The translations under genes were made by a program, and so were the position numbers. The notes beneath the pieces were generated by a model. That model had not been told where the DNA came from. It was given only the letters and a program-made list of their open reading frames with translations, and did no database searches. From positions 1-64,000 of the forward strand of contig JAKANO010000010.1 of NCBI GenBank assembly GCA_021812385.1: DNA of 64,000 nucleotides, given 5' to 3'. Source of the stretch: Pseudomonadota bacterium. Its GTDB lineage: Bacteria; Pseudomonadota; Gammaproteobacteria; Burkholderiales; Thiobacteraceae. Every line of letters begins with the position of its first letter. Position 1 is the first letter of the stretch. Shown here in pieces: positions 1 through 64,000 of this stretch.

Positions 1-125
1 TACTTTCAGTTAAACCAGACCCAAAGTTTTACCCCTGAATCCAGCCACCCAGGCATCAAGCACCCACACCTATCGGCTGTTTGAATTTTTAAAGAACAGG
101 TCGCGGTCTGAATCGCGAAGCCGGC
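1..125 (-). other. rRNA operon leader (upstream of 16S, which lies off the left edge)
   Basis: Read on the minus strand, this stretch contains the boxA antitermination motif TGTTCTTTAAAAATT (84-98). It is followed by the CAAACAGCCGATAGGTGTGG-type leader that precedes 16S rRNA in many betaproteobacteria, and it ends in AACTGAAAGTA at the window edge. The leader identity is from family knowledge. That mature 16S begins just beyond base 1 is inference. No rRNA sequence itself is inside the window. Confidence 0.8.
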
Positions 126-153
126 ATTTTACAGATATAAAACACTGGGTCAA
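126..153 (-). promoter_or_regulatory. Putative rRNA operon promoter
   Basis: The minus strand reads TTGACC, 16 bases, TAAAAT, followed by a GC-rich discriminator (GCCGGC). That arrangement is typical of growth-rate and stringently controlled rRNA promoters. An A-rich stretch lies just upstream. A short perfect inverted repeat ATTTACC/GGTAAAT sits at 185-199, between this promoter and the 3' end of tyrS. Its role is unknown. Confidence 0.6.
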
Positions 154-218
154 GCATTTTTCATCAGCATTTCACAATGTTCGTATTTACCCGGTAAATC
201 CAGGATAGAAATGCCTGA

Positions 219-1418
219 CTAAAGAATGGTGATGCGCGCGAATTTGCGCTTACCAACTTGCAACACCACCGTGACGCCCGGCAACAACGCGTGCGACTTG
301 TCACTAATTTTTTCGCCGTTAAGCTTCACGCCACCTTGATCGATCATGCGTGTGGCCTCGGAGGTGCTTGGCGTGAGGCCAGCTTGCTTTAATACTTGTC
401 CGATGGATATCCCAGTCGCACCCGCAGTCAGCCTCACCTCGGGCATGTCGTCCGGCATGGCGCCCTGCTTGAAGCGCGCCTCGAAATCCGCCAGCGCGGA
501 CTGCGCGGCTTTTTGATCATGGAAGCGCGCCACGATCTCCTGCGCGAATTGGACTTTGATATCGCGAGGATTGCGACCGGCAGCCACTTCCTGCTTCCAC
601 TTTTCTACGGTCGCCAGCGATTCGAACGATAATAGCTCTATATAGCGCCACATTAAATCGTCGGACACCGACATCAATTTGCCGAACATTTCGTTCGGCG
701 GCTCGTGGATGCCGATATAGTTGCCGAGCGACTTGGACATTTTCTGCACGCCGTCCAAGCCTTCCAGGATCGGCATGGTCAACACGACTTGCTGCGCTTG
801 CCCATAGTGTTTCTGTAACTCGCGCCCCACCAACAAGTTGAACTTCTGGTCGGTGCCACCCAACTCAATATCGGCTTTCATCGCCACCGAATCGTAGCCT
901 TGTATTAAAGGATACAGAAACTCGTGGATCGCAATCGGCTGCCCACTGCTATAGCGCTTATGAAAATCGTCGCGCTCCAACATGCGCGCGACCGTATGCT
1001 TAGCCGCCAGCGCGATCAAATCAGAGGCGCGCATCTCGCTCATCCAACTGGAGTTGAACATCACCAGCGTTTTTTCCGGATGCAGTATCTTGAAAATCTG
1101 GCTCTCGTAACTGCGCGCATTCTCGATCACTTGATCGCGCGTCAAAGGCGGACGTGTGACGCTTTTGCCCGTGGGATCGCCGATCATGCCGGTAAAATCG
1201 CCGATCAAGAACATGGCCTCATGCCCCAAATCCTGAAGCTGGCGCATCTTGTTTAATAGCACGGTATGGCCCAGATGCAAGTCCGGGGCGGTCGGATCGA
1301 AACCGGCCTTGACCCGCAGCGAGCGGCCACTAACGAGTTTTTGCTTTAACTCTTCTTCCAACAACAGCTCGTGGCAACCGCGTTTAATTATCTGGAGCGC
1401 TTCATCAACGGAGGGCAT
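219..1418 (-). CDS. tyrS: Tyrosyl-tRNA synthetase
   Basis: This enzyme charges tRNA-Tyr with tyrosine in the cytoplasm. The 399-residue protein has the class I signature HLGH (residues 48-51), the KMSKS loop (226-230) and a C-terminal S4 RNA-binding domain from about residue 335. These match bacterial TyrRS of the usual 400-residue length. It is transcribed toward the rRNA promoter region, a common arrangement in betaproteobacteria. The start ATG is followed by a normal N-terminus, and the gene is divergent from the M23 peptidase. Identification is secure. Confidence 0.97.
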
Positions 1419-1505
1419 GGATGTCTTTATAAAATTGAAAAGTGGGGTGCGCGAATATTAGATTTTCATTAAATACCGGCACTTAGATCATGACAGCAAT
1501 GTATT

Positions 1506-1533
1506 TTGCCGAGCTAACATTCTCTGTTATCCT
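1506..1533 (+). promoter_or_regulatory. Possible sigma-70 promoter for the M23 peptidase
   Basis: TTGCCG, 16 bases, TATCCT lies about 30 bases before the peptidase start, in the tyrS/peptidase divergent gap. It resembles a sigma-70 promoter with a moderate -10. This rests on inspection only. Confidence 0.3.
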
Positions 1534-1561
1534 CACGGCACTTATTTAAGAACGGCATGCC

Positions 1562-2881
1562 ATGGAAGATAAAGAAGCAATAATTCTAGCGCAAAAACAA
1601 TCGCCTGAAACCAGAAACATCCCACTGAGTTGGCTTGTGGGACTCTCCACTGTACCGCTATTAGGCATGGCCGTTGCCTTTGGCATTGCGCCTGCGACGG
1701 ATCCGCGCCCAGTTGAACTCAAGACCGTCATCGAAAATATTGCCCTGCCCCAAGCCGATGCACTGAACAAAGATGACAATGTTTATTGGCGCGAAGTGCG
1801 CATCCAGCGTGGCGACACTATTGCTAGCTTGCTCAATCGTTTGCAGATTGAAGATATGGCGGCTGTCAATTTCATAAGAAGTGCGAAAGACGCAAAAACG
1901 CTTTATCAATTAGTGCCCGGCCGCAGCGTGCGCGCCCAAACCACGGAAGACGGTGAGTTAATCGCCTTGCGTTATATTGCCTCCGATAATACTCAGCTGA
2001 AGATTGATCGTAGCGGTAACGAATTCAAGGCAAGCGAGCAAGCCGCAGCGCTGAATGCGCGCGTGGTCATGAAATCCGGCGAAGTGCGCAACTCCTTATA
2101 TGGCGCGACGGATGCCGCCGGCGTACCGGACGCGATCGCTTCGCAAATGGCTGAGGTTTTTTCATCCGATATCGACTTTCATTTGGATATCCGCAAGGGC
2201 GACCGCTTCGCAGTAGTGTATGAAATGCTGTACAACAATGGCGAACCAGTGAAAACTGGTCGCGTACTCGCTGCCCAGTTCGTCAATCAAGGCAAAACGT
2301 ACCGCGCCGTGTATTTCAAGGACCACGAAGGTCGCGAGGGCTACTACACGCCCGAGGGCAACAACTTGCGTAAAGCATTTTTGCGTTCGCCTTTAGCGTT
2401 TTCACGGATCACCTCCGGCTTTACCAACGCACGCTTCCACCCCATTCTTAAAACCTGGCGTGCTCACAAAGGCGTTGACTATGGCGCGCCCACTGGCACC
2501 CCGGTGCGCGCCACGGCGGATGGAACCATCGCCATTGCCGGCAAGGAACGCGGCTATGGCAATATTGTGGTGATTCAGCACAAAGGTGTTTTCAGCACCG
2601 CCTATGGTCACCTTTCGGCCTTTGCCAAGGGCCTGCACAGAGGTTCACGCGTCAACCAAGGCGACGTGATTGGCTACGTCGGCTCCACCGGCATGGCGAC
2701 CGGCCCGCATCTGCACTACGAGTTCCGTGTCGCGGGCGTACAGCGCAACCCGCTAACCATACCGATGCCGCAATCGTTCCCCATCGCAGCGCAAAATAGA
2801 AATGAGTTCCTGGCTGCCGCCCGTCCGTTAAACGCCCAACTCGAATTGTTGAGCGGCTTGAATCTTGCCAGCGTAGAGTAA
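1562..2881 (+). CDS. M23-family murein metalloendopeptidase
   Basis: Predicted peptidoglycan endopeptidase of the MepM/LytM type, 439 residues. The N-terminus has one hydrophobic segment (about residues 20-42) that probably anchors it to the inner membrane with a periplasmic body. A LysM/OapA-like region follows (IQRGDTIASLL). The C-terminal peptidase domain shows the zinc ligands in HKGVDYGAP and HLHYEF. The family cleaves peptide cross-links during wall growth. It sits immediately upstream of anmK, whose product recycles anhydro-MurNAc, so a small murein-turnover operon is plausible. All catalytic motifs look intact. Confidence 0.93.
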   Translation: MEDKEAIILAQKQSPETRNIPLSWLVGLSTVPLLGMAVAFGIAPATDPRPVELKTVIENIALPQADALNKDDNVYWREVRIQRGDTIASLLNRLQIEDMAAVNFIRSAKDAKTLYQLVPGRSVRAQTTEDGELIALRYIASDNTQLKIDRSGNEFKASEQAAALNARVVMKSGEVRNSLYGATDAAGVPDAIASQMAEVFSSDIDFHLDIRKGDRFAVVYEMLYNNGEPVKTGRVLAAQFVNQGKTYRAVYFKDHEGREGYYTPEGNNLRKAFLRSPLAFSRITSGFTNARFHPILKTWRAHKGVDYGAPTGTPVRATADGTIAIAGKERGYGNIVVIQHKGVFSTAYGHLSAFAKGLHRGSRVNQGDVIGYVGSTGMATGPHLHYEFRVAGVQRNPLTIPMPQSFPIAAQNRNEFLAAARPLNAQLELLSGLNLASVE

Positions 2882-2885
2882 TTCA

Positions 2886-2906
2886 ACCCGGGTGCCACAC
2901 CCGGGT
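2886..2906. repeat. Short hairpin between the M23 peptidase and anmK
   Basis: Two copies of the self-complementary octamer ACCCGGGT are separated by five bases just after the peptidase stop codon. They can form a stem-loop, but no T-run follows. It is therefore more likely an mRNA processing or attenuation element than a strong terminator. Confidence 0.4.
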
Positions 2907-2927
2907 ACTGCGCAAAATATCTGCCCC

Positions 2928-4046
2928 ATGGAGCATAACGCATCGCAGTTATTTATCGGCATTATGTCCGGCACCAGTCTCGATGGCTTGGATGCCATCC
3001 TTGCCGATTTTAGCCAGGCTCACCCCAGACTCCTCGCAAGTCAACATATCGGCTTTGATCCCGCGCTCCGCACCGAATTATTAGCGCTGAACCTGCCAGG
3101 CGAAAACGAGCTGGAACGGGCTGCGCTGGCAGCCAATCGCTTATCGCAGCACTATGCGCAAGCCGTACAAGCCTTGCTCGTGCACACCCAAAAAAGTCCA
3201 AACGAAATTGCCGCCATCGGTTGCCATGGCCAAACTGTGCGCCATCGCCCCGAATTAGGCTATACCTTGCAGCTCAATAATGGCGCTCTACTGGCCGAAT
3301 TAACCGACATTCCAGTCGTCGCAGATTTCCGCAGCCGCGATATTGCCGCCGGCGGTCAAGGCGCGCCCTTGGTGCCGGCCTTTCATGCGGCCGTCTTTCA
3401 GCATTCCAGCCTGCATCGCGTCATCGTCAACATCGGCGGCATCGCCAATCTCACGAATTTGCCCAGTAGCGGCAACATCATCGGCTTCGATTGCGGCCCC
3501 GGCAATATGCTGCTGGATGCATGGTGCATGCAGCATACTGGGAAAGCTTATGATGATAGCGGCGCTTGGGCGGCGAGCGGCAAAGTCATTCCGGACTTAT
3601 TGGCCGCCATGCTAGAAGAACCCTATTTCAAGCAACCCCCACCCAAAAGCACTGGCCGCGATCTCTTCAATAGCGCGTGGCTACAACAGCATCTGCGCCG
3701 CGCATATGCACCGCAAGATGTGCAGGCCACGCTCTTGAAGCTAACTGTTCACGGCATTTGGCAAGCAGTCCAAGATGATTGCGCTGGCGCACAAGAAATT
3801 TATATTTGCGGCGGCGGCGCGCGCAATAGCGCCTTGGTCAATTCCTTGCGCCATGCCTTTGCCAAAAATGCCGTGCCCGTCGCGCTCACCGATGCGCTCG
3901 GCGTAGCCGCAGAGCACGTAGAGGCGCTGGCCTTTGCTTGGCTGGCACGACAAACGATGCACGGTGAAGCCGGAAACCTACCCGCCGTCACGGGCGCTAA
4001 ACACGCCTGCATCCTAGGCGCCATCTACCCGGCCAACCGACGTTGA
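2928..4046 (+). CDS. anmK: Anhydro-N-acetylmuramic acid kinase
   Basis: Phosphorylates and opens 1,6-anhydro-MurNAc to MurNAc-6-phosphate in the cytoplasm during cell-wall recycling. The 372-residue protein carries the family motifs GIMSGTSLDGLDA near the N-terminus, GCHGQTVRHRP, GGIANLTNLP and GFDCGPGNMLLD. I start at ATG 2928 rather than the GTG at 2892. The N-terminus then begins right before the conserved GIMSGTS motif, and the earlier start would lie in the hairpin. It is 46 bases after the peptidase gene, probably co-transcribed. Confidence 0.95.
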   Translation: MEHNASQLFIGIMSGTSLDGLDAILADFSQAHPRLLASQHIGFDPALRTELLALNLPGENELERAALAANRLSQHYAQAVQALLVHTQKSPNEIAAIGCHGQTVRHRPELGYTLQLNNGALLAELTDIPVVADFRSRDIAAGGQGAPLVPAFHAAVFQHSSLHRVIVNIGGIANLTNLPSSGNIIGFDCGPGNMLLDAWCMQHTGKAYDDSGAWAASGKVIPDLLAAMLEEPYFKQPPPKSTGRDLFNSAWLQQHLRRAYAPQDVQATLLKLTVHGIWQAVQDDCAGAQEIYICGGGARNSALVNSLRHAFAKNAVPVALTDALGVAAEHVEALAFAWLARQTMHGEAGNLPAVTGAKHACILGAIYPANRR

Positions 4047-4137
4047 GCGCTCAGCGGCAAATCACGGCATAATCGGAATGAATAAACGATTTACCCGATT
4101 CGACTGCGTTCATCTCTAAAGAAAAAGAAGGAAATTC

Positions 4138-5070
4138 ATGCGTACTTTGATTTGCGGCTCGCTCGCCTACGACAACATTATGGTGTTCCATGATCAATTC
4201 AAGAACCATATCCTGCCGGACAAGATTCATATTCTGAATGTGTCCTTTCTGGTGCCCGACATGCGCCGCGAGTTTGGCGGATGCGCCGGCAATATCGCGT
4301 TCAACCTGCAATTACTCGGCGGCGACCCAATCATCATGGCCACCGTCGGCGACGATTTCGGTCCCTATACATCACGTTTAGCGCACTTAGGCCTGGAAGA
4401 AGCGCATGTGCGCCACATTGCCGACACCTTCACGGCGCAAGCCTTTATCACCACCGATCTCGACGACAATCAGATCACCGCGTTCCATCCCGGCGCGATG
4501 AATTACTCGCATGAAAACCGGGTCAGCGATGCCAAAGATATCAAGCTCGGCATTGTCGCGCCCGACGGCCGCGATGGCATGCTGCAGCACGCACAGCAAT
4601 TTCACGAAGCAGGGATTCCTTTTGTTTTTGATCCCGGCCAAGGCTTGCCGATGTTTAACGGCGCAGAACTATTGCAGTTTGTCGAGTTGGCGGATTATGT
4701 CGCGCTCAACGACTACGAAGCGCAACTCATGCAGGATCGCACCGGCAAAACGTTGGAGGAACTTTCCAAGCGCGTCAAAGCCTTAATAGTCACGCTGGGC
4801 GCAAACGGCTCGGCGATTTATGTCGATGGTAAACCGATCGACATCGCGCCCGTTAAAGCCAAGCAAGTGGTCGATCCAACCGGCTGCGGCGATGCCTTCC
4901 GCGGCGGCCTGCTCTACGGTATTGTGAATGGCCTAGACTGGAAGAGTACCGGGCAACTGGCCAGCTTGATGGGTGCACTGAAAATCGCCCAGCGCGGCGC
5001 GCAAAATCATGGCCTACCGCGCGAAGAAATCGCAGCGCAGATTCGCACTGAATTTGGTTTTTCTATTTAA
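4138..5070 (+). CDS. PfkB-family carbohydrate/nucleoside kinase
   Basis: Cytoplasmic ribokinase-fold kinase of 310 residues. Visible motifs are the N-terminal glycine-rich CGGCAGNIAFN, the VTLGANGSAI strand and the C-terminal anion hole with the catalytic base DPTGCGDAFRGG. The closest annotated relatives are usually called adenosine kinase or sugar kinase, but substrate cannot be read from sequence. A good ribosome-binding site (AAGAAGGA) precedes ATG 4138. Confidence 0.85.
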   Translation: MRTLICGSLAYDNIMVFHDQFKNHILPDKIHILNVSFLVPDMRREFGGCAGNIAFNLQLLGGDPIIMATVGDDFGPYTSRLAHLGLEEAHVRHIADTFTAQAFITTDLDDNQITAFHPGAMNYSHENRVSDAKDIKLGIVAPDGRDGMLQHAQQFHEAGIPFVFDPGQGLPMFNGAELLQFVELADYVALNDYEAQLMQDRTGKTLEELSKRVKALIVTLGANGSAIYVDGKPIDIAPVKAKQVVDPTGCGDAFRGGLLYGIVNGLDWKSTGQLASLMGALKIAQRGAQNHGLPREEIAAQIRTEFGFSI

Positions 5071-5087
5071 CGAAGAAAGGGTACCTC

Positions 5088-5549
5088 ATGACCATCATCC
5101 GCAATCTAGCCTTAGCGGGCGTGTTGGCGACGACAACCTTGCTGGCAGGCTGCCCAGCCAGCACTTCCGGCGGCGCCTATACGCGCGGGCAAACGCGTCA
5201 AGTACAAGAAGTCCAATTGGGCGTCGTGGAAAGCGTGCGCGAAGTGCAGATCGAAGGCACTAAAACGCCGATTGGCGCGGGCGCCGGCGCGGTCGTCGGC
5301 GGTGTCGCCGGCAGCACGCTTGGCGGAGGCAAAGGCAGCACCATCGGCGCCGTGGTCGGCGCCGTCGCCGGCGGCTTGGCGGGTAGCGCCATCGAGGAAG
5401 GCGTCACGCGCAACAAGGGTCTAGAGATCACGGTGAAATTGGATAACGGCAGGCTCTTGGCCATCACCCAAGATGCCGATGAAGTGTTTCGCCCCGGCGA
5501 ACGCATCCGCGTCTTGAGCGGCGGCGGCGTCACCCGCGTTACACATTAG
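5088..5549 (+). CDS. Glycine-zipper outer-membrane lipoprotein (SlyB/Pcp-like)
   Basis: A 153-residue protein with a type II signal peptide ending in the lipobox LLAG-C (Cys at about residue 22). An Ala/Gly-rich double glycine-zipper segment follows (GAGAGAVVGGVAG...), then a small beta-rich C-terminal domain (NGRLLAITQDADEVFRPGE). This is the layout of the SlyB/Pcp family, thought to stabilise the outer membrane. It follows the PfkB gene by 17 bases. Confidence 0.85.
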   Translation: MTIIRNLALAGVLATTTLLAGCPASTSGGAYTRGQTRQVQEVQLGVVESVREVQIEGTKTPIGAGAGAVVGGVAGSTLGGGKGSTIGAVVGAVAGGLAGSAIEEGVTRNKGLEITVKLDNGRLLAITQDADEVFRPGERIRVLSGGGVTRVTH

Positions 5550-5562
5550 GCCGCTTCCTTAA

Positions 5563-6162
5563 ATGTCCTCGGCCGCACCAACACGTTGTGCGTGGTGCGG
5601 CACCGACCCGCTCTACATCGCCTACCACGACCACGAATGGGGTGTGCCATCGCATGACGATGCGCACCTGTTCGAAATGTTGATTCTAGAAGGTCAGCAA
5701 GCCGGCTTGAGCTGGCTCACCATCCTGAAGAAGCGCGAAAATTTCCGTGCCGCATTGGATGGCTTCGACCCCGCACGCATCGCACGCTTCACCCCAGCCC
5801 GCATCGAAAAGCTGATGGGCAACGCCGGCATTATCCGTAACCGGCTCAAACTCAATGCGGCGGTGAAGAACGCACGCGCCTTTCTCGACACGCAGGAAAA
5901 ATTCGGCAGCTTCGAGCGCTACATCTGGACCTTCGTCGACGGCGTTGCGAAACAAAACCGCTTCGAATCCCCCCAAGACATCCCGGTCTCCACACCAGAA
6001 TCGGACGCCATGAGCCGCGCACTCAAACAGCGCGGCTTTACGTTTGTCGGCTCAACCATCTGTTATTCATTCATGCAAGCCGTTGGGATGGTGAACGATC
6101 ACGTGCGCGGATGCCACCGCTATAAAACGATTGCCGCGCTAAGGAATATCCCTACCCCATAG
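5563..6162 (+). CDS. tag: DNA-3-methyladenine glycosylase I
   Basis: Base-excision repair enzyme that removes 3-methyladenine from DNA. The 199-residue protein matches Tag throughout. It has N-terminal zinc ligands in CAWCGTDP and YHDHEWG, the helical core LEGQQAGLSWLTILKKRE, and C-terminal His/Cys ligands in MVNDHVRGCHRY. Length is close to the E. coli enzyme. It lies 13 bases after the lipoprotein gene. Confidence 0.95.
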   Translation: MSSAAPTRCAWCGTDPLYIAYHDHEWGVPSHDDAHLFEMLILEGQQAGLSWLTILKKRENFRAALDGFDPARIARFTPARIEKLMGNAGIIRNRLKLNAAVKNARAFLDTQEKFGSFERYIWTFVDGVAKQNRFESPQDIPVSTPESDAMSRALKQRGFTFVGSTICYSFMQAVGMVNDHVRGCHRYKTIAALRNIPTP

Positions 6163-6195
6163 GCAGCACAGCGCTCAGTACGTTAAGATTTGCCC

Positions 6196-7482
6196 ATGAC
6201 TGAAAAAATCGGCGTAGAAAACCTACTGATCGGCATGTTCATTACCGAACTGGATCGGCCATGGCTCGACACGCCTTTTTTATTTCAGGGCTTTCTGATT
6301 GAAACAGAAGAGCAGATCGCGGATTTGCGCCGCTATTGCCAATACGTCTTGGTCGACCCGTTGCGCAGCATTGGATGGGAGCCTGGGCAAGACACCCCCG
6401 AACACCAAGAAGCATTGCGGCGGCTGGCGATACTGGATCGTGAAAACCAAAACGCGCTTCCTCCACTGCCATTAGCGCTTGCCGAGCGGGCGAGCGGACC
6501 TTTTTCACGCAACCTAAATCGCTACGCTGACCGCGCCCAACTCGAGCAAGAACTACCCCGCGCCAAAGAAATCCAATATCAAGCGGAGCAAGCGGTAGAG
6601 CAACTATTTGAAGACCTGCAGCAGCATGGGACCACAGACTTTGACCGGGCGCACGAGGTGGTCGATAGCATGGTGGAAAGCATCATTAGCAACCCGGATG
6701 CGCTCGCCTTATTGAGTCGTGTGAAGCGTGTAAGCACCTATGTCTATGCGCGCTCCGTCAGCGTTGCAATCAATATGCTGTTGTTCGGCCGCCATCTGGG
6801 TTTTCCGCGCGACCACTTGCACCAGCTCGGGGCTGCAGGACTGTTGCTGGATGTTGGTACGGCCAAAGTGCCGCCCGAAATCTTGAACAAATACGGTCAA
6901 CTCACCGCCGACGAATACGCGGCGATTCAACGCCACGTGCCATTAGGTCTCGAGATGCTGCGCGAATCGAAGGGGATCTCGGACAAGCTGCTCAACATCG
7001 TCGCCTGTCACCATGAGCGGGAAGATGGCAGCGGCTATCCGCATCGCCTGCGCGGCGTTGAAATCAGCGTGCCGGGAAAAATGGCGGCGATCGTAGATTG
7101 CTATGACGCGCTCACCAGCGAGCGTCCCTATGCGCGATCCTATTCGCCTTATGAAGCACTGCAGCATCTCTATAACTGGCGTCAGCATTTGTTTCATTCG
7201 GAGCTTGTCGAACAATTCATTCAGAGCTTGGGGATTTACCCCGTCGGCAGCTTGGTTGAGCTCAATTCGGGCGAAGTGGCGGTGGTATTGGCGCATAATC
7301 GTGTACGGCGCTTGAAACCACGGGTACTCGCCATTCTAGACGCCGATAAAAAACCCTATGGCGCACCCATTCTCCTGGATTTACTCACGCTGCCAAAGCT
7401 CGTGGGGGACCAGCCCTACGAAATAGTCCGCGCGCTCGAGCATGGCATGTACGGCATCGACCCACGCGACTATTACCTGTAG
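6196..7482 (+). CDS. HD-GYP domain protein with DUF3391 N-terminus, catalytic His substituted
   Basis: A 428-residue cyclic-di-GMP signalling protein. The N-terminal DUF3391 region (about 1-130) is followed by an HD-GYP domain. The GYP-type motif is present (HHEREDGSGYP), but the usual LLHDIGK reads LLLDVGTAK, so the first metal-ligand His of the HD pair is Leu and the Lys is shifted. Phosphodiesterase activity may therefore be reduced or lost, leaving a binding or sensor role (inference). The ATG at 6196 is preferred over the TTG at 6190. It lies 11 bases upstream of a GGDEF-EAL gene. Confidence 0.88.
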   Translation: MTEKIGVENLLIGMFITELDRPWLDTPFLFQGFLIETEEQIADLRRYCQYVLVDPLRSIGWEPGQDTPEHQEALRRLAILDRENQNALPPLPLALAERASGPFSRNLNRYADRAQLEQELPRAKEIQYQAEQAVEQLFEDLQQHGTTDFDRAHEVVDSMVESIISNPDALALLSRVKRVSTYVYARSVSVAINMLLFGRHLGFPRDHLHQLGAAGLLLDVGTAKVPPEILNKYGQLTADEYAAIQRHVPLGLEMLRESKGISDKLLNIVACHHEREDGSGYPHRLRGVEISVPGKMAAIVDCYDALTSERPYARSYSPYEALQHLYNWRQHLFHSELVEQFIQSLGIYPVGSLVELNSGEVAVVLAHNRVRRLKPRVLAILDADKKPYGAPILLDLLTLPKLVGDQPYEIVRALEHGMYGIDPRDYYL

Positions 7483-7493
7483 AGATTCGCCCT

Positions 7494-8762
7494 ATGCCGT
7501 TAATACCGGATCACCTAATTTGCCTGGATGCCCTGGATGAGGCTTTGCGGCAAGCGGCAAGCCAGTCACGCCCCTTGGGCGTATGCTTGCTCTGGCTCGA
7601 TTGCGTCTACCGCATTGACGCCATCTTCGGCTACCGCGCGGGCGACACGGTATGCGCAAAATCCCTGGCGCACCTCAAAAGCATCCTCAAGGAAGATGAT
7701 CAAATTTTTCGCGTCGGACGTAGCGAGATCGCGTGCCTGCTGCCCTCCCTCGCGAATGAAACGCAAGCGGTATTGGCCGCGCATAAAATCATCCGCACGC
7801 TCGGCAACCGGCTGGTACTCGATCAATACGCGGTGCACAGCGAACCCTACGTGGGCGTAGCGCTATTCCCAACCCACGGTCACGGCGCCGACACCCTGCT
7901 GCAACGCGCCAGCAGCGCGCTGCGCGAAGCGCGCATCAGAAAAGAGCCGGTATTTATTTACAGCAACGAAGCCGATGCGGCCACGCAGTTTCAGTTGCAG
8001 CTGCAAACCGATCTGCGCTACGCGCTGGACGAAAACACGTTCACCCTGAATCACCAGCCCCAAACCGATTTAAGGAGCGGGCGCGTGGTGGGCATGGAGG
8101 CGCTGAGCCGCTGGCATTCGCCCATCCGCGGCGCTGTATCGCCTGCGGTGTTCATCCCGGCTGCGGAAGCGGCAGGCTTGATGCACCGCCTCACCATACG
8201 GGTCTTGAATGTGGCCCTGCGCGAGTTTCAAGAACTGGGACCCGCCGCGCAGGATCTGACCATCAGCATCAACCTTTCTGCCCACGATTTGGTGCAAGCC
8301 GAAATGCCGGCGCTGCTAACGCAGGCGCTCGCCACGTGGAGCGTACCCGCTGAACAAGTCGTGATCGAAATCACCGAAACCACCATCATGGATGACCAGC
8401 ACGCCCGCGCGACGACGCTGGAGCGCCTAAAGGAAATCGGCGTACAGCTGGCGATAGACGACTTCGGCACCGGCTATTCCTCTCTGGCGCGGCTCAAGCA
8501 TTTGCCCGTGGATGAACTCAAGATCGATATCAGCTTCATTCAGCGCATGCTGCACGACAGCCGCGACGAAAATATCGTACGCGCGATCATCGACCTGGCG
8601 CATAACCTCCAGCTGCGCGTCGTGGCCGAAGGCGTAGAAGACGAAGCCACGTTGCAGCGCTTGATTGCGATGGGCTGCGATATAGCGCAAGGACATTTTT
8701 TGAGTCCGCCGCTGCCGCTGGAACAATTGCGATCCTGGCTGATGCAACCCGAGCGCGACTAG
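7494..8762 (+). CDS. GGDEF-EAL protein with degenerate GGDEF and intact EAL
   Basis: A 422-residue soluble protein. The GGDEF-like half (about 1-165) has RVGRSEIACLLP in place of the active GGDEF signature, so cyclase activity is unlikely. The EAL half keeps the catalytic set: GMEALSRW, the Asn of ISINLSAHD, VIEITETTIM, AIDDFGTGYSS and VVAEGVED. It is therefore a likely c-di-GMP phosphodiesterase with a regulatory GGDEF. It is paired in one transcription unit with the HD-GYP gene. Confidence 0.9.
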   Translation: MPLIPDHLICLDALDEALRQAASQSRPLGVCLLWLDCVYRIDAIFGYRAGDTVCAKSLAHLKSILKEDDQIFRVGRSEIACLLPSLANETQAVLAAHKIIRTLGNRLVLDQYAVHSEPYVGVALFPTHGHGADTLLQRASSALREARIRKEPVFIYSNEADAATQFQLQLQTDLRYALDENTFTLNHQPQTDLRSGRVVGMEALSRWHSPIRGAVSPAVFIPAAEAAGLMHRLTIRVLNVALREFQELGPAAQDLTISINLSAHDLVQAEMPALLTQALATWSVPAEQVVIEITETTIMDDQHARATTLERLKEIGVQLAIDDFGTGYSSLARLKHLPVDELKIDISFIQRMLHDSRDENIVRAIIDLAHNLQLRVVAEGVEDEATLQRLIAMGCDIAQGHFLSPPLPLEQLRSWLMQPERD

Positions 8763-8818
8763 CGCAAAATGCATCTTCCATGATTTGGTGCATGGATGCC
8801 TCATCCCTCAACGCTATC

Positions 8819-8847
8819 CCGTCATAGAACCGTCATCGTCGCGTCAT
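8819..8847 (+). promoter_or_regulatory. Pho box (three PhoB half-sites) upstream of olsB
   Basis: Three 7-base repeats CCGTCAT, CCGTCAT and GCGTCAT are spaced by exactly four bases each (11-base period) and lie 58 bases before the olsB start. This matches the PhoB box architecture (direct CTGTCAT repeats, 4-base gap). PhoB control of ornithine-lipid synthesis under phosphate limitation is known in other bacteria. Its use here is inference. Confidence 0.7.
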
Positions 8848-8904
8848 TTCACTGCCACCCCGGCTCAGTAATGTGCCCTTGTCAAAAACCCGACGAGGAT
8901 CATC

Positions 8905-9663
8905 ATGTTAAGAGAAGACTATTGCCTGCTGGCCGAGCGCAAAACACCGCATCTGCGTCTCGCCATGGCCCGCAATATTGAGGAAGTGCGGGAAGCCCAA
9001 CGCCTGCGCTATCAAGTATTTTCCGAAGAAATGGGCGCCTGCTTAAGCGGCACCGAGCCAGGCGTGGACAAGGATCAATTCGATGCCTATTGCGAACATC
9101 TCCTGGTGCGCGACCATGCAACGGGCGCCGTCGTCGGCACCTACCGCTTGTTAAACCCCAAAATGGCGCAACGCGTTGGCGCTTATTACGCCGAAACGCA
9201 ATTCGATCTCACCCGCCTGAGCCAATTAAATGAAGGCATGGTGGAAGTCGGCCGCGCCTGTGTGCACCCCAATTACCGCAACGGCGCAAGCATTGGGCTG
9301 CTCTGGTCTGGCGTATTGCAATACATGCAGCAAATGGACTATAAATATTTAATTGGCTGCGCGAGCATTACTATGCAAGATGGCGGTCATGCGGCTGCCA
9401 GTATTTATCGCCGCTTGTGCCAGGAACACATGAGTCCAAGAGAATGGCGCGTTTTCCCGCGTAATCGCTTGCCGCTGGAGTCTTTAAACAGTACTCTAAA
9501 TGCTGCGTTACCGCCGCTCATCAAGGGCTATATGCGGCTCGGCTGCTTCATCTGCGGCGAACCCACTTGGGATCCTGATTTCAATACCGCGGATCTATTT
9601 ATGTTGCTGCCGCTTTCTTTAATGAATAAACGTTACGCAAGGCATTTTCTCGACCACACATGA
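8905..9663 (+). CDS. olsB: L-ornithine N-alpha-acyltransferase (OlsB-like GNAT/hemolysin family)
   Basis: Transfers a 3-hydroxyacyl group from ACP to ornithine, the first step in making phosphorus-free ornithine lipids. The 252-residue protein has the OlsB/autoinducer-synthase-like fold. It shows AQRLRYQVFSEEMGA near the N-terminus, then FDAYCEHLLVRD, VVGTYRLL and EVGRACVHPNYRNG. It overlaps the following acyltransferase by four bases (ATGA), and a Pho box sits upstream. The pairing with OlsA supports the call. The exact amino-acid substrate is not proven. Confidence 0.85.
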   Translation: MLREDYCLLAERKTPHLRLAMARNIEEVREAQRLRYQVFSEEMGACLSGTEPGVDKDQFDAYCEHLLVRDHATGAVVGTYRLLNPKMAQRVGAYYAETQFDLTRLSQLNEGMVEVGRACVHPNYRNGASIGLLWSGVLQYMQQMDYKYLIGCASITMQDGGHAAASIYRRLCQEHMSPREWRVFPRNRLPLESLNSTLNAALPPLIKGYMRLGCFICGEPTWDPDFNTADLFMLLPLSLMNKRYARHFLDHT

Positions 9664-10526
9664 CGCCAGCCCCCACCCCCAAGAGCCTCCGTCTGCTGCG
9701 CATCCTGCGCGTCGCGTTGCACCTGGCTTGGGGTGTATTCATTGCCGGCATTGTGTTTCGGATCACCCCAGCAGCATGGCACGACCGCATCGTGCAGCGC
9801 TGGTCCAAAAAAATCTTGGGCATGCTGGGCGTCGAATGCCACCTGCACGGCAACATGCCCGATCTCGGCACGCGCGGCGTGATCATGGTCTCGAACCATA
9901 TGTCGTGGCTGGATATCTGGCTGCTGTACGCCATTCGCCCGCTGCGCTTCATATCCAAGGCCGACGTGCGCGGCTGGCCGGTAATCGGTTTCCTGGCGCA
10001 GCAAAGCGGCACTTTGTTTATCCAGCGCGAACGGCGCCATCACACCGCCGCCATCATCAAAGAAGCGGCGGAACGATTGACGCACGGCGACTGCATCGGC
10101 CTGTTCCCCGAAGGCACGACCACCGATGGCACACGGCTGCTGCCGTTTCATTCTTCTTTATTCCAAGCTGCGGTGATTCACCACGCGCCGGTGCTGTTAT
10201 TTACCATCCGCTATCGCTTGCCCGACGGCAGCATCGATACCGCTCCGGCTTATCATGGCAATCTCACGCTGCTCGAATCGTTTAAATCCGTATTGTCACG
10301 GCGCCGCATCCACGTCGACATCACCTGCCTCGGTACGCTCGACACGCAAGGAAAAACCCGCCGCGAAATCTCCGACGCAGCCGAAAGCGCTATCGCCACG
10401 CATTTAAATCTGCCTGCTCCACACAAGAAACCTGGAACACCTGCCGATCTTCCAGCCGCAGCGCCGTCAACTGCCCGCCCCACAGACAGCCCGTATCCAA
10501 GGCCACATGCCGGCTCCCCACATTAA
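9660..10526 (+). CDS. olsA: Lyso-ornithine lipid O-acyltransferase (OlsA/PlsC family)
   Basis: Second enzyme of ornithine-lipid synthesis, at the inner membrane. The 288-residue PlsC-family protein has an N-terminal hydrophobic segment, the catalytic HX4D box in NHMSWLD and the substrate motif FPEGTTTDG. Translationally coupled to olsB. The last 45 or so residues (Pro/Ala-rich) are encoded antisense to the 3' end of apaH, a 137-base convergent overlap. That tail is probably not part of the conserved fold. Confidence 0.85.
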   Translation: MTPAPTPKSLRLLRILRVALHLAWGVFIAGIVFRITPAAWHDRIVQRWSKKILGMLGVECHLHGNMPDLGTRGVIMVSNHMSWLDIWLLYAIRPLRFISKADVRGWPVIGFLAQQSGTLFIQRERRHHTAAIIKEAAERLTHGDCIGLFPEGTTTDGTRLLPFHSSLFQAAVIHHAPVLLFTIRYRLPDGSIDTAPAYHGNLTLLESFKSVLSRRRIHVDITCLGTLDTQGKTRREISDAAESAIATHLNLPAPHKKPGTPADLPAAAPSTARPTDSPYPRPHAGSPH

Positions 10527-11217
10527 GCCCGAGCGCCGACCAATGGCCGAACACGATATTCGCCTTCGCGCTTTTGCGCCCCGGCACTTCGTACCAGGGT
10601 AGGGTCTTTTTCGGCCGGTCTTCCACCGCGCCCTTATGGCTGAAATCCATCACGCCCTCTGCCGAGCACACGCGCAGGCGCGTCATGGCATTGGTGATAA
10701 TGCGCAGCCGATCCATGCCGCTCAACGCATCATCCCAGTGGTCGGGCCGATTGCCATATAAATGCTGCAGAAAATCGCGGTAGTTATCCGCGCGCAAGGC
10801 CGCCTCCACTTCCTGCCCTAAGCGCAGCGCCTTTTTTACGCTCCACTGCGGCAACAGGCCGGCGTGCACCAAGACCCAATCGTCTTCGGCATAAATCATG
10901 CGCTGATGGCGCAACCAGTCGAGCAATTCAGCGCGCTCCGGCGCCGCCAAAATCTCGTCCAAGGTATCGCCGCGATGCACCTGCACAAAGCCCTCGGCCA
11001 CCGCCAGCAAATGCAAATCATGATTGCCCAGCACCGTAATCACGCGCTCGCCCAAGTCTTTAGCCCATTGCAACACCTGCACCGAATCCGGGCCGCGATT
11101 CACCAAATCGCCGACCAGCCATAAGCGGTCCTGATCCGGATTGAATTGGATCTTCTCCAACAACTGGGTCAGGGCCTGGAAACAGCCCTGGATGTCGCCG
11201 ATCGCATAGGTAGACAT
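10390..11217 (-). CDS. apaH: Symmetrical bis(5'-nucleosyl)-tetraphosphatase
   Basis: Hydrolyses Ap4A to two ADP, limiting the alarmone. It is a 275-residue metallophosphatase with GDIQGC, GDLVNRGP and GNHDLHLL metal-binding motifs. The C-terminal GCLWGGQLTALRLEDR is typical of ApaH, so its stop codon position is credible. It converges with olsA, overlapping it by 137 bases, and diverges from rep. Confidence 0.96.
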   Translation of the reverse strand: MSTYAIGDIQGCFQALTQLLEKIQFNPDQDRLWLVGDLVNRGPDSVQVLQWAKDLGERVITVLGNHDLHLLAVAEGFVQVHRGDTLDEILAAPERAELLDWLRHQRMIYAEDDWVLVHAGLLPQWSVKKALRLGQEVEAALRADNYRDFLQHLYGNRPDHWDDALSGMDRLRIITNAMTRLRVCSAEGVMDFSHKGAVEDRPKKTLPWYEVPGRKSAKANIVFGHWSALGLNVGSRHVALDTGCLWGGQLTALRLEDRQVFQVSCVEQADLNAWR

Positions 11218-11288
11218 AAAAATTAATTCAGGTTGAGTAAGCCCATTTTACCGGCAGCACCCGCCCCTGCCCATGATAGAATTACCGT

Positions 11289-13322
11289 GTGTCACAGCAA
11301 CAATCTCGCACCTCTTCCCAATCGCCTTTCGATGGTCTCAATGCCGAGCAACGCGCCGCGGTTAAGCACCTCGACGGGCCGCTATTGGTCCTCGCCGGCG
11401 CCGGTAGCGGCAAGACGCGCGTCATCACGCAAAAAATCGCCTATCTGATCGGCACCTGCGGCTATCACCCCGCGCATATCGCGGCGATTACCTTCACCAA
11501 CAAGGCTGCGCGCGAGATGCGCGAACGTGCCGGAAAGCTGTTGGATAAAAAGGCCACGGATGGCCTGACCGTCACCACCTTCCACTCGCTGGGCATGCAA
11601 ATCCTGCGGCAGGAAGCGCGGCTCATCGGTTATAAGTCGCAGTTTTCCATTCTCGATGCCGCCGATAGCATGTCGGTGCTGTCCGACATCATGAAGAGCA
11701 CCGACAAAGCCGAATTGAAGCGTGTGCAATATCGCATCTCGCGTTGGAAAAACGATTTAATCGCACCCGAATATGCCGCAGTGAATGCGGAAGATACGGC
11801 CGAGCACGCCAGCGCCAAGCTGTACCAGCGCTACCAGGATACTTTGCGCGCCTACCAAGCCTTCGATTTCGACGATCTGATTCGGGTGCCGGTGGAGATT
11901 TTCCAGCGCGAGCCCGAAGCCCTGGGCAAATGGCAGGACAAACTGCGCTATCTGTTGATCGACGAATACCAAGACACCAACACTTGCCAGTACCAAATGC
12001 TGAAACTGCTGGCCGGACCACGCGCCGCTTTCACCGCGGTGGGCGACGACGATCAATCCATCTACGCCTGGCGCGGCGCGAATGTCGATAATCTGCGCTT
12101 GCTGCGCGACGAGTATCCGAAGTTATCGGTGATCATGCTGGAGCAAAATTACCGCTCCACGGTGCGCATCCTGGAAGCCGCCAATCATCTGATCGCACAC
12201 AACCCCAAGCTATTCGAGAAAAAGCTGTGGAGCGAGCTGGGCTATGGCGACCCGATCCAGGTCATCGCCAGCAAGGACGAAGAAGAAGAAGCGGAAACCA
12301 TCGTGCGCCGCATGATGGCGCAGCGCTTCGAACTGCGCGGCAAATGGTCGGACTTCGCCATCCTGTATCGCGGCAATCATCAAGCGCGCATCTTCGAAGA
12401 AAAACTGCGCGCCGAGCACATTCCGTATGTGCTGTCCGGCGGCCAATCGTTTTTCGATCGCGCCGAAATTAAAGACATCATCGCCTACCTGCGCTTGCTC
12501 TTGAACTCGGACGACGACCCGGCGTTTATCCGCGCCATCACCACCCCCAAACGCGGCATCGGCAACCAGACCCTGGAAAAACTCGGCAACTACGCCGCCA
12601 GCCGCAACGTCAGCCTGTTCGCGGCGGTGTTCGAGGCCGGCCTGGCGGCGCAACTGCAAGCCAAGCAGCTCGAATCGCTCAGAGAGTTTTGCAATTTCAT
12701 CAACAATATCGAGTACCGCGCCGCGCACGAACCGGCCGGCACGGTGCTCAAGGATATGGTGCGCGCCATCGGCTATGAGCTGCATCTGTTCGATAGCGAA
12801 GAAGAACGCGTGGCCAAAGTGCGCTGGGAGAATGTCACCACTTTTATCGACTGGCTGACACGCAAGGGCGAGGAGGACGACAGCAACCTGCTCAAGCTGG
12901 CGCAAACGGTCGCGCTGTTATCCATGATCAATAGCGGCGAAGAAGAAACCGACGCGGTGCGCCTGTCCACCCTGCATGCCGCCAAGGGCTTGGAATTCCC
13001 CCACGTATGCTTGGTCGGCACCGAAGAAGGCATCCTGCCGCATCGCGAAAGCATCGACAACGGCCAAGTGGAAGAAGAACGGCGCCTGATGTATGTGGCT
13101 GTCACGCGCGCGCAGCTGACCTTCACCATCAGCTATTGCGAGAAGCGCAAACGTGCGCGCGAAATGCAAAGCTGCGAACCCTCGCGCTTCATCAACGAGC
13201 TGGGCAGCGAGCATGTGCGCAGCAAACAATCGGCCAGCGACCCCGCTGCGGCAAAGCAAAATGGCAACGCCCGACTCGCGCAATTGAAAGCGATGCTGGC
13301 GAGCAAAACACCGACTGAATAA
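11289..13322 (+). CDS. rep: ATP-dependent DNA helicase Rep (UvrD/Rep family)
   Basis: 3'-5' DNA helicase that helps replication forks pass obstacles. The 677 residues are close to E. coli Rep. All superfamily 1 motifs are visible: GAGSGKTRVI (I), FTNKAAREMRER (Ia), DEYQDTN (II), GDDDQSIYAWRGA (III), EQNYRST (IV), STLHAAKGLEF (V) and YVAVTRA (VI). Start is GTG 11289, the earliest plausible start before the conserved N-terminus. Confidence 0.95.
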   Translation: MSQQQSRTSSQSPFDGLNAEQRAAVKHLDGPLLVLAGAGSGKTRVITQKIAYLIGTCGYHPAHIAAITFTNKAAREMRERAGKLLDKKATDGLTVTTFHSLGMQILRQEARLIGYKSQFSILDAADSMSVLSDIMKSTDKAELKRVQYRISRWKNDLIAPEYAAVNAEDTAEHASAKLYQRYQDTLRAYQAFDFDDLIRVPVEIFQREPEALGKWQDKLRYLLIDEYQDTNTCQYQMLKLLAGPRAAFTAVGDDDQSIYAWRGANVDNLRLLRDEYPKLSVIMLEQNYRSTVRILEAANHLIAHNPKLFEKKLWSELGYGDPIQVIASKDEEEEAETIVRRMMAQRFELRGKWSDFAILYRGNHQARIFEEKLRAEHIPYVLSGGQSFFDRAEIKDIIAYLRLLLNSDDDPAFIRAITTPKRGIGNQTLEKLGNYAASRNVSLFAAVFEAGLAAQLQAKQLESLREFCNFINNIEYRAAHEPAGTVLKDMVRAIGYELHLFDSEEERVAKVRWENVTTFIDWLTRKGEEDDSNLLKLAQTVALLSMINSGEEETDAVRLSTLHAAKGLEFPHVCLVGTEEGILPHRESIDNGQVEEERRLMYVAVTRAQLTFTISYCEKRKRAREMQSCEPSRFINELGSEHVRSKQSASDPAAAKQNGNARLAQLKAMLASKTPTE

Positions 13323-13342
13323 GCGCTTCGCCCTATTGGCAG

Positions 13343-13370
13343 GCAAAAAAAGCGCGGGGTTTCCCGCGCT
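13343..13370 (-). terminator. Intrinsic terminator for the papain-fold gene
   Basis: Perfect stem AGCGCGGG/CCCGCGCT with a 4-base loop at 13351-13370. On the minus strand it is followed by TTTTTTT, ending transcripts of the 13392-14279 gene. On the plus strand the tail is only weakly T-rich, so it may also slow transcription leaving rep. Confidence 0.8.
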
Positions 13371-13391
13371 TCAGATTTAACCAGAACAGTC

Positions 13392-14279
13392 TTAACACTG
13401 TTTTTTCGAATCTTTGCCGCAATCATTGGCTTGGGCCAACTCCACATCAATCGTTGCATCCGGCGGCGCAACATAGCGGCCTTTGCTATTCACCACCTGC
13501 GCCGGCGTCACGATATCGAGCAAGCCACCACGCTCATCGGTATCCAAATCCACGCCGGAATAATGCAACGCCGTCAGCACGATGGTGGAGCAAATATAAT
13601 CATGCCCAATGTCCTCCGGCTTAGTGGGCTTCAGGTTCGAATTCCACAAACCAAACATGCCGGAGAAATCGTAGCCATACCAGTGCCCGGCTTTTTTCAT
13701 GGCGAGTTGTACAAATTCGTTCAAGCGCGCTTTGTCCACGCGCTCCCATTTATTCAGGCGATAGACATCGAAACTATGCGTTCTTAAAGTTTCCAGGCCT
13801 TCTTGCATATTCGGCCCTTTAAAGCTTTCACTGGAAAAAATACGCAATTTGCTCGTGTCTTGTGGATCGCGCACGACAATCGCCAAGTGGCCGTATTTGT
13901 ACAAACGGTAGGCCACTTTATTCAACTTGCCGGTAAATATCTCCTTGCGCGCCTCCCACTTACCCAAGCGGTAAGCCAGCACATCGCCTTCTTGCAATTG
14001 CGCGAGCGTGCTCATGAATACAGCATCATCCATCGCATGATCGAATGCATTGACCTGTTTAAACTCTGCCAAATCATCCAGAGTGGCGGTTTTAGAAGGG
14101 CCGTGGGACGAAGGCTTCTCCATCCATTTCAGGATGAACCAGCCATTTGATCTTTCTGGCGATTTCTCTGATGATTTCTCTGGCGCTTTCTCCACCTCGC
14201 CTGCAAGCACCAAACCAGCGAAAGACACGAGCCCAAGCAAGAAAATAATTCGGACAACCTGGCTTAACCGATTTTGCAT
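13392..14279 (-). CDS. Secreted permuted papain-fold (YiiX-like) cysteine hydrolase
   Basis: A 295-residue protein with a signal peptide (hydrophobic segment followed by VLAGEV at about residues 26-28). The body resembles YiiX/YebB-type circularly permuted NlpC/P60 proteins: EGDVLAYR strand, a conserved His in KYGHLAIVV and a Cys in HDYICSTIVL. Such enzymes act on amide bonds or lipids in the envelope; the substrate is unknown. A Lys/Ser/Glu-rich linker follows the signal peptide. A strong terminator follows the gene. Confidence 0.7.
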   Translation of the reverse strand: MQNRLSQVVRIIFLLGLVSFAGLVLAGEVEKAPEKSSEKSPERSNGWFILKWMEKPSSHGPSKTATLDDLAEFKQVNAFDHAMDDAVFMSTLAQLQEGDVLAYRLGKWEARKEIFTGKLNKVAYRLYKYGHLAIVVRDPQDTSKLRIFSSESFKGPNMQEGLETLRTHSFDVYRLNKWERVDKARLNEFVQLAMKKAGHWYGYDFSGMFGLWNSNLKPTKPEDIGHDYICSTIVLTALHYSGVDLDTDERGGLLDIVTPAQVVNSKGRYVAPPDATIDVELAQANDCGKDSKKQC

Positions 14280-14330
14280 ATCGACCTCCCCCGTCTACGT
14301 TTTTCAAAACCAGATCATAACGCCGACCCA

Positions 14331-14360
14331 AAAAAAAGGCGCGACAAAATCGCGCCTTTT
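14331..14360 (-). terminator. Intrinsic terminator after the cytochrome c gene
   Basis: Perfect stem AAAAGGCGCGA/TCGCGCCTTTT with loop CAAAA, followed on the minus strand by a T-run. It lies 27 bases past the stop codon of the cytochrome gene and could work in both directions. Confidence 0.8.
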
Positions 14361-14386
14361 AATCAAACGGAATATCGGTCTACTGG

Positions 14387-14878
14387 TTACTTGGGCTTGA
14401 AGTTCGCGCCGCCAGCATTCGCCATGTGCGCGACCGCACGCGCCATCTCGATGTCCGACAATTCCGGGTTGCCGCCACGCGCCGGCATGGCGCGAATACC
14501 ATTGATAGCGTTCTTCACCAAGGTATCGAAGCCCTGCGCATTGCGTTTGCCCCAAGCAGCCTTGTCGCCGAATTTAGGCGCATTCAGCGCACCGGTAGCA
14601 TGGCAAGCCGAACACACTTCGGTATACACAGCCTCGCCGGTCTTCTCGACACGCGGCGCACTGGGGTCGATCGCCTTCACTTCGCCATAAGGCTTGATGC
14701 GATCCTGAACCGCCGCAGCCGACATGCGCGGATCATTCTTATCCACATGGCCCGCCTGGAAGGCCAACACCAGTTGCACGATCATCACAATCGCGAGTAC
14801 CGGTACCGCAAAAACTCCCACCACCGCAGCAAGAATCATTGCCGGGGATGTTGCACACTGCCCTTTTTCTTCGCTCAT
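14387..14878 (-). CDS. Membrane-anchored c-type cytochrome (cytochrome c5 type)
   Basis: A 163-residue monohaem cytochrome. An N-terminal membrane segment (about 12-36) anchors it, followed by a periplasmic class I domain with the haem-binding motif CSACHATG and an axial Met in IRAMPARGG. It resembles cytochrome c5-like electron carriers linked to terminal oxidases. It is transcribed alone, between a terminator and the tRNA-Arg gene. Confidence 0.88.
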   Translation of the reverse strand: MSEEKGQCATSPAMILAAVVGVFAVPVLAIVMIVQLVLAFQAGHVDKNDPRMSAAAVQDRIKPYGEVKAIDPSAPRVEKTGEAVYTEVCSACHATGALNAPKFGDKAAWGKRNAQGFDTLVKNAINGIRAMPARGGNPELSDIEMARAVAHMANAGGANFKPK

Positions 14879-14977
14879 GGTATTGCCCTGCCCTTATCAA
14901 TCGTTGCCAAAGCTGGCGATTATACTAAAAACCCCGAAAGCGACCAAGCCGCACGTAGACCGCCTGGCAAAACCCGC

Positions 14978-14983
14978 TATAAT
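14978..14983 (+). promoter_or_regulatory. -10 box of the tRNA-Arg gene
   Basis: A perfect TATAAT lies 10 bases before the tRNA. A weak -35 candidate (TAGACC) is 16 bases upstream. The spacing suits a transcript beginning just ahead of the mature tRNA. Confidence 0.55.
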
Positions 14984-14993
14984 TGCCCCTCAC

Positions 14994-15070
14994 GCGCCCG
15001 TAGCTCAGCTGGATAGAGTACTGCCCTCCGAAGGCAGGGGTCGGACGTTCGAATCGTCTCGGGCGCGCCA
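14994..15070 (+). tRNA. tRNA-Arg (anticodon CCG)
   Basis: A 77-base cloverleaf. The acceptor GCGCCCG pairs with CGGGCGC, then a G discriminator and an encoded CCA. The anticodon arm is CTGCC-CTCCGAA-GGCAG, giving anticodon CCG. The T loop is GTTCGAATC. It decodes CGG. No strong terminator is visible in the roughly 200 bases downstream (15071-15271), which hold only a weak GGCCA/TGGCC hairpin before FmdB. Confidence 0.95.
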
Positions 15071-15271
15071 TACAGATCAACGGATTACCCTCCCCCCTTC
15101 CCAATCCGATTTCACGCCGCGGCCATGCTGTGCCTGGCCACGGTGATGACTTTTTCATTTCCCTTTTTGACTCGTCCCTGCGCCGAATTATATTGACCTA
15201 GCCGCCTAGGCCTCATTCTTGCATATCTGTATCTGAGCGAGCTGTTTGTCGCAAACGCTACAGGAGTATGC

Positions 15272-15517
15272 ATGCCGATTCATGACTTTCATTGCAAGAA
15301 ATGCGACCGCACCTTCGAGCTGTTGGTGCGCGCCTCCTCCACCCCCGTCTGCCCTGGGTGCGGCAGCGCGGACGTGGGGAAGCTGGTGTCGCTGCCGGCG
15401 CCGCAGGGCAAAACCGCGGGCATTATCGCCCGTGGCCGTGCACAAGCCGCGCGCGAAGGGCATTTCAGCAACTACGCGACTTCGGAGCGCCCAGGGGAGC
15501 GCCCGGGGCGCAAATGA
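15272..15517 (+). CDS. FmdB-family zinc-ribbon protein
   Basis: An 81-residue protein. The first 40 residues are the FmdB putative regulatory zinc ribbon: HDFHCKKCDRTFE and CPGCG supply four Cys ligands. A basic, disordered tail follows. Function is uncertain; such proteins are proposed as transcription-associated factors. It heads a short run of same-strand genes up to 18177. Confidence 0.85.
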   Translation: MPIHDFHCKKCDRTFELLVRASSTPVCPGCGSADVGKLVSLPAPQGKTAGIIARGRAQAAREGHFSNYATSERPGERPGRK

Positions 15518-15600
15518 ACGATGGCCTACCGATGCACGCTCGTCCCGCCGTTTTGTCGTATTTGCGACAAAACCCGGCAACGGCTTCCGGGAGCTGACCC

Positions 15601-15969
15601 ATGCTGAATGCGTCGCTGCTATCCATCATCGAAGAAGCGGGAATCGCCGTGCTGACCCTGACCGAGGGGCTGGAAAAAGAAGAATTCCTCGCCTCCCGTC
15701 TGACGCGTGCGGAAACGCTGCGCCAGATCAAGATCATCAGCGAAAGCCTCGGCAGCCTGCCCCTGAATGCGCAAGCTTTACTTGCCGAAATAGACTGGGG
15801 CGGCTGGCAAAGCGTTACACGCCAACTGGACATGACCCAGCATGCAGAGCCGGAAGCGCTGTGGTTCTCCGTGCGTTCCCTGGTGCCGGCCACGCTGATG
15901 TGGCTGCGGGTTTATCGGCAGAATCAGCCGGAAATTTTCGAATACAAACCATTAGCCGATGCGGGTTAA
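15601..15969 (+). CDS. Hypothetical small helical protein, weakly HepT/DUF86-like
   Basis: I do not recognise this 122-residue protein with certainty. It is helical. The stretch IKIISESLGSLPLN with a later EIDWGGWQSVTRQL faintly recalls HepT (DUF86) HEPN proteins, but the RX4-6H nuclease motif is not evident. No nucleotidyltransferase partner lies next to it. It lies nine bases before the AAA+ ATPase start, which suggests co-expression with that ATPase. Confidence 0.5.
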   Translation: MLNASLLSIIEEAGIAVLTLTEGLEKEEFLASRLTRAETLRQIKIISESLGSLPLNAQALLAEIDWGGWQSVTRQLDMTQHAEPEALWFSVRSLVPATLMWLRVYRQNQPEIFEYKPLADAG

Positions 15970-15977
15970 ATAAAACC

Positions 15978-17696
15978 ATGAATCTACAAATCGAGCGCCC
16001 TTACATCGAAGCCATGATCAGCGAATTCCCGCGCTTAGCCCCGCTCAAGGAGCAGTTGCGTCTCGGCAATAAAGTGACGCTGCCGTTCCATCATCTGTCC
16101 GGCGCCGAACTCGGCTTCCTCGGCAATCTCTACCGGGAAGCCGGCCCCGCCATGCGCACGCGCGCGGCACAACTCAGCACGCTGCAACAGGCACTTGACG
16201 GCCAAGGCGAGCGCTTCGGCCCAGGCGACGATCTGGAAATGCTGATGCCGGCCATCGCCCGCTACCTCAGCACGGATGCATTGCGCGGCTGGCTGTTTCG
16301 GGTGAACGTGTCGGACAAACCGCTGGCCTATGTGGTCACGCGCCTCGACTACATCGCCGCGTCCAACGACGAGACCGGCAAGGTGATGATCGAACTCAAA
16401 GCCAATGCCAAAGGCACACTGGCCACGGCGAGCATGCGCATCGCCGCCGCGGATATCGTGAATAAAACAGTGGCGGAAATTTTCGCCGCCAAGGGCTTCG
16501 TGCGCGAGAGCGCGGAATTGATCGCCGCTTACGACGATACCGCGCAGCGCTATTTCGAATGGCGCAGCCAATATGGCGCGCAGTTCTCCGGCCAGGGCAC
16601 TGCCTTCTATGCCGAAGATCCCACCGCGACTCACCGCGACACCGACTGGTCGCGCAAGGACGTGGTGGTGTTATCGAGCGGCGGCGGAACCGCGCGTTTA
16701 GTGAACGACGAAAGCATCCTGAGCGCGCGCACCACCACGCTGGAAGCGACCGGCGACATCCTCGGCCAGTATCTGCGCAAGGCCGCGAAGAGCAATCAGT
16801 ACAACGCCGAAGACGAAGTGAGCGAATTCCAGTCTGAAATTCCCAAGGGCCTATTCACGCAATTACCGGTGCATCCCTACCTCTTCATGTTCCACCTGGA
16901 ACTGCACCACTACCTGTGGGTACACGTGGACGACATTCGGCCCTACGAATACCAACCGGCATTGAAACAAAAGCTCATCCTGCCGCCGGAGCAAACCGAT
17001 CTCATCGACATTCTCACCGCCGAGATGGACGTGCTGATGGACGACATCGTGGCAGGCAAGTCCGGTGGCACCACCGTGCTGTGCGCGGGGCCTGCCGGCG
17101 TGGGCAAGACCCTCACCGCAGAAGTCTATTCGGAAATCATTCAACGCCCCTTGTACCGCGTGCACTCGGGACAACTGGGCTTGAACGTGGCGGCGATGGA
17201 AAGCGCGCTCAAGGACGTGCTGACTCGCGCCCAGCGCTGGGGCGCGGTGATGCTGATCGACGAAGCCGACGTCTACATCAAACGCCGCGACGACAACATC
17301 GCCATGAACGCCGTGGTCGGCGTATTCCTGCGCGTGCTGGAATATTTCAACGGCCTGCTGTTCCTCACCACCAATCGCGTGGACGATATCGACGAAGCCA
17401 TCGTCTCGCGCTGCATCGCCATGATCCGCTACTACCCGCCGGATAGTCAGGCGCGACGCAGAATCTGGCAAGTGATGCTGGAACAATTCGCGCTGGAAAT
17501 CGACGACGCGCTGCTGAACGAACTGGTCGAACTATTCCCCAGCGCCAGCGGCCGCGACATCAAGGGACTGGCGAAACTAGCGGCCAAATACTGCAACCAG
17601 AAGCAGGTGTGCCCGAGCGCCGAAGTGTTCAAGCGCTGTTCGGTATTTCGCGGCATGGCGCTGGAACGGCCAGCCAACCAGCGCCATGCCGCATGA
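15978..17696 (+). CDS. AAA+ ATPase of unknown role
   Basis: A 572-residue protein. Residues 1-330 form an unrecognised N-terminal region. The rest is a classical AAA module: Walker A GPAGVGKTLTAE, Walker B AVMLIDEADVYI, sensor 1 FLTTNRVDDID and an arginine-finger region SRCIAMIRY, then a C-terminal lid. The ORF track extends it to 15246, but that region is a shadow of the FmdB and 15601 genes. ATG 15978 is the credible start. It probably remodels a partner protein. Two small genes follow. Confidence 0.8.
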   Translation: MNLQIERPYIEAMISEFPRLAPLKEQLRLGNKVTLPFHHLSGAELGFLGNLYREAGPAMRTRAAQLSTLQQALDGQGERFGPGDDLEMLMPAIARYLSTDALRGWLFRVNVSDKPLAYVVTRLDYIAASNDETGKVMIELKANAKGTLATASMRIAAADIVNKTVAEIFAAKGFVRESAELIAAYDDTAQRYFEWRSQYGAQFSGQGTAFYAEDPTATHRDTDWSRKDVVVLSSGGGTARLVNDESILSARTTTLEATGDILGQYLRKAAKSNQYNAEDEVSEFQSEIPKGLFTQLPVHPYLFMFHLELHHYLWVHVDDIRPYEYQPALKQKLILPPEQTDLIDILTAEMDVLMDDIVAGKSGGTTVLCAGPAGVGKTLTAEVYSEIIQRPLYRVHSGQLGLNVAAMESALKDVLTRAQRWGAVMLIDEADVYIKRRDDNIAMNAVVGVFLRVLEYFNGLLFLTTNRVDDIDEAIVSRCIAMIRYYPPDSQARRRIWQVMLEQFALEIDDALLNELVELFPSASGRDIKGLAKLAAKYCNQKQVCPSAEVFKRCSVFRGMALERPANQRHAA

Positions 17697-17717
17697 CATA
17701 GACGATAGGAGAAGCCC

Positions 17718-18002
17718 ATGCCAGTAAGCATCAAACTCGAAGGCGAGCACGTTGACTTAGCAAGCCCAGATGAAATTAGCGCGGGCATCAACGCCGCCAG
17801 CAGCGTGTTCTCGCAGCATAAGGTCGACCCCTTGGCCTGTGCGCTGGCGAACGAAAAATTGGAAACGGATCAGCCGCTCACCAAGGATGATGCCTTGTTA
17901 TGTCTGATTTGGAACACGGCAGACGACAAGGCGTTTCGCGCCGTGACCTTGAATTGGCTGGTGCGCGATGTCGACATCCGGCTCGCCGTGAGCCCATCGT
18001 GA
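17718..18002 (+). CDS. Hypothetical 94-residue protein
   Basis: Small acidic protein not recognised. It has an N-terminal beta-like stretch (SIKLEGEHVDLA), a helical centre and no membrane segment. A good ribosome-binding site (AGGAG) precedes ATG 17718. It lies 21 bases downstream of the AAA+ ATPase and is followed at once by another small gene, so it may be an ATPase accessory protein (inference). Confidence 0.6.
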   Translation: MPVSIKLEGEHVDLASPDEISAGINAASSVFSQHKVDPLACALANEKLETDQPLTKDDALLCLIWNTADDKAFRAVTLNWLVRDVDIRLAVSPS

Positions 18003-18009
18003 ATCCATC

Positions 18010-18177
18010 ATGAATGTAGAACAGTTGATCGCGGCATTGCAGCAGATGCCGCAACAGGCGGTGGTACTGCTGGAAGGCGATGCGGGCTACTCGCTGGTCG
18101 GCGGACTAAGCTTCGAAGAAAACGGCAACGGTGTTCCCGACGAAGTGATCTTGTTGCCGTCCCTAGCAGATGATTGA
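18010..18177 (+). CDS. Small acidic protein, 55 residues (not in ORF track)
   Basis: An open frame from ATG 18010 to TGA 18177, beginning eight bases after the previous gene. It reads MNVEQLIAALQQMPQQA..., with a core VVLLEGDAGYSLVGGLSFEE and an acidic C-terminus. The pattern resembles small proteins that follow phage-like or AAA genes, but no function is assigned. Tight spacing and the amphipathic start support it being real. Confidence 0.55.
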   Translation: MNVEQLIAALQQMPQQAVVLLEGDAGYSLVGGLSFEENGNGVPDEVILLPSLADD

Positions 18178-18201
18178 CGGGGAAGATGATTAAAAACCTT
18201 C

Positions 18202-18272
18202 AACCGCAGAGACGCCGAGACGCAGAGAAAGTCCAACCTGATTTCCTCAGCGCCTCCGCGCCTCTGCGGTAA
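18202..18272. repeat. Dispersed inverted repeat, copy 1 (ACCGCAGAG family)
   Basis: Left arm begins AACCGCAGAGACGC. The right arm ends CGCCTCTGCGGT, its reverse complement with mismatches. It lies between the 55-residue gene and the GST gene. It belongs to the intergenic family described in the findings. Confidence 0.75.
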
Positions 18273-18284
18273 GATTTTTGACTT

Positions 18285-18905
18285 ATGCCCATGAAACTCT
18301 ACATGACCCCCGGCTCTTGCTCCACCGGCATTCACATTTTGCTGGAAGAACTCGATCTCCCCTTCGAGGCATACATCTTGAATCTGCCGGCGGGCGATCA
18401 CCTCAAGCCCGACTATCTCGCGATCAACCCGAAATCCACCATCCCCACCCTGGTGCGCGACGACGGCTCGGCACTCACCGAATTCCAAGCCATCGCCTAC
18501 TGGCTGGCGCGCAAGTATCCGAAAGCGAAGCTGCTGCCGGGCGACGCGGACGGCGATGCGCAGGCGATCGAAGCCATGGACTATGTGGTCGGCACCATCC
18601 ACGGCCAAGGCTATACGCGCATTTTCACCACCGCCAATTACACGCCGAACGAAGCTGACCACGAAGCGATTAAGGCGCGTGGGCGGGAAATCGTCGCGCA
18701 GAGTTTCGCCATCATGAACGCCGCTCTGGCCGACAAAGAATATATCGTAGGCAGTTTCTCCATCGCCGATGCCGCGCTGTTTTACGTGGAATTCTGGGCC
18801 GACAAGATCGGCATCGCACTGCCGCCGCATTGCCAGGCGCACTACCAGCGCATGCGTGCGCGGCCGGTAGTGCAGCGTGTGCTGCGCGAAGAAGGGTATC
18901 GCTAA
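18285..18905 (+). CDS. Glutathione S-transferase family protein
   Basis: Cytoplasmic GST of 206 residues. The N-terminal thioredoxin-like domain has the catalytic-region MTPGSCSTGIHILLEE, the cis-Pro strand KSTIPTLV and the glutathione-binding LTEFQAIAYWLA. A helical C-terminal domain contains YIVGSFSIADAALFY. Substrate unknown. A second ATG at 18291 is equally possible. SelO follows after two bases. Confidence 0.88.
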   Translation: MPMKLYMTPGSCSTGIHILLEELDLPFEAYILNLPAGDHLKPDYLAINPKSTIPTLVRDDGSALTEFQAIAYWLARKYPKAKLLPGDADGDAQAIEAMDYVVGTIHGQGYTRIFTTANYTPNEADHEAIKARGREIVAQSFAIMNAALADKEYIVGSFSIADAALFYVEFWADKIGIALPPHCQAHYQRMRARPVVQRVLREEGYR

Positions 18906-18907
18906 CC

Positions 18908-20410
18908 ATGGATATCGCTGTTGCCCCGGATTTGAAGCCCCACGACGAGATTCCGCTCGATCCGCGCTATGCGGATTTGCGCGATCCCTATCACACGCCG
19001 GTCTTGCCCACGCCTTTACCGCAACCTCGGCTGCTGCACTTCAATGCTGCGCTCGCCGCAGAGCTCGGCCTCGACACCGGGGATCAGGAGCTGATTGAAA
19101 TTCTCAGCGGCAATCGCCCCTGGCCCGCGTATGCGCCGATCGCTTCCGTGTATGCCGGGCATCAATTCGGCAGCTGGGTGTCGCAGTTGGGCGACGGCCG
19201 CGCGCTGACCATCGCGGAAATTCGCAAGCCGGACGGCGCGCGCGTGGAGCTGCAACTCAAGGGCGCGGGACAAACGCCCTACTCGCGCGGCGCCGACGGC
19301 CGCGCCGTGCTGCGCTCGTCGATCCGCGAATACCTGTGCTCCGAAGCCATGCACGCCCTGGGCATTCCCACCACGCGCTGCCTGAGCTTGGTGGCTTCAC
19401 CAGAGCCAGTGCAGCGCGAAACCGTGGAGACTGCCGCCGTGGTGTGCCGCGTCGCGCCCAGCTTCGTGCGCTTCGGCCAATTCGAATTCTTCTACCATCG
19501 CAATCAGCATGCGCAGCTCGCACCGCTGGCCGATCACGTCATTGCGGAAAACTTCCCGCACCTGGCGGGGGAGCCGGATCGTTACGCGCGCTGGCTGGAA
19601 GAAGTCATCGAGCGCACCGCGCGCCTGATCGCGCAGTGGCAAACGGTGGGCTTCTGCCACGGCGTGATGAACACCGACAACTTCTCCATCCTCGGCCTCA
19701 CCCTGGACTATGGGCCGTTCGGTTTTCTCGACGCCTTCCGCCAGCATCATGTCTGCAACCACTCCGATTACGAGGGCCGCTATGGTTACGACAGCCAGCC
19801 ATTAATCGGGCAATGGAATACCTCACGCCTATTGCAAGCCGCACTGCCGCTACTCTCCGACAATCAGCAAATAGCCGCCGACATCGTCACCAGCATCTAC
19901 GAACGCTACGCGCCGGCCTATTCGCGCGCAGCCATCCGGCGCTGGGCGGACAAGCTCGGGCTGCGTGAAGTGCGCGATGGCGATACCGGTTTGATCAGCC
20001 GCCTGCTGACCATCTTGCATCACGGCAAAAGCGATTTCACGCGCAGCTTCCGCCACCTGTCGCGGGTGCGCACCGACACCGATACGCCGGCCAACGGCGT
20101 GCGCGAAGAGATTTGCGATGTTGCGGCGTTCGATGCCTGGATCGCGGACTACCGCGCACGGCTGCGCGCCGAACAGAATACCGACGACGCTGCGCGCGCC
20201 GCCCGGATGAACCGGGTGAACCCAAAATACGTGCTGCGCAACCATCTCGCTCAAGCCGCCATTGAACGCGCCATGGACGGCGACGACACGGAAATCGACA
20301 CCCTGATGCAATTGCTGAGCCGCCCTTACGACGAGCAGCCCGACAGGGAGCGCTACGCCGATGCGCCGCCCGACGAACTGCGGCATTTGGAAATCAGTTG
20401 CTCGTCCTAA
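18908..20410 (+). CDS. selO: SelO/YdiU protein adenylyltransferase (pseudokinase)
   Basis: A 500-residue member of the SelO family, which transfers AMP to Ser/Thr/Tyr of target proteins in redox homeostasis. Diagnostic stretches are GAGQTPYSRGADGRAVLRSS, IREYLCSEAMHALGIPT and HGVMNTDNFSILGL with the following DYGPFGFLD. I start at ATG 18908, two bases after the GST stop. The longer ORF-track start overlaps the GST. The C-terminus ends HLEISCSS, with Cys in the position where some homologues carry selenocysteine. Confidence 0.93.
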   Translation: MDIAVAPDLKPHDEIPLDPRYADLRDPYHTPVLPTPLPQPRLLHFNAALAAELGLDTGDQELIEILSGNRPWPAYAPIASVYAGHQFGSWVSQLGDGRALTIAEIRKPDGARVELQLKGAGQTPYSRGADGRAVLRSSIREYLCSEAMHALGIPTTRCLSLVASPEPVQRETVETAAVVCRVAPSFVRFGQFEFFYHRNQHAQLAPLADHVIAENFPHLAGEPDRYARWLEEVIERTARLIAQWQTVGFCHGVMNTDNFSILGLTLDYGPFGFLDAFRQHHVCNHSDYEGRYGYDSQPLIGQWNTSRLLQAALPLLSDNQQIAADIVTSIYERYAPAYSRAAIRRWADKLGLREVRDGDTGLISRLLTILHHGKSDFTRSFRHLSRVRTDTDTPANGVREEICDVAAFDAWIADYRARLRAEQNTDDAARAARMNRVNPKYVLRNHLAQAAIERAMDGDDTEIDTLMQLLSRPYDEQPDRERYADAPPDELRHLEISCSS

Positions 20411-20443
20411 AGCAAAACATGGCCCGGCTCTGTAGCGCCCGAT

Positions 20444-20722
20444 ATGGAAGCAACGCAGATGAACAATGAAACATCGCTCGGGTTTGTCGTGGCGGAAATG
20501 AACACGCATCACTTCATGTTCCGCGGTGCGGGACAGGATAGGAACACCGCCCGGGCCGCGCTGCTCAACGCCTGGCGCGCACATCGCAGCGCGCTGCTAG
20601 CGCGCTACCCGGAGCGCAGCGATTCCATACCCGACGAGACTAAAATGGAACAGCATTTCAAGATTTATTATCTGGAATTCGAGTTGGATGCGGGCTATCG
20701 CGACGGCGAGCGCCTGGTATAA
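20444..20722 (+). CDS. Hypothetical 92-residue protein
   Basis: Small soluble protein not recognised. The pattern GFVVAEMNTHHFMFRGAGQD suggests an alpha/beta fold. A start at ATG 20459 (MNNETSL) is an alternative and gives 87 residues. It follows selO and precedes the FAA hydrolase on the same strand. Confidence 0.55.
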   Translation: MEATQMNNETSLGFVVAEMNTHHFMFRGAGQDRNTARAALLNAWRAHRSALLARYPERSDSIPDETKMEQHFKIYYLEFELDAGYRDGERLV

Positions 20723-20757
20723 ATGAATTCGCTTTACATTATCGAGAGACCAACCCA

Positions 20758-21444
20758 ATGAACTACGCCTTCCCACCCGCCCCCATCGTCACTCTCGACG
20801 CCATGTCGAGTGAACCGTTTCCAGTGCGCCGAATTTTTTGCGTCGGGCAAAATTATCCCGATCATGCGCGCGAAATGGGCGCCGATCCAGAAAGCGACAA
20901 ACCCTTCTTTTTCATGAAGCCGCCGGGTGCGATTCTGCAAAACAATTCCGTCATGCCCTACCCGCCCTTCACTCAGGATTTGCAGCCCGAGGTGGAACTG
21001 GTGGTGGCCTTGCACAAGGGCGGCAAAAACATCCCCGTCGGTAAAGTCGATTACGACTACGTATTCGGCTATGCCGTGGGCCTGGACATGACGCGGCGCG
21101 ACCTGCAACGCACCGCCAAGGAAAAGGGCCGGCCCTGGGACATGGCCAAGGGCTTCGACCATTCCGCGCCGTGCAGCGCGATCACACCCGAGTTTTATGC
21201 GGGCAACATCGCGCGTGGAAAAATCGAACTCAAGGTGAATGGCGAAATCCGCCAAAGCGCCGATGTCGGCGACATGATTTGGAAGATTCCGCAGATGGTC
21301 AACTACCTGTCGAATCTGGTCGAACTGTTTCCCGGCGATCTGATCTTCACCGGCACCCCTGCCGGCGTTGCGCCCGTGGTCAAGGGCGATGTCATCGAAG
21401 CCACGGTCGCGGGCCTGGAACCGCTGATCATCACCATCGGATAA
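20758..21444 (+). CDS. Fumarylacetoacetate hydrolase family protein (fumarylpyruvate hydrolase-like)
   Basis: A 228-residue C-C bond hydrolase or decarboxylase. Conserved features include FCVGQNYPDHAREMG at the N-terminus, metal-binding acidic residues in QPEVELVVALHKGG, YAVGLDMTRRDLQ and the C-terminal FTGTPAGVAPVVKGD. It is close in size to YcgM-type oxaloacetate decarboxylase/acylpyruvase. The natural substrate cannot be fixed from sequence. Confidence 0.9.
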   Translation: MNYAFPPAPIVTLDAMSSEPFPVRRIFCVGQNYPDHAREMGADPESDKPFFFMKPPGAILQNNSVMPYPPFTQDLQPEVELVVALHKGGKNIPVGKVDYDYVFGYAVGLDMTRRDLQRTAKEKGRPWDMAKGFDHSAPCSAITPEFYAGNIARGKIELKVNGEIRQSADVGDMIWKIPQMVNYLSNLVELFPGDLIFTGTPAGVAPVVKGDVIEATVAGLEPLIITIG

Positions 21445-21461
21445 GCCAGATCGGAACAGCC

Positions 21462-21896
21462 ATGAATACCGCAAACATCCTGGAACACAATCGCGTCATC
21501 CTGTGCCACTTTGACAGCTACAGCGCCGCCCTGAACTTCGCCCGCTACGGCGACAGCGTATTGGCGCCCGCGCCTTTATCGGCGCAAGCCAGCGCCATCG
21601 CCGCACCCGAGTCAGCGGCGGAGCACTACAACCCCAGCCCTGTGGTGGATGCCTTGGCGGCGCAGTGCGGCCTCGACGCTGGGCAGCTGCTCCTCGACCA
21701 TGACTTCCAAGCCTGGCTTTCCGACAACAGCGTCCCGGTGCGCATTCATCTGGTGCGCTTCACCACCTTCGAAGCTCCGCATGCAGCGATAGAGCCGTTG
21801 GGTGGCGTGTTCAAACCGATCAGCGGAATGCGCGGCATGCCGCCGCTCGAGTTGAATCTGATGCGACAAGTGTTCAATCAGATCATCGGCGGCTGA
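21462..21896 (+). CDS. Hypothetical 144-residue protein
   Basis: Not recognised. The true start is ATG 21462 (the ORF track extends into the FAA gene). It has an N-terminal VILCHFDSYSAAL, an Ala/Pro-rich centre and a C-terminal LMRQVFNQIIGG. A similar C-terminal peptide recurs at 22272-22340, so a paralogue or duplication once lay downstream. It begins 17 bases after the FAA hydrolase. Confidence 0.6.
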   Translation: MNTANILEHNRVILCHFDSYSAALNFARYGDSVLAPAPLSAQASAIAAPESAAEHYNPSPVVDALAAQCGLDAGQLLLDHDFQAWLSDNSVPVRIHLVRFTTFEAPHAAIEPLGGVFKPISGMRGMPPLELNLMRQVFNQIIGG

Positions 21897-22000
21897 CAGC
21901 GAGGCCGGAAACAGTTTTCCCGGATGTTCCGGGGAATTTCAATGGGGGCGAGGCGTTGGGCCTCGGTCTCATCACTTTTAACCTGCTTAGGGAGATCATC

Positions 22001-22228
22001 ATGGCTTTATGTACTGGCGAACGCAAAACCAATCAACTGCAATGCTATGGAACAATCTACAAATGCAAGGCCTGCGGCAACGAAGGATGCATGCAAAACA
22101 AGGAGCACGCGTGTAGCAATCAGGGCTTCTCGGTCTTGGAACGCTGCTACAAATGCGGTGCCACCGGGCAAATGGAAATGCTGCCCAATGAGGAAAGAGC
22201 CCCGCGCAAGACGCCTAGTTACGGTTAA
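22001..22228 (+). CDS. Small cysteine-rich putative zinc-binding protein
   Basis: A 75-residue protein with ten or so Cys arranged as zinc-ribbon knuckles: YKCKACGNEGC and CYKCGATGQ. It starts at ATG 22001 after AGGGAG, a good ribosome-binding site. The upstream extension in the ORF track is not needed. Function unknown. A CGAGGC/GCCTCG hairpin lies upstream at 21949-21965. Confidence 0.65.
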   Translation: MALCTGERKTNQLQCYGTIYKCKACGNEGCMQNKEHACSNQGFSVLERCYKCGATGQMEMLPNEERAPRKTPSYG

Positions 22229-22340
22229 ACCCGCCGCCGGCGCCCCGCAGGAAGCGCTGCAACACAGCAGCGGCATGAGGTGAATGCCCATGATCGAGCG
22301 GCATCTGATGCGTCAGATTTTCAATTTGATCATGGGAGGT
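22229..22340 (+). pseudogene. C-terminal remnant of a paralogue of the 21462 gene
   Basis: In one frame the stretch reads AP..A....GMR-stop-MPMIERHLMRQIFNLIMGG. The intact gene ends APHAAIEPLGG...GMRGMPPLELNLMRQVFNQIIGG. A TGA stands where a Gly codon is expected, and the 5' part of the gene is missing. The frame then runs on into unrelated sequence (ORF 22284-22514). Confidence 0.4.
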
Positions 22341-22376
22341 GGTAAAACATCTGTTCTTGAGATTTTGCCCCACCGC

Positions 22377-22766
22377 TCATCCCTCGGCTTGCCTTGCTTC
22401 CGGATCAATATCTTCATAAGCCTCGGGCCGAAAACGTGGCGTGCAGATGGCGAGAAAGATCAAATCTTCAGTGCCGAGATTGGTGATGCGTTGGCGGCAA
22501 CCGGGGGGAATTAGCACCACGTCACCAGCGCCGACATCCTGCGCAAGTAGGCTCCCGACCTCGACCCGGCCGTTGCCGGAGAGCAACACATAGCGCTCCG
22601 TTGTTCCATGCAAACGGTGCCAGCGCGTAGTAACGCCGGCTGCGACGCGCGCGCGGGCAATGGAGACTTCGGGATCGACAGCGCTGTTCGATAGCTCGTG
22701 AATGAAGCAACGCTCAGGCGTGTAGAACTCCGCATCCGCAATCATGTGCCGTACTTGTTCGTGCAT
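22377..22766 (-). CDS. Cupin-domain protein
   Basis: A 129-residue single-domain cupin. Motif 1 appears as TRWHRLHGTTERYVLLSG (His, His, Glu metal ligands) and motif 2 as AGDVVLIPPGCRQRITN. Members bind metals and may be isomerases, dioxygenases or sugar-binding sensors. Function here is unknown. It precedes an esterase gene on the same strand by reading direction, with a 24-base gap. Confidence 0.8.
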   Translation of the reverse strand: MHEQVRHMIADAEFYTPERCFIHELSNSAVDPEVSIARARVAAGVTTRWHRLHGTTERYVLLSGNGRVEVGSLLAQDVGAGDVVLIPPGCRQRITNLGTEDLIFLAICTPRFRPEAYEDIDPEARQAEG

Positions 22767-22790
22767 ACGCCCTCCGTGTTTGCCGCGTTG

Positions 22791-23864
22791 CTAGCGTTCG
22801 TTGCCTATCGACGTGAAAAATGTCCACATCACATCGTCGGCCGATATCGCTTGCGAAGGGCGCTCGTCACCGCGCACCTTGGTTCCGCCCGGCCAGGAAT
22901 GTCCGCCGGTGTCGGTGACGCAAAGTTGCACCGCCACATTGCCTCGGCATTGGGTATATTTATCGCAATAGGCGCCAGGCGTTTCGAGCACGCGCTGCGG
23001 CGTTGGATTGCAGCTGTTCAGCTTGACCCACTTCGCTATCGTAGCCGGTACCGAAGTGAAATCCGCGACCTTGGACATATCCCTGAACGTCTTGCCGGCG
23101 CCGCCGCTGTAGAGCACATGATCATCGTTCTTGGCATGGATGTGCAGGATGGAGATCGGCGCCTTGGGCGCACAGCTTGTGGTGTTGTCGGTTCCGGCCA
23201 CGGAGGCGATGGCCTTGAATGTGTCCGCCATCTCGCACGCGAGGCGGTACGTCAGCATGCCGCCGTTCGACATCCCCGTCGCGTAGATTTGCTTGCGGTC
23301 AATGTTGAGTTGGTGGGTGACGTTACCGATGATCTTTCTGACGAAGCCGACATCGTCGACGTTCTGGTCGCGCGCAGCGGCGCAGCACGTGCCGGCATCC
23401 CAGGTTGCGAACTTGCCGGAATTCAGCTTGCTGTATCCGTTCGGAAACACCACGACGAATCCCTCCGCATCCGCTTTCGAGATCAGGCCGTAGTTTTTGT
23501 CCGAGGCCATATAGTTCATGTCGCCGCCGCCGCCATGAAAAGCCAACACCAGCGGCGCAGGCGTCGCAGCGCTGTAACGCTGCGGCACATGCACGCGATA
23601 CAGGCGCGTCAGTCCATCGTGCGCGATGGAGAAAGTGTAGTCGCCGGGCCTGTCGATTTTCGCTGTGGCATCCGCACTGGACTCGGAAGCCGGCTTGTCT
23701 TGATGCCTCTTGAGCCAACGCTGCTTGAGCCGCTCTCGAAAGGTACCGCTTGCAGCACCGTCTTGCGCGGCGACATCGCGGGGGAGTAAGACGAGGCTGC
23801 ATACGAGCAGGGAAATCAGCATGCCCGCGAAGATGAGACTTCTCATATCATTTGTTGTGCGCAT
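22791..23864 (-). CDS. Secreted PHB-depolymerase/feruloyl-esterase family hydrolase
   Basis: A 357-residue alpha/beta hydrolase with a signal peptide (LIFAGMLISLLVCSLVLL then VAA-QDG). The domain begins RPGDYTFSIAHDGLTRLYRV. The nucleophile elbow is ATGMSNGGML, the oxyanion motif AFHGGGGDMNY, the acid HIHAKNDDHV and the His TGGHSWPGG. It is likely an extracytoplasmic esterase on polyhydroxybutyrate or plant-type esters. I chose ATG 23864; the longer ORF begins inside a dispersed repeat. Confidence 0.85.
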   Translation of the reverse strand: MRTTNDMRSLIFAGMLISLLVCSLVLLPRDVAAQDGAASGTFRERLKQRWLKRHQDKPASESSADATAKIDRPGDYTFSIAHDGLTRLYRVHVPQRYSAATPAPLVLAFHGGGGDMNYMASDKNYGLISKADAEGFVVVFPNGYSKLNSGKFATWDAGTCCAAARDQNVDDVGFVRKIIGNVTHQLNIDRKQIYATGMSNGGMLTYRLACEMADTFKAIASVAGTDNTTSCAPKAPISILHIHAKNDDHVLYSGGAGKTFRDMSKVADFTSVPATIAKWVKLNSCNPTPQRVLETPGAYCDKYTQCRGNVAVQLCVTDTGGHSWPGGTKVRGDERPSQAISADDVMWTFFTSIGNER

Positions 23865-23899
23865 TGGATATGTCTTCCTAGGATGAACCAAAAAAGTTA

Positions 23900-24011
23900 A
23901 ACCGCAGAGGACGCGGGTTAATTCAGAACTGAGCGAAATAATAGCACTCAGCCAGCATGTGACGCAGATCAAACGAAAGCGCCCTAGTCCTTCCTCTGCG
24001 TCCTCTGCGGT
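23900..24011. repeat. Dispersed inverted repeat, copy 2
   Basis: Left arm AACCGCAGAGGACGC, right arm GCGTCCTCTGCGGT, about 85 bases apart, in the gap upstream of the esterase. A clear member of the ACCGCAGAGG family. Confidence 0.8.
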
Positions 24012-24056
24012 GAAGCGCTGTTTTTAGGATAAGCCCTAAACTTTTTGCGGCGCTTC

Positions 24057-24593
24057 CTACGTAGCAGTAGTGTTGGAGTACTTTTCCAGCACCGCAATTT
24101 TCAGGTCCGGCACTTTAGGAATGCCGACACCCCCCGCAAGCGGAAAGTCGATGGCGACACCAGTGGGCTGATAGCCGCGCCGCTGATAGTAGGCGACGAG
24201 ATCGGGTCTTCCGGTCACCACCCGCAGCAGAAATTTTTCCGCGCCAAAGTTTTCGACGGCGTGCCTTTCGGCATGCGCAAGCATTTGCTTGCCGATCCCG
24301 GCGCCTTGCAGTCTTGGGTGCACAGCTAGCATACCGATCTGGCTGTATCCGCCAACCTTTTCGACATGAACACAAGCCACGGTTGCCGAATCCTTGAGAC
24401 CGAGCAGAATAATGGAATCGCGCCTTGCCATGACCTCCCCGACTTGGATTGCGCTGATCCTTTCTCCAGACAACAAGTGGGATTCATCCGTCCAGCCGGC
24501 GGCACCTGGTTTAGGGCGATACGCCTTGTTAACAAGCGCGGCTATCGCTTGGGCATCCGATGCGTTGGCTGTGCGAAAGGTTTCAATGCTCAT
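24057..24593 (-). CDS. GNAT-family N-acetyltransferase
   Basis: A 178-residue acetyltransferase. The acetyl-CoA binding motif A is seen as QIGMLAVHPRLQGAGIGKQML, followed by motif B VVTGRPDLVAYYQRRGYQPTG. Substrate unknown. A single gene, transcribed leftward into copy 2 of the repeat. Confidence 0.87.
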   Translation of the reverse strand: MSIETFRTANASDAQAIAALVNKAYRPKPGAAGWTDESHLLSGERISAIQVGEVMARRDSIILLGLKDSATVACVHVEKVGGYSQIGMLAVHPRLQGAGIGKQMLAHAERHAVENFGAEKFLLRVVTGRPDLVAYYQRRGYQPTGVAIDFPLAGGVGIPKVPDLKIAVLEKYSNTTAT

Positions 24594-24646
24594 GTGGCCA
24601 ATGTTGGACGGTCAGGTTGATTTCCATGTTTGCGCACGATCTAACC

Positions 24647-25558
24647 TTATTCGTTAGCTCTCACCTTTCTCGAAGTCTCGGAAAATCGCTCTATGCCGCC
24701 AGCCTTCTCGGAATAGACCTGAGCAATTGGCACTGCTAGGCCAGTCTTACTGAGTCGCGACCGGATAAGCCTTACTTGGGCCTCCCAGTGCTTATCAAGG
24801 AGAACGAACTCACAATAAGAAAGGGGAACAATGGCGTGCATAAAGTCGATCGCGTGATTTCTTGAGACCTTCACACCCCGATCTATCAAGAAAGTTCTCG
24901 CCAACTCTCGGAGAATATATCGAGTTCCCCTTTGAATCACCGCACCCGATGGTAACCGTGCCACAGCAGTCCGGAACTCCGGTTTCAGGTCATGTTCATT
25001 GCGCAAGACTTCGATGCGCTCCGCCACAGTATCAGCCAACTGATTAAATAATAGTTGGAGCTGATCCCCTTGAACTGCCCTGAAGAGGTCGCGAACCTTG
25101 AAAGCATTTGGAGTATATAGCTTCAGATGCGCGAAGGTACTCAGCAATCCCGCATCTGCGTGCGGTGCAATCGGTATCCTAGCTTGACCTGAGAGTAGCT
25201 CATTTTCCCGCCGGATCACTGAGAAGGGGTCAGAGTCCAGAAAGAAGACTCTGGGCAGGTTGTTTGCATAGAACTCTTCCGCCTTCTGCCCTTGAGTATG
25301 ATCTGTAACTTTCGAGAACTCGGCTAGGTTGAGCCAAGATAACGCGAGCGTACCCCCTCGCTTTTCGAGAGCGCGTACAAACCGCTGGGCCAAGATGGGA
25401 TCCTGGGAGAACTTTCGTAGAGCCCAGTGATCGAGGTATACGGCGGGAGGTAAGTCCTGCTGTATTACTATAGGGACACCGTCGGTATTGATCTCTAGCC
25501 TGACCATTGATTTTCGCTGTGGAGTCAGAGCTAAAGTTTGAGTAGAGGGGCTAGACAC
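24647..25558 (-). CDS. Hypothetical PIN-like protein
   Basis: A 303-residue protein of unrecognised family. Acidic residues arranged as in PIN-fold nucleases are visible: AVYLDHWALRKF near residue 40, LSWLNLAEF near 75 and HAIDFMHAIVPLSYCEFVLLD near 240. The last matches the usual PIN pattern of a conserved Asp before a hydrophobic strand. The start may be GTG 25558 or ATG 25507. Base composition is lower in GC than in flanking genes, hinting at transfer. A nuclease or toxin role is inference. Confidence 0.5.
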   Translation of the reverse strand: MSSPSTQTLALTPQRKSMVRLEINTDGVPIVIQQDLPPAVYLDHWALRKFSQDPILAQRFVRALEKRGGTLALSWLNLAEFSKVTDHTQGQKAEEFYANNLPRVFFLDSDPFSVIRRENELLSGQARIPIAPHADAGLLSTFAHLKLYTPNAFKVRDLFRAVQGDQLQLLFNQLADTVAERIEVLRNEHDLKPEFRTAVARLPSGAVIQRGTRYILRELARTFLIDRGVKVSRNHAIDFMHAIVPLSYCEFVLLDKHWEAQVRLIRSRLSKTGLAVPIAQVYSEKAGGIERFSETSRKVRANE

Positions 25559-25819
25559 CGCGGGCGGCCAGCCCCGGTGAGCGGAGCGAATGGCTCGAAC
25601 GCAGGGCTAGATCGCATCTGCGGCATGCCACTGCTCCAGAAGCTCATTCGCTTTTTCATCGATATATTTCCCAGTGCCGCCATATTACTTAACGAATTGT
25701 TCTACGAGGACGATGGCCTGAGGGCCAGACTCGATTTGTATTTTTAGCCTGGAGGGTCGCGCTCCCAGCAAGCATAACTTGCTGCCGTATCGACCCACTC
25801 GAACTGCTCGACCTGGATT

Positions 25820-26125
25820 TCACGCTAGCGCCTCGCGCACTACCTCCGGATGGCGCTTGGCGATACGAATCAGCGCTTGGGCCGCGCCTGAGGGCGATCT
25901 GCGCCCTTGCTCCCATTCTTGGAGCGTGCGCTTGGAAATTCCGAGCGCTTGGGCGAACTGTGCTTGGGACAAACCGGACTTCTGGCGTGCTTGCGCGACT
26001 TCATTGGGCTCGACATTGGTGACCCGCGCTGCTTGTGCGGTCTTCATTTCACGCACCGATTGCAGTAGCTTACGGCCAAGGGCCTCGCCTGTGGACACGC
26101 TCTTTGACTTGGTAGGATTAGCCAT
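25820..26125 (-). CDS. Antitoxin with XRE/HTH domain (NadS/HigA-like)
   Basis: A 101-residue protein. The C-terminal helix-turn-helix reads ARQKSGLSQAQFAQALGISKRTLQEWEQG. This places it with the NadS/HigA antitoxins that bind a RelE-type toxin and repress the shared operon. It overlaps the upstream toxin gene by eight bases. The toxin-first order is typical of HigBA-like loci. It probably binds the palindrome at 26443-26459. Confidence 0.88.
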   Translation of the reverse strand: MANPTKSKSVSTGEALGRKLLQSVREMKTAQAARVTNVEPNEVAQARQKSGLSQAQFAQALGISKRTLQEWEQGRRSPSGAAQALIRIAKRHPEVVREALA

Positions 26126-26432
26126 TTTCGATTTCCTCTCGAACTGCTTTCAGTAGATGGCCGGGGATGTTGTCCTTGGCCGACTTCGCGTACACCAGTA
26201 GCAGCCAGATTTCGCCAGAGGCTAAGCGAGTGAAATAGATGACCCTGACTCCTCCGCGCTTACCTGAGCCTGCACGCGACCATCGAACCTTCCGGCAACC
26301 GCCGCTACCTGGTATGACGTCGCCCGTCTCGGGATTGGCCGCCAGCCATGTGAAAAACTCCAGACGTTCCTCTGTAGACCACAACTTGTCGGCATCCGCC
26401 GCGAATGTGGGCGTTTCGATGAACGTGTACAT
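26118..26432 (-). CDS. RelE/HigB-type toxin
   Basis: A 104-residue toxin of the RelE superfamily: FIETPTFAADADKLWS, then GDVIPGSGGCRKVRW, RGGVRVIYF and LVYAKSAKDNIP. Members cleave mRNA at the ribosome. I start at ATG 26432; the ORF-track GTG 26441 lies inside the -10 box. The start sits at the predicted transcription start, so the mRNA may be leaderless. Confidence 0.88.
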   Translation of the reverse strand: MYTFIETPTFAADADKLWSTEERLEFFTWLAANPETGDVIPGSGGCRKVRWSRAGSGKRGGVRVIYFTRLASGEIWLLLVYAKSAKDNIPGHLLKAVREEIENG

Positions 26433-26439
26433 GAAACGC

Positions 26440-26468
26440 ACTATACGTCATAGACGTATTGCGTGCAA
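26440..26468 (-). promoter_or_regulatory. Toxin-antitoxin promoter with overlapping palindromic operator
   Basis: On the minus strand: TTGCAC, 17 bases, TATAGT. The perfect inverted repeat ATACGTC-N3-GACGTAT (26443-26459) occupies the spacer and part of the -10 box. That is where a repressor would block polymerase. The likely repressor is the HTH antitoxin, alone or with toxin, which is normal for this class. Confidence 0.7.
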
Positions 26469-26557
26469 CCATCAAGTTGAAAGCAGCCAGTTACGATGAG
26501 GGGGGGTATAAAGACGGCCGACAGAGTGATGCTCACGCACCACTCCAAATCAAAGAA

Positions 26558-27040
26558 TCACAAATCCTCTTCCATCGCATCCATCGCGATCAACTGCTGG
26601 CGCAAGGCCATGTGCGCATAGAACCCCTCATCCGGGTCGTACAGCGGGTCGCGCTGCAAAGCTTCGATCGCTTGTTCGTCGCTCAGGTGTACGCGGCAGG
26701 TTTTGAGTTCCTGCACCAGCGCGCCGACGCTCGCATTGAATTCATCCACCGGCTCGGCCTGCAACACGCCTTGGCCGAACACATGATCGGCGCGGTACAA
26801 GGGTGCGTCCCAGCCATGGGTGTTGGCCAGCGCGAATAGCTCGGCATGGGTCTGTGCCGCGTTCGGCGACTCCGGGCTCATGCCAGCGGCGGCTAGGCGT
26901 TGCTGTGCGCTCAGCGCTTCGAAGATGACCCAGCCTTCGCGCGCGCGGGTGGCTTGCACCTTGCGCACGAAGTCGTCGCGGTTGAAGGCGAACCAGGCAT
27001 GCGCGCGTCCTTGATGCGGGAATTCGACGACGTAGATCAT
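26558..27040 (-). CDS. Unrecognised protein in a NifA-linked operon (third gene)
   Basis: A 160-residue protein from ATG 27040 (the ORF track runs further upstream into the neighbouring gene). It begins MIYVVEFPHQGRAHAWFAFN, has a mixed alpha/beta N-terminal half, and ends in an acidic helix MDAMEEDL. No Cys clusters or membrane segment. It is five bases after the 102-residue gene, so the two are one unit. I know no function. Its place behind a sigma-54-type promoter suggests a role in nitrogen fixation. Confidence 0.6.
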   Translation of the reverse strand: MIYVVEFPHQGRAHAWFAFNRDDFVRKVQATRAREGWVIFEALSAQQRLAAAGMSPESPNAAQTHAELFALANTHGWDAPLYRADHVFGQGVLQAEPVDEFNASVGALVQELKTCRVHLSDEQAIEALQRDPLYDPDEGFYAHMALRQQLIAMDAMEEDL

Positions 27041-27045
27041 GGCGC

Positions 27046-27354
27046 TTAATCCCGCGCCGTCATGGCCTTGTTCTGCGAGCGGCGCATGCGTTCGGCAATG
27101 CCTTGGTCGCTGGTCTCGAACACCTCGCGTGCTGCCTTGAGCGCGGCGTTGGCGGCCAGCGCCTGCTCCCAAGTCAGCGGAACGCGCCCGGCCATGTGGG
27201 TGGCGTCGGGCATGACCTCCAGAATTTTTTCCCGATTGGGATGGTAAATAATCGGGTCCAGAAAATCCGCTTCCTTCACGCCCTCCAGATAGATGGCGTT
27301 ACCGATGACGGTCAAGCTGCGTCCATCTGCTGTGGTCTTGATGGTTACTCCCAT
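27046..27354 (-). CDS. Unrecognised protein in a NifA-linked operon (second gene)
   Basis: A 102-residue protein preceded by a strong ribosome-binding site (AAAGGAGA, 8 bases before ATG). N-terminal beta-like half MGVTIKTTADGRSLTVIGN, then helices ending in basic residues. No known motif. Middle gene of three leftward genes sharing the intergenic control region at 28024-28372. Confidence 0.6.
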   Translation of the reverse strand: MGVTIKTTADGRSLTVIGNAIYLEGVKEADFLDPIIYHPNREKILEVMPDATHMAGRVPLTWEQALAANAALKAAREVFETSDQGIAERMRRSQNKAMTARD

Positions 27355-27393
27355 GATGTCAGTCTCCTTTCGCTAGCAACAAGTAAACAATAT

Positions 27394-27984
27394 TTACACC
27401 GGCCGATTTTCACCCGGGTCGCGCACCGGCCCCATGAGGCTCAGGCCTTCCTCGTAAGTCATGGTGGGGAAAGTACCGGAAAATTTCAGCGCGGTATCCG
27501 CGATCTGATCCACCTTGCCGGCCGAATCCAGGCGCTTGAGATCGCCGCGTTCCAGGTACAGTAGATCCAGCAGTTCGTTGTACACCGTTGCTTCGTCGAT
27601 CGGCAGCACATAGAAAGTCGCGCCGCCGTAAGGCACCTGATAGCGCTTGCTCAGATCGATGTTGTTGCAATACATGAAATACTTGCCGTCCGGCTTCAAG
27701 GTGGAGCCCATCGCATCCGCCAGGGGCTTCAAGTATTCGAATGACAGTAGATAGGCCGCCATGAAATCGACGCCGGGGCTGCCCTCATGCGCCACGGCGA
27801 TTACTTGATCGGCGGTGATCTCCGGCGGGCGCGCTTCGTCGGCGAACTGTTGCGCGAACTTGATGGCGATTTCGCCGCGGAAGCCGAAGCGCCCGGCGCG
27901 GCCGGTGGCGGACTTGAACACCGGATTCTGCAAGCGCTTGTCGGCATCGAGTTGTTTGAAGGCGGTCTGGTCTAGTGTGGTCAT
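27394..27984 (-). CDS. Unrecognised protein in a NifA-linked operon (first gene)
   Basis: A 196-residue soluble protein from ATG 27984. The longer ORF start lies between the promoter and this ATG and has no better ribosome site. Mixed alpha/beta sequence with KFAQQFADEARPP and YFMYCNNIDLSKRYQVPYGG; only one Cys. No family recognised. It is the promoter-proximal gene of a leftward three-gene unit whose -24/-12 element lies 49 bases upstream. Confidence 0.65.
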   Translation of the reverse strand: MTTLDQTAFKQLDADKRLQNPVFKSATGRAGRFGFRGEIAIKFAQQFADEARPPEITADQVIAVAHEGSPGVDFMAAYLLSFEYLKPLADAMGSTLKPDGKYFMYCNNIDLSKRYQVPYGGATFYVLPIDEATVYNELLDLLYLERGDLKRLDSAGKVDQIADTALKFSGTFPTMTYEEGLSLMGPVRDPGENRPV

Positions 27985-28032
27985 AATTGCGCTCTTTGCA
28001 AAAGTTGAAAAAGATTCTCTCAACTGCTCTTA

Positions 28033-28048
28033 TGCAAGAGCGATGCCA
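28033..28048 (-). promoter_or_regulatory. Sigma-54 (-24/-12) promoter for the leftward unknown operon
   Basis: The minus strand reads TGGCAT-CGCTC-TTGCA, one mismatch from TGGCAC-N5-TTGCA, with the invariant GG and GC ten bases apart. It is 49 bases before the 27984 start codon. Confidence 0.7.
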
Positions 28049-28194
28049 GTTGCCATGCTGGCGCATAAAAGCACTGCTCCCTAGGCATCGAAACCCATTG
28101 TGTGCAGCGTCGACAGTGTCGTTGTGCGATATGCCACGGGTGTCGCCACGGTTGTCGTAAGACAGCGCACAGCGACGATTCAATTGCAGCGTTT

Positions 28195-28210
28195 TGTCGC
28201 AAAACATACA
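28195..28210. promoter_or_regulatory. NifA upstream activating sequence
   Basis: A TGT-N10-ACA element (TGTCGCAAAACATACA) matches the NifA-binding consensus. It lies 79 bases upstream of the rightward -24 box and about 150 bases from the leftward one, distances usual for NifA-dependent activation. A weaker TGT-N11-ACA candidate lies near 28098-28114. Confidence 0.7.
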
Positions 28211-28288
28211 AACCCTACACACCCGGCGGCGCGCTGCGCAAACAAATTCCCCGCGTCTTTTCAGCGCATTAGAACAAATCTCGCGGCA

Positions 28289-28304
28289 TGGCACATGAGT
28301 TGCT
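28289..28304 (+). promoter_or_regulatory. Sigma-54 (-24/-12) promoter for the nif-linked isc operon
   Basis: TGGCAC-ATGAG-TTGCT fits the sigma-54 consensus fully at the conserved positions. It lies 69 bases before the iscS start. The whole gap 28024-28372 contains no gene and serves as a divergent control region. Confidence 0.82.
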
Positions 28305-28372
28305 TTAGCAGGAAGCGTAAGCAGCGTTGCGACAGTCGCAGCGTTGAACAGCACAACCAAGCGGGACCAGAC

Positions 28373-29584
28373 ATGATCAAGACGCCTATCTATCTCGACT
28401 ACTCCGCCACCACGCCGGTCGATCCGCGCGTGGCGGAAAAAATGATTCCTTACCTGACGGAAAAATTCGGCAACCCCGCATCACGCTCGCACGCCTTCGG
28501 CTGGGACGCGGAAAAAGCCGTGGAGCAGGCGCGCGAAGAAGTCGCCGGCCTGGTCAACTGCGACCCCAAAGAAATCGTCTGGACTTCGGGCGCCACCGAA
28601 TCGGACAACCTCGCCATCAAAGGCGCGGCGCAGTTCTACAAGGGCAAAGGCAAACACCTCATCACCATGCGCACCGAACATAAAGCGGTGCTGGACACGA
28701 TGCGCGAGCTGGAGCGCCAAGGCTTCGAGGTCACCTATCTCGACCCTGAACCGAATGGCCTGTTGGACATCGAAAAATTCAAGGCCGCCATCCGCCCCGA
28801 CACCATCCTCGCCTCGGTCATGCACGTGAACAACGAAATCGGCGTAATTCAAGATATCGAATTGCTGGGCGAATTGTGCCGCGCCAAGGGCGTGCTGTTC
28901 CACGTCGATGCAGCGCAATCCACCGGCAAGGCGCCCATCGATCTGGCGCGCCTTAAAGTCGATCTCATGTCTTTCTCCGCACACAAGACCTACGGCCCGA
29001 AAGGCATCGGCGCGCTGTATGTGCGGCGCAAACCGCGCGTGCGCATCGAAGCGCAAATGCACGGCGGCGGCCACGAGCGCGGCATGCGCTCCGGCACCCT
29101 GGCCACGCACCAGATCGTCGGCATGGGCGCGGCCTTCCGCATCGCCGCCGAGGAAATGGCCACCGAGAACGAGCGCATCCGCATGTTGCGCGACAAGCTG
29201 TGGGCCGGCATCGGCACGCTGGACGAGGTGTACCTCAACGGCGACATGCTGCGGCGCGTGCCGCACAACTTGAATGCGAGCTTCAATTTCGTCGAAGGCG
29301 AATCGCTCATGATGGCGATCAAGGATCTCGCGGTGTCCAGCGGCTCGGCCTGCACCTCGGCCAGCCTGGAGCCGTCCTATGTGCTGAAAGCGCTGGGCCA
29401 CAGCGACGAACTCGCGCACAGCTCGATCCGCTTCACCATCGGCCGCTTTACCACCGAGGCGGAAATCGACTACGCCGTGCAATTGCTGCACAAACACGTC
29501 GGCAAATTACGCGAACTGTCCCCGCTCTGGGACATGCACTGCGCCGGCATCGATCTAAACACCGTGCAATGGGCAGCCCACTAA
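28373..29584 (+). CDS. iscS: Cysteine desulfurase, IscS type, nif-associated
   Basis: PLP enzyme that removes sulphur from cysteine for Fe-S cluster assembly. 403 residues from ATG 28373. It shows the PLP-Lys motif [16 protein letters not shown], the cofactor-binding [10 protein letters not shown] and the mobile-loop catalytic Cys [16 protein letters not shown]. The tail [21 protein letters not shown] is IscS-like rather than NifS-like. Its NifA/sigma-54 promoter and the iscU partner indicate a set dedicated to nitrogenase; a separate housekeeping isc locus probably exists elsewhere. Confidence 0.93.
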
Positions 29585-29594
29585 GGAGATTGCA

Positions 29595-30014
29595 ATGTCT
29601 TACAGCGACAAAGTACTGGATCACTACGAGAACCCGCGCAACGTCGGCGGCTTTCAAGCCGACGACACATCGGTCGGCACCGGCATGGTCGGCGCGCCGG
29701 CCTGCGGCGACGTGATGAAGTTGCAGATCAAAGTAAACGACGACGGCATCATCGAAGAAGCGAAGTTCAAGACCTACGGTTGCGGCTCCGCCATCGCTTC
29801 CAGTTCGCTGGTGACCGAGTGGGTCAAAGGCAAGACGCTGGCGCAAGCGCTGGAAATTAAAAATACCGACATCGCCGAAGAGCTGGCGCTGCCGCCGGTC
29901 AAGATTCACTGCTCGATTCTGGCCGAGGACGCCATCAAGGCCGCCGTGGCGGACTATCGCAACAAACACGAAGTCGCCGAGAGCTATTCCGCCTGCGACC
30001 CTAACGCAGCCTAA
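29595..30014 (+). CDS. iscU: Iron-sulphur cluster scaffold IscU
   Basis: Scaffold on which 2Fe-2S clusters are built, 139 residues. The three cluster Cys are in GAPACGDVMKL, KTYGCGSAIASSS and KIHCSILAEDAI, and the HscA-recognition LPPVK motif is present. It lies ten bases after iscS. The C-terminus is slightly longer than in housekeeping IscU. It lacks the central and C-terminal domains of classical NifU. Confidence 0.94.
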   Translation: MSYSDKVLDHYENPRNVGGFQADDTSVGTGMVGAPACGDVMKLQIKVNDDGIIEEAKFKTYGCGSAIASSSLVTEWVKGKTLAQALEIKNTDIAEELALPPVKIHCSILAEDAIKAAVADYRNKHEVAESYSACDPNAA

Positions 30015-30045
30015 CTAAGCACCCTACTCACAGGAGATTCGACTC

Positions 30046-30423
30046 ATGGAAACCGCAACCCTAAGTCCCGAAGCCGCAAGCCCAGCCGCCATGCCCAGCC
30101 CGGTCATCTTCACCGACGCCGCCGCGAGCAAGGTCAAGGAAATGATCGCCGACGAAGGCAATGCCGCGCTCAAGCTGCGCGTGTATGTTTCCGGCGGCGG
30201 CTGTTCCGGCTTTCAATACGGCTTCGCCTTCGACGAGAACAGCGCCGAGGACGACACCGTGGTGGAAAAAGGCGGCGTAGCGCTGCTGATCGACCCGATG
30301 AGCTTTCAATACCTGATGGGCGCCGAGATCGACTACCAGGAAAACCTGGACGGCGCGCGTTTCGTGATCAAGAACCCGAACGCCACGTCGAGCTGCGGCT
30401 GCGGCAGCTCGTTCTCGGTTTAA
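30046..30423 (+). CDS. A-type Fe-S carrier (IscA/ErpA family), copy 1
   Basis: 125 residues with an Ala/Pro-rich N-terminal extension of about 20 residues before the HesB domain. The three conserved Cys are in [11 protein letters not shown] and [11 protein letters not shown]. It probably receives clusters from IscU or handles iron delivery. It sits next to a second A-type gene, giving two divergent carriers in one operon. Confidence 0.9.
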
Positions 30424-30433
30424 GGAGCAGGCC

Positions 30434-30757
30434 ATGGCGATCACCCTTTCGCAAGCCGCCGCCGAGCGCGTACAAAAATTTCTCGCGCAACGCGGCAAGG
30501 GCATCGGCCTGCGCTTGGGCGTACGCACCAGCGGCTGCTCCGGCATGGCCTACACGCTGGAGTTCGTGGACGAGGCAATGCCCGAGGATCACACTTTCGA
30601 ATCGCACGGGGTGCAAGTATTGATCGACCCCAAGAGCCTGACCTTCCTCGACGGCACCGAACTGGATTTCGCGCGCGAGGGCTTGAACGAAGGCTTTAAG
30701 TTTAACAACCCCAACGTGAAGAATAGCTGCGGCTGCGGCGAGAGCTTCAACGTCTGA
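30434..30757 (+). CDS. iscA: A-type Fe-S carrier (IscA), copy 2
   Basis: 107 residues, standard IscA length. Cys ligands are in [12 protein letters not shown] and [11 protein letters not shown]. It is ten bases after copy 1 and in the same operon. Sequence differs enough from copy 1 to suggest ancient rather than recent duplication. Confidence 0.92.
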
Positions 30758-30773
30758 CGACGGAGGCATGAGA

Positions 30774-30908
30774 ATGAAACTGCACGCGCATAAAACATCT
30801 CCACTGGCCCAACTCGCGATGACCGAATGCAAATTGTATCTGCCGCTGCTTGGGTGCCTGGGCATCGTGTCCGGCGCATTGTACCTAGTAAGCGGCTTGC
30901 GCATTTAA
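30774..30908 (+). CDS. Small single-span membrane protein, 44 residues (not in ORF track)
   Basis: ATG 30774 is preceded by GGAGG at a spacing of seven bases. The frame ends TAA 30908. The protein has a short polar N-terminus, then a hydrophobic segment (LYLPLLGCLGIVSGALYLV) and ends SGLRI. It fills the whole gap between iscA and hscA with normal operon spacing. Function unknown. Similar short membrane peptides are easily missed in annotation. Confidence 0.6.
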   Translation: MKLHAHKTSPLAQLAMTECKLYLPLLGCLGIVSGALYLVSGLRI

Positions 30909-30926
30909 AGCTAGAGAAAGCACATC

Positions 30927-32795
30927 ATGGCACTCCTCCAAATTGCAGAACCCGGTTTATGCGCCGACCCGCACCAGCACCGGCTGGCCATTGGCATCGA
31001 TCTTGGCACCACAAATTCCCTGGTGGCCACGGTACGCAGCGGCACGGCCGATGTGCTGGAAGACGAAAGCGGCCACGCCCTGCTGCCCTCCGTGGTGCGC
31101 TATGTGTCCGACAGCGAACTGGAAGTGGGCCACGCGGCGCAAGCGCGGCAAAGCGAAGATCCCCATAACACCATCGTCTCGGTGAAACGCTTCATGGGAC
31201 GCGGCCTGAAGGATGTGCCGGATGCCGCCACATCGCCCTACTGCTTCGTTGACGCACCGGGCATGGTGCGCCTGGAAACGCGCGCCGGCGTGAAAAGCCC
31301 GGTTGAAGTCTCGGCGGAAATTCTCAAGACCCTGCGCAGCCGCGCCGAAGCCGCGCTCGGCGGCGAACTCACCGGCGCGGTGATTACCGTGCCGGCCTAC
31401 TTCGATGACGCGCAGCGCCAAGCCACCAAGGACGCCGCGCGTCTGGCCGGCATCAATGTGCTGCGCTTGCTGAATGAACCGACTGCCGCAGCGGTGGCCT
31501 ACGGCCTGGATAACGCATCGCAAGGCGTGTTCTGCATCTACGATTTGGGCGGCGGCACGTTCGATATTTCTATCCTGCGCCTCAAGCAAGGCATCTTCGA
31601 AGTCGTCGCCACCAATGGCGACTCTGCCTTGGGCGGCGACGATTTCGACCAAGATATCTACCGCTGGATCGTCGAGCAAGCCGGTGTTAGCCAAGTGACC
31701 GCCGGCGACGCACGCCTGTTGCTGACCCTGGCGCGCAAGGCCAAGGAAACCCTCACCGACCAAGAAGAAGCGCGCATCAGCGCCACGCTTTCATCCGGCC
31801 AGACGATCGACTTGACCTTGAGCGCCGAAAACTTTTTTATGCTCACCGCCGACTTGATCATGAAGACCTTGGGTCCAACCAGAAAAGCCTTGCGCGATGC
31901 CGGTCTTGGCATTGAAGACATCGAGGGCGTGGTGTTGGTGGGCGGCTCCACCCGCATGCGTCATGTGCGGCGCGCCGTGGCGGAATATTTCCATCGCGAA
32001 CCCTTGACCAACCTCGACCCGGACAAGGTGGTGGCGCTCGGCGCCGCCATGCAAGCCAATATGCTGGTGGGCAATCACAAGACCGACGACTGGCTGTTGC
32101 TGGATGTGATCCCGCTGTCGCTGGGCCTCGAAACCATGGGCGGCCTGGCGGAAAAAGTCATTCCGCGCAATGCCACGATTCCGGTGGCGCGCGGCCAAGA
32201 GTTCACCACTTTCAAAGACGGCCAGACCGCGATCAGCATCCACATCGTGCAGGGCGAACGCGAGTTGATCAGCGATTGCCGCTCGCTGGCGCGCTTCGAA
32301 CTGCGCGGCATTCCGCCCATGGTGGCGGGCGCGGCGCGCATTCGCGTCACCTTCCAAGTGGACGCCGACGGCTTGCTGTCGGTCTCCGCCTTGGAACAAA
32401 CCAGCGGCGTGCAGGCCACCATCGAAGTCAAACCTTCCTACGGCCTGAGCGACGACGAAATTGCACGCATGCTGCAAGAATCCTACACCCATGCGCAAGG
32501 TGACATGGACGCGCGCAACTTGCGCGAGCAGCGCGTGGATGGCCTGCGCTTGATCGAGGCCACGCAAACCGCGCTGGATCAGGACGGCGCGCAGCTGCTG
32601 GACGATGCCGAACGCGCCAAAATCGAACGCGCCATGGAAACCCTGCGCGTACTGCTCAACGACACCAACCATACCGCCATCAAACGCGCCGCCGAATCCT
32701 TGAACCGCGTCACCGCGCCGTTCGCCGCCAAGCGCATGGACGCCAGCGTTAAGCGCGCGCTGACCGGCCAACGGCTGGATGCGATCGAGGCGTAA
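30927..32795 (+). CDS. hscA: Fe-S assembly chaperone HscA (Hsp70 family)
   Basis: ATP-dependent chaperone that helps transfer clusters from IscU. The 622-residue protein has the Hsp70 nucleotide-binding signatures [28 protein letters not shown] and [14 protein letters not shown], then a substrate-binding domain. The length and the [13 protein letters not shown] start fit HscA rather than DnaK. The J-protein partner hscB is missing from this operon, which is unusual; HscB from a housekeeping locus might serve. Confidence 0.93.
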
Positions 32796-32830
32796 CGTCG
32801 CTTAGGGGGTCAAGAAATGCAAAACATTTT

Positions 32831-33090
32831 CACCGCAGAGGACGCAAAGGTGCGCGAAGATATGCGTAAAACAGGACTGACTGATAAGGTCATACAGTTC
32901 ATACGTACTCGGCTATCCACACCCTCCCCCTTGATGGGGGAGGGCCGGGGAGAGGGTGAAAATATGGTTTGCTCACCCCTCTCCCCAACCCTCTCCCACA
33001 AGGGGAGAGGGAGCATGTGCGTAGAATCAAGCTACGCACTAGTTAGCGCCCTACTTAGTTTCCTTTGCGAACCTTCGCGTCCTTCGCGGT
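32831..33090. repeat. Dispersed inverted repeat, copy 3 (outer arms)
   Basis: Left arm CACCGCAGAGGACGCAAAGG and right arm CGTCCTTCGCGGT flank about 220 bases between hscA and fdx. A second inverted element is nested inside. The gap (32796-33121) holds no gene. Confidence 0.75.
32925..33013. repeat. Nested CCCTCTCCC-type inverted repeat
   Basis: Complementary blocks rich in CCCTCCCC and GGGGAGAGGG, including CACCCTCCCCCTTG with GGGGGAGGG, and CCCTCTCCC with GGGGAGAGGG. They can form a branched structure. The element type is common in many proteobacterial intergenic gaps. It lies inside copy 3 of the other family. Confidence 0.65.
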
Positions 33091-33121
33091 TAATCGCTTT
33101 TTTTGCCTAGGATCAAACGCC

Positions 33122-33460
33122 ATGCCGCAAATCATCATCCTGCCGCATGAAAGCTTGTGCCCGGACGGCGCCGCGCTGGACGTGGCGAGCGGCACTAGCA
33201 TCTGCGATATCCTGCTCGCCGGCGGCATCGAACTCGACCATGCCTGCGAACAATCCTGCGCCTGCACCACTTGCCACGTCATCGTGCGCGAAGGCTTCGA
33301 TTCCTTGAGCCCCAGCACCGAAATCGAAGACGATCTGCTGGACAAAGCCTGGGGCCTGGAACCGGAATCGCGCCTCGCCTGCCAAGCCATGGTCGACGGC
33401 GCCGACCTGGTGATCGAGATACCGAAGTACTCGATCAACATGGTCAAGGAAGGGCATTGA
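33122..33460 (+). CDS. fdx: 2Fe-2S ferredoxin, Isc type
   Basis: Adrenodoxin-like ferredoxin of 112 residues that supplies electrons to Fe-S assembly. The cluster ligands are seen as HACEQSCACTTCHV plus LACQAM. ATG 33122 is chosen; the ORF-track start lies in the dispersed repeat. It completes the iscS-iscU-iscA-hscA-fdx order, although separated from hscA by repeats. Confidence 0.93.
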   Translation: MPQIIILPHESLCPDGAALDVASGTSICDILLAGGIELDHACEQSCACTTCHVIVREGFDSLSPSTEIEDDLLDKAWGLEPESRLACQAMVDGADLVIEIPKYSINMVKEGH

Positions 33461-33472
33461 GGCAATAAATTC

Positions 33473-33597
33473 TGAACCGCAGAGGCGCGGAGGCGCTGAG
33501 GAAAACCATTACTTTTTTTACCAAGCCGCCACAGGCTATTAGCTACGCTGGATTCCCGACTCGATAAATCTCTGCGCCCTCAGCGTCTCTGCGGTTC
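33473..33597. repeat. Dispersed inverted repeat, copy 4
   Basis: Arms TGAACCGCAGAGGCGC and CTCTGCGGTTCA bracket the fdx-ald gap. Same family as the other copies. Confidence 0.8.
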
Positions 33598-33624
33598 AAC
33601 TGTTTTTCTAGGAAGGAGCACACC

Positions 33625-34737
33625 ATGCGCATCGGCATCCCGAAAGAAATCAAAGACCACGAATACCGCGTCGGCGTCACTCCCGCCGGCGTGAGCGCGC
33701 TCAAGGCGCATGGACATGAAGTGTTGGTTGAAACCTCTGCCGGTGCGCGCATCGGCTTTGGCGACACGCTGTACGAAGCGGCCGGTGCAATGATTGCTGG
33801 GCGCAACGAAATCTACGCTTGCGACATGATCGTCAAGGTCAAGGAGCCGCAACCTGCGGAAGTTGCCTTGTTGCGCGAAGGGCAACTCCTGTTTTGTTAT
33901 CTGCATCTCGCGCCCGAGCCGGAACTGACGAGCGGTTTGCTGGAAAGAAAAGTCATCGGCATCGCCTACGAGACCGTCACCGACGCGCAGGGCAATCTGC
34001 CTTTGCTGATTCCCATGTCGGAAGTGGCGGGACGCATCGCGGTGCAGGCCGGGGCGACGGCCTTGCAGATCGCCAACGGCGGCAGCGGCGTGCTGCTCGG
34101 CGGCGTGCCGGGGGTTGCGCCGGGCAAGGTGGTGATACTCGGCGGCGGGGCTTCCGGCATCAATGCGGCGAAGATGGCGCTCGGCCTAGGCGCGGATGTC
34201 AGCGTGCTCGACATCAACTTGGCGCGCCTGCGCTACCTGGACGACGTATTCGGCATGCGTTTGAAAACGCGCTTCTCCGAACCCGCCGCCATCGCCGAGC
34301 TCACACGCGAAGCGGATCTTCTGATCGGCGCAGTGCTCATCCCCGGCAAGCGCGCGCCGCAGCTAATAACCCGCGCCATGATCAAGAGCATGAAACCCGG
34401 CTCGGCCTTCGTCGATATCGCCATCGACCAGGGCGGCTGCGCCGAGACCTCGCGTCCCACCACGCATTCCGAACCTACTTATATCGAACATGACGTCGTG
34501 CATTACTGCGTCACCAATATGCCGGGCGCCACCGCGCGCACTTCCACGCTGGCGCTGACGCAAGCCACGCTGCCGCTGGCATTGCAACTCGCCGACAAGG
34601 GCTACGCCCGCGCGCTGCTGGATAATCCCGGACTGCAAAATGGCCTGAACGTGTATCGCGGACAGGTCACGCATCCGGCCGTCGCCGCCGACCTGGGCTA
34701 CGCGCTGGAGCCGGTGCAGACGGCGTTGGCGGCTTGA
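33625..34737 (+). CDS. ald: Alanine dehydrogenase
   Basis: NAD-dependent enzyme interconverting alanine with pyruvate and ammonium. 370 residues. Conserved N-terminal RIGIPKEIKDHEYRVGVTP, KVKEPQPAE and the Rossmann loop GGGASGINAAKMALGLGA. A ribosome site AAGGAG precedes the ATG. Lying inside the nif island downstream of fdx, it may help assimilate fixed ammonium or balance pyruvate and alanine (inference). Confidence 0.95.
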   Translation: MRIGIPKEIKDHEYRVGVTPAGVSALKAHGHEVLVETSAGARIGFGDTLYEAAGAMIAGRNEIYACDMIVKVKEPQPAEVALLREGQLLFCYLHLAPEPELTSGLLERKVIGIAYETVTDAQGNLPLLIPMSEVAGRIAVQAGATALQIANGGSGVLLGGVPGVAPGKVVILGGGASGINAAKMALGLGADVSVLDINLARLRYLDDVFGMRLKTRFSEPAAIAELTREADLLIGAVLIPGKRAPQLITRAMIKSMKPGSAFVDIAIDQGGCAETSRPTTHSEPTYIEHDVVHYCVTNMPGATARTSTLALTQATLPLALQLADKGYARALLDNPGLQNGLNVYRGQVTHPAVAADLGYALEPVQTALAA

Positions 34738-34761
34738 TAAAGCCCTAGTTAAAAGCTGTTG

Positions 34762-34884
34762 CACCACGGAGTACACGGAGTTAAAGACAAAATCTGGCGA
34801 CGGTTCTTGCGTAACCCAATTGGTGCGCGTGCTTGTATTGCCATGCATTTGATTTCCTCCGTGTACTCTGTGTACTCCGTGGTG
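34762..34884. repeat. Dispersed inverted repeat, copy 5 (CACCACGGAGTACAC variant)
   Basis: Left arm CACCACGGAGTACACGGAG and right arm CTCTGTGTACTCCGTGGTG are reverse complements. The arms differ in sequence from the ACCGCAGAGG type but share size and layout. It lies in the ald-nifV gap (34738-35069), which otherwise holds the nifV control signals. Confidence 0.8.
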
Positions 34885-34918
34885 AATGTTTTTTCATGAT
34901 CGCCACCCCAAGCGCCTC

Positions 34919-34934
34919 TGTCGCAATCCCTACA
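34919..34934. promoter_or_regulatory. NifA upstream activating sequence for nifV
   Basis: TGT-N10-ACA (TGTCGCAATCCCTACA), 83 bases upstream of the -24/-12 promoter. It fits the NifA consensus and spacing. Confidence 0.7.
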
Positions 34935-35017
34935 ATCCCCGACAAATGTCGCTAACACCCCCGCTCGCCTTTTCCACAATAACAAGCAAACCACTGTTTT
35001 TGTAGCGAATTAAGACC

Positions 35018-35033
35018 TGGCACGCCCCTTGCT
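35018..35033 (+). promoter_or_regulatory. Sigma-54 promoter for nifV-cysE-nifW-fix genes
   Basis: TGGCAC-GCCCC-TTGCT, full consensus at conserved positions, 37 bases before the nifV ATG. With the upstream TGT-N10-ACA site it forms a canonical NifA-dependent promoter. Confidence 0.85.
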
Positions 35034-35069
35034 GAATGCTTAAGCAAAAGCGATTCATTTGGAGCGAAC

Positions 35070-36212
35070 ATGGCCATAAATTCTGTAATCGTCAACGACA
35101 CGACACTGCGCGATGGCGAGCAAACCGCAGGCGTGGCCTTCACCACAGAAGAGCGCATTGCCATCGCCAGTGCGCTGGCCGCGGCCGGCGTACCGGAAAT
35201 GGAAGTCGGCATTCCGGTCATGGGGCCGGAAGAACATGAAAGCATTCTGGCCATCGCACAACTCGGGCTGCCCTCCCGCCTCATGGCGTGGGGCCGCATG
35301 TGCGATGCCGATCTCAAGGCCGTCGCAAGCTGCGGCGTGAATATCGTCAACCTATCCATCCCCGTTTCCGACATTCAAATCCGGCATAAGCTGGGGCAGG
35401 ATCGGGAGTGGGTTTTGAAAACCATCACGCATTTTGTCTGCATGGGGCTGGATCTGGGCATGGATGTGTGCGTCGGCGGCGAGGACGCTTCGCGCGCCGA
35501 TGTGGAATTTCTGCTGAGCGTGGTCGATGCCGCCCAAGTCGCCGGCGCACGGCGCTTTCGCTTTGCCGACACGCTCGGACTGCTCGATCCCTTCACGACT
35601 TACAAGCGCATCGCGCAATTGCGCGAGGCCAGCGATCTCGAACTGGAAATGCATGCCCACAACGATCTGGGGCTGGCGACGGCCAATACATTGGCAGCGG
35701 TACTGGCTGGGGCAACGCACATCAACACCACGGTGAACGGCTTGGGCGAGCGCGCCGGCAACGCCGCGCTGGAAGAGTCCGTCACCGCTTTGCATCACCT
35801 GTACAACTTCGAGACGCACATCGACACGCGCCATTTTCCGGATATCTCGCGCCTGGTTTCCATTGCTTCGGGGCGCCCGATTCCGGCCAATAAAAGCATC
35901 GTGGGCGAGGCCGTATTCAGCCACGAGTCCGGCATCCATGTGGATGGCCTGATCAAGAATCCCCTCAACTATCAGGGCGTGAATCCGGAGACCGTCGGGC
36001 GCAGCCACAAGCTGGTGCTGGGCAAGCACTCCGGCTCCAGCGCGGTGATGGAAGCCTATGCCGGCATCGGCATCGTGCTTACGGAATTCGAAGCCAAGGC
36101 CATGCTCGCGCGCATTCGCGAACATGCCGTCGCCAACAAGCAGGCCCCGAGCGCCACAGACCTGGAACGCTTCTATCTGGAAGCGCTGCCACGCGCGCTG
36201 GCCCACTCTTGA
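35070..36212 (+). CDS. nifV: Homocitrate synthase
   Basis: Condenses acetyl-CoA and 2-oxoglutarate to homocitrate, the organic ligand of FeMo-cofactor. 380 residues. Conserved [15 protein letters not shown], the metal-binding [16 protein letters not shown] and GKHSGSSAV. Its own NifA/sigma-54 promoter and the nif neighbours separate it from 2-isopropylmalate synthase. First gene of a long unit reaching fixX and beyond. Confidence 0.95.
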
Positions 36213-36228
36213 TCGGGAGAATGCAAAC

Positions 36229-37029
36229 ATGACCGTAATGCTGGACGAAAAAACCCTGACCGCCGTGGATGCTGAACCGCGTCCCGGAATATTCGCTCTG
36301 CTGCGCGAAGATGTGTCCTGCGTATTTCAGCGCGACCCGGCGGCGCGCACCACTTGGGAGGTCATCACCACCTATCCCGGCATCCATGCCTTGCTTTGGC
36401 ATCGCATCAGTTACCTTCTGTGGAACCGGAACTGGCGCTATGCGGCGCGCTTCCTGAGTTTCTTCGCGCGCATGTTCACCCAGATCGACATTCATCCCGG
36501 CGCCACCATCGGCCGCCGCTTCTTCATCGACCACGGTTGCGGCGTCGTCATCGGCGAGACCGCCGAGGTCGGCAACGATGTCACGCTGTACCACGGCGTG
36601 ACCTTGGGCGGCGTGTCCTGGAATCCGGGCAAGCGCCACCCCACCTTGTGCGACGGCGTGGTGGTGGGCGCCGGCGCCAAGATACTCGGCCCGATCACCG
36701 TCGGCCGCGCTGCGCGCGTCGGCGCGAATTCGGTGGTGATCCAGGATGTGCCGGACAGCATGACGGTGGTCGGCATTCCAGGCCGCATCGTCTTGCCCGA
36801 GAACCTGCGGCGCATTACGCAGCAAGGCATCGACCTCGACCATCATCTGATGCCGGACCCCGTAGGCAAGGCCATTTCATGCCTGCTGGAGCGTATCGCG
36901 CACCTGGAAAAACATCTGGGCGTTTGCGCCGAAGCGCAAGAAATACCCGCCGCCAGCGACTGCATCACCTGTTCTGAAACCTGCGATCCGGCGCACGTCT
37001 CCGTGAACCTGAAGCGGACTACCCACTGA
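36229..37029 (+). CDS. cysE: Serine O-acetyltransferase, nif-associated
   Basis: Makes O-acetylserine for cysteine synthesis, which feeds Fe-S assembly during nitrogen fixation. 266 residues from ATG 36229. N-terminal helices are followed by a left-handed beta-helix of hexapeptide repeats ([32 protein letters not shown]). A C-terminal extension contains CITCSETC, unusual for housekeeping CysE. It lies 16 bases after nifV. Confidence 0.93.
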
Positions 37030-37053
37030 ACTAAAACCAGTATTGGAAAAATC

Positions 37054-37386
37054 ATGAGCGCCTTACTCAAACATATGACCACTTTCTCGGCAGCGGAAGA
37101 GTTCCTGGATTATTTTCAGGTGGACTACGAACAATCCGTCGTCCACGTGAACCGTTTGCATATCTTGAAACGCTTTCACCAATACTTTCGCACCACGCCC
37201 GGCACGGCAGCGATGGACGATGAAACGCTGCGCGGGGTATGCAAGGAACTGCTGAGCAAAGCCTACAACGACTTCGTGAAATCCACGCCGGCGCAGGAAA
37301 AAGTGTTCAAGGTGTTTCAGGACACGGACGGCAAGCAGCACGTCACGCTCGACAGCTTGCGCACCTCGCTGCCATCGCACGGCTAA
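37054..37386 (+). CDS. nifW: Nitrogenase-stabilising/protective protein NifW
   Basis: 110-residue NifW, thought to protect MoFe protein from oxygen. The family pattern [16 protein letters not shown] at the N-terminus and [14 protein letters not shown] are clear. It lies between cysE and fixA in one operon. Confidence 0.94.
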
Positions 37387-37399
37387 GGAGTCGCTCATC

Positions 37400-38245
37400 A
37401 TGCACATCGTCGTTTGCATCAAGCAAGTTCCGGACAGCGCGCAGATTCGCGTGCATCCCGTGACCAACACCATCATGCGCCAAGGCGTGCCGGCCATCGT
37501 CAATCCCTATGACTTGTTCTCCCTGGAAGAAGCGCTGCGCTTGAAGGATAAATTCGGCGGCCGCGTCACCGTGCTGTGCATGGGCCCGCCGCAGGCCGAA
37601 GCCGCGCTGCGCAAGGCCATCTCGTTCGGCGCCGACGACGCCATCCTGGTGACGGATCGCGCCTTCGCCGGCTCCGACACCCTGGCCACGAGTTTCGCCC
37701 TGGCCTCGGCCATCAAGAAAATTCAAGAGGACATGCCGGTGGACATCGTGTTCGCCGGCAAACAAACCATCGACGGCGATACCGCGCAAGTCGGCCCCGG
37801 CATCGCCAAGCGCATGGATCTGCAACTGCTGACCTATGTCTCCAAGATCGTCGATCTGGATTTGGACAAGCGCGAAATTACCTTGCACCGCCGCGCCGAA
37901 GGCGGCGTGCAAGTGCTGCGCACCAAACTGCCTTGCCTCATCACCATGCTCGAAGGCACCAATGAAATGCGCTTCGCCACCATGCCCAATATGTTTCGCG
38001 CCGCGCGTTATCCGCTCAAGCAATGGGACAAAGACGCCGCCGGCATCGAAGACGTGAGCAAGATCGGACTCAAAGGCTCGCCCACCATCGTCAGCAAAGT
38101 GTTCGCGCCGCAGGCCAAAACGGTGCGCGCCGAAATCATCGACTGCGAGAGCAAGCATCCCAAGGATCTTTCCGTCACGCTGCTGACGAAGATGTTTACC
38201 AAGTTTCCGAACCTGGCCGAGGAAATCGGCAAAGGCGCTGGATAG
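37400..38245 (+). CDS. fixA: Electron transfer flavoprotein beta subunit FixA
   Basis: 281-residue ETF-beta subunit of the bifurcating FixABCX complex. It carries the VCIKQVPDSAQIRVHP start and GKQTIDGDTAQVGPGIA. The complex splits NADH electrons between quinone and ferredoxin/flavodoxin for nitrogenase. It begins 13 bases after nifW. Confidence 0.95.
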   Translation: MHIVVCIKQVPDSAQIRVHPVTNTIMRQGVPAIVNPYDLFSLEEALRLKDKFGGRVTVLCMGPPQAEAALRKAISFGADDAILVTDRAFAGSDTLATSFALASAIKKIQEDMPVDIVFAGKQTIDGDTAQVGPGIAKRMDLQLLTYVSKIVDLDLDKREITLHRRAEGGVQVLRTKLPCLITMLEGTNEMRFATMPNMFRAARYPLKQWDKDAAGIEDVSKIGLKGSPTIVSKVFAPQAKTVRAEIIDCESKHPKDLSVTLLTKMFTKFPNLAEEIGKGAG

Positions 38246-38259
38246 GAAACTCAAATGCT

Positions 38260-38378
38260 AACCGCAGAGGCGCAGAGGCGCTGAGAAAAGCAATGACTAT
38301 GTGCTCCATCCAAATTTGTATTGGTATCGATGCAGTAGAAAGATCAAGAATTTCTCCGCGTCTCCGCGCCTCTGCGGT
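38260..38378. repeat. Dispersed inverted repeat, copy 6
   Basis: Arms AACCGCAGAGGCGCAGAGGC and GCGCCTCTGCGGT occupy the fixA-fixB gap. Intercistronic position, so it is probably transcribed. Confidence 0.82.
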
Positions 38379-38408
38379 GAAGGATTTTCTAAGCAAAGGA
38401 AACGCAAT

Positions 38409-39500
38409 ATGAGCGAAGCAACCGAACAGAAGAAACCCGCCGGTCGGCGCAAATTCGAACTGGACCCGCGCCTGGCGTCTTACAAGGGCGTATGGGTGTT
38501 CGTCGAACACGAGCGCGGTGTGGCCCATTCGGTGTCATGGGAGCTGATGGGCGAAGGCCGAAAACTCGCGGACAAGCTCGGCGTGCCGCTCGCCGGTGTG
38601 GTCATGGGCGCACCCGGAATTCATTCGCGACATTTTTGCCAGGAGGCGTTCCACTACGGCGCCGACTTGTGCTACCTAATGGAAGACCCGGTGCTGGCTG
38701 ATTATCGCAACCAGCCCTTCACCAAGGGCCTGACCGATTTGGTCAACGCTTATCAGCCGGAGATTTTACTGCTCGGCGCCACCACCCTCGGCCGCGATCT
38801 GGCCGGCAGCGTCGCCACCACTTTGCAGACCGGGCTTACCGCCGACTGCACCGAACTCAACATCGACATGGAAAATCGCAGTCTCGCCGCCACGCGCCCT
38901 ACCTTCGGCGGCAGCCTGTTGTGCACCATCGTCACGCTGAACTATCGCCCGCAGATGGCCACGGTGCGGCCGCGCGTGATGAGCATGCCGAAAAAAGATG
39001 AAACGCGCACTGGCAGCATTATTGAAAATTCGCTGGGCTTGATCGAAACCGACATCGTCACCAAGGTGCTGCAATACATGCCGGACAACCTGCAAGACAA
39101 GCCGCAGCTACCCTTCGCCGACATCATCGTCTCCGGCGGGCGCGGCATGAAGCGGCCGGAGAATTTCCAACTCATCTGGGATTTGGCCAAAGTGCTCGGC
39201 GCGGAAGTCGGCGCCACACGCCCGGTGGTGCAAGCCGGCTGGGTGGATCTGGATCGGCAAGTCGGGCAATCCGGTAAGACCGTGCGCCCCAAGCTCTACA
39301 TCGCCGCCGGCATTTCCGGCGCGATTCAGCACCGCGTGGGCATGGAAGGTTCGGACGTGATCATCGCCATCAACAGCGACCCGAACGCGCCGATCTTCGA
39401 CTTCGCCACCTACGGCATTGTCGGCAATGCGATGACGGTCTTGCCGGCCTTGACCGAAGCGTTCCGGCAGCAGTTGGCGACGGCGAAAGTGGCGGTTTAA
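38409..39500 (+). CDS. fixB: Electron transfer flavoprotein alpha subunit FixB
   Basis: 363-residue ETF-alpha. The C-terminal FAD-binding segment [19 protein letters not shown] is intact. ATG 38409 is the real start; the ORF track extends into repeat copy 6. It forms the FixAB heterodimer with fixA. Confidence 0.95.
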
Positions 39501-39508
39501 ATAATCTT

Positions 39509-39615
39509 TCACCGCGAAGGACGCAAAGGTACGCGAAGGAAAAACGATGATTTCATTCTTGCCAGTGCCGTTGCAAACAAAGGTTTCCTTTGCGTACCTT
39601 TGCGTCCTTCGCGGT
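39509..39615. repeat. Dispersed inverted repeat, copy 7 (ACCGCGAAGG variant)
   Basis: Arms CACCGCGAAGGACGCAAAGG and TTTGCGTCCTTCGCGGT, nearly perfect complements, in the fixB-fixC gap. Confidence 0.85.
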
Positions 39616-39648
39616 AAAACGCCGTTATAGGCTTTAAGGAGAAGTTTC

Positions 39649-40947
39649 ATGGACGAAAAATTTGATGCAATCGTGATCGGCGCCGGCCCTTCGGGCAATG
39701 CGGCCGCCTACACCATGGCCAAGGCCGGGTTGAAAGTCTTGCAGATCGAGCGCGGCGAATATCCCGGCTCGAAGAACGTGCAAGGCGCGATTCTGTATTC
39801 AAAAGCACTTGAGGAAATCATCCCGGATTTCCGCGAGGACGCGCCGCTGGAGCGGCACATCATCGAGCAGCAGATGTGGGTGCTGGACGACGCTTCCTAC
39901 GTCGGCTCCACTTACCGTTCCGACGAATTCAATAAGCAGCCCTACAACCGCTACACCATCATCCGCGCCCAGTTCGACAAGTGGTTCTCGAAGCGCGTGC
40001 AGGAGGCCGGCGCGCTGCTGGTGTGCGAAACCACCGTGACCAATCTGATCATGGATCGCGACCGGGTGATCGGCGTGCAGACCGACCGCGAGGGCGGCTC
40101 GGTGTACGCCGACGTGGTGATCCTGGCCGACGGCGTGAATTCGCTACTGGCGAAGAAGGCCGGCTTTCATGCCGAACTCGAACCGGGGGACGTGGCGCTG
40201 GCGGTGAAGGAAATCCACTTCCTGCCGGAAGAGACCATCCAGGCCCGCTTCAACATCGCCGAGGGCGAAGGCGTGGTGATCGAGATGGCGGGCAAGATCA
40301 CCCAGGGCATGATGGGCACCGGTTTTCTCTACACCAACAAGGATTCGATCACCATCGGCGTGGGCTGCATGCTGTCCGATTTCAAACAGCAAAAAATCAC
40401 GCCCTATGCTTTGCTGGAACAGATGAAAGCACACCCTGCGATCAAGCCGCTGCTGGCCGGCGGCGAGATGAAGGAATACACCGCGCACCTGATTCCGGAA
40501 GGCGGCTACAAGGCCATGCCCCAGCTCTACGGCGAGGGCTGGATGATCGTGGGCGACGCCGGCATGTTCGTCAACGCGGTGCACCGCGAGGGCTCCAACC
40601 TGGCCATGACCACCGGCCGCTACGCTGCCGAGACCGTGATCGACTTGCTGCAAAAGAAACTGCCCATGACTGCCGCCAACCTGGCTTACTACCAAGGCCG
40701 GCTCGAAGACAGTTTCGTCATGAAAGATCTGAAGAAGTACAAAAACATGCCCGAGGTTTTCCATAAGAACAACCAGTTCTTTACCGACTACCCCGAGCTG
40801 CTCAACCGCGCCGCCCACACCATGCTCACCGTCGATGGCGTGGACAAGAAAACCAAGGAACGCGAAATCCGCAAGAGTTTCAAACAGCGCCGCTCCTTGT
40901 TCGGATTGATGGGCGACGCATTCAAGATGTGGAGGGCATTCGAATGA
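39649..40947 (+). CDS. fixC: FixC, ETF-quinone oxidoreductase-like flavoprotein
   Basis: 432-residue FAD protein. The dinucleotide-binding motif is [19 protein letters not shown], and the ETF-QO-like body includes [20 protein letters not shown]. It links FixAB to the quinone pool. Ribosome site AAGGAGAAG precedes the ATG. Its stop overlaps the fixX start (ATGA). Confidence 0.95.
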
Positions 40948-41249
40948 TCCCCGAAAAAGCACCGGTTAAAGTTGAAGAAAAACTGTTCCAGAATCGCTAC
41001 CGCGTCGATGCCGGCCGGCCGCACATCAACATCAAAAATCCGACCACCTGCCAAGTGGAATGCAAGACGCAGGAATGCACGGTGTGCTGCCCGGCGGGTT
41101 GCTACACGGCGGAAGGCAACGGCCAAGTGGTACTGATCACCGACGGCTGCCTGGAATGCGGCACCTGCCGCATCATCTGCACCACCTACCGCAATGTGGA
41201 TTGGGAATATCCGCGCGGCGGGTATGGGGTGCTGTTCAAGTTCGGTTAA
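40944..41249 (+). CDS. fixX: Ferredoxin-like protein FixX
   Basis: 101-residue ferredoxin-like partner of FixC. A 4Fe-4S motif [11 protein letters not shown] and other Cys in [19 protein letters not shown] 40944 gives the usual length; the TTG at 40929 is less likely. Translationally coupled to fixC. Confidence 0.95.
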
Positions 41250-41260
41250 CACCATTTTTT

Positions 41261-41330
41261 CACCGCGAAGGACGCAAAGGTTAACTCTGTAAATCGCTTT
41301 TCCTTCGCGTTACTTTGCGTCCTTTGCGGT
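41261..41330. repeat. Dispersed inverted repeat, copy 8
   Basis: Arms CACCGCGAAGGACGCAAAGG and CTTTGCGTCCTTTGCGGT with only a short loop, between fixX and the thioredoxin-like ferredoxin gene. Confidence 0.85.
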
Positions 41331-41363
41331 TATTGCTTTTAAGATCAATCAAGGAGAACTATT

Positions 41364-41684
41364 TTGCCTAAACCCGAAAAACACGTTTTCGTCTGCGTCC
41401 AAAATCGCGGCCCCGGCCACCCGCGCGGCTCCTGCATGCAAAGCGGCGCCAGCGATCTGTGGGAGGAGTTCGCCTACGCCTTCCAGCAGAAGAACCTGAA
41501 CGGCCGCTTCGCGCTCAGCAACACCGGCTGCCTCGGCCCCTGCAACGGCCCGCACGTGCTGGTGTATCCGGAGGGCGTGATGTACGCCAAGGTCGGCAAG
41601 GAAGATGTCGCCGCCATCGTCGACGAACATCTGCTGGGCGGCACGCCGGTGGAACGGCTTCAGTTACCACCGGAAATCTGGTGA
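41364..41684 (+). CDS. Thioredoxin-like 2Fe-2S ferredoxin
   Basis: 106-residue ferredoxin of the Shethna/Aquifex Fd4 type. Four Cys ligands: VCVQNRGPGHPRGSC and NTGCLGPCNGPHVLV. Such proteins occur in nif clusters of Azotobacter and relatives, possibly as electron carriers or redox partners. It lies behind repeat copy 8 and four bases before the next gene. Confidence 0.88.
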   Translation: MPKPEKHVFVCVQNRGPGHPRGSCMQSGASDLWEEFAYAFQQKNLNGRFALSNTGCLGPCNGPHVLVYPEGVMYAKVGKEDVAAIVDEHLLGGTPVERLQLPPEIW

Positions 41685-41688
41685 CGGC

Positions 41689-42177
41689 ATGAGCGGCGAT
41701 GCCTTCGGCGTGGCCATCGGCTTCGCGACGCCGCCGCGCATCGACGCCCTGCTGCGCCAGGCGGCGGAGCGCTACGCCGATACGCAGCAGGCCGAATTCC
41801 TGCTGTGGACCGCGCTGAAGACCGACCCGGAATGCTTGGGCAGCTATTTCTCGCTGTATAAGTTCTACTTCTACAAACGCATGCTGCCGGATGCCGAGGA
41901 CGTCGCCCTGCTCGCGCTCGAAACCGCCGCGCGCCAGGGCGGGTTCAACGCGGATTGGATGCAGCTCGATGCAAACTCCGTCGACTGGAAGCGCATCGAC
42001 GCGCCGCAGCACTTCTATCTGTTCACGCTGAAGGCGCTGGCCTTCATGCGCCTGCGCTTGGAGCGACCGCAAGAAAGTTTGGAACTGCTCGCCAAATTGC
42101 AGGAACTCGATCCACAAGATTCGGTGGGCGCCTCCGTCATTCGCGATCTGGCAGCGACGGGAATCGGTATGGCTTAG
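41689..42177 (+). CDS. TPR-like helical protein, nif-associated
   Basis: 162-residue helical protein from ATG 41689. Helix-turn-helix pairs such as YADTQQAEFLLWTALKTDPE and PEDAEDVALLALETA-like stretches resemble tetratricopeptide repeats (two to three). It is four bases downstream of the ferredoxin gene, last in the nifV-fix unit. Probably a protein-protein interaction factor. No enzymatic motif. Confidence 0.65.
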   Translation: MSGDAFGVAIGFATPPRIDALLRQAAERYADTQQAEFLLWTALKTDPECLGSYFSLYKFYFYKRMLPDAEDVALLALETAARQGGFNADWMQLDANSVDWKRIDAPQHFYLFTLKALAFMRLRLERPQESLELLAKLQELDPQDSVGASVIRDLAATGIGMA

Positions 42178-42215
42178 TCGATCCTTGCACCATTCTGGTG
42201 CTTGCGAAAGACGCT

Positions 42216-42231
42216 TGGTACGATACTTGCG
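42216..42231 (+). promoter_or_regulatory. Putative sigma-54 promoter of the glutaminase fusion
   Basis: TGGTAC-GATAC-TTGCG keeps the GG-N10-GC spacing, with one mismatch in the -24 box. It is 35 bases before the ATG. An inverted repeat GCACCA-N3-TGGTGC (42187-42201) sits just upstream. No TGT-N10-ACA site was found nearby. Confidence 0.5.
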
Positions 42232-42236
42232 TGCCT

Positions 42237-42260
42237 CTCTTTTTGGACAACCAAAAAGAG
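42237..42260 (+). promoter_or_regulatory. Perfect 10-bp hairpin in the leader of the glutaminase gene
   Basis: Arms CTCTTTTTGG and CCAAAAAGAG with a 4-base loop end six bases before the start codon. The right arm includes the AAAGAG that would act as ribosome-binding site. The hairpin could therefore mask translation initiation, or it could be a protein-binding site. Confidence 0.6.
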
Positions 42261-42265
42261 ACTCC

Positions 42266-44089
42266 ATGCGATCCCCTCTCCAGACTTACCTAGAAGAACT
42301 CCACAGCCAACTGGGTAACCTACAGGCGGGCGCAGTAGCGAGTTATATCCCGGAACTCACCAAAGCGAACCCGGACTGGTTCGGCATCAGTCTCGTCACC
42401 ATGGACGGTGTAGCCTATTCCGTAGGGGATTCCGAGCAGTTATTCACCATTCAATCGATCTCCAAACCCTTCGTCTACGGCACCGCACTTGCCGACCGGG
42501 GGCTTGAACTCGTCATGAATAAAGTGGGAGTGGAGCCGAGCGGCGACGCCTTCAATTCGATTAGCCTGAATCCCCAAACTGGCGCACCGCTCAATCCCAT
42601 GATCAATGCTGGTGCAATTGCCACAAGCAGCCTGGTTGCCGGAAGAGACCCCGAGGCGCAGTGGCAGCGTATCGAAGCCTCCATGGCCGCGTTCATGGGC
42701 CGGGACATCAACATCGACGAAGCGGTGTATCGATCCGAAAGCGAGACCGGCTTCCGCAATCGCGCCATCGCCTGGATGCTGAAGAATTTCGGCATCATCG
42801 ACGGCGAACCCATGGCGTCGCTGGAAAATTATTTTCGGCAGTGCTCCATCCTGGTGAGTGGCCGGGATCTGGCCTACATGGCGGCAACATTGGCGAATGG
42901 CGGGGTGCATCCGCTCACCGGACAGCGCGCGCTACCGGAAGAGCACGTCGAGCGCATGCTGAGCGTCATGGCGACTTGCGGCATGTACGACTTCGCCGGC
43001 AGCTGGCTGTATGAGGTTGGAATGCCAGCCAAGAGTGGCGTGGGCGGCGGCATCATTGCGGTGTTGCCAGGCCGTTTCGGCATTGGCATCTTTTCCCCGA
43101 GACTCGACGAAAAAGGCAATAGCGTGCGCGGCATTGCGGCCTGCAAGCAGCTATCCCAGGACTTCAACCTGCACGTCTTTTCTCACGCGCGAGATCCGCA
43201 CATGGTCTTAGGTCGCGTCTACACCGGCGCCGATGCCCCCTCGCGCCGACAGCCGGTGCCGGAAGCGCGCGTGCTCCTGAACGAATTGGCGCAGCGTATC
43301 AAGTATCTCAGCCTGCATGGATTTCTGGCCGTCGATGGCGCGGAATACATCATCCGGCGCATGCAAGAGATGGACGCCGACAGTGACAGCTTTATTCTGG
43401 ACATGCACCAGGTCACAGGCGTATCCGAAAGCGCCGCCCGCCTTCTCAATCAGGCGCGCCTCGGTTTCGGCGCAGCAGGGATCGCCGTGGTGTATTCGCG
43501 CATCCATGACCGCGCGGCCATCATGAACCCGCTGAGCAAGTCGGTGCAGAAGGACGACCACGGTTTCCTCAGCTTTGAGGACAATGACTTGGCGGTGGAA
43601 TGGTGCGAGAACCGGTTGCTGGGAGAGAACACTCTAACCACTGCCAGGGTCTGCTCCCTAGCCGACTCCACCTTGTTCAAGGACGTGCCGGAGGCCCTGA
43701 TAAAACAGGTCGAGGCGGTGAGCCGCACCCAGGCATTCGCCCAAGGCGAATGCATCTTGACGATTGGCCAGGCCGCGGATGGCTGTGTCTATTTCATTGA
43801 GTCCGGCCATGTCAGCATCTTGGTTCCACTGGAAGACGGCGCCCATCAGCGTATCGCTTCGCTCGGGCCCGGCATGGAATTCGGCGAGATGGCGCTGCTG
43901 GGCCAAATAACCCGCAGCGCCTCGGTCTACGCCGACACGGCGGTCACTTGCAGGATCCTTGAATCCCGCGACCTCGACAAAATTTCGGACCAGATGCCGC
44001 TGTTGAAGATCACGCTGCTGCAAAACCTGGCCAAGGAAATGGCCAGCAAACTACGCCGGGCCACCCAGTGGATCGCCGTACTGGCCTGA
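42266..44089 (+). CDS. glsA: Glutaminase fused to STAS and cyclic-nucleotide-binding domains
   Basis: A 607-residue three-domain protein. The first about 310 residues are a serine-dependent glutaminase with the SxxK motif SISKPF and NPMINAGAIA. A STAS-like domain follows (about 340-440, LDMHQVTGVSESAARLL). A cNMP-binding domain ends the protein (about 480-590, GQAADGCVYFIESGHVSIL, then GMEFGEMALLGQITRSASV). It hydrolyses glutamine to glutamate and ammonium; the added domains suggest allosteric control by a nucleotide. ATG 42266 begins after a leader hairpin. The nif-island position hints at nitrogen-status control. Confidence 0.9.
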   Translation: MRSPLQTYLEELHSQLGNLQAGAVASYIPELTKANPDWFGISLVTMDGVAYSVGDSEQLFTIQSISKPFVYGTALADRGLELVMNKVGVEPSGDAFNSISLNPQTGAPLNPMINAGAIATSSLVAGRDPEAQWQRIEASMAAFMGRDINIDEAVYRSESETGFRNRAIAWMLKNFGIIDGEPMASLENYFRQCSILVSGRDLAYMAATLANGGVHPLTGQRALPEEHVERMLSVMATCGMYDFAGSWLYEVGMPAKSGVGGGIIAVLPGRFGIGIFSPRLDEKGNSVRGIAACKQLSQDFNLHVFSHARDPHMVLGRVYTGADAPSRRQPVPEARVLLNELAQRIKYLSLHGFLAVDGAEYIIRRMQEMDADSDSFILDMHQVTGVSESAARLLNQARLGFGAAGIAVVYSRIHDRAAIMNPLSKSVQKDDHGFLSFEDNDLAVEWCENRLLGENTLTTARVCSLADSTLFKDVPEALIKQVEAVSRTQAFAQGECILTIGQAADGCVYFIESGHVSILVPLEDGAHQRIASLGPGMEFGEMALLGQITRSASVYADTAVTCRILESRDLDKISDQMPLLKITLLQNLAKEMASKLRRATQWIAVLA

Positions 44090-44125
44090 CCCTTCATTCG
44101 CGTTCTGAACCCGGCATGCATCTAA

Positions 44126-44181
44126 AGGTATCTTTCTTGCTTTACCCTCTGAGAGGTCATGATTTTGTCGGCTATGCAACA
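44126..44181 (+). promoter_or_regulatory. Possible sigma-54/NifA elements before the Rieske-oxidase pair
   Basis: AGGTAT-CTTTC-TTGCT (44126-44141) keeps GG-N10-GC. A TGT-N10-ACA element lies at 44166-44181. The order (activator site downstream of the promoter) is atypical, so this may be a chance match. An inverted repeat GCGAGA/TCTCGC also lies at 44194-44217. Confidence 0.3.
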
Positions 44182-44255
44182 TAAATCAGATCAGCGAGAG
44201 ACCTTAACGTATCTCGCATCGACTCACAGTGGTATAGAACGGGAATGGAGCATGT

Positions 44256-44588
44256 ATGGCTTACGCCAATGTCTGCAAACAAAGCCTGCTGTACGAGGGC
44301 GAGTTGGTTCCCTGTAAGGTTGACGACAAGGAAATTATCATCATGTGGCCGGATGGCGGGCAGCCGAAAGCCTATGATGCAGCCTGCCCGCATGAAAAAG
44401 TATCGCTGGCGCGCGGCGACTTCAACGGCCGCATTCTCTACTGTATCGCCCATGGCTGGGTGTTTGATGGCCATAGCGGGAAATGTCTGCAACCCACTGG
44501 GTGGACGCTGAAGGAATATCCCTTGCGCTTCGTCGATGGCATGGTGCAGGTCGATCTCGCCAAAAACCCGGAACAGGAAATATCTTGA
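44256..44588 (+). CDS. Rieske-type 2Fe-2S ferredoxin, nif-associated
   Basis: 110-residue soluble Rieske protein. Cluster ligands CPH (ACPHEKVSL) and C-x2-H (YCIAHGWVFDG) are in place, and the protein ends without a membrane segment. GGAG precedes the ATG. It overlaps the following flavin oxidase gene (TTGA), so the two are coupled and may be redox partners. Confidence 0.88.
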   Translation: MAYANVCKQSLLYEGELVPCKVDDKEIIIMWPDGGQPKAYDAACPHEKVSLARGDFNGRILYCIAHGWVFDGHSGKCLQPTGWTLKEYPLRFVDGMVQVDLAKNPEQEIS

Positions 44589-46186
44589 GCCACGCCAAAG
44601 TAGATTCGGTATTGGACACAGTCATCGTCGGCGGCGGCCTGTGCGGCTTGGCGCTTGCCAACAGCCTGCATGGACAGGGACGCACTTTTGCTTTGTATGA
44701 GGCGCGATCCCGCCTGGGCGGGCGCATTCTTTCCGTGCCGGGCGCTGGCGACGCTATGGCGCTGGATCTTGGCCCAACCTGGTTTTGGCCCGACACCCAA
44801 CCGCGCATGAGCAAGCTGGTGGCCGATCTGGGCTTGCAGTTCTTTCCGCAACATGACAACGGTAGCGTGCTGCATCTCACCGATCACGACAAGCGTCCCG
44901 ACACCATTCGGGTGGCCGATCTGCACGGCGGCGCGCAACGCCTTGCAGGCGGCATGGGCGCTTTAGTGGATGCGCTTGCCAATGCTTTGCCGCCCGATGC
45001 AATGCACCTGGAACAGGAACTGCTCTCTGTCCGCGACCTGGGCGCGCATGTGGAGCTGCTGTTCCGTTGCGCTGAAGCTACGACGATCGTCCGCGCGCGT
45101 CAGGCCGTGCTGGCGATTCCGCCGCGCTTGCTCGACGAGCGCGTGCGCTTTGAACCCGCCCTGGATGCGGCGCTGCGCGCAGCGCTGCAGGCCACGCCGA
45201 CCTGGATGGCGGACAAGGCCAAGATCGTCGTGACTTACGATCAAGCCTTCTGGCGCGCGGCAGGGGAATCGGGCAATGCCTTTGTCAGCCATGAACAAGT
45301 GGTGCTGGGCGAAATTTTCGATGCCTGCGATGCGACAGCTGAACATGCGGCATTGGGCGGATTTTTCGCCCTCTCGCCGCAGTTCCGCGCCTCGGTGCAT
45401 CCGAGCAGCATGCCGATGCTGATATCGAGTCAACTGGTGCAAGTATTCGGTCCGCAAGCCGAGCATGGCGAACAGCACATGCAAGACTGGTCCACCGAAG
45501 CTTTCACCTGCAGCACGCTGGATATGACGCCGCTTGATGGCCATCCAGAATATGGCAACCCGCAACTGCGCCGTGCGCTATGGAGCAACAAACTTTTTCT
45601 CGGCAGCTCGGAAACCGCAGCTTATGGCGGCGGTTATATGGAAGGTGCACTGGAAGCGGCAGCGCGTATTCAACGCGCGCTTGCAATCGATGTTGACGCG
45701 GCGCAGCCAGCCAGCGGCAACGCTGCCTGTCTGACCCATTTCAACGCACAAGTGGCCGCGTTGCGGGTCGGCGCCATCGAGCGCTACCGCCAGCACTTGC
45801 AGCGCTATCTCGCCGCCCAAGCCAAGGAACAATTGACGCAGCGCGCCCTGCTCGACACCGTGGAGCAGGTATACAGCGAGGCGCTGGATCAACTCGGCGG
45901 ACTGCCTTTCGATACCGCAGCCGTAGGCGTGCAGCGCGGCCGTTCCGACCTTACCCCGAGCGTGCTGGCGGCGTTCGATGGTTTCAACAGCGCGCTGCTG
46001 GAAGAAGTCGCGCAATTCAATCGCGGCTCCTGCGCGATCTCGAACTTCCCCAATGAGCACGACCTCAACCAGGACTACATCGAAACCATCGCACGCGATC
46101 TCGCCGCCGCTTGGCGCGAATTTGCGATCAACGTGAACGGCGTGCTGCTGCACAAGGGCAAGGCGCAAGTGACACTAGCTGAATGA
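44585..46186 (+). CDS. FAD-dependent amine oxidase family protein
   Basis: 533-residue flavoprotein of the monoamine-oxidase superfamily. The FAD-binding motif VIVGGGLCGLALANSL is followed by EARSRLGGRI; the C-terminal FAD contact is in SETAAYGGGYMEGALEAA. A further C-terminal region of about 130 residues (after AIDVDAAQ) is unfamiliar and may be a separate helical domain. Start is probably TTG 44585, which overlaps the Rieske stop; the longer track start lies inside the Rieske gene. Substrate unknown. Confidence 0.8.
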   Translation: MSHAKVDSVLDTVIVGGGLCGLALANSLHGQGRTFALYEARSRLGGRILSVPGAGDAMALDLGPTWFWPDTQPRMSKLVADLGLQFFPQHDNGSVLHLTDHDKRPDTIRVADLHGGAQRLAGGMGALVDALANALPPDAMHLEQELLSVRDLGAHVELLFRCAEATTIVRARQAVLAIPPRLLDERVRFEPALDAALRAALQATPTWMADKAKIVVTYDQAFWRAAGESGNAFVSHEQVVLGEIFDACDATAEHAALGGFFALSPQFRASVHPSSMPMLISSQLVQVFGPQAEHGEQHMQDWSTEAFTCSTLDMTPLDGHPEYGNPQLRRALWSNKLFLGSSETAAYGGGYMEGALEAAARIQRALAIDVDAAQPASGNAACLTHFNAQVAALRVGAIERYRQHLQRYLAAQAKEQLTQRALLDTVEQVYSEALDQLGGLPFDTAAVGVQRGRSDLTPSVLAAFDGFNSALLEEVAQFNRGSCAISNFPNEHDLNQDYIETIARDLAAAWREFAINVNGVLLHKGKAQVTLAE

Positions 46187-46206
46187 ATACGCCACTTGGA
46201 TTTAAT

Positions 46207-46554
46207 GAAGATCGTAAAAATAAAATCATGCTGAACGTAGCTCAATTATTGGCACCGCGACGCTTTTGGGACCCCTGCGAGCCGCCGAGTAGCGCAGCCA
46301 GGCCGGGGGCAGTCGGCGGATTCATGTTTGAGCGCGTGGGCGCGCAGCGGATCGCGCGAGTTCGAATCTGCCGCCCGGCGTGGCGAGCAACGCAGGGAAG
46401 TCGCCCAGCGGGCGACCGGCGAACCGGGGTGCCTTTTTCTTTGGTTACATTTCTTTTGGGCAAGCAAAAGAAAGTAGCCGCCCCGCCGGGGCGTGACCGG
46501 CCCAAATACATTCCGCGCACAGCGCGACCCCTAACAAGAACCTATACGATTCTC
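46207..46554 (+). repeat. 348-bp interspersed repeat, copy A
   Basis: Begins GAAGATCGTA and ends TACGATTCTC, an imperfect terminal inverted repeat. The interior shares long identical blocks with copy B at 47231-47579, such as CTGCGAGCCGCCGAGTAGC and GCGGATTCATGTTTGAGCGC. No coding function: ORF-track entries here are unlikely to be genes. It fills the whole gap before the 46569 gene. Confidence 0.85.
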
Positions 46555-46568
46555 CATGGCCTTTTGAA

Positions 46569-46991
46569 ATGACAGACTGGACTATCAACCGAGAGGCGCA
46601 ACTCCCCTATTCCTCCGCGCGTTTCGGCCAAGCCAAAGTTTTCGTATTTCGCAAATGGTGCGAGATGGCAGTCGAGCGCCACGCATGCGCGCCCAGCGAT
46701 CTTTCCGGGTCTTGCAAATACGGCAGCCTATTCATGAATCAAATCTTCGGCGGCTCGATCCGCGGTCACTACGAACATCAATACAACATGATCGAGGGAC
46801 GCATCGTCGATCTCAGCCACGACGCCCTGGATGTCGGCAAGATCATCAACCCCTACCTGCATGAACCCGACTACTTCGCCATTCCGGAACGGCAGGACGC
46901 GCTGGATAACTGCCTGCCGCGCGTTGCCTGCTGGGTGGTGCAATTCCTCGCGGAGATTGCAGGCGAACACCTTCAAGAGGATTTAGCATGA
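46569..46991 (+). CDS. Unknown protein with a possible Cys-His-Asp (papain/transglutaminase-like) triad
   Basis: 140 residues, not recognised. The pattern SGSCKYGSLF (Cys49), GHYEHQYN (His70) and GRIVDLSHD (Asp81) has the order and spacing of transglutaminase-like or NlpC/P60 enzymes, in which a Cys helix precedes His and Asp strands. It overlaps the next gene by four bases (ATGA). It lies between two copies of a 348-bp repeat. Confidence 0.55.
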   Translation: MTDWTINREAQLPYSSARFGQAKVFVFRKWCEMAVERHACAPSDLSGSCKYGSLFMNQIFGGSIRGHYEHQYNMIEGRIVDLSHDALDVGKIINPYLHEPDYFAIPERQDALDNCLPRVACWVVQFLAEIAGEHLQEDLA

Positions 46992-47221
46992 GCGGATTTT
47001 TCATGGATTGGGATGGCAATTTGCGCAGCGTCGAAGAACCCGGTGGCGGCTATGTCTGCGAAGTCGATGCGCCGGCGCGCTATGTTGCAGTGATGAAAGG
47101 CAGCATGCTGGCGCATGAAGCCACGCTGTATAAAACCCTGGCCGATGTCGAAAAGGCGGGGATCAAGGCCACGCTGGTTCCCGCATCGCACCCCTGGGGT
47201 AGCCAGCGCGACGGATTTTAA
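46988..47221 (+). CDS. Unknown 77-residue protein
   Basis: Small protein MSGFFMDWDGNLRSVE..., with YVCEVDAPARYVAV and a C-terminal HPWGSQRDGF. Not NifT, despite similar size and cluster location. It is translationally coupled to the upstream gene and ends nine bases before repeat copy B. Confidence 0.5.
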   Translation: MSGFFMDWDGNLRSVEEPGGGYVCEVDAPARYVAVMKGSMLAHEATLYKTLADVEKAGIKATLVPASHPWGSQRDGF

Positions 47222-47230
47222 TGTGCTATT

Positions 47231-47579
47231 GAGGATCGTAAAAGTGTCTGCCCTGCATAACGTAGACCGACTGCTCGCGTTGAGACGCTTTTGGGGCCCC
47301 TGCGAGCCGCCGAGTAGCACAGCCGCGCCGGGGGCTGTCGGCGGATTCATGTTTGAGCGCGTGGCCGCGCAGCGGGTCGCGCGAGTTCGAATCCGACGCC
47401 CGGCGTGGCGAGCAACGCAGGGGAGTCGCCCAGCGGGCGACCGGCGAACCGGGGTGCCCTTCTTTTTGGTTAGCTTTTTCTTGGGCAAGCAAGAAAAAGT
47501 GACTGCCCCGCCGGGGCATGGCCGGCCCCAAACTAAATCGCGCGCAGGGCGACTCCTGACGGGGATTTATACGATTCTC
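47231..47579 (+). repeat. 349-bp interspersed repeat, copy B
   Basis: Begins GAGGATCGTA and ends TACGATTCTC. Same orientation and nearly the same length as copy A, with scattered substitutions. Both ends carry the imperfect inverted termini. No clear target-site duplication is visible. The rest of the 47222-47734 gap holds a degenerate copy of the ACCGCAGAGG family. Confidence 0.85.
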
Positions 47580-47637
47580 AATAGGTTTGCCATGAACCCA
47601 GAAAAAAGCCATCTACGAAAAGGGGTAAACCGGCATT

Positions 47638-47712
47638 TCACCGCAAGGCGGCAGCTCGCAAAAGTTTTCATCGTTTTTTTTGTGCCTTTCGTGCTTTTCG
47701 TGGACAACCAAT
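47638..47712. repeat. Degenerate dispersed inverted repeat (possible copy 9)
   Basis: TTTCACCGCAAGGCGG on the left and TTTCGTGCTTTTCGTGG on the right resemble decayed arms of the family. Confidence is low because the arms pair poorly. Confidence 0.35.
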
Positions 47713-47734
47713 TTTTTAGGATCAACCAATCGCC

Positions 47735-48601
47735 ATGAACACCGCACGCACACCGCCCACCCAGGATCTGACGCAGACTCATCCCGCGCTTGGCATCCTG
47801 CGCCTGGCGGCCCTATCCGCCAGCCCGGATTGGGCGCCGGATGACGAGACGCTGGATCTCATGTTCGAGCAAGTGGAAGCCGGCGCACTCAATGACATGA
47901 CGCCGGCCGTGGTGTGGCCGGAACTGGTGCGCGGGCTGATGGCCCAGGCGCCCTCTAATATGTTGCGCGCCCTGTACGCCTGTGGCGCGCTCACTGAGGT
48001 ATTGCCCGAGGTAGCGGCCTTGTTCGGCGTGCCGCAGATTGCCGACGATCCGCCGCAAGTCGACATCGGCCAGCATCTGCTACGTGTATTGGACGAAGCG
48101 GCGCGCTGCGATGCGCCGCTATGCGTGCGCTTCGCCGCGCTGGTGATGAATGTCGGCAAGGCGGACTCTCCGCCCGAGCATCTGCCGGTGCACTATCGCC
48201 ACGTCGAGCGCGGCCGGCCGCGCATCGAGGCGATGTGCGAGCGCTTCGGTGTTCCCGATGACTGCCGCGAGCTGGCCTTGCTGGCGCTCGCCGAATGCGA
48301 GCGCGTGCACCGCGTATCGGAAGTGCGCGCCGGCCCGGTGGCGGCGATGCTGGAGCGCTTGGGGGCCTTCGACCAGCCGCAATGCTTCGCGCAATTGATG
48401 ACGCTTTGCGCTTGCGATTATCGCGCCTATCCGGGGCGCACCACACAAGCCTATCCCAAGGCCGCCTTGCTGGACATCGCGCTAAAGGCATGCGCCGGCG
48501 TTGCTGAAACTGGGCACAGCGCCGACACCTTGCAAGAAGCCCGCGCCGTGGTGATCGCCGTCGCGTTTCGCTCGGAGCGTTGGTCGGATCGGGCGGAGTA
48601 A
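47735..48601 (+). CDS. HD-fold protein like the C-terminal half of CCA-adding enzyme, HD pair lost
   Basis: 288 residues. The sequence follows the C-terminal part of bacterial tRNA nucleotidyltransferases. The helical segment ALTEVLPEVAALFGVPQ is followed by VDIGQHLLRVLDEAARCDAPLCVRFAALVMNVGKAD and a later YPGRTTQAYPKAALLDIAL. The N-terminal nucleotidyltransferase domain is absent. The motif LLHDLGK of active HD enzymes reads LVMNVGK, so both H and D are replaced. It probably acts as a non-catalytic binding protein. It lies in the nif island, with unknown small genes downstream. Confidence 0.65.
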   Translation: MNTARTPPTQDLTQTHPALGILRLAALSASPDWAPDDETLDLMFEQVEAGALNDMTPAVVWPELVRGLMAQAPSNMLRALYACGALTEVLPEVAALFGVPQIADDPPQVDIGQHLLRVLDEAARCDAPLCVRFAALVMNVGKADSPPEHLPVHYRHVERGRPRIEAMCERFGVPDDCRELALLALAECERVHRVSEVRAGPVAAMLERLGAFDQPQCFAQLMTLCACDYRAYPGRTTQAYPKAALLDIALKACAGVAETGHSADTLQEARAVVIAVAFRSERWSDRAE

Positions 48602-48615
48602 ATAGGCAAATAAAA

Positions 48616-48963
48616 ATGAACGGCATCGCTCCCCACCCGGCTGCGCAATGGGCGCTCGATATCGACTTCGATCCGGAACAGGTGGACTGCACCACCACCG
48701 TGGTGCTGAAGATCCTCGACAACAAGTGCAAGATGCTGCCCGGCGAAAAGGCAGCCGTAATGGCGATCTACGACGCCGTCAGGCACTGTAGCGCACCGCT
48801 GTTCGAGAGCGCGGTGCATGAAGCGATTAGCGCGGCGCGCCTGCACCCTGACCCTGCGGTGCTCGACACCATCCACCAACTCCGCGTGCAGGCCGAAGCG
48901 GCGATCCCCAAGCCAGTGATGAAGCGCTACAAGGCCTTCCTGCGCGACGGACTGTTCGGTTAA
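48616..48963 (+). CDS. Unknown 115-residue protein
   Basis: From ATG 48616 (the track extends into the HD gene). Contains VVLKILDNKCKMLPGEKAAVM and a basic C-terminus PKPVMKRYKAFLRDGLFG. Helical, soluble, no recognised domain. It is 14 bases after the HD-like gene and ends directly before the next ATG. Confidence 0.55.
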   Translation: MNGIAPHPAAQWALDIDFDPEQVDCTTTVVLKILDNKCKMLPGEKAAVMAIYDAVRHCSAPLFESAVHEAISAARLHPDPAVLDTIHQLRVQAEAAIPKPVMKRYKAFLRDGLFG

Positions 48964-49296
48964 ATGATGAAGAACTACATCCCGGAACTCAGCGAGCAGC
49001 GCATGGTCAGTCATGCCCCGGACTGGCCGGTCGATTTTGGAACGGACCGCGACTACATCTACTCCACCCTAAGAGCAGTTGAGCAGCGCTTCGGGCTGGA
49101 AGGCTTCCCCGGTTTCGCTCAGGAACAGATACCGGCCCGCGCGCTGATCAAGCAACTCATCGTGTGGTGGCGCACCCTTGAACCCGCCAACGAAATGCAG
49201 CAGCGTGCTTATGGCCGCCTTCCGGGCGCTATCCGGCTTATCGATACTTTTTCCACCTGGTTGATAGAGCACGCCGGCAAAGAACATCGGGATTGA
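48964..49296 (+). CDS. Unknown 110-residue protein
   Basis: Starts ATG 48964 or 48967 directly after the previous stop. Helical, with Trp-rich QLIVWWRTLEP and FSTWLIEHAG. No known domain. Last gene of the rightward run 46569-49296; beyond it lies a GC-rich hairpin repeat and converging genes. Confidence 0.55.
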   Translation: MMKNYIPELSEQRMVSHAPDWPVDFGTDRDYIYSTLRAVEQRFGLEGFPGFAQEQIPARALIKQLIVWWRTLEPANEMQQRAYGRLPGAIRLIDTFSTWLIEHAGKEHRD

Positions 49297-49316
49297 TACT
49301 AGCTTACCGGGCGATC

Positions 49317-49410
49317 TGTAGCGCCGGCATCCTTGCCGGCAACAAACTCGATCCTGAGAATCGACCTTCTGCTCTATCTCCTAGGTTGCCGGCTGGTAGC
49401 CGGCGCTACA
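49317..49410. repeat. TGTAGCGCCGGC inverted repeat
   Basis: TGTAGCGCCGGC...GCCGGCAAC and its reverse complement GTTGCCGGC...GCCGGCGCTACA enclose about 40 bases. Each arm can also fold on itself. It lies between converging genes and might act as a transcription barrier. A repeat of this kind is common in many proteobacteria. Confidence 0.75.
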
Positions 49411-49456
49411 TGGCAGCGGCGCTTGCAAACATTGTCTTTGCGGACGACCAGCAAAT

Positions 49457-49786
49457 TCAAGAGACGCGGCAAGGCGTGATATCGGCAGTATCGATCAGCA
49501 CTTCTCCACGCTCGATCTTCAGCGGATATTCAGCGAGGGTGCACGGCTTGCCTTTAATGCAAGCGCCCGATGCGCCATCGAATTCCCAGTCGTGGTGAGC
49601 GCAGGTCAACACCGTTCCATTGAAGCGCGCATCGGCCAAGGGCTCGTTGGAATGCGGACACATGCCCTGGAAGGCGCGCGGCTGGCCATCCTGCGGCCAT
49701 ACGATCAAGACCAGCGTACGGTTGACCACCGCCACTTCATATTTACCTTTTCTTAATTCGTTTTCTTCACATGCCTTTGCAAACAT
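49457..49786 (-). CDS. Rieske-type 2Fe-2S ferredoxin (distal copy)
   Basis: 109 residues. Ligands in MCPHSNEPLA and TCAHHDWEFDG. It resembles the 44256 Rieske protein in size and overall layout, so the two are probably paralogues. Last gene of the leftward operon with truncated haemoglobin. Electron carrier role likely; partner unknown. Confidence 0.88.
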   Translation of the reverse strand: MFAKACEENELRKGKYEVAVVNRTLVLIVWPQDGQPRAFQGMCPHSNEPLADARFNGTVLTCAHHDWEFDGASGACIKGKPCTLAEYPLKIERGEVLIDTADITPCRVS

Positions 49787-49835
49787 CGCGCTTCCCTTTC
49801 GGAGTGTTTATATAGAAACCAGGCCGCCATGCATC

Positions 49836-50147
49836 TCAGGTGGAAATAAACACAAATTGTCCCGCCTTCAAATCCGGGTAGTTATCCCGTAGCGCTTGCG
49901 TGATTTTTCCGACTAGCCCCTTATCGCTCGCGGCGGATGGTCCGACAAAATCGGTGCCCTGGTGCCAGGTCTCAAAAAAGCAATGCAGGGTTTGGTCGTA
50001 GGACGCATCGGTGGGCGCGGTCTTGTCATGCAGCGCGGCGATCCCGCTTTTGTCGACTTCCAGGCGCCAATCCCGGTCATCGCCCACCGATCCCAACAGC
50101 GCCGAGACATCGGCGTTCGTCCATTCCAGATTCAAATCGATAGCCAT
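49836..50147 (-). CDS. Unknown 103-residue protein between two Rieske genes
   Basis: Sequence MAIDLNLEWTNADVSALLGS... with WRLEVDKSGIAALHD and LHCFFETWHQGTDFVGP. Soluble alpha/beta, no Cys cluster. Its fixed place between two Rieske genes suggests a shared complex or substrate, but no family is recognised. Spacing to the upstream Rieske gene is 19 bases. Confidence 0.6.
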   Translation of the reverse strand: MAIDLNLEWTNADVSALLGSVGDDRDWRLEVDKSGIAALHDKTAPTDASYDQTLHCFFETWHQGTDFVGPSAASDKGLVGKITQALRDNYPDLKAGQFVFIST

Positions 50148-50166
50148 GCCTTAATCCTTTCTTGCT

Positions 50167-50559
50167 TCAATCGCCACGATCCAGCCCATCTTCTTCGGCC
50201 AATTCCACGCCGGTCACGCACACATCGCCGTCGTCGATCACTAACGTAATCGGAGTCAATTGCTCACCCTTACAGGGCCCAATGAAGCAGTGCCCGGTGT
50301 CCAAGTCGAACTGGGCGCGATGATTGCCGCAGGTAAAGAAGTTGCCTTCCGCATCCATGAACTGTCCGTGCTCCGTATCCAAGCGACTGCCGGTATGGGG
50401 ACAGACGTTTTCGAATCCAAAAAATCGAGTGCCCCTGCGCGAAATCACGATGGGCCAAGGTTTGCTTTCACCCGTCTCCGAACGCACAGCCAGCCAAAAT
50501 CCTCGCGGCTGATCTTCGTCGATTTCGTTCGTGCGACAAATTGCAAATAGCTCGTTCAT
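50167..50559 (-). CDS. Rieske-type 2Fe-2S protein (proximal copy)
   Basis: 130 residues. It has ENVCPHTGSRLD and FTCGNHRAQFDLDTGHC ligand motifs of the soluble Rieske fold, similar to the small subunit-like Rieske proteins near oxygenases. Second gene of the leftward operon, 38 bases after the haemoglobin gene. Confidence 0.87.
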   Translation of the reverse strand: MNELFAICRTNEIDEDQPRGFWLAVRSETGESKPWPIVISRRGTRFFGFENVCPHTGSRLDTEHGQFMDAEGNFFTCGNHRAQFDLDTGHCFIGPCKGEQLTPITLVIDDGDVCVTGVELAEEDGLDRGD

Positions 50560-50597
50560 ATTGGGTATCCCGTTTCAAGTGATGGATGGAAGACAAT

Positions 50598-50999
50598 TTA
50601 TTCTGGCTGATTGCGCATGAAATCCGCGGTCTTGAAGAAGGCTTGCTGCAACTCCGCGCGCAGCTCTGCCGCAAGCCCGATCTCCTGCATGGCGCGCAGC
50701 ATGCACGCCATCCACTGATCGCGCTCGCTCACGCCTATGGCAAAGGGCATGTGGCGTTGACGTAAGAATGGCTGGCCAATGCGTTCGCTAAAAAGCTTGG
50801 GGCCGCCCATCCACTCGCTCAAGAACCAATACAGCTTGTTGCGCGATTCGCCCAGATCCTGCGGATGCAATTTGCGGACGCCGTAATAATCCGGATCCTC
50901 GTCCATCAGATCGTAAAACTTATCGACCAGTCCGCGCACGGCTTCCGCCCCGCCCAGCCGGTGAAAATGGGGATTTGCGTTGATGACTACAGTGTTCAT
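50598..50999 (-). CDS. Group II truncated haemoglobin
   Basis: 133 residues from ATG 50999, after a GGGGA ribosome site. Family residues are present: Tyr B10 in VDKFYDLM, the proximal His in FLRQRHMPF and the Trp at G8 in DQWMACM. Group II truncated globins bind oxygen or NO. In a nif island a role in oxygen buffering or NO detoxification is plausible. First gene of the four-gene operon. Confidence 0.9.
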   Translation of the reverse strand: MNTVVINANPHFHRLGGAEAVRGLVDKFYDLMDEDPDYYGVRKLHPQDLGESRNKLYWFLSEWMGGPKLFSERIGQPFLRQRHMPFAIGVSERDQWMACMLRAMQEIGLAAELRAELQQAFFKTADFMRNQPE

Positions 51000-51037
51000 G
51001 ATGGCTGTCCCCTTAAGCTTCCGAATGGGCTTGTGCT

Positions 51038-51060
51038 GTAAGGTTTGTAGCAAACCTTAC
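51038..51060. promoter_or_regulatory. Perfect 10-bp palindrome upstream of the haemoglobin operon
   Basis: GTAAGGTTTG-N3-CAAACCTTAC lies 39 bases before the haemoglobin start. It could be an operator or a leader hairpin. It does not match the NifA site. Confidence 0.65.
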
Positions 51061-51085
51061 GTTTTACGAGCGGCTTAGGGAATAA

Positions 51086-51101
51086 AGCAGAATATGTACC
51101 A
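51086..51101 (-). promoter_or_regulatory. Possible sigma-54 promoter of the haemoglobin-Rieske operon
   Basis: The minus strand reads TGGTAC-ATATT-CTGCT, keeping GG-N10-GC with two mismatches. No TGT-N10-ACA site occurs in the following 140 bases. The rest of the 51000-51241 gap shows nothing else. Confidence 0.35.
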
Positions 51102-51241
51102 GCTATTGGTGAGGGCCGCGCAAATGGTAGGTCAAATTTGAAGGTTTCAGCGTGCCGTACCCAGCGTCGTGATCACAGAGAAAGTTAGGCTCAGTGAACC
51201 GGTGGAGAGTGAACCCTAGTTCAGCACGACGAAGCGATCCG

Positions 51242-54200
51242 CTAACGACATGATTTCGCAAGGGGCGCCGTGGACTGATCAACGCAACTCGCCCCAAGAA
51301 GCTCGATCAACTCCTGCGCGCCCAGAGGCTTGCTGAACAAGTAGCCTTGCATCTCGTCGCAACCATGCGCGCACAGGAAGTCGCGTTGCGCTTCCGTCTC
51401 GACGCCCTCTGCGATTACCGTGCGCTGGAGGCTATGCGCCATGGCGATGATGGCCGTGGCAATCGCGGCATCGTCGGCATTCTGCGGCAAGCCATCCACG
51501 AAAGATTTGTCGATCTTGATCTTGTCGAGGGGGAAACGCTTCAGATAGCTCAAGGAAGAATAGCCGGTGCCAAAGTCGTCGATGGCCAGGGTGACGCCGA
51601 TTGCCTTGAGCGCGCCGAGCGTCGTGATTGCGCGTTCGGCATCCTTCATCAGCACGCTCTCGGTCACTTCAACTTCCAGCAGGCGCGCAGGGAGGCCCGA
51701 TGCTTCCAGGGCCGCTTCCACTTTTTCGCGAACGTGGTCCTGGCTAATTTGACGTCCGGAAACATTCACCGCAACCCGTACCGGCAGGCCCGCTTTGTTC
51801 CATACGTTGGCATCGGTACACGCGGTGCGGAGAACCCATTCGCCGATGGCGCCGATCACCCCGATGTCTTCTGCCAAGGGGATGAATATCGTGGGGGAGA
51901 TCATGCCACGGAGCGGATGCCGCCAACGCAGCAGTGCTTCGACCCCGATGACCTTGCCATTCTTGAGATCGACTTGGGGTTGATACTGGAGAAACAGTTC
52001 ACCGCGTTCGAGCGCACGGCGCAGGTCGTTTTCCAGCTCCAACTTTTCCAGACCCGCATCGGTCAACTCGTCGACAAAGAACTGGTAACAGTTTCGCCCC
52101 ATATCCTTCGCGCGGTACATGGCCGCGTCGGCGTTTTTCAATAGCGTGGTGATATCGTCGCCGTCCTGTGGGTAGAGGCTGATCCCAATACTCAAACTCG
52201 CCACAAGATCATGCCCTGCCAGCGTCATCGGCCGGCCCACCTCGGCCAACAAGCGGGCGGCAAGGAGCGCCGCGTCGGCCGGCTGACTAACATCCTGCAG
52301 GATCACGACGAATTCATCGCCGCCCATCCGGGCCACGGTGTCTTCTTCCCGCATGCAGGCGGCAAGACGCCGTGCAACCTCCTGCAACATCTGGTCGCCC
52401 ACATCATGCCCCAAGGTATCGTTGACCACCTTGAACCGGTCCAGATCGACGAACAGCAGCGCCACGCCTTCATCATGCCTGTGCGCCCGAACCAGTGCCT
52501 GCTCCAGGCGATCGCGAAACAAGGTACGATTCGGCAGTCCCGTTAGCGCGTCATGGTGAGCCGCATACTCGAGCTTGTCCTGCGATGCCTTCAGCGTGGA
52601 AATGTCCGAAAAAACGCCAATATAATTGATGATCGCGTTGTTCTTGTCGCGCACTTCGCTCACATTGAGCCACTCGGGGTAGGCGACACCGTCCTTAGTG
52701 CGATTCCAGATTTCCCCCTGCCAGCGACCTGTGGCATTGAGGGCCTGCCACATAGCCTGGTAGAACGCATCCGTATGTCGTCCGGACTTGAGCATGCTCG
52801 GGGACTTGCCGATGGCTTCGGCTTCCGTGTAGCCAGTGATTCGTGTGAATGCATCGTTTACCGCTTCGATGCGCAAGTCGCGCCCTGCAATGATCACGCC
52901 CTCATTGGTGTTCTCGAACACGGATGCCGCCTGGCGCAATTGCTGCTCGGCAATCTTGTACTCGGTAATATCCTGCACTGTCCCAAACATGCGCGCAGGA
53001 CGGCTATCGAGGTCGAGAGTAACTTCACCCCGTTCCTGTACCTCGCGCGTTGCTCCGTCGGGACGGACAATCCGGTGTTCGATCCGATAGGGCTTAGATC
53101 CATCCAGCGCATCCTTGACCGCCTGTTGGACGCGGTCCCGATCGTCAGGATGGATGACTTCGACAAATGCTTCATAAGTGGCGCCGAACCCTTCCGGTGA
53201 CAACCCGAAGATGTGGTAGATTTCATCGGACCAATGCAGGTCGCCGTGAACAATGTCCCAGTCCCAGCTTCCCATCCTGGCAATACGCTGCGCCTCCGCG
53301 AGCCGCTCCTCGCTTTGGCGCAATGCGACCTCGACCTTCTTGCGCTCGGTAATGTCGCGATCCATCCCACGGTAGCCGCGAAGCGATCCAGCCGGGTCAA
53401 AGACTGGCACGCAATTGGTCTCCAACACCACCAGGTGCCCGTCCTTGTGCCGATTCGTATTTTCAATACTGAAACACGGGCAGCGGGACGCCACAACTTC
53501 CGCGAAAATCGCCTTCACCCGCTCCGCCTCAGCTGGCGGCATCAGATCGAAAGGCGTCCGGCCGAGGACATCTTCCGGCGCATAGCCAAGGACATCTTTC
53601 ACCTTTGGGCTGACATAGGTGTAAGTGCCGCGCGTGTCCACTTCCCATACCCAATCGCTGCTCGATTCAACCAGATCTTTGAAGCGTGTGGCGTTGGCCT
53701 GTGCACGCTCAAGCGCTTCGCTCAAGCGCTGTGATTTTTCCCAGTTGAATATTCGAAGAATCTTGACGATGGCGAAAGCGGCCAGCACTGCGCAGATTGC
53801 GCGAAACAAATGGACCGGCGCATGGAAAGCATCGCGAAAAATGTCATGGTTAAGCCAGTTTGCCGGGAAGTAAGGCGCAGCCGGGACCACCAGCCCGCCA
53901 AACACGCCGTAGCCGATGAATGAAATACCCGCCAACGCAAAATAGCGTTTGACGCCCAGTTGCGCCAACTTGCTTTCTTCGGAACAGTAGTACAGGAAGA
54001 ATCCGAAGCCCGTCAAAACCGCAGCGGGAAAACCAACGAGGTAACGCACCCAAATGCGGAGGTCTACCAAGGAATCGCCATGGATGATGCCCGCGAGCAT
54101 TAATGCGCCGGCCAGCACGAGATAGATTGGACGGGATAAGAAGCGGCGTAGGTTGATGCGCGGCGGTGCATGGTCAACGGTGGCGAGGCGCACAATGCGA

Positions 54201-54451
54201 CGCCCGAATTCCAGCAAGAACGCGAAAGCGCCGAGCAGGAGACCCAAGCTAAGCGTGTCCATGGCTTTTCCCGAGCCATGAATCAGCGCCCACATATCCA
54301 ACCATTCGTGGGCTCCCAGTAGCAGACCGAAACCCGCCAGCAACCAGAGAATTCTGGACAAGGCGAAGGCGCTGTCCGGTCGGGGTTGGACAAGGATGGC
54401 GGCGCCGACCAATAACAGAGCAGCGCCAAATATAAGGAATACGATGTCCAT
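51242..54451 (-). CDS. Membrane PAS-GGDEF-EAL cyclic-di-GMP protein
   Basis: 1069 residues from ATG 54451 (the track adds 56 unlikely residues). About seven membrane segments in the first 230 residues form an unnamed sensor. Three PAS modules follow (FKDLVESSSDWVWEVDTRG, ARMGSWDWDIVHGDLHW, NTNEGVIIAGRDLRIEAV). Then an intact GGDEF (ARMGGDEFVVIL) and an intact EAL (GVEALLRWRHP, AIDDFGTGYSSL, VIAEGVETE). Both synthase and hydrolase motifs look active. It has no obvious link to nif and may be an insertion. Confidence 0.92.
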   Translation of the reverse strand: MDIVFLIFGAALLLVGAAILVQPRPDSAFALSRILWLLAGFGLLLGAHEWLDMWALIHGSGKAMDTLSLGLLLGAFAFLLEFGRRIVRLATVDHAPPRINLRRFLSRPIYLVLAGALMLAGIIHGDSLVDLRIWVRYLVGFPAAVLTGFGFFLYYCSEESKLAQLGVKRYFALAGISFIGYGVFGGLVVPAAPYFPANWLNHDIFRDAFHAPVHLFRAICAVLAAFAIVKILRIFNWEKSQRLSEALERAQANATRFKDLVESSSDWVWEVDTRGTYTYVSPKVKDVLGYAPEDVLGRTPFDLMPPAEAERVKAIFAEVVASRCPCFSIENTNRHKDGHLVVLETNCVPVFDPAGSLRGYRGMDRDITERKKVEVALRQSEERLAEAQRIARMGSWDWDIVHGDLHWSDEIYHIFGLSPEGFGATYEAFVEVIHPDDRDRVQQAVKDALDGSKPYRIEHRIVRPDGATREVQERGEVTLDLDSRPARMFGTVQDITEYKIAEQQLRQAASVFENTNEGVIIAGRDLRIEAVNDAFTRITGYTEAEAIGKSPSMLKSGRHTDAFYQAMWQALNATGRWQGEIWNRTKDGVAYPEWLNVSEVRDKNNAIINYIGVFSDISTLKASQDKLEYAAHHDALTGLPNRTLFRDRLEQALVRAHRHDEGVALLFVDLDRFKVVNDTLGHDVGDQMLQEVARRLAACMREEDTVARMGGDEFVVILQDVSQPADAALLAARLLAEVGRPMTLAGHDLVASLSIGISLYPQDGDDITTLLKNADAAMYRAKDMGRNCYQFFVDELTDAGLEKLELENDLRRALERGELFLQYQPQVDLKNGKVIGVEALLRWRHPLRGMISPTIFIPLAEDIGVIGAIGEWVLRTACTDANVWNKAGLPVRVAVNVSGRQISQDHVREKVEAALEASGLPARLLEVEVTESVLMKDAERAITTLGALKAIGVTLAIDDFGTGYSSLSYLKRFPLDKIKIDKSFVDGLPQNADDAAIATAIIAMAHSLQRTVIAEGVETEAQRDFLCAHGCDEMQGYLFSKPLGAQELIELLGASCVDQSTAPLAKSCR

Positions 54452-54667
54452 TACCTGGAAATCTTTCTCGACGGCCAAAGGTAGTTTGGATCGGTGTGCC
54501 CGCAAGCCATCCGCATAGACCGCCCACGAACTGCCTCGGGGCTTAAGGCGGCTAAACAGAACTGTGGGTTGCTTGGGGGCACCGCTTCGATACAAGAGCA
54601 ATATCGGACGAATATTCAATTGCTTGAGGTGCAGGAGTACCAGCAGACATCCTCAGAGGGGCGCTAT

Positions 54668-54797
54668 CTCACCCCACCAACGCCACCGCCTTGATCTGCG
54701 CCCATACCTTGAGGCCCGGGCGCAGCTCCAGTTTGGTGGCGGAGCGCCGCGTGATGCGCGCGATCAGCGCGACACCGCCGGCGTTCAAGCGCACCAA
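54668..54797 (-). pseudogene. Duplicated modC 3' end
   Basis: 130 bases match the end of modC (56817-56946) with about nine differences by eye, near 93% identity. On the minus strand they encode the TOBE-domain tail [17 protein letters not shown] and [11 protein letters not shown]. The rest of modC is missing. It is directly fused to a hipA remnant on its upstream side. Confidence 0.8.
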
Positions 54798-55045
54798 CTC
54801 CACCCCCCAATCTCCCACGCATGCCTGAACGCGCTGCTCACCTTGTCAATCTCTTCAGCGGCAACGCCGTATTCCTCAAAACGATTTTTCCACTCGCGCA
54901 GGACGCGCCAGACTTTATCGACGCTCGCCAGTGCCTTGTCGTGCGTGAGACCGAAACGGGCGACCCAGCCCATGGCGCTGGCGAGGATGGCCAACAGTTC
55001 TCCATGCGCAGGATGCTGGCGCGGTTTCAACCCGCTCCATAGCTA
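54798..55045 (-). pseudogene. hipA C-terminal remnant
   Basis: The minus strand reads ARFGLTHDKALASVDKVWRVLREWKNRFEEYGV and [12 protein letters not shown]. This parallels the C-terminus of the intact HipA next door (SRFGITLQDAHENIDRVWRAVREW). A stop codon lies just upstream, so only the tail remains. It runs into the modC duplicate. Confidence 0.65.
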
Positions 55046-55173
55046 AAAGTCCGTTAAAATATACAATAAACTTGTTTTGCCTTTAATTAACAACATAACT
55101 GTTGAAGATATAAAACACTGCTATGATGTATATGAATATAAACTTTAATTGATTTTAGTATCGAATAACGGAT
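55046..55173 (+). promoter_or_regulatory. AT-rich hipBA control region
   Basis: This 128-base stretch is strikingly AT-rich against its surroundings. A good -10 (TATGAT, 55122-55127) and an inverted repeat CAACA-N4-TGTTG upstream are visible. HipB is expected to bind operators here. The wider gap 54452-55173 otherwise holds only the two remnants above. Confidence 0.45.
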
Positions 55174-55515
55174 ATGAAACGACAACAAGCCCCTGCCCTA
55201 TCACCTGAACTGGCCCAGCAACTCATCGCCCTCGGCCAGCGTTTGGCGCGCTTGCGCATTGCGCGGCGGATGCGCCAGGAAGATGCGGCGGCGCGCGCCG
55301 GCATATCGCGCAGTACGGCCGCGCTCATCGAAAAGGGGTCGGCTCGCTTGGCCATCGGACAAATCATTCGCTATCTCGACGCCATCGCGCCCGGAAAAAC
55401 CTTGACGCGACTGCTGACCGAAGAAGACCCGGCAGTGACTGCGCTATCCGCATCAGAGCGGCGGCGCCGGGCACGCACGCTATCCGAAGCCGAATTGAAA
55501 GAACTCGAATTCTGA
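55174..55515 (+). CDS. hipB: HipB-like antitoxin/regulator
   Basis: 113-residue XRE-family protein. The helix-turn-helix is in RMRQEDAAARAGISRSTAALIEKG, and a basic C-terminal tail follows. HipB neutralises HipA and represses the operon. It is 13 bases upstream of hipA. Confidence 0.85.
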   Translation: MKRQQAPALSPELAQQLIALGQRLARLRIARRMRQEDAAARAGISRSTAALIEKGSARLAIGQIIRYLDAIAPGKTLTRLLTEEDPAVTALSASERRRRARTLSEAELKELEF

Positions 55516-55528
55516 TCGCGCCCCCAAC

Positions 55529-56812
55529 ATGAGTACGAATCCCATCAATCGCAAGTTGGCCGTTTTCATCCATCTGGACGATCAATTCGTTCCGGCCGGG
55601 CTCCTAGGCATAACGGAAGCCGGGACGGACGTGCTCGCGTCCGAGTTCAAATACGGCCTGCTGTATCTCGATCGCGGGAACGCCATCGAGGTCGATCCGG
55701 TCAGCCTTTCCATCCAAGACAAGGGCGCGATTCGCGGTAAGGCATTGCTGCCGGTCGAGGGGCTCACGCTGTTCGGCGGGATACGCGACGCCGCGCCCGA
55801 TGCCTGGGGGCGCCGCGTAATCGAAGCCCGCCTGCAAGCGCCCATGAATAGCCTGCCGGAATCCACCTATCTGTTGCAGGCCGGCAGCCAACGCGTCGGT
55901 GCGCTCGATATCCGCCCAGCGCTGGACAGCCCGCCGATCACGATTCGCAATTCGGTGCATCGCCTCGAATATCTGATGGAAGCCGCCGACCGCATCGAAC
56001 AGGGCCAAGCGATTCCGTCGCAACTGGAAGATATTTTCGATGCCGGCAGCAACTTGGGCGGCATGCGGCCGAAGGCCACCGTCGAGGACGATGACGGCAC
56101 GTTGTGGCTCGCCAAATTTCCATCCCAGGGCGAACGCATGGATGTTCCCTGCATCGAAGCGGCCACCATGCGCCTCGCCGCCGAAGCCGGGCTGGACGTG
56201 CCGGCGGTAAAAACCGAAACCTTGCGTGGCAAGACCGTCATGATGATTCGTCGTTTCGACCGGGAATGGGTCGATGGCAAGCAACAGCGCCGGCATATGG
56301 TGAGCGCCCTGACCATGCTCGCTTGCGACGAGCGCGCATCGCGCGAAAAAAGCTATGGCGAAATCGCCGACGCGATTCGCGCCAGGAACGCGGGGCCGCT
56401 GATCAAAAGCGACAACCAGGAATTATTCGCGCGGATGGTTTTCAATATCCTCGTCACCAATGACGACGATCATCTGCGCAACCACGCATTCTTGTGGAAC
56501 AGGAAAGTACAAGGCTGGGGCTTGTCGCCGCTCTACGACGTGATGCCGCGCCCGACCATGGCGACGGAGCGTTTTCTCCATCTTGGGGTGGGCCAGCAAG
56601 GCCGTCTGGCGACCCTGGATAATGCGCTATCGGGCTATTCACGCTTCGGCATCACGCTGCAAGATGCGCACGAAAATATTGATCGCGTGTGGCGTGCCGT
56701 GCGCGAGTGGAAGACCTACTTTGAAGGGTACGGCGTGCCCGGTGACGAGATCAAAAAGGTCGCGCCAGCGTTCAGACACATAGATGATGTGTTAACTCGA
56801 TCACACACTTAA
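55529..56812 (+). CDS. hipA: HipA-family serine/threonine kinase toxin
   Basis: 427 residues. The HipA kinase fold shows IQDKGAIRGKALLPVEG early, LGGMRPKATVEDDDGTLWLAKFPS (nucleotide loop and Lys), the catalytic loop NILVTNDDDHLRNHAFLW and the metal site LSPLYDVMPRP. HipA kinases phosphorylate aminoacyl-tRNA synthetases and slow growth. It converges on modC with only five bases between the genes. Confidence 0.9.
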   Translation: MSTNPINRKLAVFIHLDDQFVPAGLLGITEAGTDVLASEFKYGLLYLDRGNAIEVDPVSLSIQDKGAIRGKALLPVEGLTLFGGIRDAAPDAWGRRVIEARLQAPMNSLPESTYLLQAGSQRVGALDIRPALDSPPITIRNSVHRLEYLMEAADRIEQGQAIPSQLEDIFDAGSNLGGMRPKATVEDDDGTLWLAKFPSQGERMDVPCIEAATMRLAAEAGLDVPAVKTETLRGKTVMMIRRFDREWVDGKQQRRHMVSALTMLACDERASREKSYGEIADAIRARNAGPLIKSDNQELFARMVFNILVTNDDDHLRNHAFLWNRKVQGWGLSPLYDVMPRPTMATERFLHLGVGQQGRLATLDNALSGYSRFGITLQDAHENIDRVWRAVREWKTYFEGYGVPGDEIKKVAPAFRHIDDVLTRSHT

Positions 56813-56817
56813 TAAAC

Positions 56818-57942
56818 TCACCCCACCAAGGCCACCGCCTTGATCTGCGCCCATACCTTCTGGCCCGGGTGCAAACCCAGTTTGGCGGCGGAGCGCCGCG
56901 TAATGCGCGCGATCAGCGCGACACCGCCGGCGTTCAAGCGCACCAAGGACAGCGCGGGGTGGGTGTCGTCGGCCAGTTGCTCGACGGTCGCGGGTAGCAC
57001 GTTGAGGATGCTGCTGTCGAGATGGGTTCCCAAAGCAATGCTGATGTCGCGCGCGAGAATCCGCACGCGTACGTGCTGGCCAATTGGTAGCTTGTTGTCG
57101 CGCACCCACAAGTTGCCGCCGGTGAAGGCGACGCGCGCGAGATGCCACTCGGCGTCGAGCTCGGCGATCTCGCCTTCCAGCACCACGCCGGCGTCTTCGC
57201 CCAAACGAATCGGCAGATCGAGCCGCGCCAGGGTTTCGCCCAACGCGCCGCTGGCGAGTGCGCGCCCTTGTTCCAGAACCACCAAATGATCGGCTAAACG
57301 CGCCACTTCGTCCGGCGCGTGACTGACATAGATCAGCGGTATTTCCAGCTCGTCATGCAAGCGTTCCAGGTAGGGCAGGATTTCATTTTTGCGCTTGAGA
57401 TCAAGCGCGGCCAGCGGTTCGTCCATGAGCAGAATGCGCGGACTGGCGGCGAGCGCGCGGGCAATGGCGACGCGCTGTTTCTCGCCGCCGGAAAGTTTGT
57501 GCGGCATGCGCTCGAGTAGCGGCGCGATGCCCAGCAGCTCCACCACGTGCTGCAACGAGGCTATTTTGGAATTTTCCGGGCGAGCACTCTTCGGCACGCG
57601 CCGCATGCCGTATTCCAGATTGCGACGGATAGTGAGATGCGGAAACAAGCTCGCCTCTTGAAACACATATCCCAAGGGCCGCTGATGCGTCGGCACAAAC
57701 AGGCCGCGGCTATCGTCCTGCCACACCTCGCCATTTACGCTGAGATAGCCGCCGGGGGCATGCTCCAGTCCGGCGATGGCGCGCAGGCAGGTGGTCTTGC
57801 CCGAGCCCGATGCGCCGAACAGGGCGCTGACGCCGCGCCCCGGCAATTGCAAATCCACGTCGAGCGTGAAGCCGGGATGGGCGACGCGGAAGCGCGCGTG
57901 GATTATTTCAATGTTCTGCGGCATGTTTGCCATTGAAACCAT
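56818..57942 (-). CDS. modC: Molybdate ABC transporter ATP-binding protein
   Basis: 374 residues. Walker [20 protein letters not shown] signature [15 protein letters not shown], Walker [13 protein letters not shown], and a C-terminal TOBE domain that binds molybdate. It energises molybdate uptake for nitrogenase cofactor. Start could be ATG 57942, 57933 or 57924. Its 3' end has been copied to 54668-54797. Confidence 0.95.
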
Positions 57943-57950
57943 AAAGCTTG

Positions 57951-58026
57951 AACCGCGAAGGACGCAAAGGTACGCGAAGGAAACACGAATGAGATCTCCT
58001 TTGCGTACCTTTGCGTCCTTTGCGGT
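57951..58026. repeat. Dispersed inverted repeat, copy 10
   Basis: Arms ACCGCGAAGGACGCAAAGG and CCTTTGCGTCCTTTGCGGT, almost perfect complements, fill the modB-modC gap. Near-identical arm sequence to copies 7 and 8. Confidence 0.85.
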
Positions 58027-58047
58027 GAAATATGTTGTTCAAATCCA

Positions 58048-59479
<1,432 letters not shown>

Positions 59480-59536
59480 TTACCATTGGTGATTATGCGG
59501 CAAATGGTTGGCGCGTGGGAGCAAGAAATCTTATCG

Positions 59537-60178
59537 CTAAACCGACTCCGCTGCGCGCGCCGCTCTGCCGCTGGCCATCGACAAAGCGCCCAACCCGCTC
59601 GCATCTTCCGGGCCAAAACATTGTTGGTAGTCGTCGCACACTTGGCAACTCGGCGCTTTGCACAAATTCACTTCGGCGCGATCGCACAACTGTTTATAGA
59701 AAAATTTCTTCCACTTCATATTGGCGACATTCTTGTCGTGCAGAGCAGTGAAATTCTGTTTCAGCAGATCGGACAGCGCATGCCGTCCCGTCAGCCCCAT
59801 GTCCTGCCACAAATGATTGCCTCCGGTGCAGCCGGCGGCGATAGCATAGGCCAACCAAGACGCTTCCTCGCGCCCATGACTGCGATGCTCCAACAACAAG
59901 GCGAGCAAGTCGTGCATCTCTTCCTGGCGAAAAGCGGGACAGGGCGCATCGTTGTCGGACAAAACCGTCGCCGCGAACAATGCCGGCCATGCGCCGGGAA
60001 AATAGCGGTCCAGCAAGCAACGGAACTGCTGCTCGCTCAGGCCGAAAAACAGTGCCGGAAACGTGCCGCTGGCAAAAGCCGTGCACACTGCGCCGGCAAA
60101 CGCTTGCGTCATCACATCCGCGGGATCGCGCGCATAATCCATCAATTGCCCGCGATTCATTGTGCTTTCAAGTCGCAT
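59537..60178 (-). CDS. nifQ: Molybdenum-handling nitrogen fixation protein NifQ
   Basis: 213 residues. The diagnostic C-terminal Cys motif CKAPSCQVCDDYQQC (C-x5-C-x2-C-x5-C) binds an Fe-S/Mo centre that donates molybdenum to FeMo-cofactor synthesis. It sits directly upstream of modABC in the same direction, coupling uptake to use of molybdate. An internal start at M7 (60160) is possible. Confidence 0.94.
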   Translation of the reverse strand: MRLESTMNRGQLMDYARDPADVMTQAFAGAVCTAFASGTFPALFFGLSEQQFRCLLDRYFPGAWPALFAATVLSDNDAPCPAFRQEEMHDLLALLLEHRSHGREEASWLAYAIAAGCTGGNHLWQDMGLTGRHALSDLLKQNFTALHDKNVANMKWKKFFYKQLCDRAEVNLCKAPSCQVCDDYQQCFGPEDASGLGALSMASGRAARAAESV

Positions 60179-60194
60179 ACCGCTACCCTCGCTT

Positions 60195-60509
60195 CTATTC
60201 CGCGCTCATTTCGGCGTGCGTATAGCAATCCTTCGGGCAAATCTTGGAGCAGGCCTCGCAGCCGACGCAGTTCGTCTGGTTGGCGATGGTCATGACCTTG
60301 CGCTCGTATTCCTCGTCGTCATCGTCGTCGCTGCCCAGTACCACGGGGATGAACTCGCCGTCCTCGGTGACGCCCACGAGTTGCAGCACTTCGCGCCCGC
60401 ATACCCGGAAGCAGCGGCCGCAGCCGATGCATTTTTCCTGATTGATCTCGCCGACAAATTTTGGCGTCCAAGTACGCCCATCGGGCATAGTGACCGTCGC
60501 GAAAGCCAT
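60195..60509 (-). CDS. fdxB: Nif-specific ferredoxin III
   Basis: 104-residue 4Fe-4S ferredoxin. Two Cys sets: EKCIGCGRCFRVCGRE and TNCVGCEACSKICPKDC, separated by an acidic loop (GSDDDDDEEYE). This layout is the FdxB family found after nifX-DUF269 genes. Probably an electron donor for cofactor assembly. Confidence 0.93.
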   Translation of the reverse strand: MAFATVTMPDGRTWTPKFVGEINQEKCIGCGRCFRVCGREVLQLVGVTEDGEFIPVVLGSDDDDDEEYERKVMTIANQTNCVGCEACSKICPKDCYTHAEMSAE

Positions 60510-60519
60510 GTTCCTCTCC

Positions 60520-60840
60520 TTAGCTGCCGGCAGCGGCCAGCTTCTTGCGCGCAGCGTCCAGACTTTCGAACGCGGCGACGGTCTGCTGCGCGACTTCCAT
60601 CACTTTGTCCAGGCCGGTCGGCAGCTCTTCCGACAAGTCGTGTAGCGCCATGCGCGCATCCATGGCGCGCGCGTTGAGTTTTTTCACCTCGGCCTTGAGT
60701 GTTTCCTTGTCTTCCACGTTCGCTTTCCCTTCGATCTTTTTCATGCACGCGGCGAGAAACTGCTCCTGTTCCTCGTCTTCGATAATGTCCAGCCAATGCG
60801 GGACATCGACTTCCATACTATCTTCAAGGACTACAGACAT
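60520..60840 (-). CDS. CCE_0567-family nif-associated helical protein, N-terminally extended
   Basis: 106 residues. The C-terminal LKAEVKKLNARAMDARMALHDLSEELP is the hallmark of this family of four-helix metalloproteins in nif operons. The family is usually about 70 residues, so the acidic N-terminal 40 residues are extra. It is ten bases upstream of fdxB. Confidence 0.85.
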   Translation of the reverse strand: MSVVLEDSMEVDVPHWLDIIEDEEQEQFLAACMKKIEGKANVEDKETLKAEVKKLNARAMDARMALHDLSEELPTGLDKVMEVAQQTVAAFESLDAARKKLAAAGS

Positions 60841-60873
60841 GATGTGCTCCTTTCGATTTCAGCTACAACCGGG

Positions 60874-60901
60874 TGACGCCCGACGCCTGACGCCCGACGC
60901 C
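60874..60901. repeat. Two 14-base tandem repeats
   Basis: TGACGCCCGACGCC occurs twice back to back, followed by TGATTTTTC, in the gap between the DUF269 gene and the CCE_0567 gene. Confidence 0.7.
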
Positions 60902-60909
60902 TGATTTTT

Positions 60910-61407
60910 CTAACCATACTTCGCCGCGTCGGAGAATTGATTCACCATCGCAACACCCGCCGCGACCTGTTTCTCGCCTTCTTCCGCGAGTTTTTCCATG
61001 CTCTCGAATCCAAAGCGGTGCACGTCGCGCAATTGTTTGTTGACCGCCACCAGGCGCCCGGCCAGCAGCACGATGCGGCCAAAGCCTTCATGCGACATTT
61101 TCATCATGGGCGACACCATGACGCCTGTCTGGCGCTCGATGGCCAGGCCGATGGCGTTGTAGTACAGCTCCACGCGCCACAGCACTTCCGGATCGGGATC
61201 GTCGATGATCGGCATTTGCCGGCGCTGCTCCTTGGTGACGATATAGGGCGCGAGCAGCGTGAGGTCGCTCTTGCCTTCCCAAGTCCCGTGCGTATCCTGG
61301 GCGCGCCACTGTTTGACTAATTCCTTCACGAACAGCGACTGCATCGGATCGGCGGCGGCTTCGGCCACTGCGGTTTCGGCATTAAGCATCTTGAACCTCT
61401 TCATCAA
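60910..61407 (-). CDS. NifX-associated protein (DUF269)
   Basis: 165 residues. Family pattern [36 protein letters not shown] and [17 protein letters not shown]. Always found next to nifX and thought to help in FeMo-cofactor trafficking. Its start overlaps the nifX end by about 26 bases, or eight bases if M7 (61389) is used. Confidence 0.93.
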
Positions 61408-61879
61408 AATCGAACGTTTTTTTCTGGTCCTTGAGAACCGCCTTGCGCAACCAGGGGGGCGGCGTACCTTTCAGCACGCCTTGTAGTTTGATCAAAATCT
61501 CGTCGATCACTTCCGGTTGCTGCACCTTGATCGGGTGGATATTGCTGGCCACCACCCGCGCCGCACCCGAACCGCCAATCGCCGCCACATAAAGAATGGC
61601 GCAATCCTTGATGGCGTCCAGCTTGGGCGCGAGCTTGTCTTCGTTGCCGTCTTCCTGGAGGTCGCCCTCGAACTGGATCGCTTCCACGAAGCGCGAATCA
61701 TCGGACGACACATCGTAGATCGCGATGTTCTTCGCCCAGCCGAAATGAGCGTCCACCCGTTTCATATCCTGTGTGCAAAACGCTACTTTCATATAACCTC
61801 CATTGGTAAAACTTTGATCCAAGCCGCTGTCAATGAGCCGCAGTCGACGCACAACTTCCACATTCCGCTCCATCCGCAA
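61382..61879 (-). CDS. nifX: FeMo-cofactor carrier NifX
   Basis: 165 residues. It carries [11 protein letters not shown] near the N-terminus, then [25 protein letters not shown], the dinitrogenase iron-molybdenum cofactor-binding fold. It binds NifB-co and the VK cluster between NifB and NifEN. The start (61879, or M3 at 61873) overlaps the nifN end by 44-50 bases. Confidence 0.94.
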
Positions 61880-63197
61880 CAGGTTGCCGCCAATCGTCCG
61901 GCGCAGGTTCGTGCGCCGCCGCCATGAACATATTGGCCACGGTAAAAATCAAGTCGCGCGTACCGCGATATCCCACCGTCACTTGATGCGCCGCACCCAG
62001 GCGGTCGAACATGGGAATGCCCATGCGCAAGAACGGAATATTCAGGCGCTCCGCCATCTGCCGGCCGTGCGAATGCGTGATCAGCATGTCGCAGCCCTGT
62101 GCGCGCAATTCCAAATCTTCCAGATCGCCGATCAGCACTTCCTGCGCCGGTAATTTTTCCAGTAGCGGCGAATGCGTGGTGGTCACCACCGCGGCGAGTT
62201 CCGCGCCGATGCCGACCAACAAATGGCCAATGGCGCTCAACATCTCCGGCTCCGCGCCAATGGCGATTTTCTTGCCGCCGATGTAGAAGTGCGCATCCAG
62301 CATGGCGTCCACCAACTGGCTGCGCTGGCGGCGATATTTGTTCGGCGCCGCGCGCCCGGATTTCTGCGCCAGCAGGCTCATCAGCTGATCGTTAGCATCC
62401 AGTCCGGTCAGGCTTTCCAGCACTTGGAACGGCACGCCGCATTTGTCCTGCAAAGTCTGCGCAGCCTCGCGCATGTGTTCGCCGATGGCGATAGTAAATT
62501 CGGAGGCCCCGGTGCTGCGCAGTTCCGCCAGCGTGGTGCCGCCCAAGGTCGTGGGGCTGAAGTTATCCGGCACATGGCCGTCCATGGAGCCGGACAAATC
62601 CGGCAGGATGATCGGCTTGAGGCCGAAGGCTTCCACCAGTTCGCGAATTTCTTCGATGTCGCCCGGCGTGAGGTTGCTGCCGGCTAATACGTTCACCTGT
62701 CCGGCAATCTTCTCGCCCGGCTCGGCCAGTTCCTGCACGATCTTGGTCACGGCCTTGGCCCAGCCGTCCTGAAACGCGCCCACATAATCCGGCGTCGACA
62801 CATACACCAGCGCCAACTCATCCAGCTCGGGGTGCTTCTTGCGAATCGCGGCCAGATAGCCATCCACATCGTCGCCTTTGGTTTCCGTGAGACCGGTGGA
62901 AGCAATGCCGATGATGGCCGGATTGGCGCGCTTGTGGATGTTGAGGATGGCCTGCTCGACGTTTTCCATGCCGCCCATGATGGTGGTCGCCTCGTTCATG
63001 GCCGTGGTCTGCATCGGCACCGCTTCCTTGAAGTGGCGCACGAACAGCACTAGGCCGAAGGCGGTGCAGCCTTGCGAGCCGTGCAGCGTCGGCATGCAGT
63101 TGTTCAAGCCCATGAAGGCCAGCGCCGCGCCGATCGGCTGGCTCATCTTGAGCGGATTGACCGCGCAGGATTTTTTTACATGAGTGACGTTGGCCAT
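61830..63197 (-). CDS. nifN: Nitrogenase cofactor scaffold subunit NifN
   Basis: 455 residues from ATG 63197. Shows CAVNPLKMSQPIGAALAFMG, HGSQGCTAFGLVLFVRHFKE and ASTGLTETKGDDV of the NifK/NifN family. With NifE it forms the scaffold on which FeMo-cofactor matures. The C-terminal tail [12 protein letters not shown] is Cys-bearing. The ATG is one base after the nifE stop. Confidence 0.96.
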   Translation of the reverse strand: MANVTHVKKSCAVNPLKMSQPIGAALAFMGLNNCMPTLHGSQGCTAFGLVLFVRHFKEAVPMQTTAMNEATTIMGGMENVEQAILNIHKRANPAIIGIASTGLTETKGDDVDGYLAAIRKKHPELDELALVYVSTPDYVGAFQDGWAKAVTKIVQELAEPGEKIAGQVNVLAGSNLTPGDIEEIRELVEAFGLKPIILPDLSGSMDGHVPDNFSPTTLGGTTLAELRSTGASEFTIAIGEHMREAAQTLQDKCGVPFQVLESLTGLDANDQLMSLLAQKSGRAAPNKYRRQRSQLVDAMLDAHFYIGGKKIAIGAEPEMLSAIGHLLVGIGAELAAVVTTTHSPLLEKLPAQEVLIGDLEDLELRAQGCDMLITHSHGRQMAERLNIPFLRMGIPMFDRLGAAHQVTVGYRGTRDLIFTVANMFMAAAHEPAPDDWRQPVADGAECGSCASTAAH

Positions 63198-63198
63198 G

Positions 63199-64000
63199 TT
63201 AAGTCCCGAGGACTGAGGTCTGAGGACTGAGACCACCAAGGACTGAGGGCTCAGGACTGAGGGCTGAGGGTGTGGTGGTTTTACTCAGTCCTGAGTCCTC
63301 AGCACTCGGCACTGAATTTGTTTCCCATGGAGCGGGACGCCGCACCTGTTCCCAAATCGGATTGGTCAGCGCCTTGTCGATTTCCTGCACCAGCTTCACC
63401 ATGCCGCTATAGCCGGCGTAGGCGTGATGCCGTTCCTGATTGATGTCGAGCCAGGGCATCTTGGCCTTGAGCGCGATGAACTGCGAGCGCCCGCCGGAGA
63501 GCATGATCTCGGCTTGCGCATCCTTGAGCATTTTGTACATTTCGCGCGGCGTCATGTCGTCGATCATGTGCGCGTCTTCGCCCATCAGTTCCTTGATTTT
63601 CTGCTTGTCTTCGAGGGTGGATTTCTTCACGCTGGTGCCGACGATTTCCATGCCGACTTCCTGCAGCGCGGACACCACCGACCAGGATTTCACGCCGCCG
63701 GTGATGAGCAGCACCTTCACGCCTTGCAGGCGATCTTTGTAGGGTTCCATGGCCTGCCAGAACGTCGCTTCTTCACGCTGGATAATGGCTTCGGTGCGCT
63801 CCAGCAGATCCGCCGGCGCGCCCTTCTCCACCAGCAGCTTGGCGATGCTGCGCAGCGATTCATTCATGTCGGTGATGCCGTAGAACGAGCCTTCGAAGAA
63901 CGGAATTTGATAGCGCTCGTCCATCTTGCGCGCGATGTTGATCATGGCCTTGGAACACACCATCATCGCCGCCTTGGCGCGATGGCTGTAAGCGACTTCT
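63199..64000 (-). CDS. nifE: Nitrogenase cofactor scaffold subunit NifE (C-terminal part)
   Basis: Only the 3' part is inside the window; the frame is open to base 64000 (EVAYSHRAKAAMMVCSKAM at the edge). Conserved FFEGSFYGITDMNESL, LITGGVKSWSVVSALQEVG, AEIMLSGGRSQFIALK and HHAYAGYSGM. After RRPAPWE the protein runs about 40 residues longer than usual, through Ser/Thr/Pro/Leu-rich sequence encoded by an inverted repeat (63201-63313). The ORF-track start at 63966 is internal. Confidence 0.95.
   Translation of the reverse strand, partial: EVAYSHRAKAAMMVCSKAMINIARKMDERYQIPFFEGSFYGITDMNESLRSIAKLLVEKGAPADLLERTEAIIQREEATFWQAMEPYKDRLQGVKVLLITGGVKSWSVVSALQEVGMEIVGTSVKKSTLEDKQKIKELMGEDAHMIDDMTPREMYKMLKDAQAEIMLSGGRSQFIALKAKMPWLDINQERHHAYAGYSGMVKLVQEIDKALTNPIWEQVRRPAPWETNSVPSAEDSGLSKTTTPSALSPEPSVLGGLSPQTSVLGT
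63201..63313. repeat. GGACTGAG/CTCAGTCC inverted repeat within nifE 3' end
   Basis: Repeats of the type GAGGACTGAG on the left and CTCAGTCCTGAGTCCTCAG on the right form a hairpin inside the last 110 bases of the nifE frame. It appears to be an inserted intergenic-type repeat that moved the stop codon downstream. Confidence 0.75.

Follow-up and report, generated by a model that had tools for sequence, protein, structure and literature searches.

Nitrogenase upkeep in aerobic diazotrophs without heterocysts is only partly understood. Among the ligands of group II truncated globins are O2 and related molecules, and turnover in these proteins requires a reductant; Rieske ferredoxins are single-electron carriers. 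In Nostoc, the cyanoglobin GlbN is a truncated globin encoded within the nif region and tied to nitrogen fixation. Globins in nif clusters are far from new (PMC3093359, PMC3912193): they are present in those of Herbaspirillum seropedicae, Burkholderia xenovorans and B. vietnamiensis (PMC3093359) and in an acid-mine nif cluster (PMC3912193), and the H. seropedicae cluster has two globin-like genes under a putative NifA promoter, for which O2 delivery has been proposed (PMC3093359). Truncated globins can also serve as NO dioxygenases when a reductant is supplied (reviewed in PMC3820574). Among open-licence papers, we found none that links nif-cluster globins to Rieske proteins or describes the small protein family reported below. 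These partners of a nif globin are what is new here, and the undescribed family is the most novel part.

Gene content of the operon

We analyzed a 64,000-nt stretch (hereafter the window) of a Thiobacteraceae genome, in which an operon of four leftward genes sits between fixABCX and nifEN; the contig carries nifH at 68114. The operon genes and two further genes of the island are as follows.

50598 to 50999, minus strand: globin, a group II truncated haemoglobin (trHbO) and first gene of the operon; 133 aa from ATG; PF01152, E=5e-35
50167 to 50559, minus strand: R130, the second Rieske protein; 130 aa; PF00355, E=1.5e-9
49836 to 50147, minus strand: orphan, a 103-aa protein of an undescribed family with DDRDWRLEVD, LHC and GTD.VG.SAA.DK motifs
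49457 to 49786, minus strand: R109, a T4moC-like Rieske ferredoxin and last gene of the operon; 109 aa; PF00355, E=6e-17
44256 to 44588, plus strand: R44k, a third T4moC-like Rieske ferredoxin, beside the gene of an amine-oxidase-like flavoprotein
27394 to 27984, minus strand: p196, a 196-aa protein, 22.6 kb from the operon, with its own sigma-54/UAS-type promoter

The open reading frames and Pfam matches agree with the initial annotation, which had recognized a globin, two Rieske proteins and a protein without known family. The four genes are separated by 49, 19 and 38 nt. We placed the globin start at the ATG at 50999 because a TTG-started 151-aa reading frame would begin within a palindrome that lies upstream. 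That the frames are coding is indicated by the existence of homologues (62–86% for the orphan) and by differences from the homologues in a Thiobacillus metagenome-assembled genome (MAG), which are biased toward the third codon position and most markedly in R130 (13/10/62 at positions 1/2/3) and in the orphan (12/5/30).

The globin matched the Bac_globin family of Pfam, and its nearest solved structure is 2xyk (phmmer, E=4e-24), with Mycobacterium tuberculosis HbO also matched; its profile is that of a 2/2 globin, and the alignment revealed both the proximal His and the conserved G8 Trp. In the globin tree, the window and Thiobacillus globins pair firmly (100/99). The nif-linked globins as a whole spread over several groups rather than forming one supported clade, and a single origin was not rejected (AU test, p=0.33).

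All three Rieske proteins of the window keep the CxH...CxxH ligands intact, and C43, H45, C62 and H65 are invariant across nine sequences, as in single-domain Rieske-type ferredoxins. The solved structures nearest to R109 are those of the toluene-4-monooxygenase ferredoxin T4moC (E=7e-16), to which R44k is also closest. R130 is longer than R109 through inserts inside the domain, and its ligands lie in CPH and CGNH. R109 has homologues of 64–75% in the nif-positive genomes G194, G309, G320 and G208, and R130 has homologues of 85% in the Thiobacillus MAG, 74% in G478 and 47% in a Bradyrhizobium nif cluster. The third Rieske gene, which the initial annotation had placed near 44.3 kb, was found there beside the flavin amine oxidase-like gene. 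The accompanying view that three such proteins are unusual did not hold: several nif islands and nif-positive genomes have two or three T4moC-like ones, so the number is not exceptional. Two extra cysteines besides the cluster ligands (C6 and C76 of R109) are kept in all three Rieske proteins (spans compared: 50170–50559, 49460–49786 and 44256–44585) and in homologues. The R44k gene overlaps the longest reading of the amine-oxidase-like flavoprotein gene (44256–46186), and further copies of the flavoprotein gene lie in nif islands or next to other genes of the set (L003, L004, L082 and L108).

The orphan family and its genomic neighbourhoods

The orphan matched no Pfam or NCBIfam model at thresholds as loose as E ≤ 10, and so showed no kinship to the nitrogenase-protection proteins FeSII and CowN insofar as the libraries contain models of both families. 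A role as a T4moD/MmoB-like effector, suggested by the toluene-4-monooxygenase system, was likewise unsupported by the Pfam scan. A profile search of solved structures returned chance matches only. The AlphaFold2 model built from four sequences scored low (mean pLDDT 54, pTM 0.44) and Foldseek found no similar structure (best E 0.4), so the predicted structure supports no conclusion. The alignment of five sequences contains 50 invariant columns.

Homologues of the orphan (62–86%) occur in seven other genomes. Among 84,980 species genomes, scanned with short exact peptide patterns that miss distant relatives, we found it in the Thiobacillus MAG (86%), a Methylocystaceae MAG (69%) and Methyloglobulus morosus (66%). 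A plasmid search added Methylococcus sp. EFPC2 (66%), and 151 sampled methanotroph-order genomes yielded the EFPC2 gene again, at the same coordinates, and three further carriers. In a class-wide sample of 369 genomes, only the window's own genome had the orphan; a single distant match besides (E=2e-9) came from the nif-less genome G131 (L005, 1501–1782). From this relative, the family may have a wider, non-nif branch.

In the Thiobacillus MAG, nifS is followed by a divergent, contiguous p196-globin-R130-orphan series, all close homologues of the window genes, and globin, R130 and orphan stay one block in both Thiobacillaceae-type genomes (the window and L002). The EFPC2 plasmid carries nifHDK divergent from response regulator-globin-p196-R109 and, elsewhere, SelO-R44k-orphan-thioredoxin near GST, FAH-like, AAA, nifW, nifV and isc genes. 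R44k homologues adjoin the orphan in other methanotrophs too, as R44k-orphan-thioredoxin in G484 and R130-R44k-orphan in G478, and in M. morosus R109 and R44k lie within 6 kb of orphan-thioredoxin. The orphan thus lies beside a Rieske gene in five of the eight genomes (window, Thiobacillus, EFPC2, G484 and G478); because in the last three, all methanotrophs, the pair has no neighbouring globin, the globin need not sit with it. Genomes outside this set show further combinations: nifH divergent from globin-p196 in Paraburkholderia sprentiae, P. aromaticivorans and G271; response regulator-p196-R109 divergent from nifH in G194; nifV, nifW and fixC in one stretch with R109, R44k, the amine-oxidase homologue and a globin in G309; and an R130-like gene (47%) with p196 between fdxB and nifS in Bradyrhizobium BWA-3-5. 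These arrangements indicate that the same pool of small genes has been shuffled among alpha-, beta- and gamma-proteobacterial nif islands.

Two other features of the island were seen. A 300-nt direct repeat (46229–46528 and 47254–47553, 85% identical) flanks small genes at 46.57–47.2 kb and is possibly a dispersed repeat or a mobile-element remnant. A HipB/HipA-like gene pair, recognized by eye from the translations, lies at 55174–56812, and HipA-domain genes are also present in a Bradyrhizobium nif region (L039).

The gene nifH is present in each of the eight genomes that have a close homologue of the orphan (Thiobacillaceae and methanotrophs). Since 80 of the 151 methanotroph-order genomes are nifH-positive, finding nifH with the orphan in four of four gives p~0.08; the eight-of-eight count is consistent with a nif link and statistically weak taken alone. 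In G484, G478 and G464 the orphan is distant from nifH or on another contig. Conversely, only one of the 31 nifH-positive genomes in the class sample has the orphan, and two nif-positive species of the window's genus lack it, so the orphan module is an optional accessory. Within these searches nothing pointed to a wide spread of the operon without nif genes, the distant G131 protein being the only orphan match in a nif-less genome.

Upstream palindrome and promoter signals

The initial annotation had pointed to a perfect inverted repeat and a sigma-54-like sequence upstream of the operon, and both are real.

51038 to 51060, no strand: presumed leader element, a perfect 10-bp inverted repeat with 3-nt spacer, 38 nt ahead of the globin ATG
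51086 to 51101, minus strand: sigma-54-like -24/-12 element TGGTACATATTCTGCT, scoring 12.7 of 14.9

The repeat, GTAAGGTTTG-N3-CAAACCTTAC, is exact. Its presence is unremarkable, because about one such repeat (arm of at least 10, loop of at most 10; ~1.1 under a first-order Markov model) is expected per 64 kb; the window has four distinct places, or six counting overlaps. The sole special point of the palindrome is its location directly upstream of the operon. It is single-copy in the 3.29-Mb genome, with no second copy at up to three mismatches that would mark a regulon operator. Nor does the nearest relative offer a convincing counterpart: the aligned stretch of the Thiobacillus MAG keeps 7 of 10 pairs, no better than shuffled sequences, and favours a different hairpin.

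Sigma-54 sites were scored with a simple weighting of our own (maximum 14.9). The TGGTACATATTCTGCT element ranks 9 of 1018 GG-N10-GC sites in the window, and 1% of random 120-nt stretches match its score; if transcription starts from it, the palindrome lies in the leader. The 450 nt upstream of the globin start contain no NifA-type TGT-N10-ACA site, and Rfam revealed no RNA family in 40–64 kb. Just downstream of the operon, an inverted pair of exact GTAGCGCCGGC / GCCGGCGCTAC elements (49318–49409) recalls GTAG-type REP elements and may be a terminator or a REP pair.

Both kinds of signal accompany p196, a protein with no Pfam or NCBIfam match whose gene is immediately upstream of the globin in Thiobacillus. 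The promoter of the Thiobacillus MAG gene combines a near-consensus sigma-54 site (TGGCACCGGTTTTGCT, 14.4 of 14.9) with three TGT-N10-ACA sites, of which two overlap. The window gene has a sigma-54 site at -64 and a UAS at -226, and both kinds of site are also present at the EFPC2 response regulator-globin-p196-R109 genes. Of random 450-nt stretches taken from the window, 0.8% contain a sigma-54 site of at least 12.7 together with a UAS. In alpha-, beta- and gamma-proteobacteria p196 turns up repeatedly next to nifH or a nif-linked globin, and it may mark nif better than the orphan does.

Possible roles and comparison with known systems

The initial annotation had proposed a system protecting nitrogenase from O2 or NO. 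The link to nitrogen fixation in this proposal is supported: sequence comparison makes the nif association of the module well supported, through gene neighbourhood, nifH co-occurrence and sigma-54/NifA-type promoters in relatives. Both the gene families and the published interpretation of nif-cluster globins (PMC3093359) make a role in O2 or NO handling plausible. Taken together, the operon is probably an accessory redox module for nitrogen fixation in the presence of O2 or NO.

In detail, we somewhat favour a module whose proteins would be made when nitrogenase is made. The T4moC-like Rieske ferredoxins would reduce the globin haem one electron at a time, either to hold it in the ferrous state or to drive turnover, and the globin would then deliver O2 to respiration or consume O2 or NO near nitrogenase. 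The orphan would serve a Rieske protein as coupling or docking partner, a role suggested by its place beside a Rieske gene in five of eight genomes. Several observations count against this module: the window's own operon promoter has no NifA site, two nif-positive species of the genus lack the orphan, the orphan is far from nifH or on another contig in G484, G478 and G464, the methanotroph-order count reaches only p~0.08, the nif-linked globins form no single supported clade, and the methanotroph R44k-orphan pairs lack a neighbouring globin.

The last observation somewhat favours a different division of labour, in which the globin delivers O2 to respiration during microaerobic fixation, as already proposed for the Herbaspirillum globin (PMC3093359), and the Rieske and orphan genes are merely co-regulated and serve a separate task, such as an oxygenase or a redox maturation step. 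The globin-R130-orphan block kept in the window and in L002 argues against such a separation, which we regard as possible but rather doubtful.

An NO-detoxification operon, with the globin as a Rieske-reduced NO dioxygenase, an NO sensor acting at the palindrome and the nif island incidental, is unlikely. The NO dioxygenase activity of truncated globins supplied with reductant (PMC3820574) and the position of the palindrome immediately before the globin gene would fit it. However, the homologues track nif genes over three proteobacterial groups, the palindrome has no second genomic copy and lacks convincing conservation, and no known NO-regulator box was recognized by eye.

The location among fixABCX, nifS, nifV and nifEN might suggest that the Rieske proteins supply electrons for nitrogenase or cofactor assembly. 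The known Rieske ferredoxins of this type lie near -100 to -160 mV, a potential too high for Fe protein reduction, which makes such donation very improbable. That housekeeping trHbO and Rieske genes landed in the nif island by chance hardly deserves credence: such genes are common in nif-less genomes and a second trHbO (64% identical) lies on contig C12, outside the nif contig, but the Thiobacillus and EFPC2 arrangements already largely refute it, partners and order being conserved across genomes and NifA-type promoters being present in relatives.

Returning to the accessory module, a bolder extension, which we advance only tentatively, is that the orphan founds a new nitrogenase accessory family coupling Rieske ferredoxins to a nif-regulated globin, and that this dedicated O2- or NO-consuming redox chain would enable nitrogen fixation in aerobic methanotrophs and Thiobacillus-like bacteria. 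Transferable and nif-linked, a set of globin, Rieske and new-family genes would make the O2/NO-handling hypothesis directly testable by gene removal, some of the set being present in the cultivable methanotrophs Methylococcus sp. EFPC2 and Methyloglobulus morosus, and such a set could help the engineering of nitrogen fixation.

Among known systems, Nostoc GlbN differs from the window globin in being a group I, cyanobacterial protein that is not known to have Rieske partners. T4moC is the closest solved relative of R109 and R44k and, like them, a single-domain Rieske electron carrier; in contrast to its system, no diiron hydroxylase or effector genes were recognized beside the operon's Rieske genes, and the orphan has no Pfam match to effector families. 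The globins of H. seropedicae, B. xenovorans and B. vietnamiensis share with the window a globin-like gene in a nif cluster and a proposed O2 role; no Rieske or orphan partners are mentioned for them, and the H. seropedicae gene has a putative NifA-regulated promoter (PMC3093359), whereas the window operon has no NifA site. The Legionella truncated haemoglobin-ferredoxin reductase operon, with a reductase flavoprotein, NO-sensor control (NsrR) and no nif link, resembles the window operon in pairing a truncated globin with a presumed dedicated reductant (PMC3820574).
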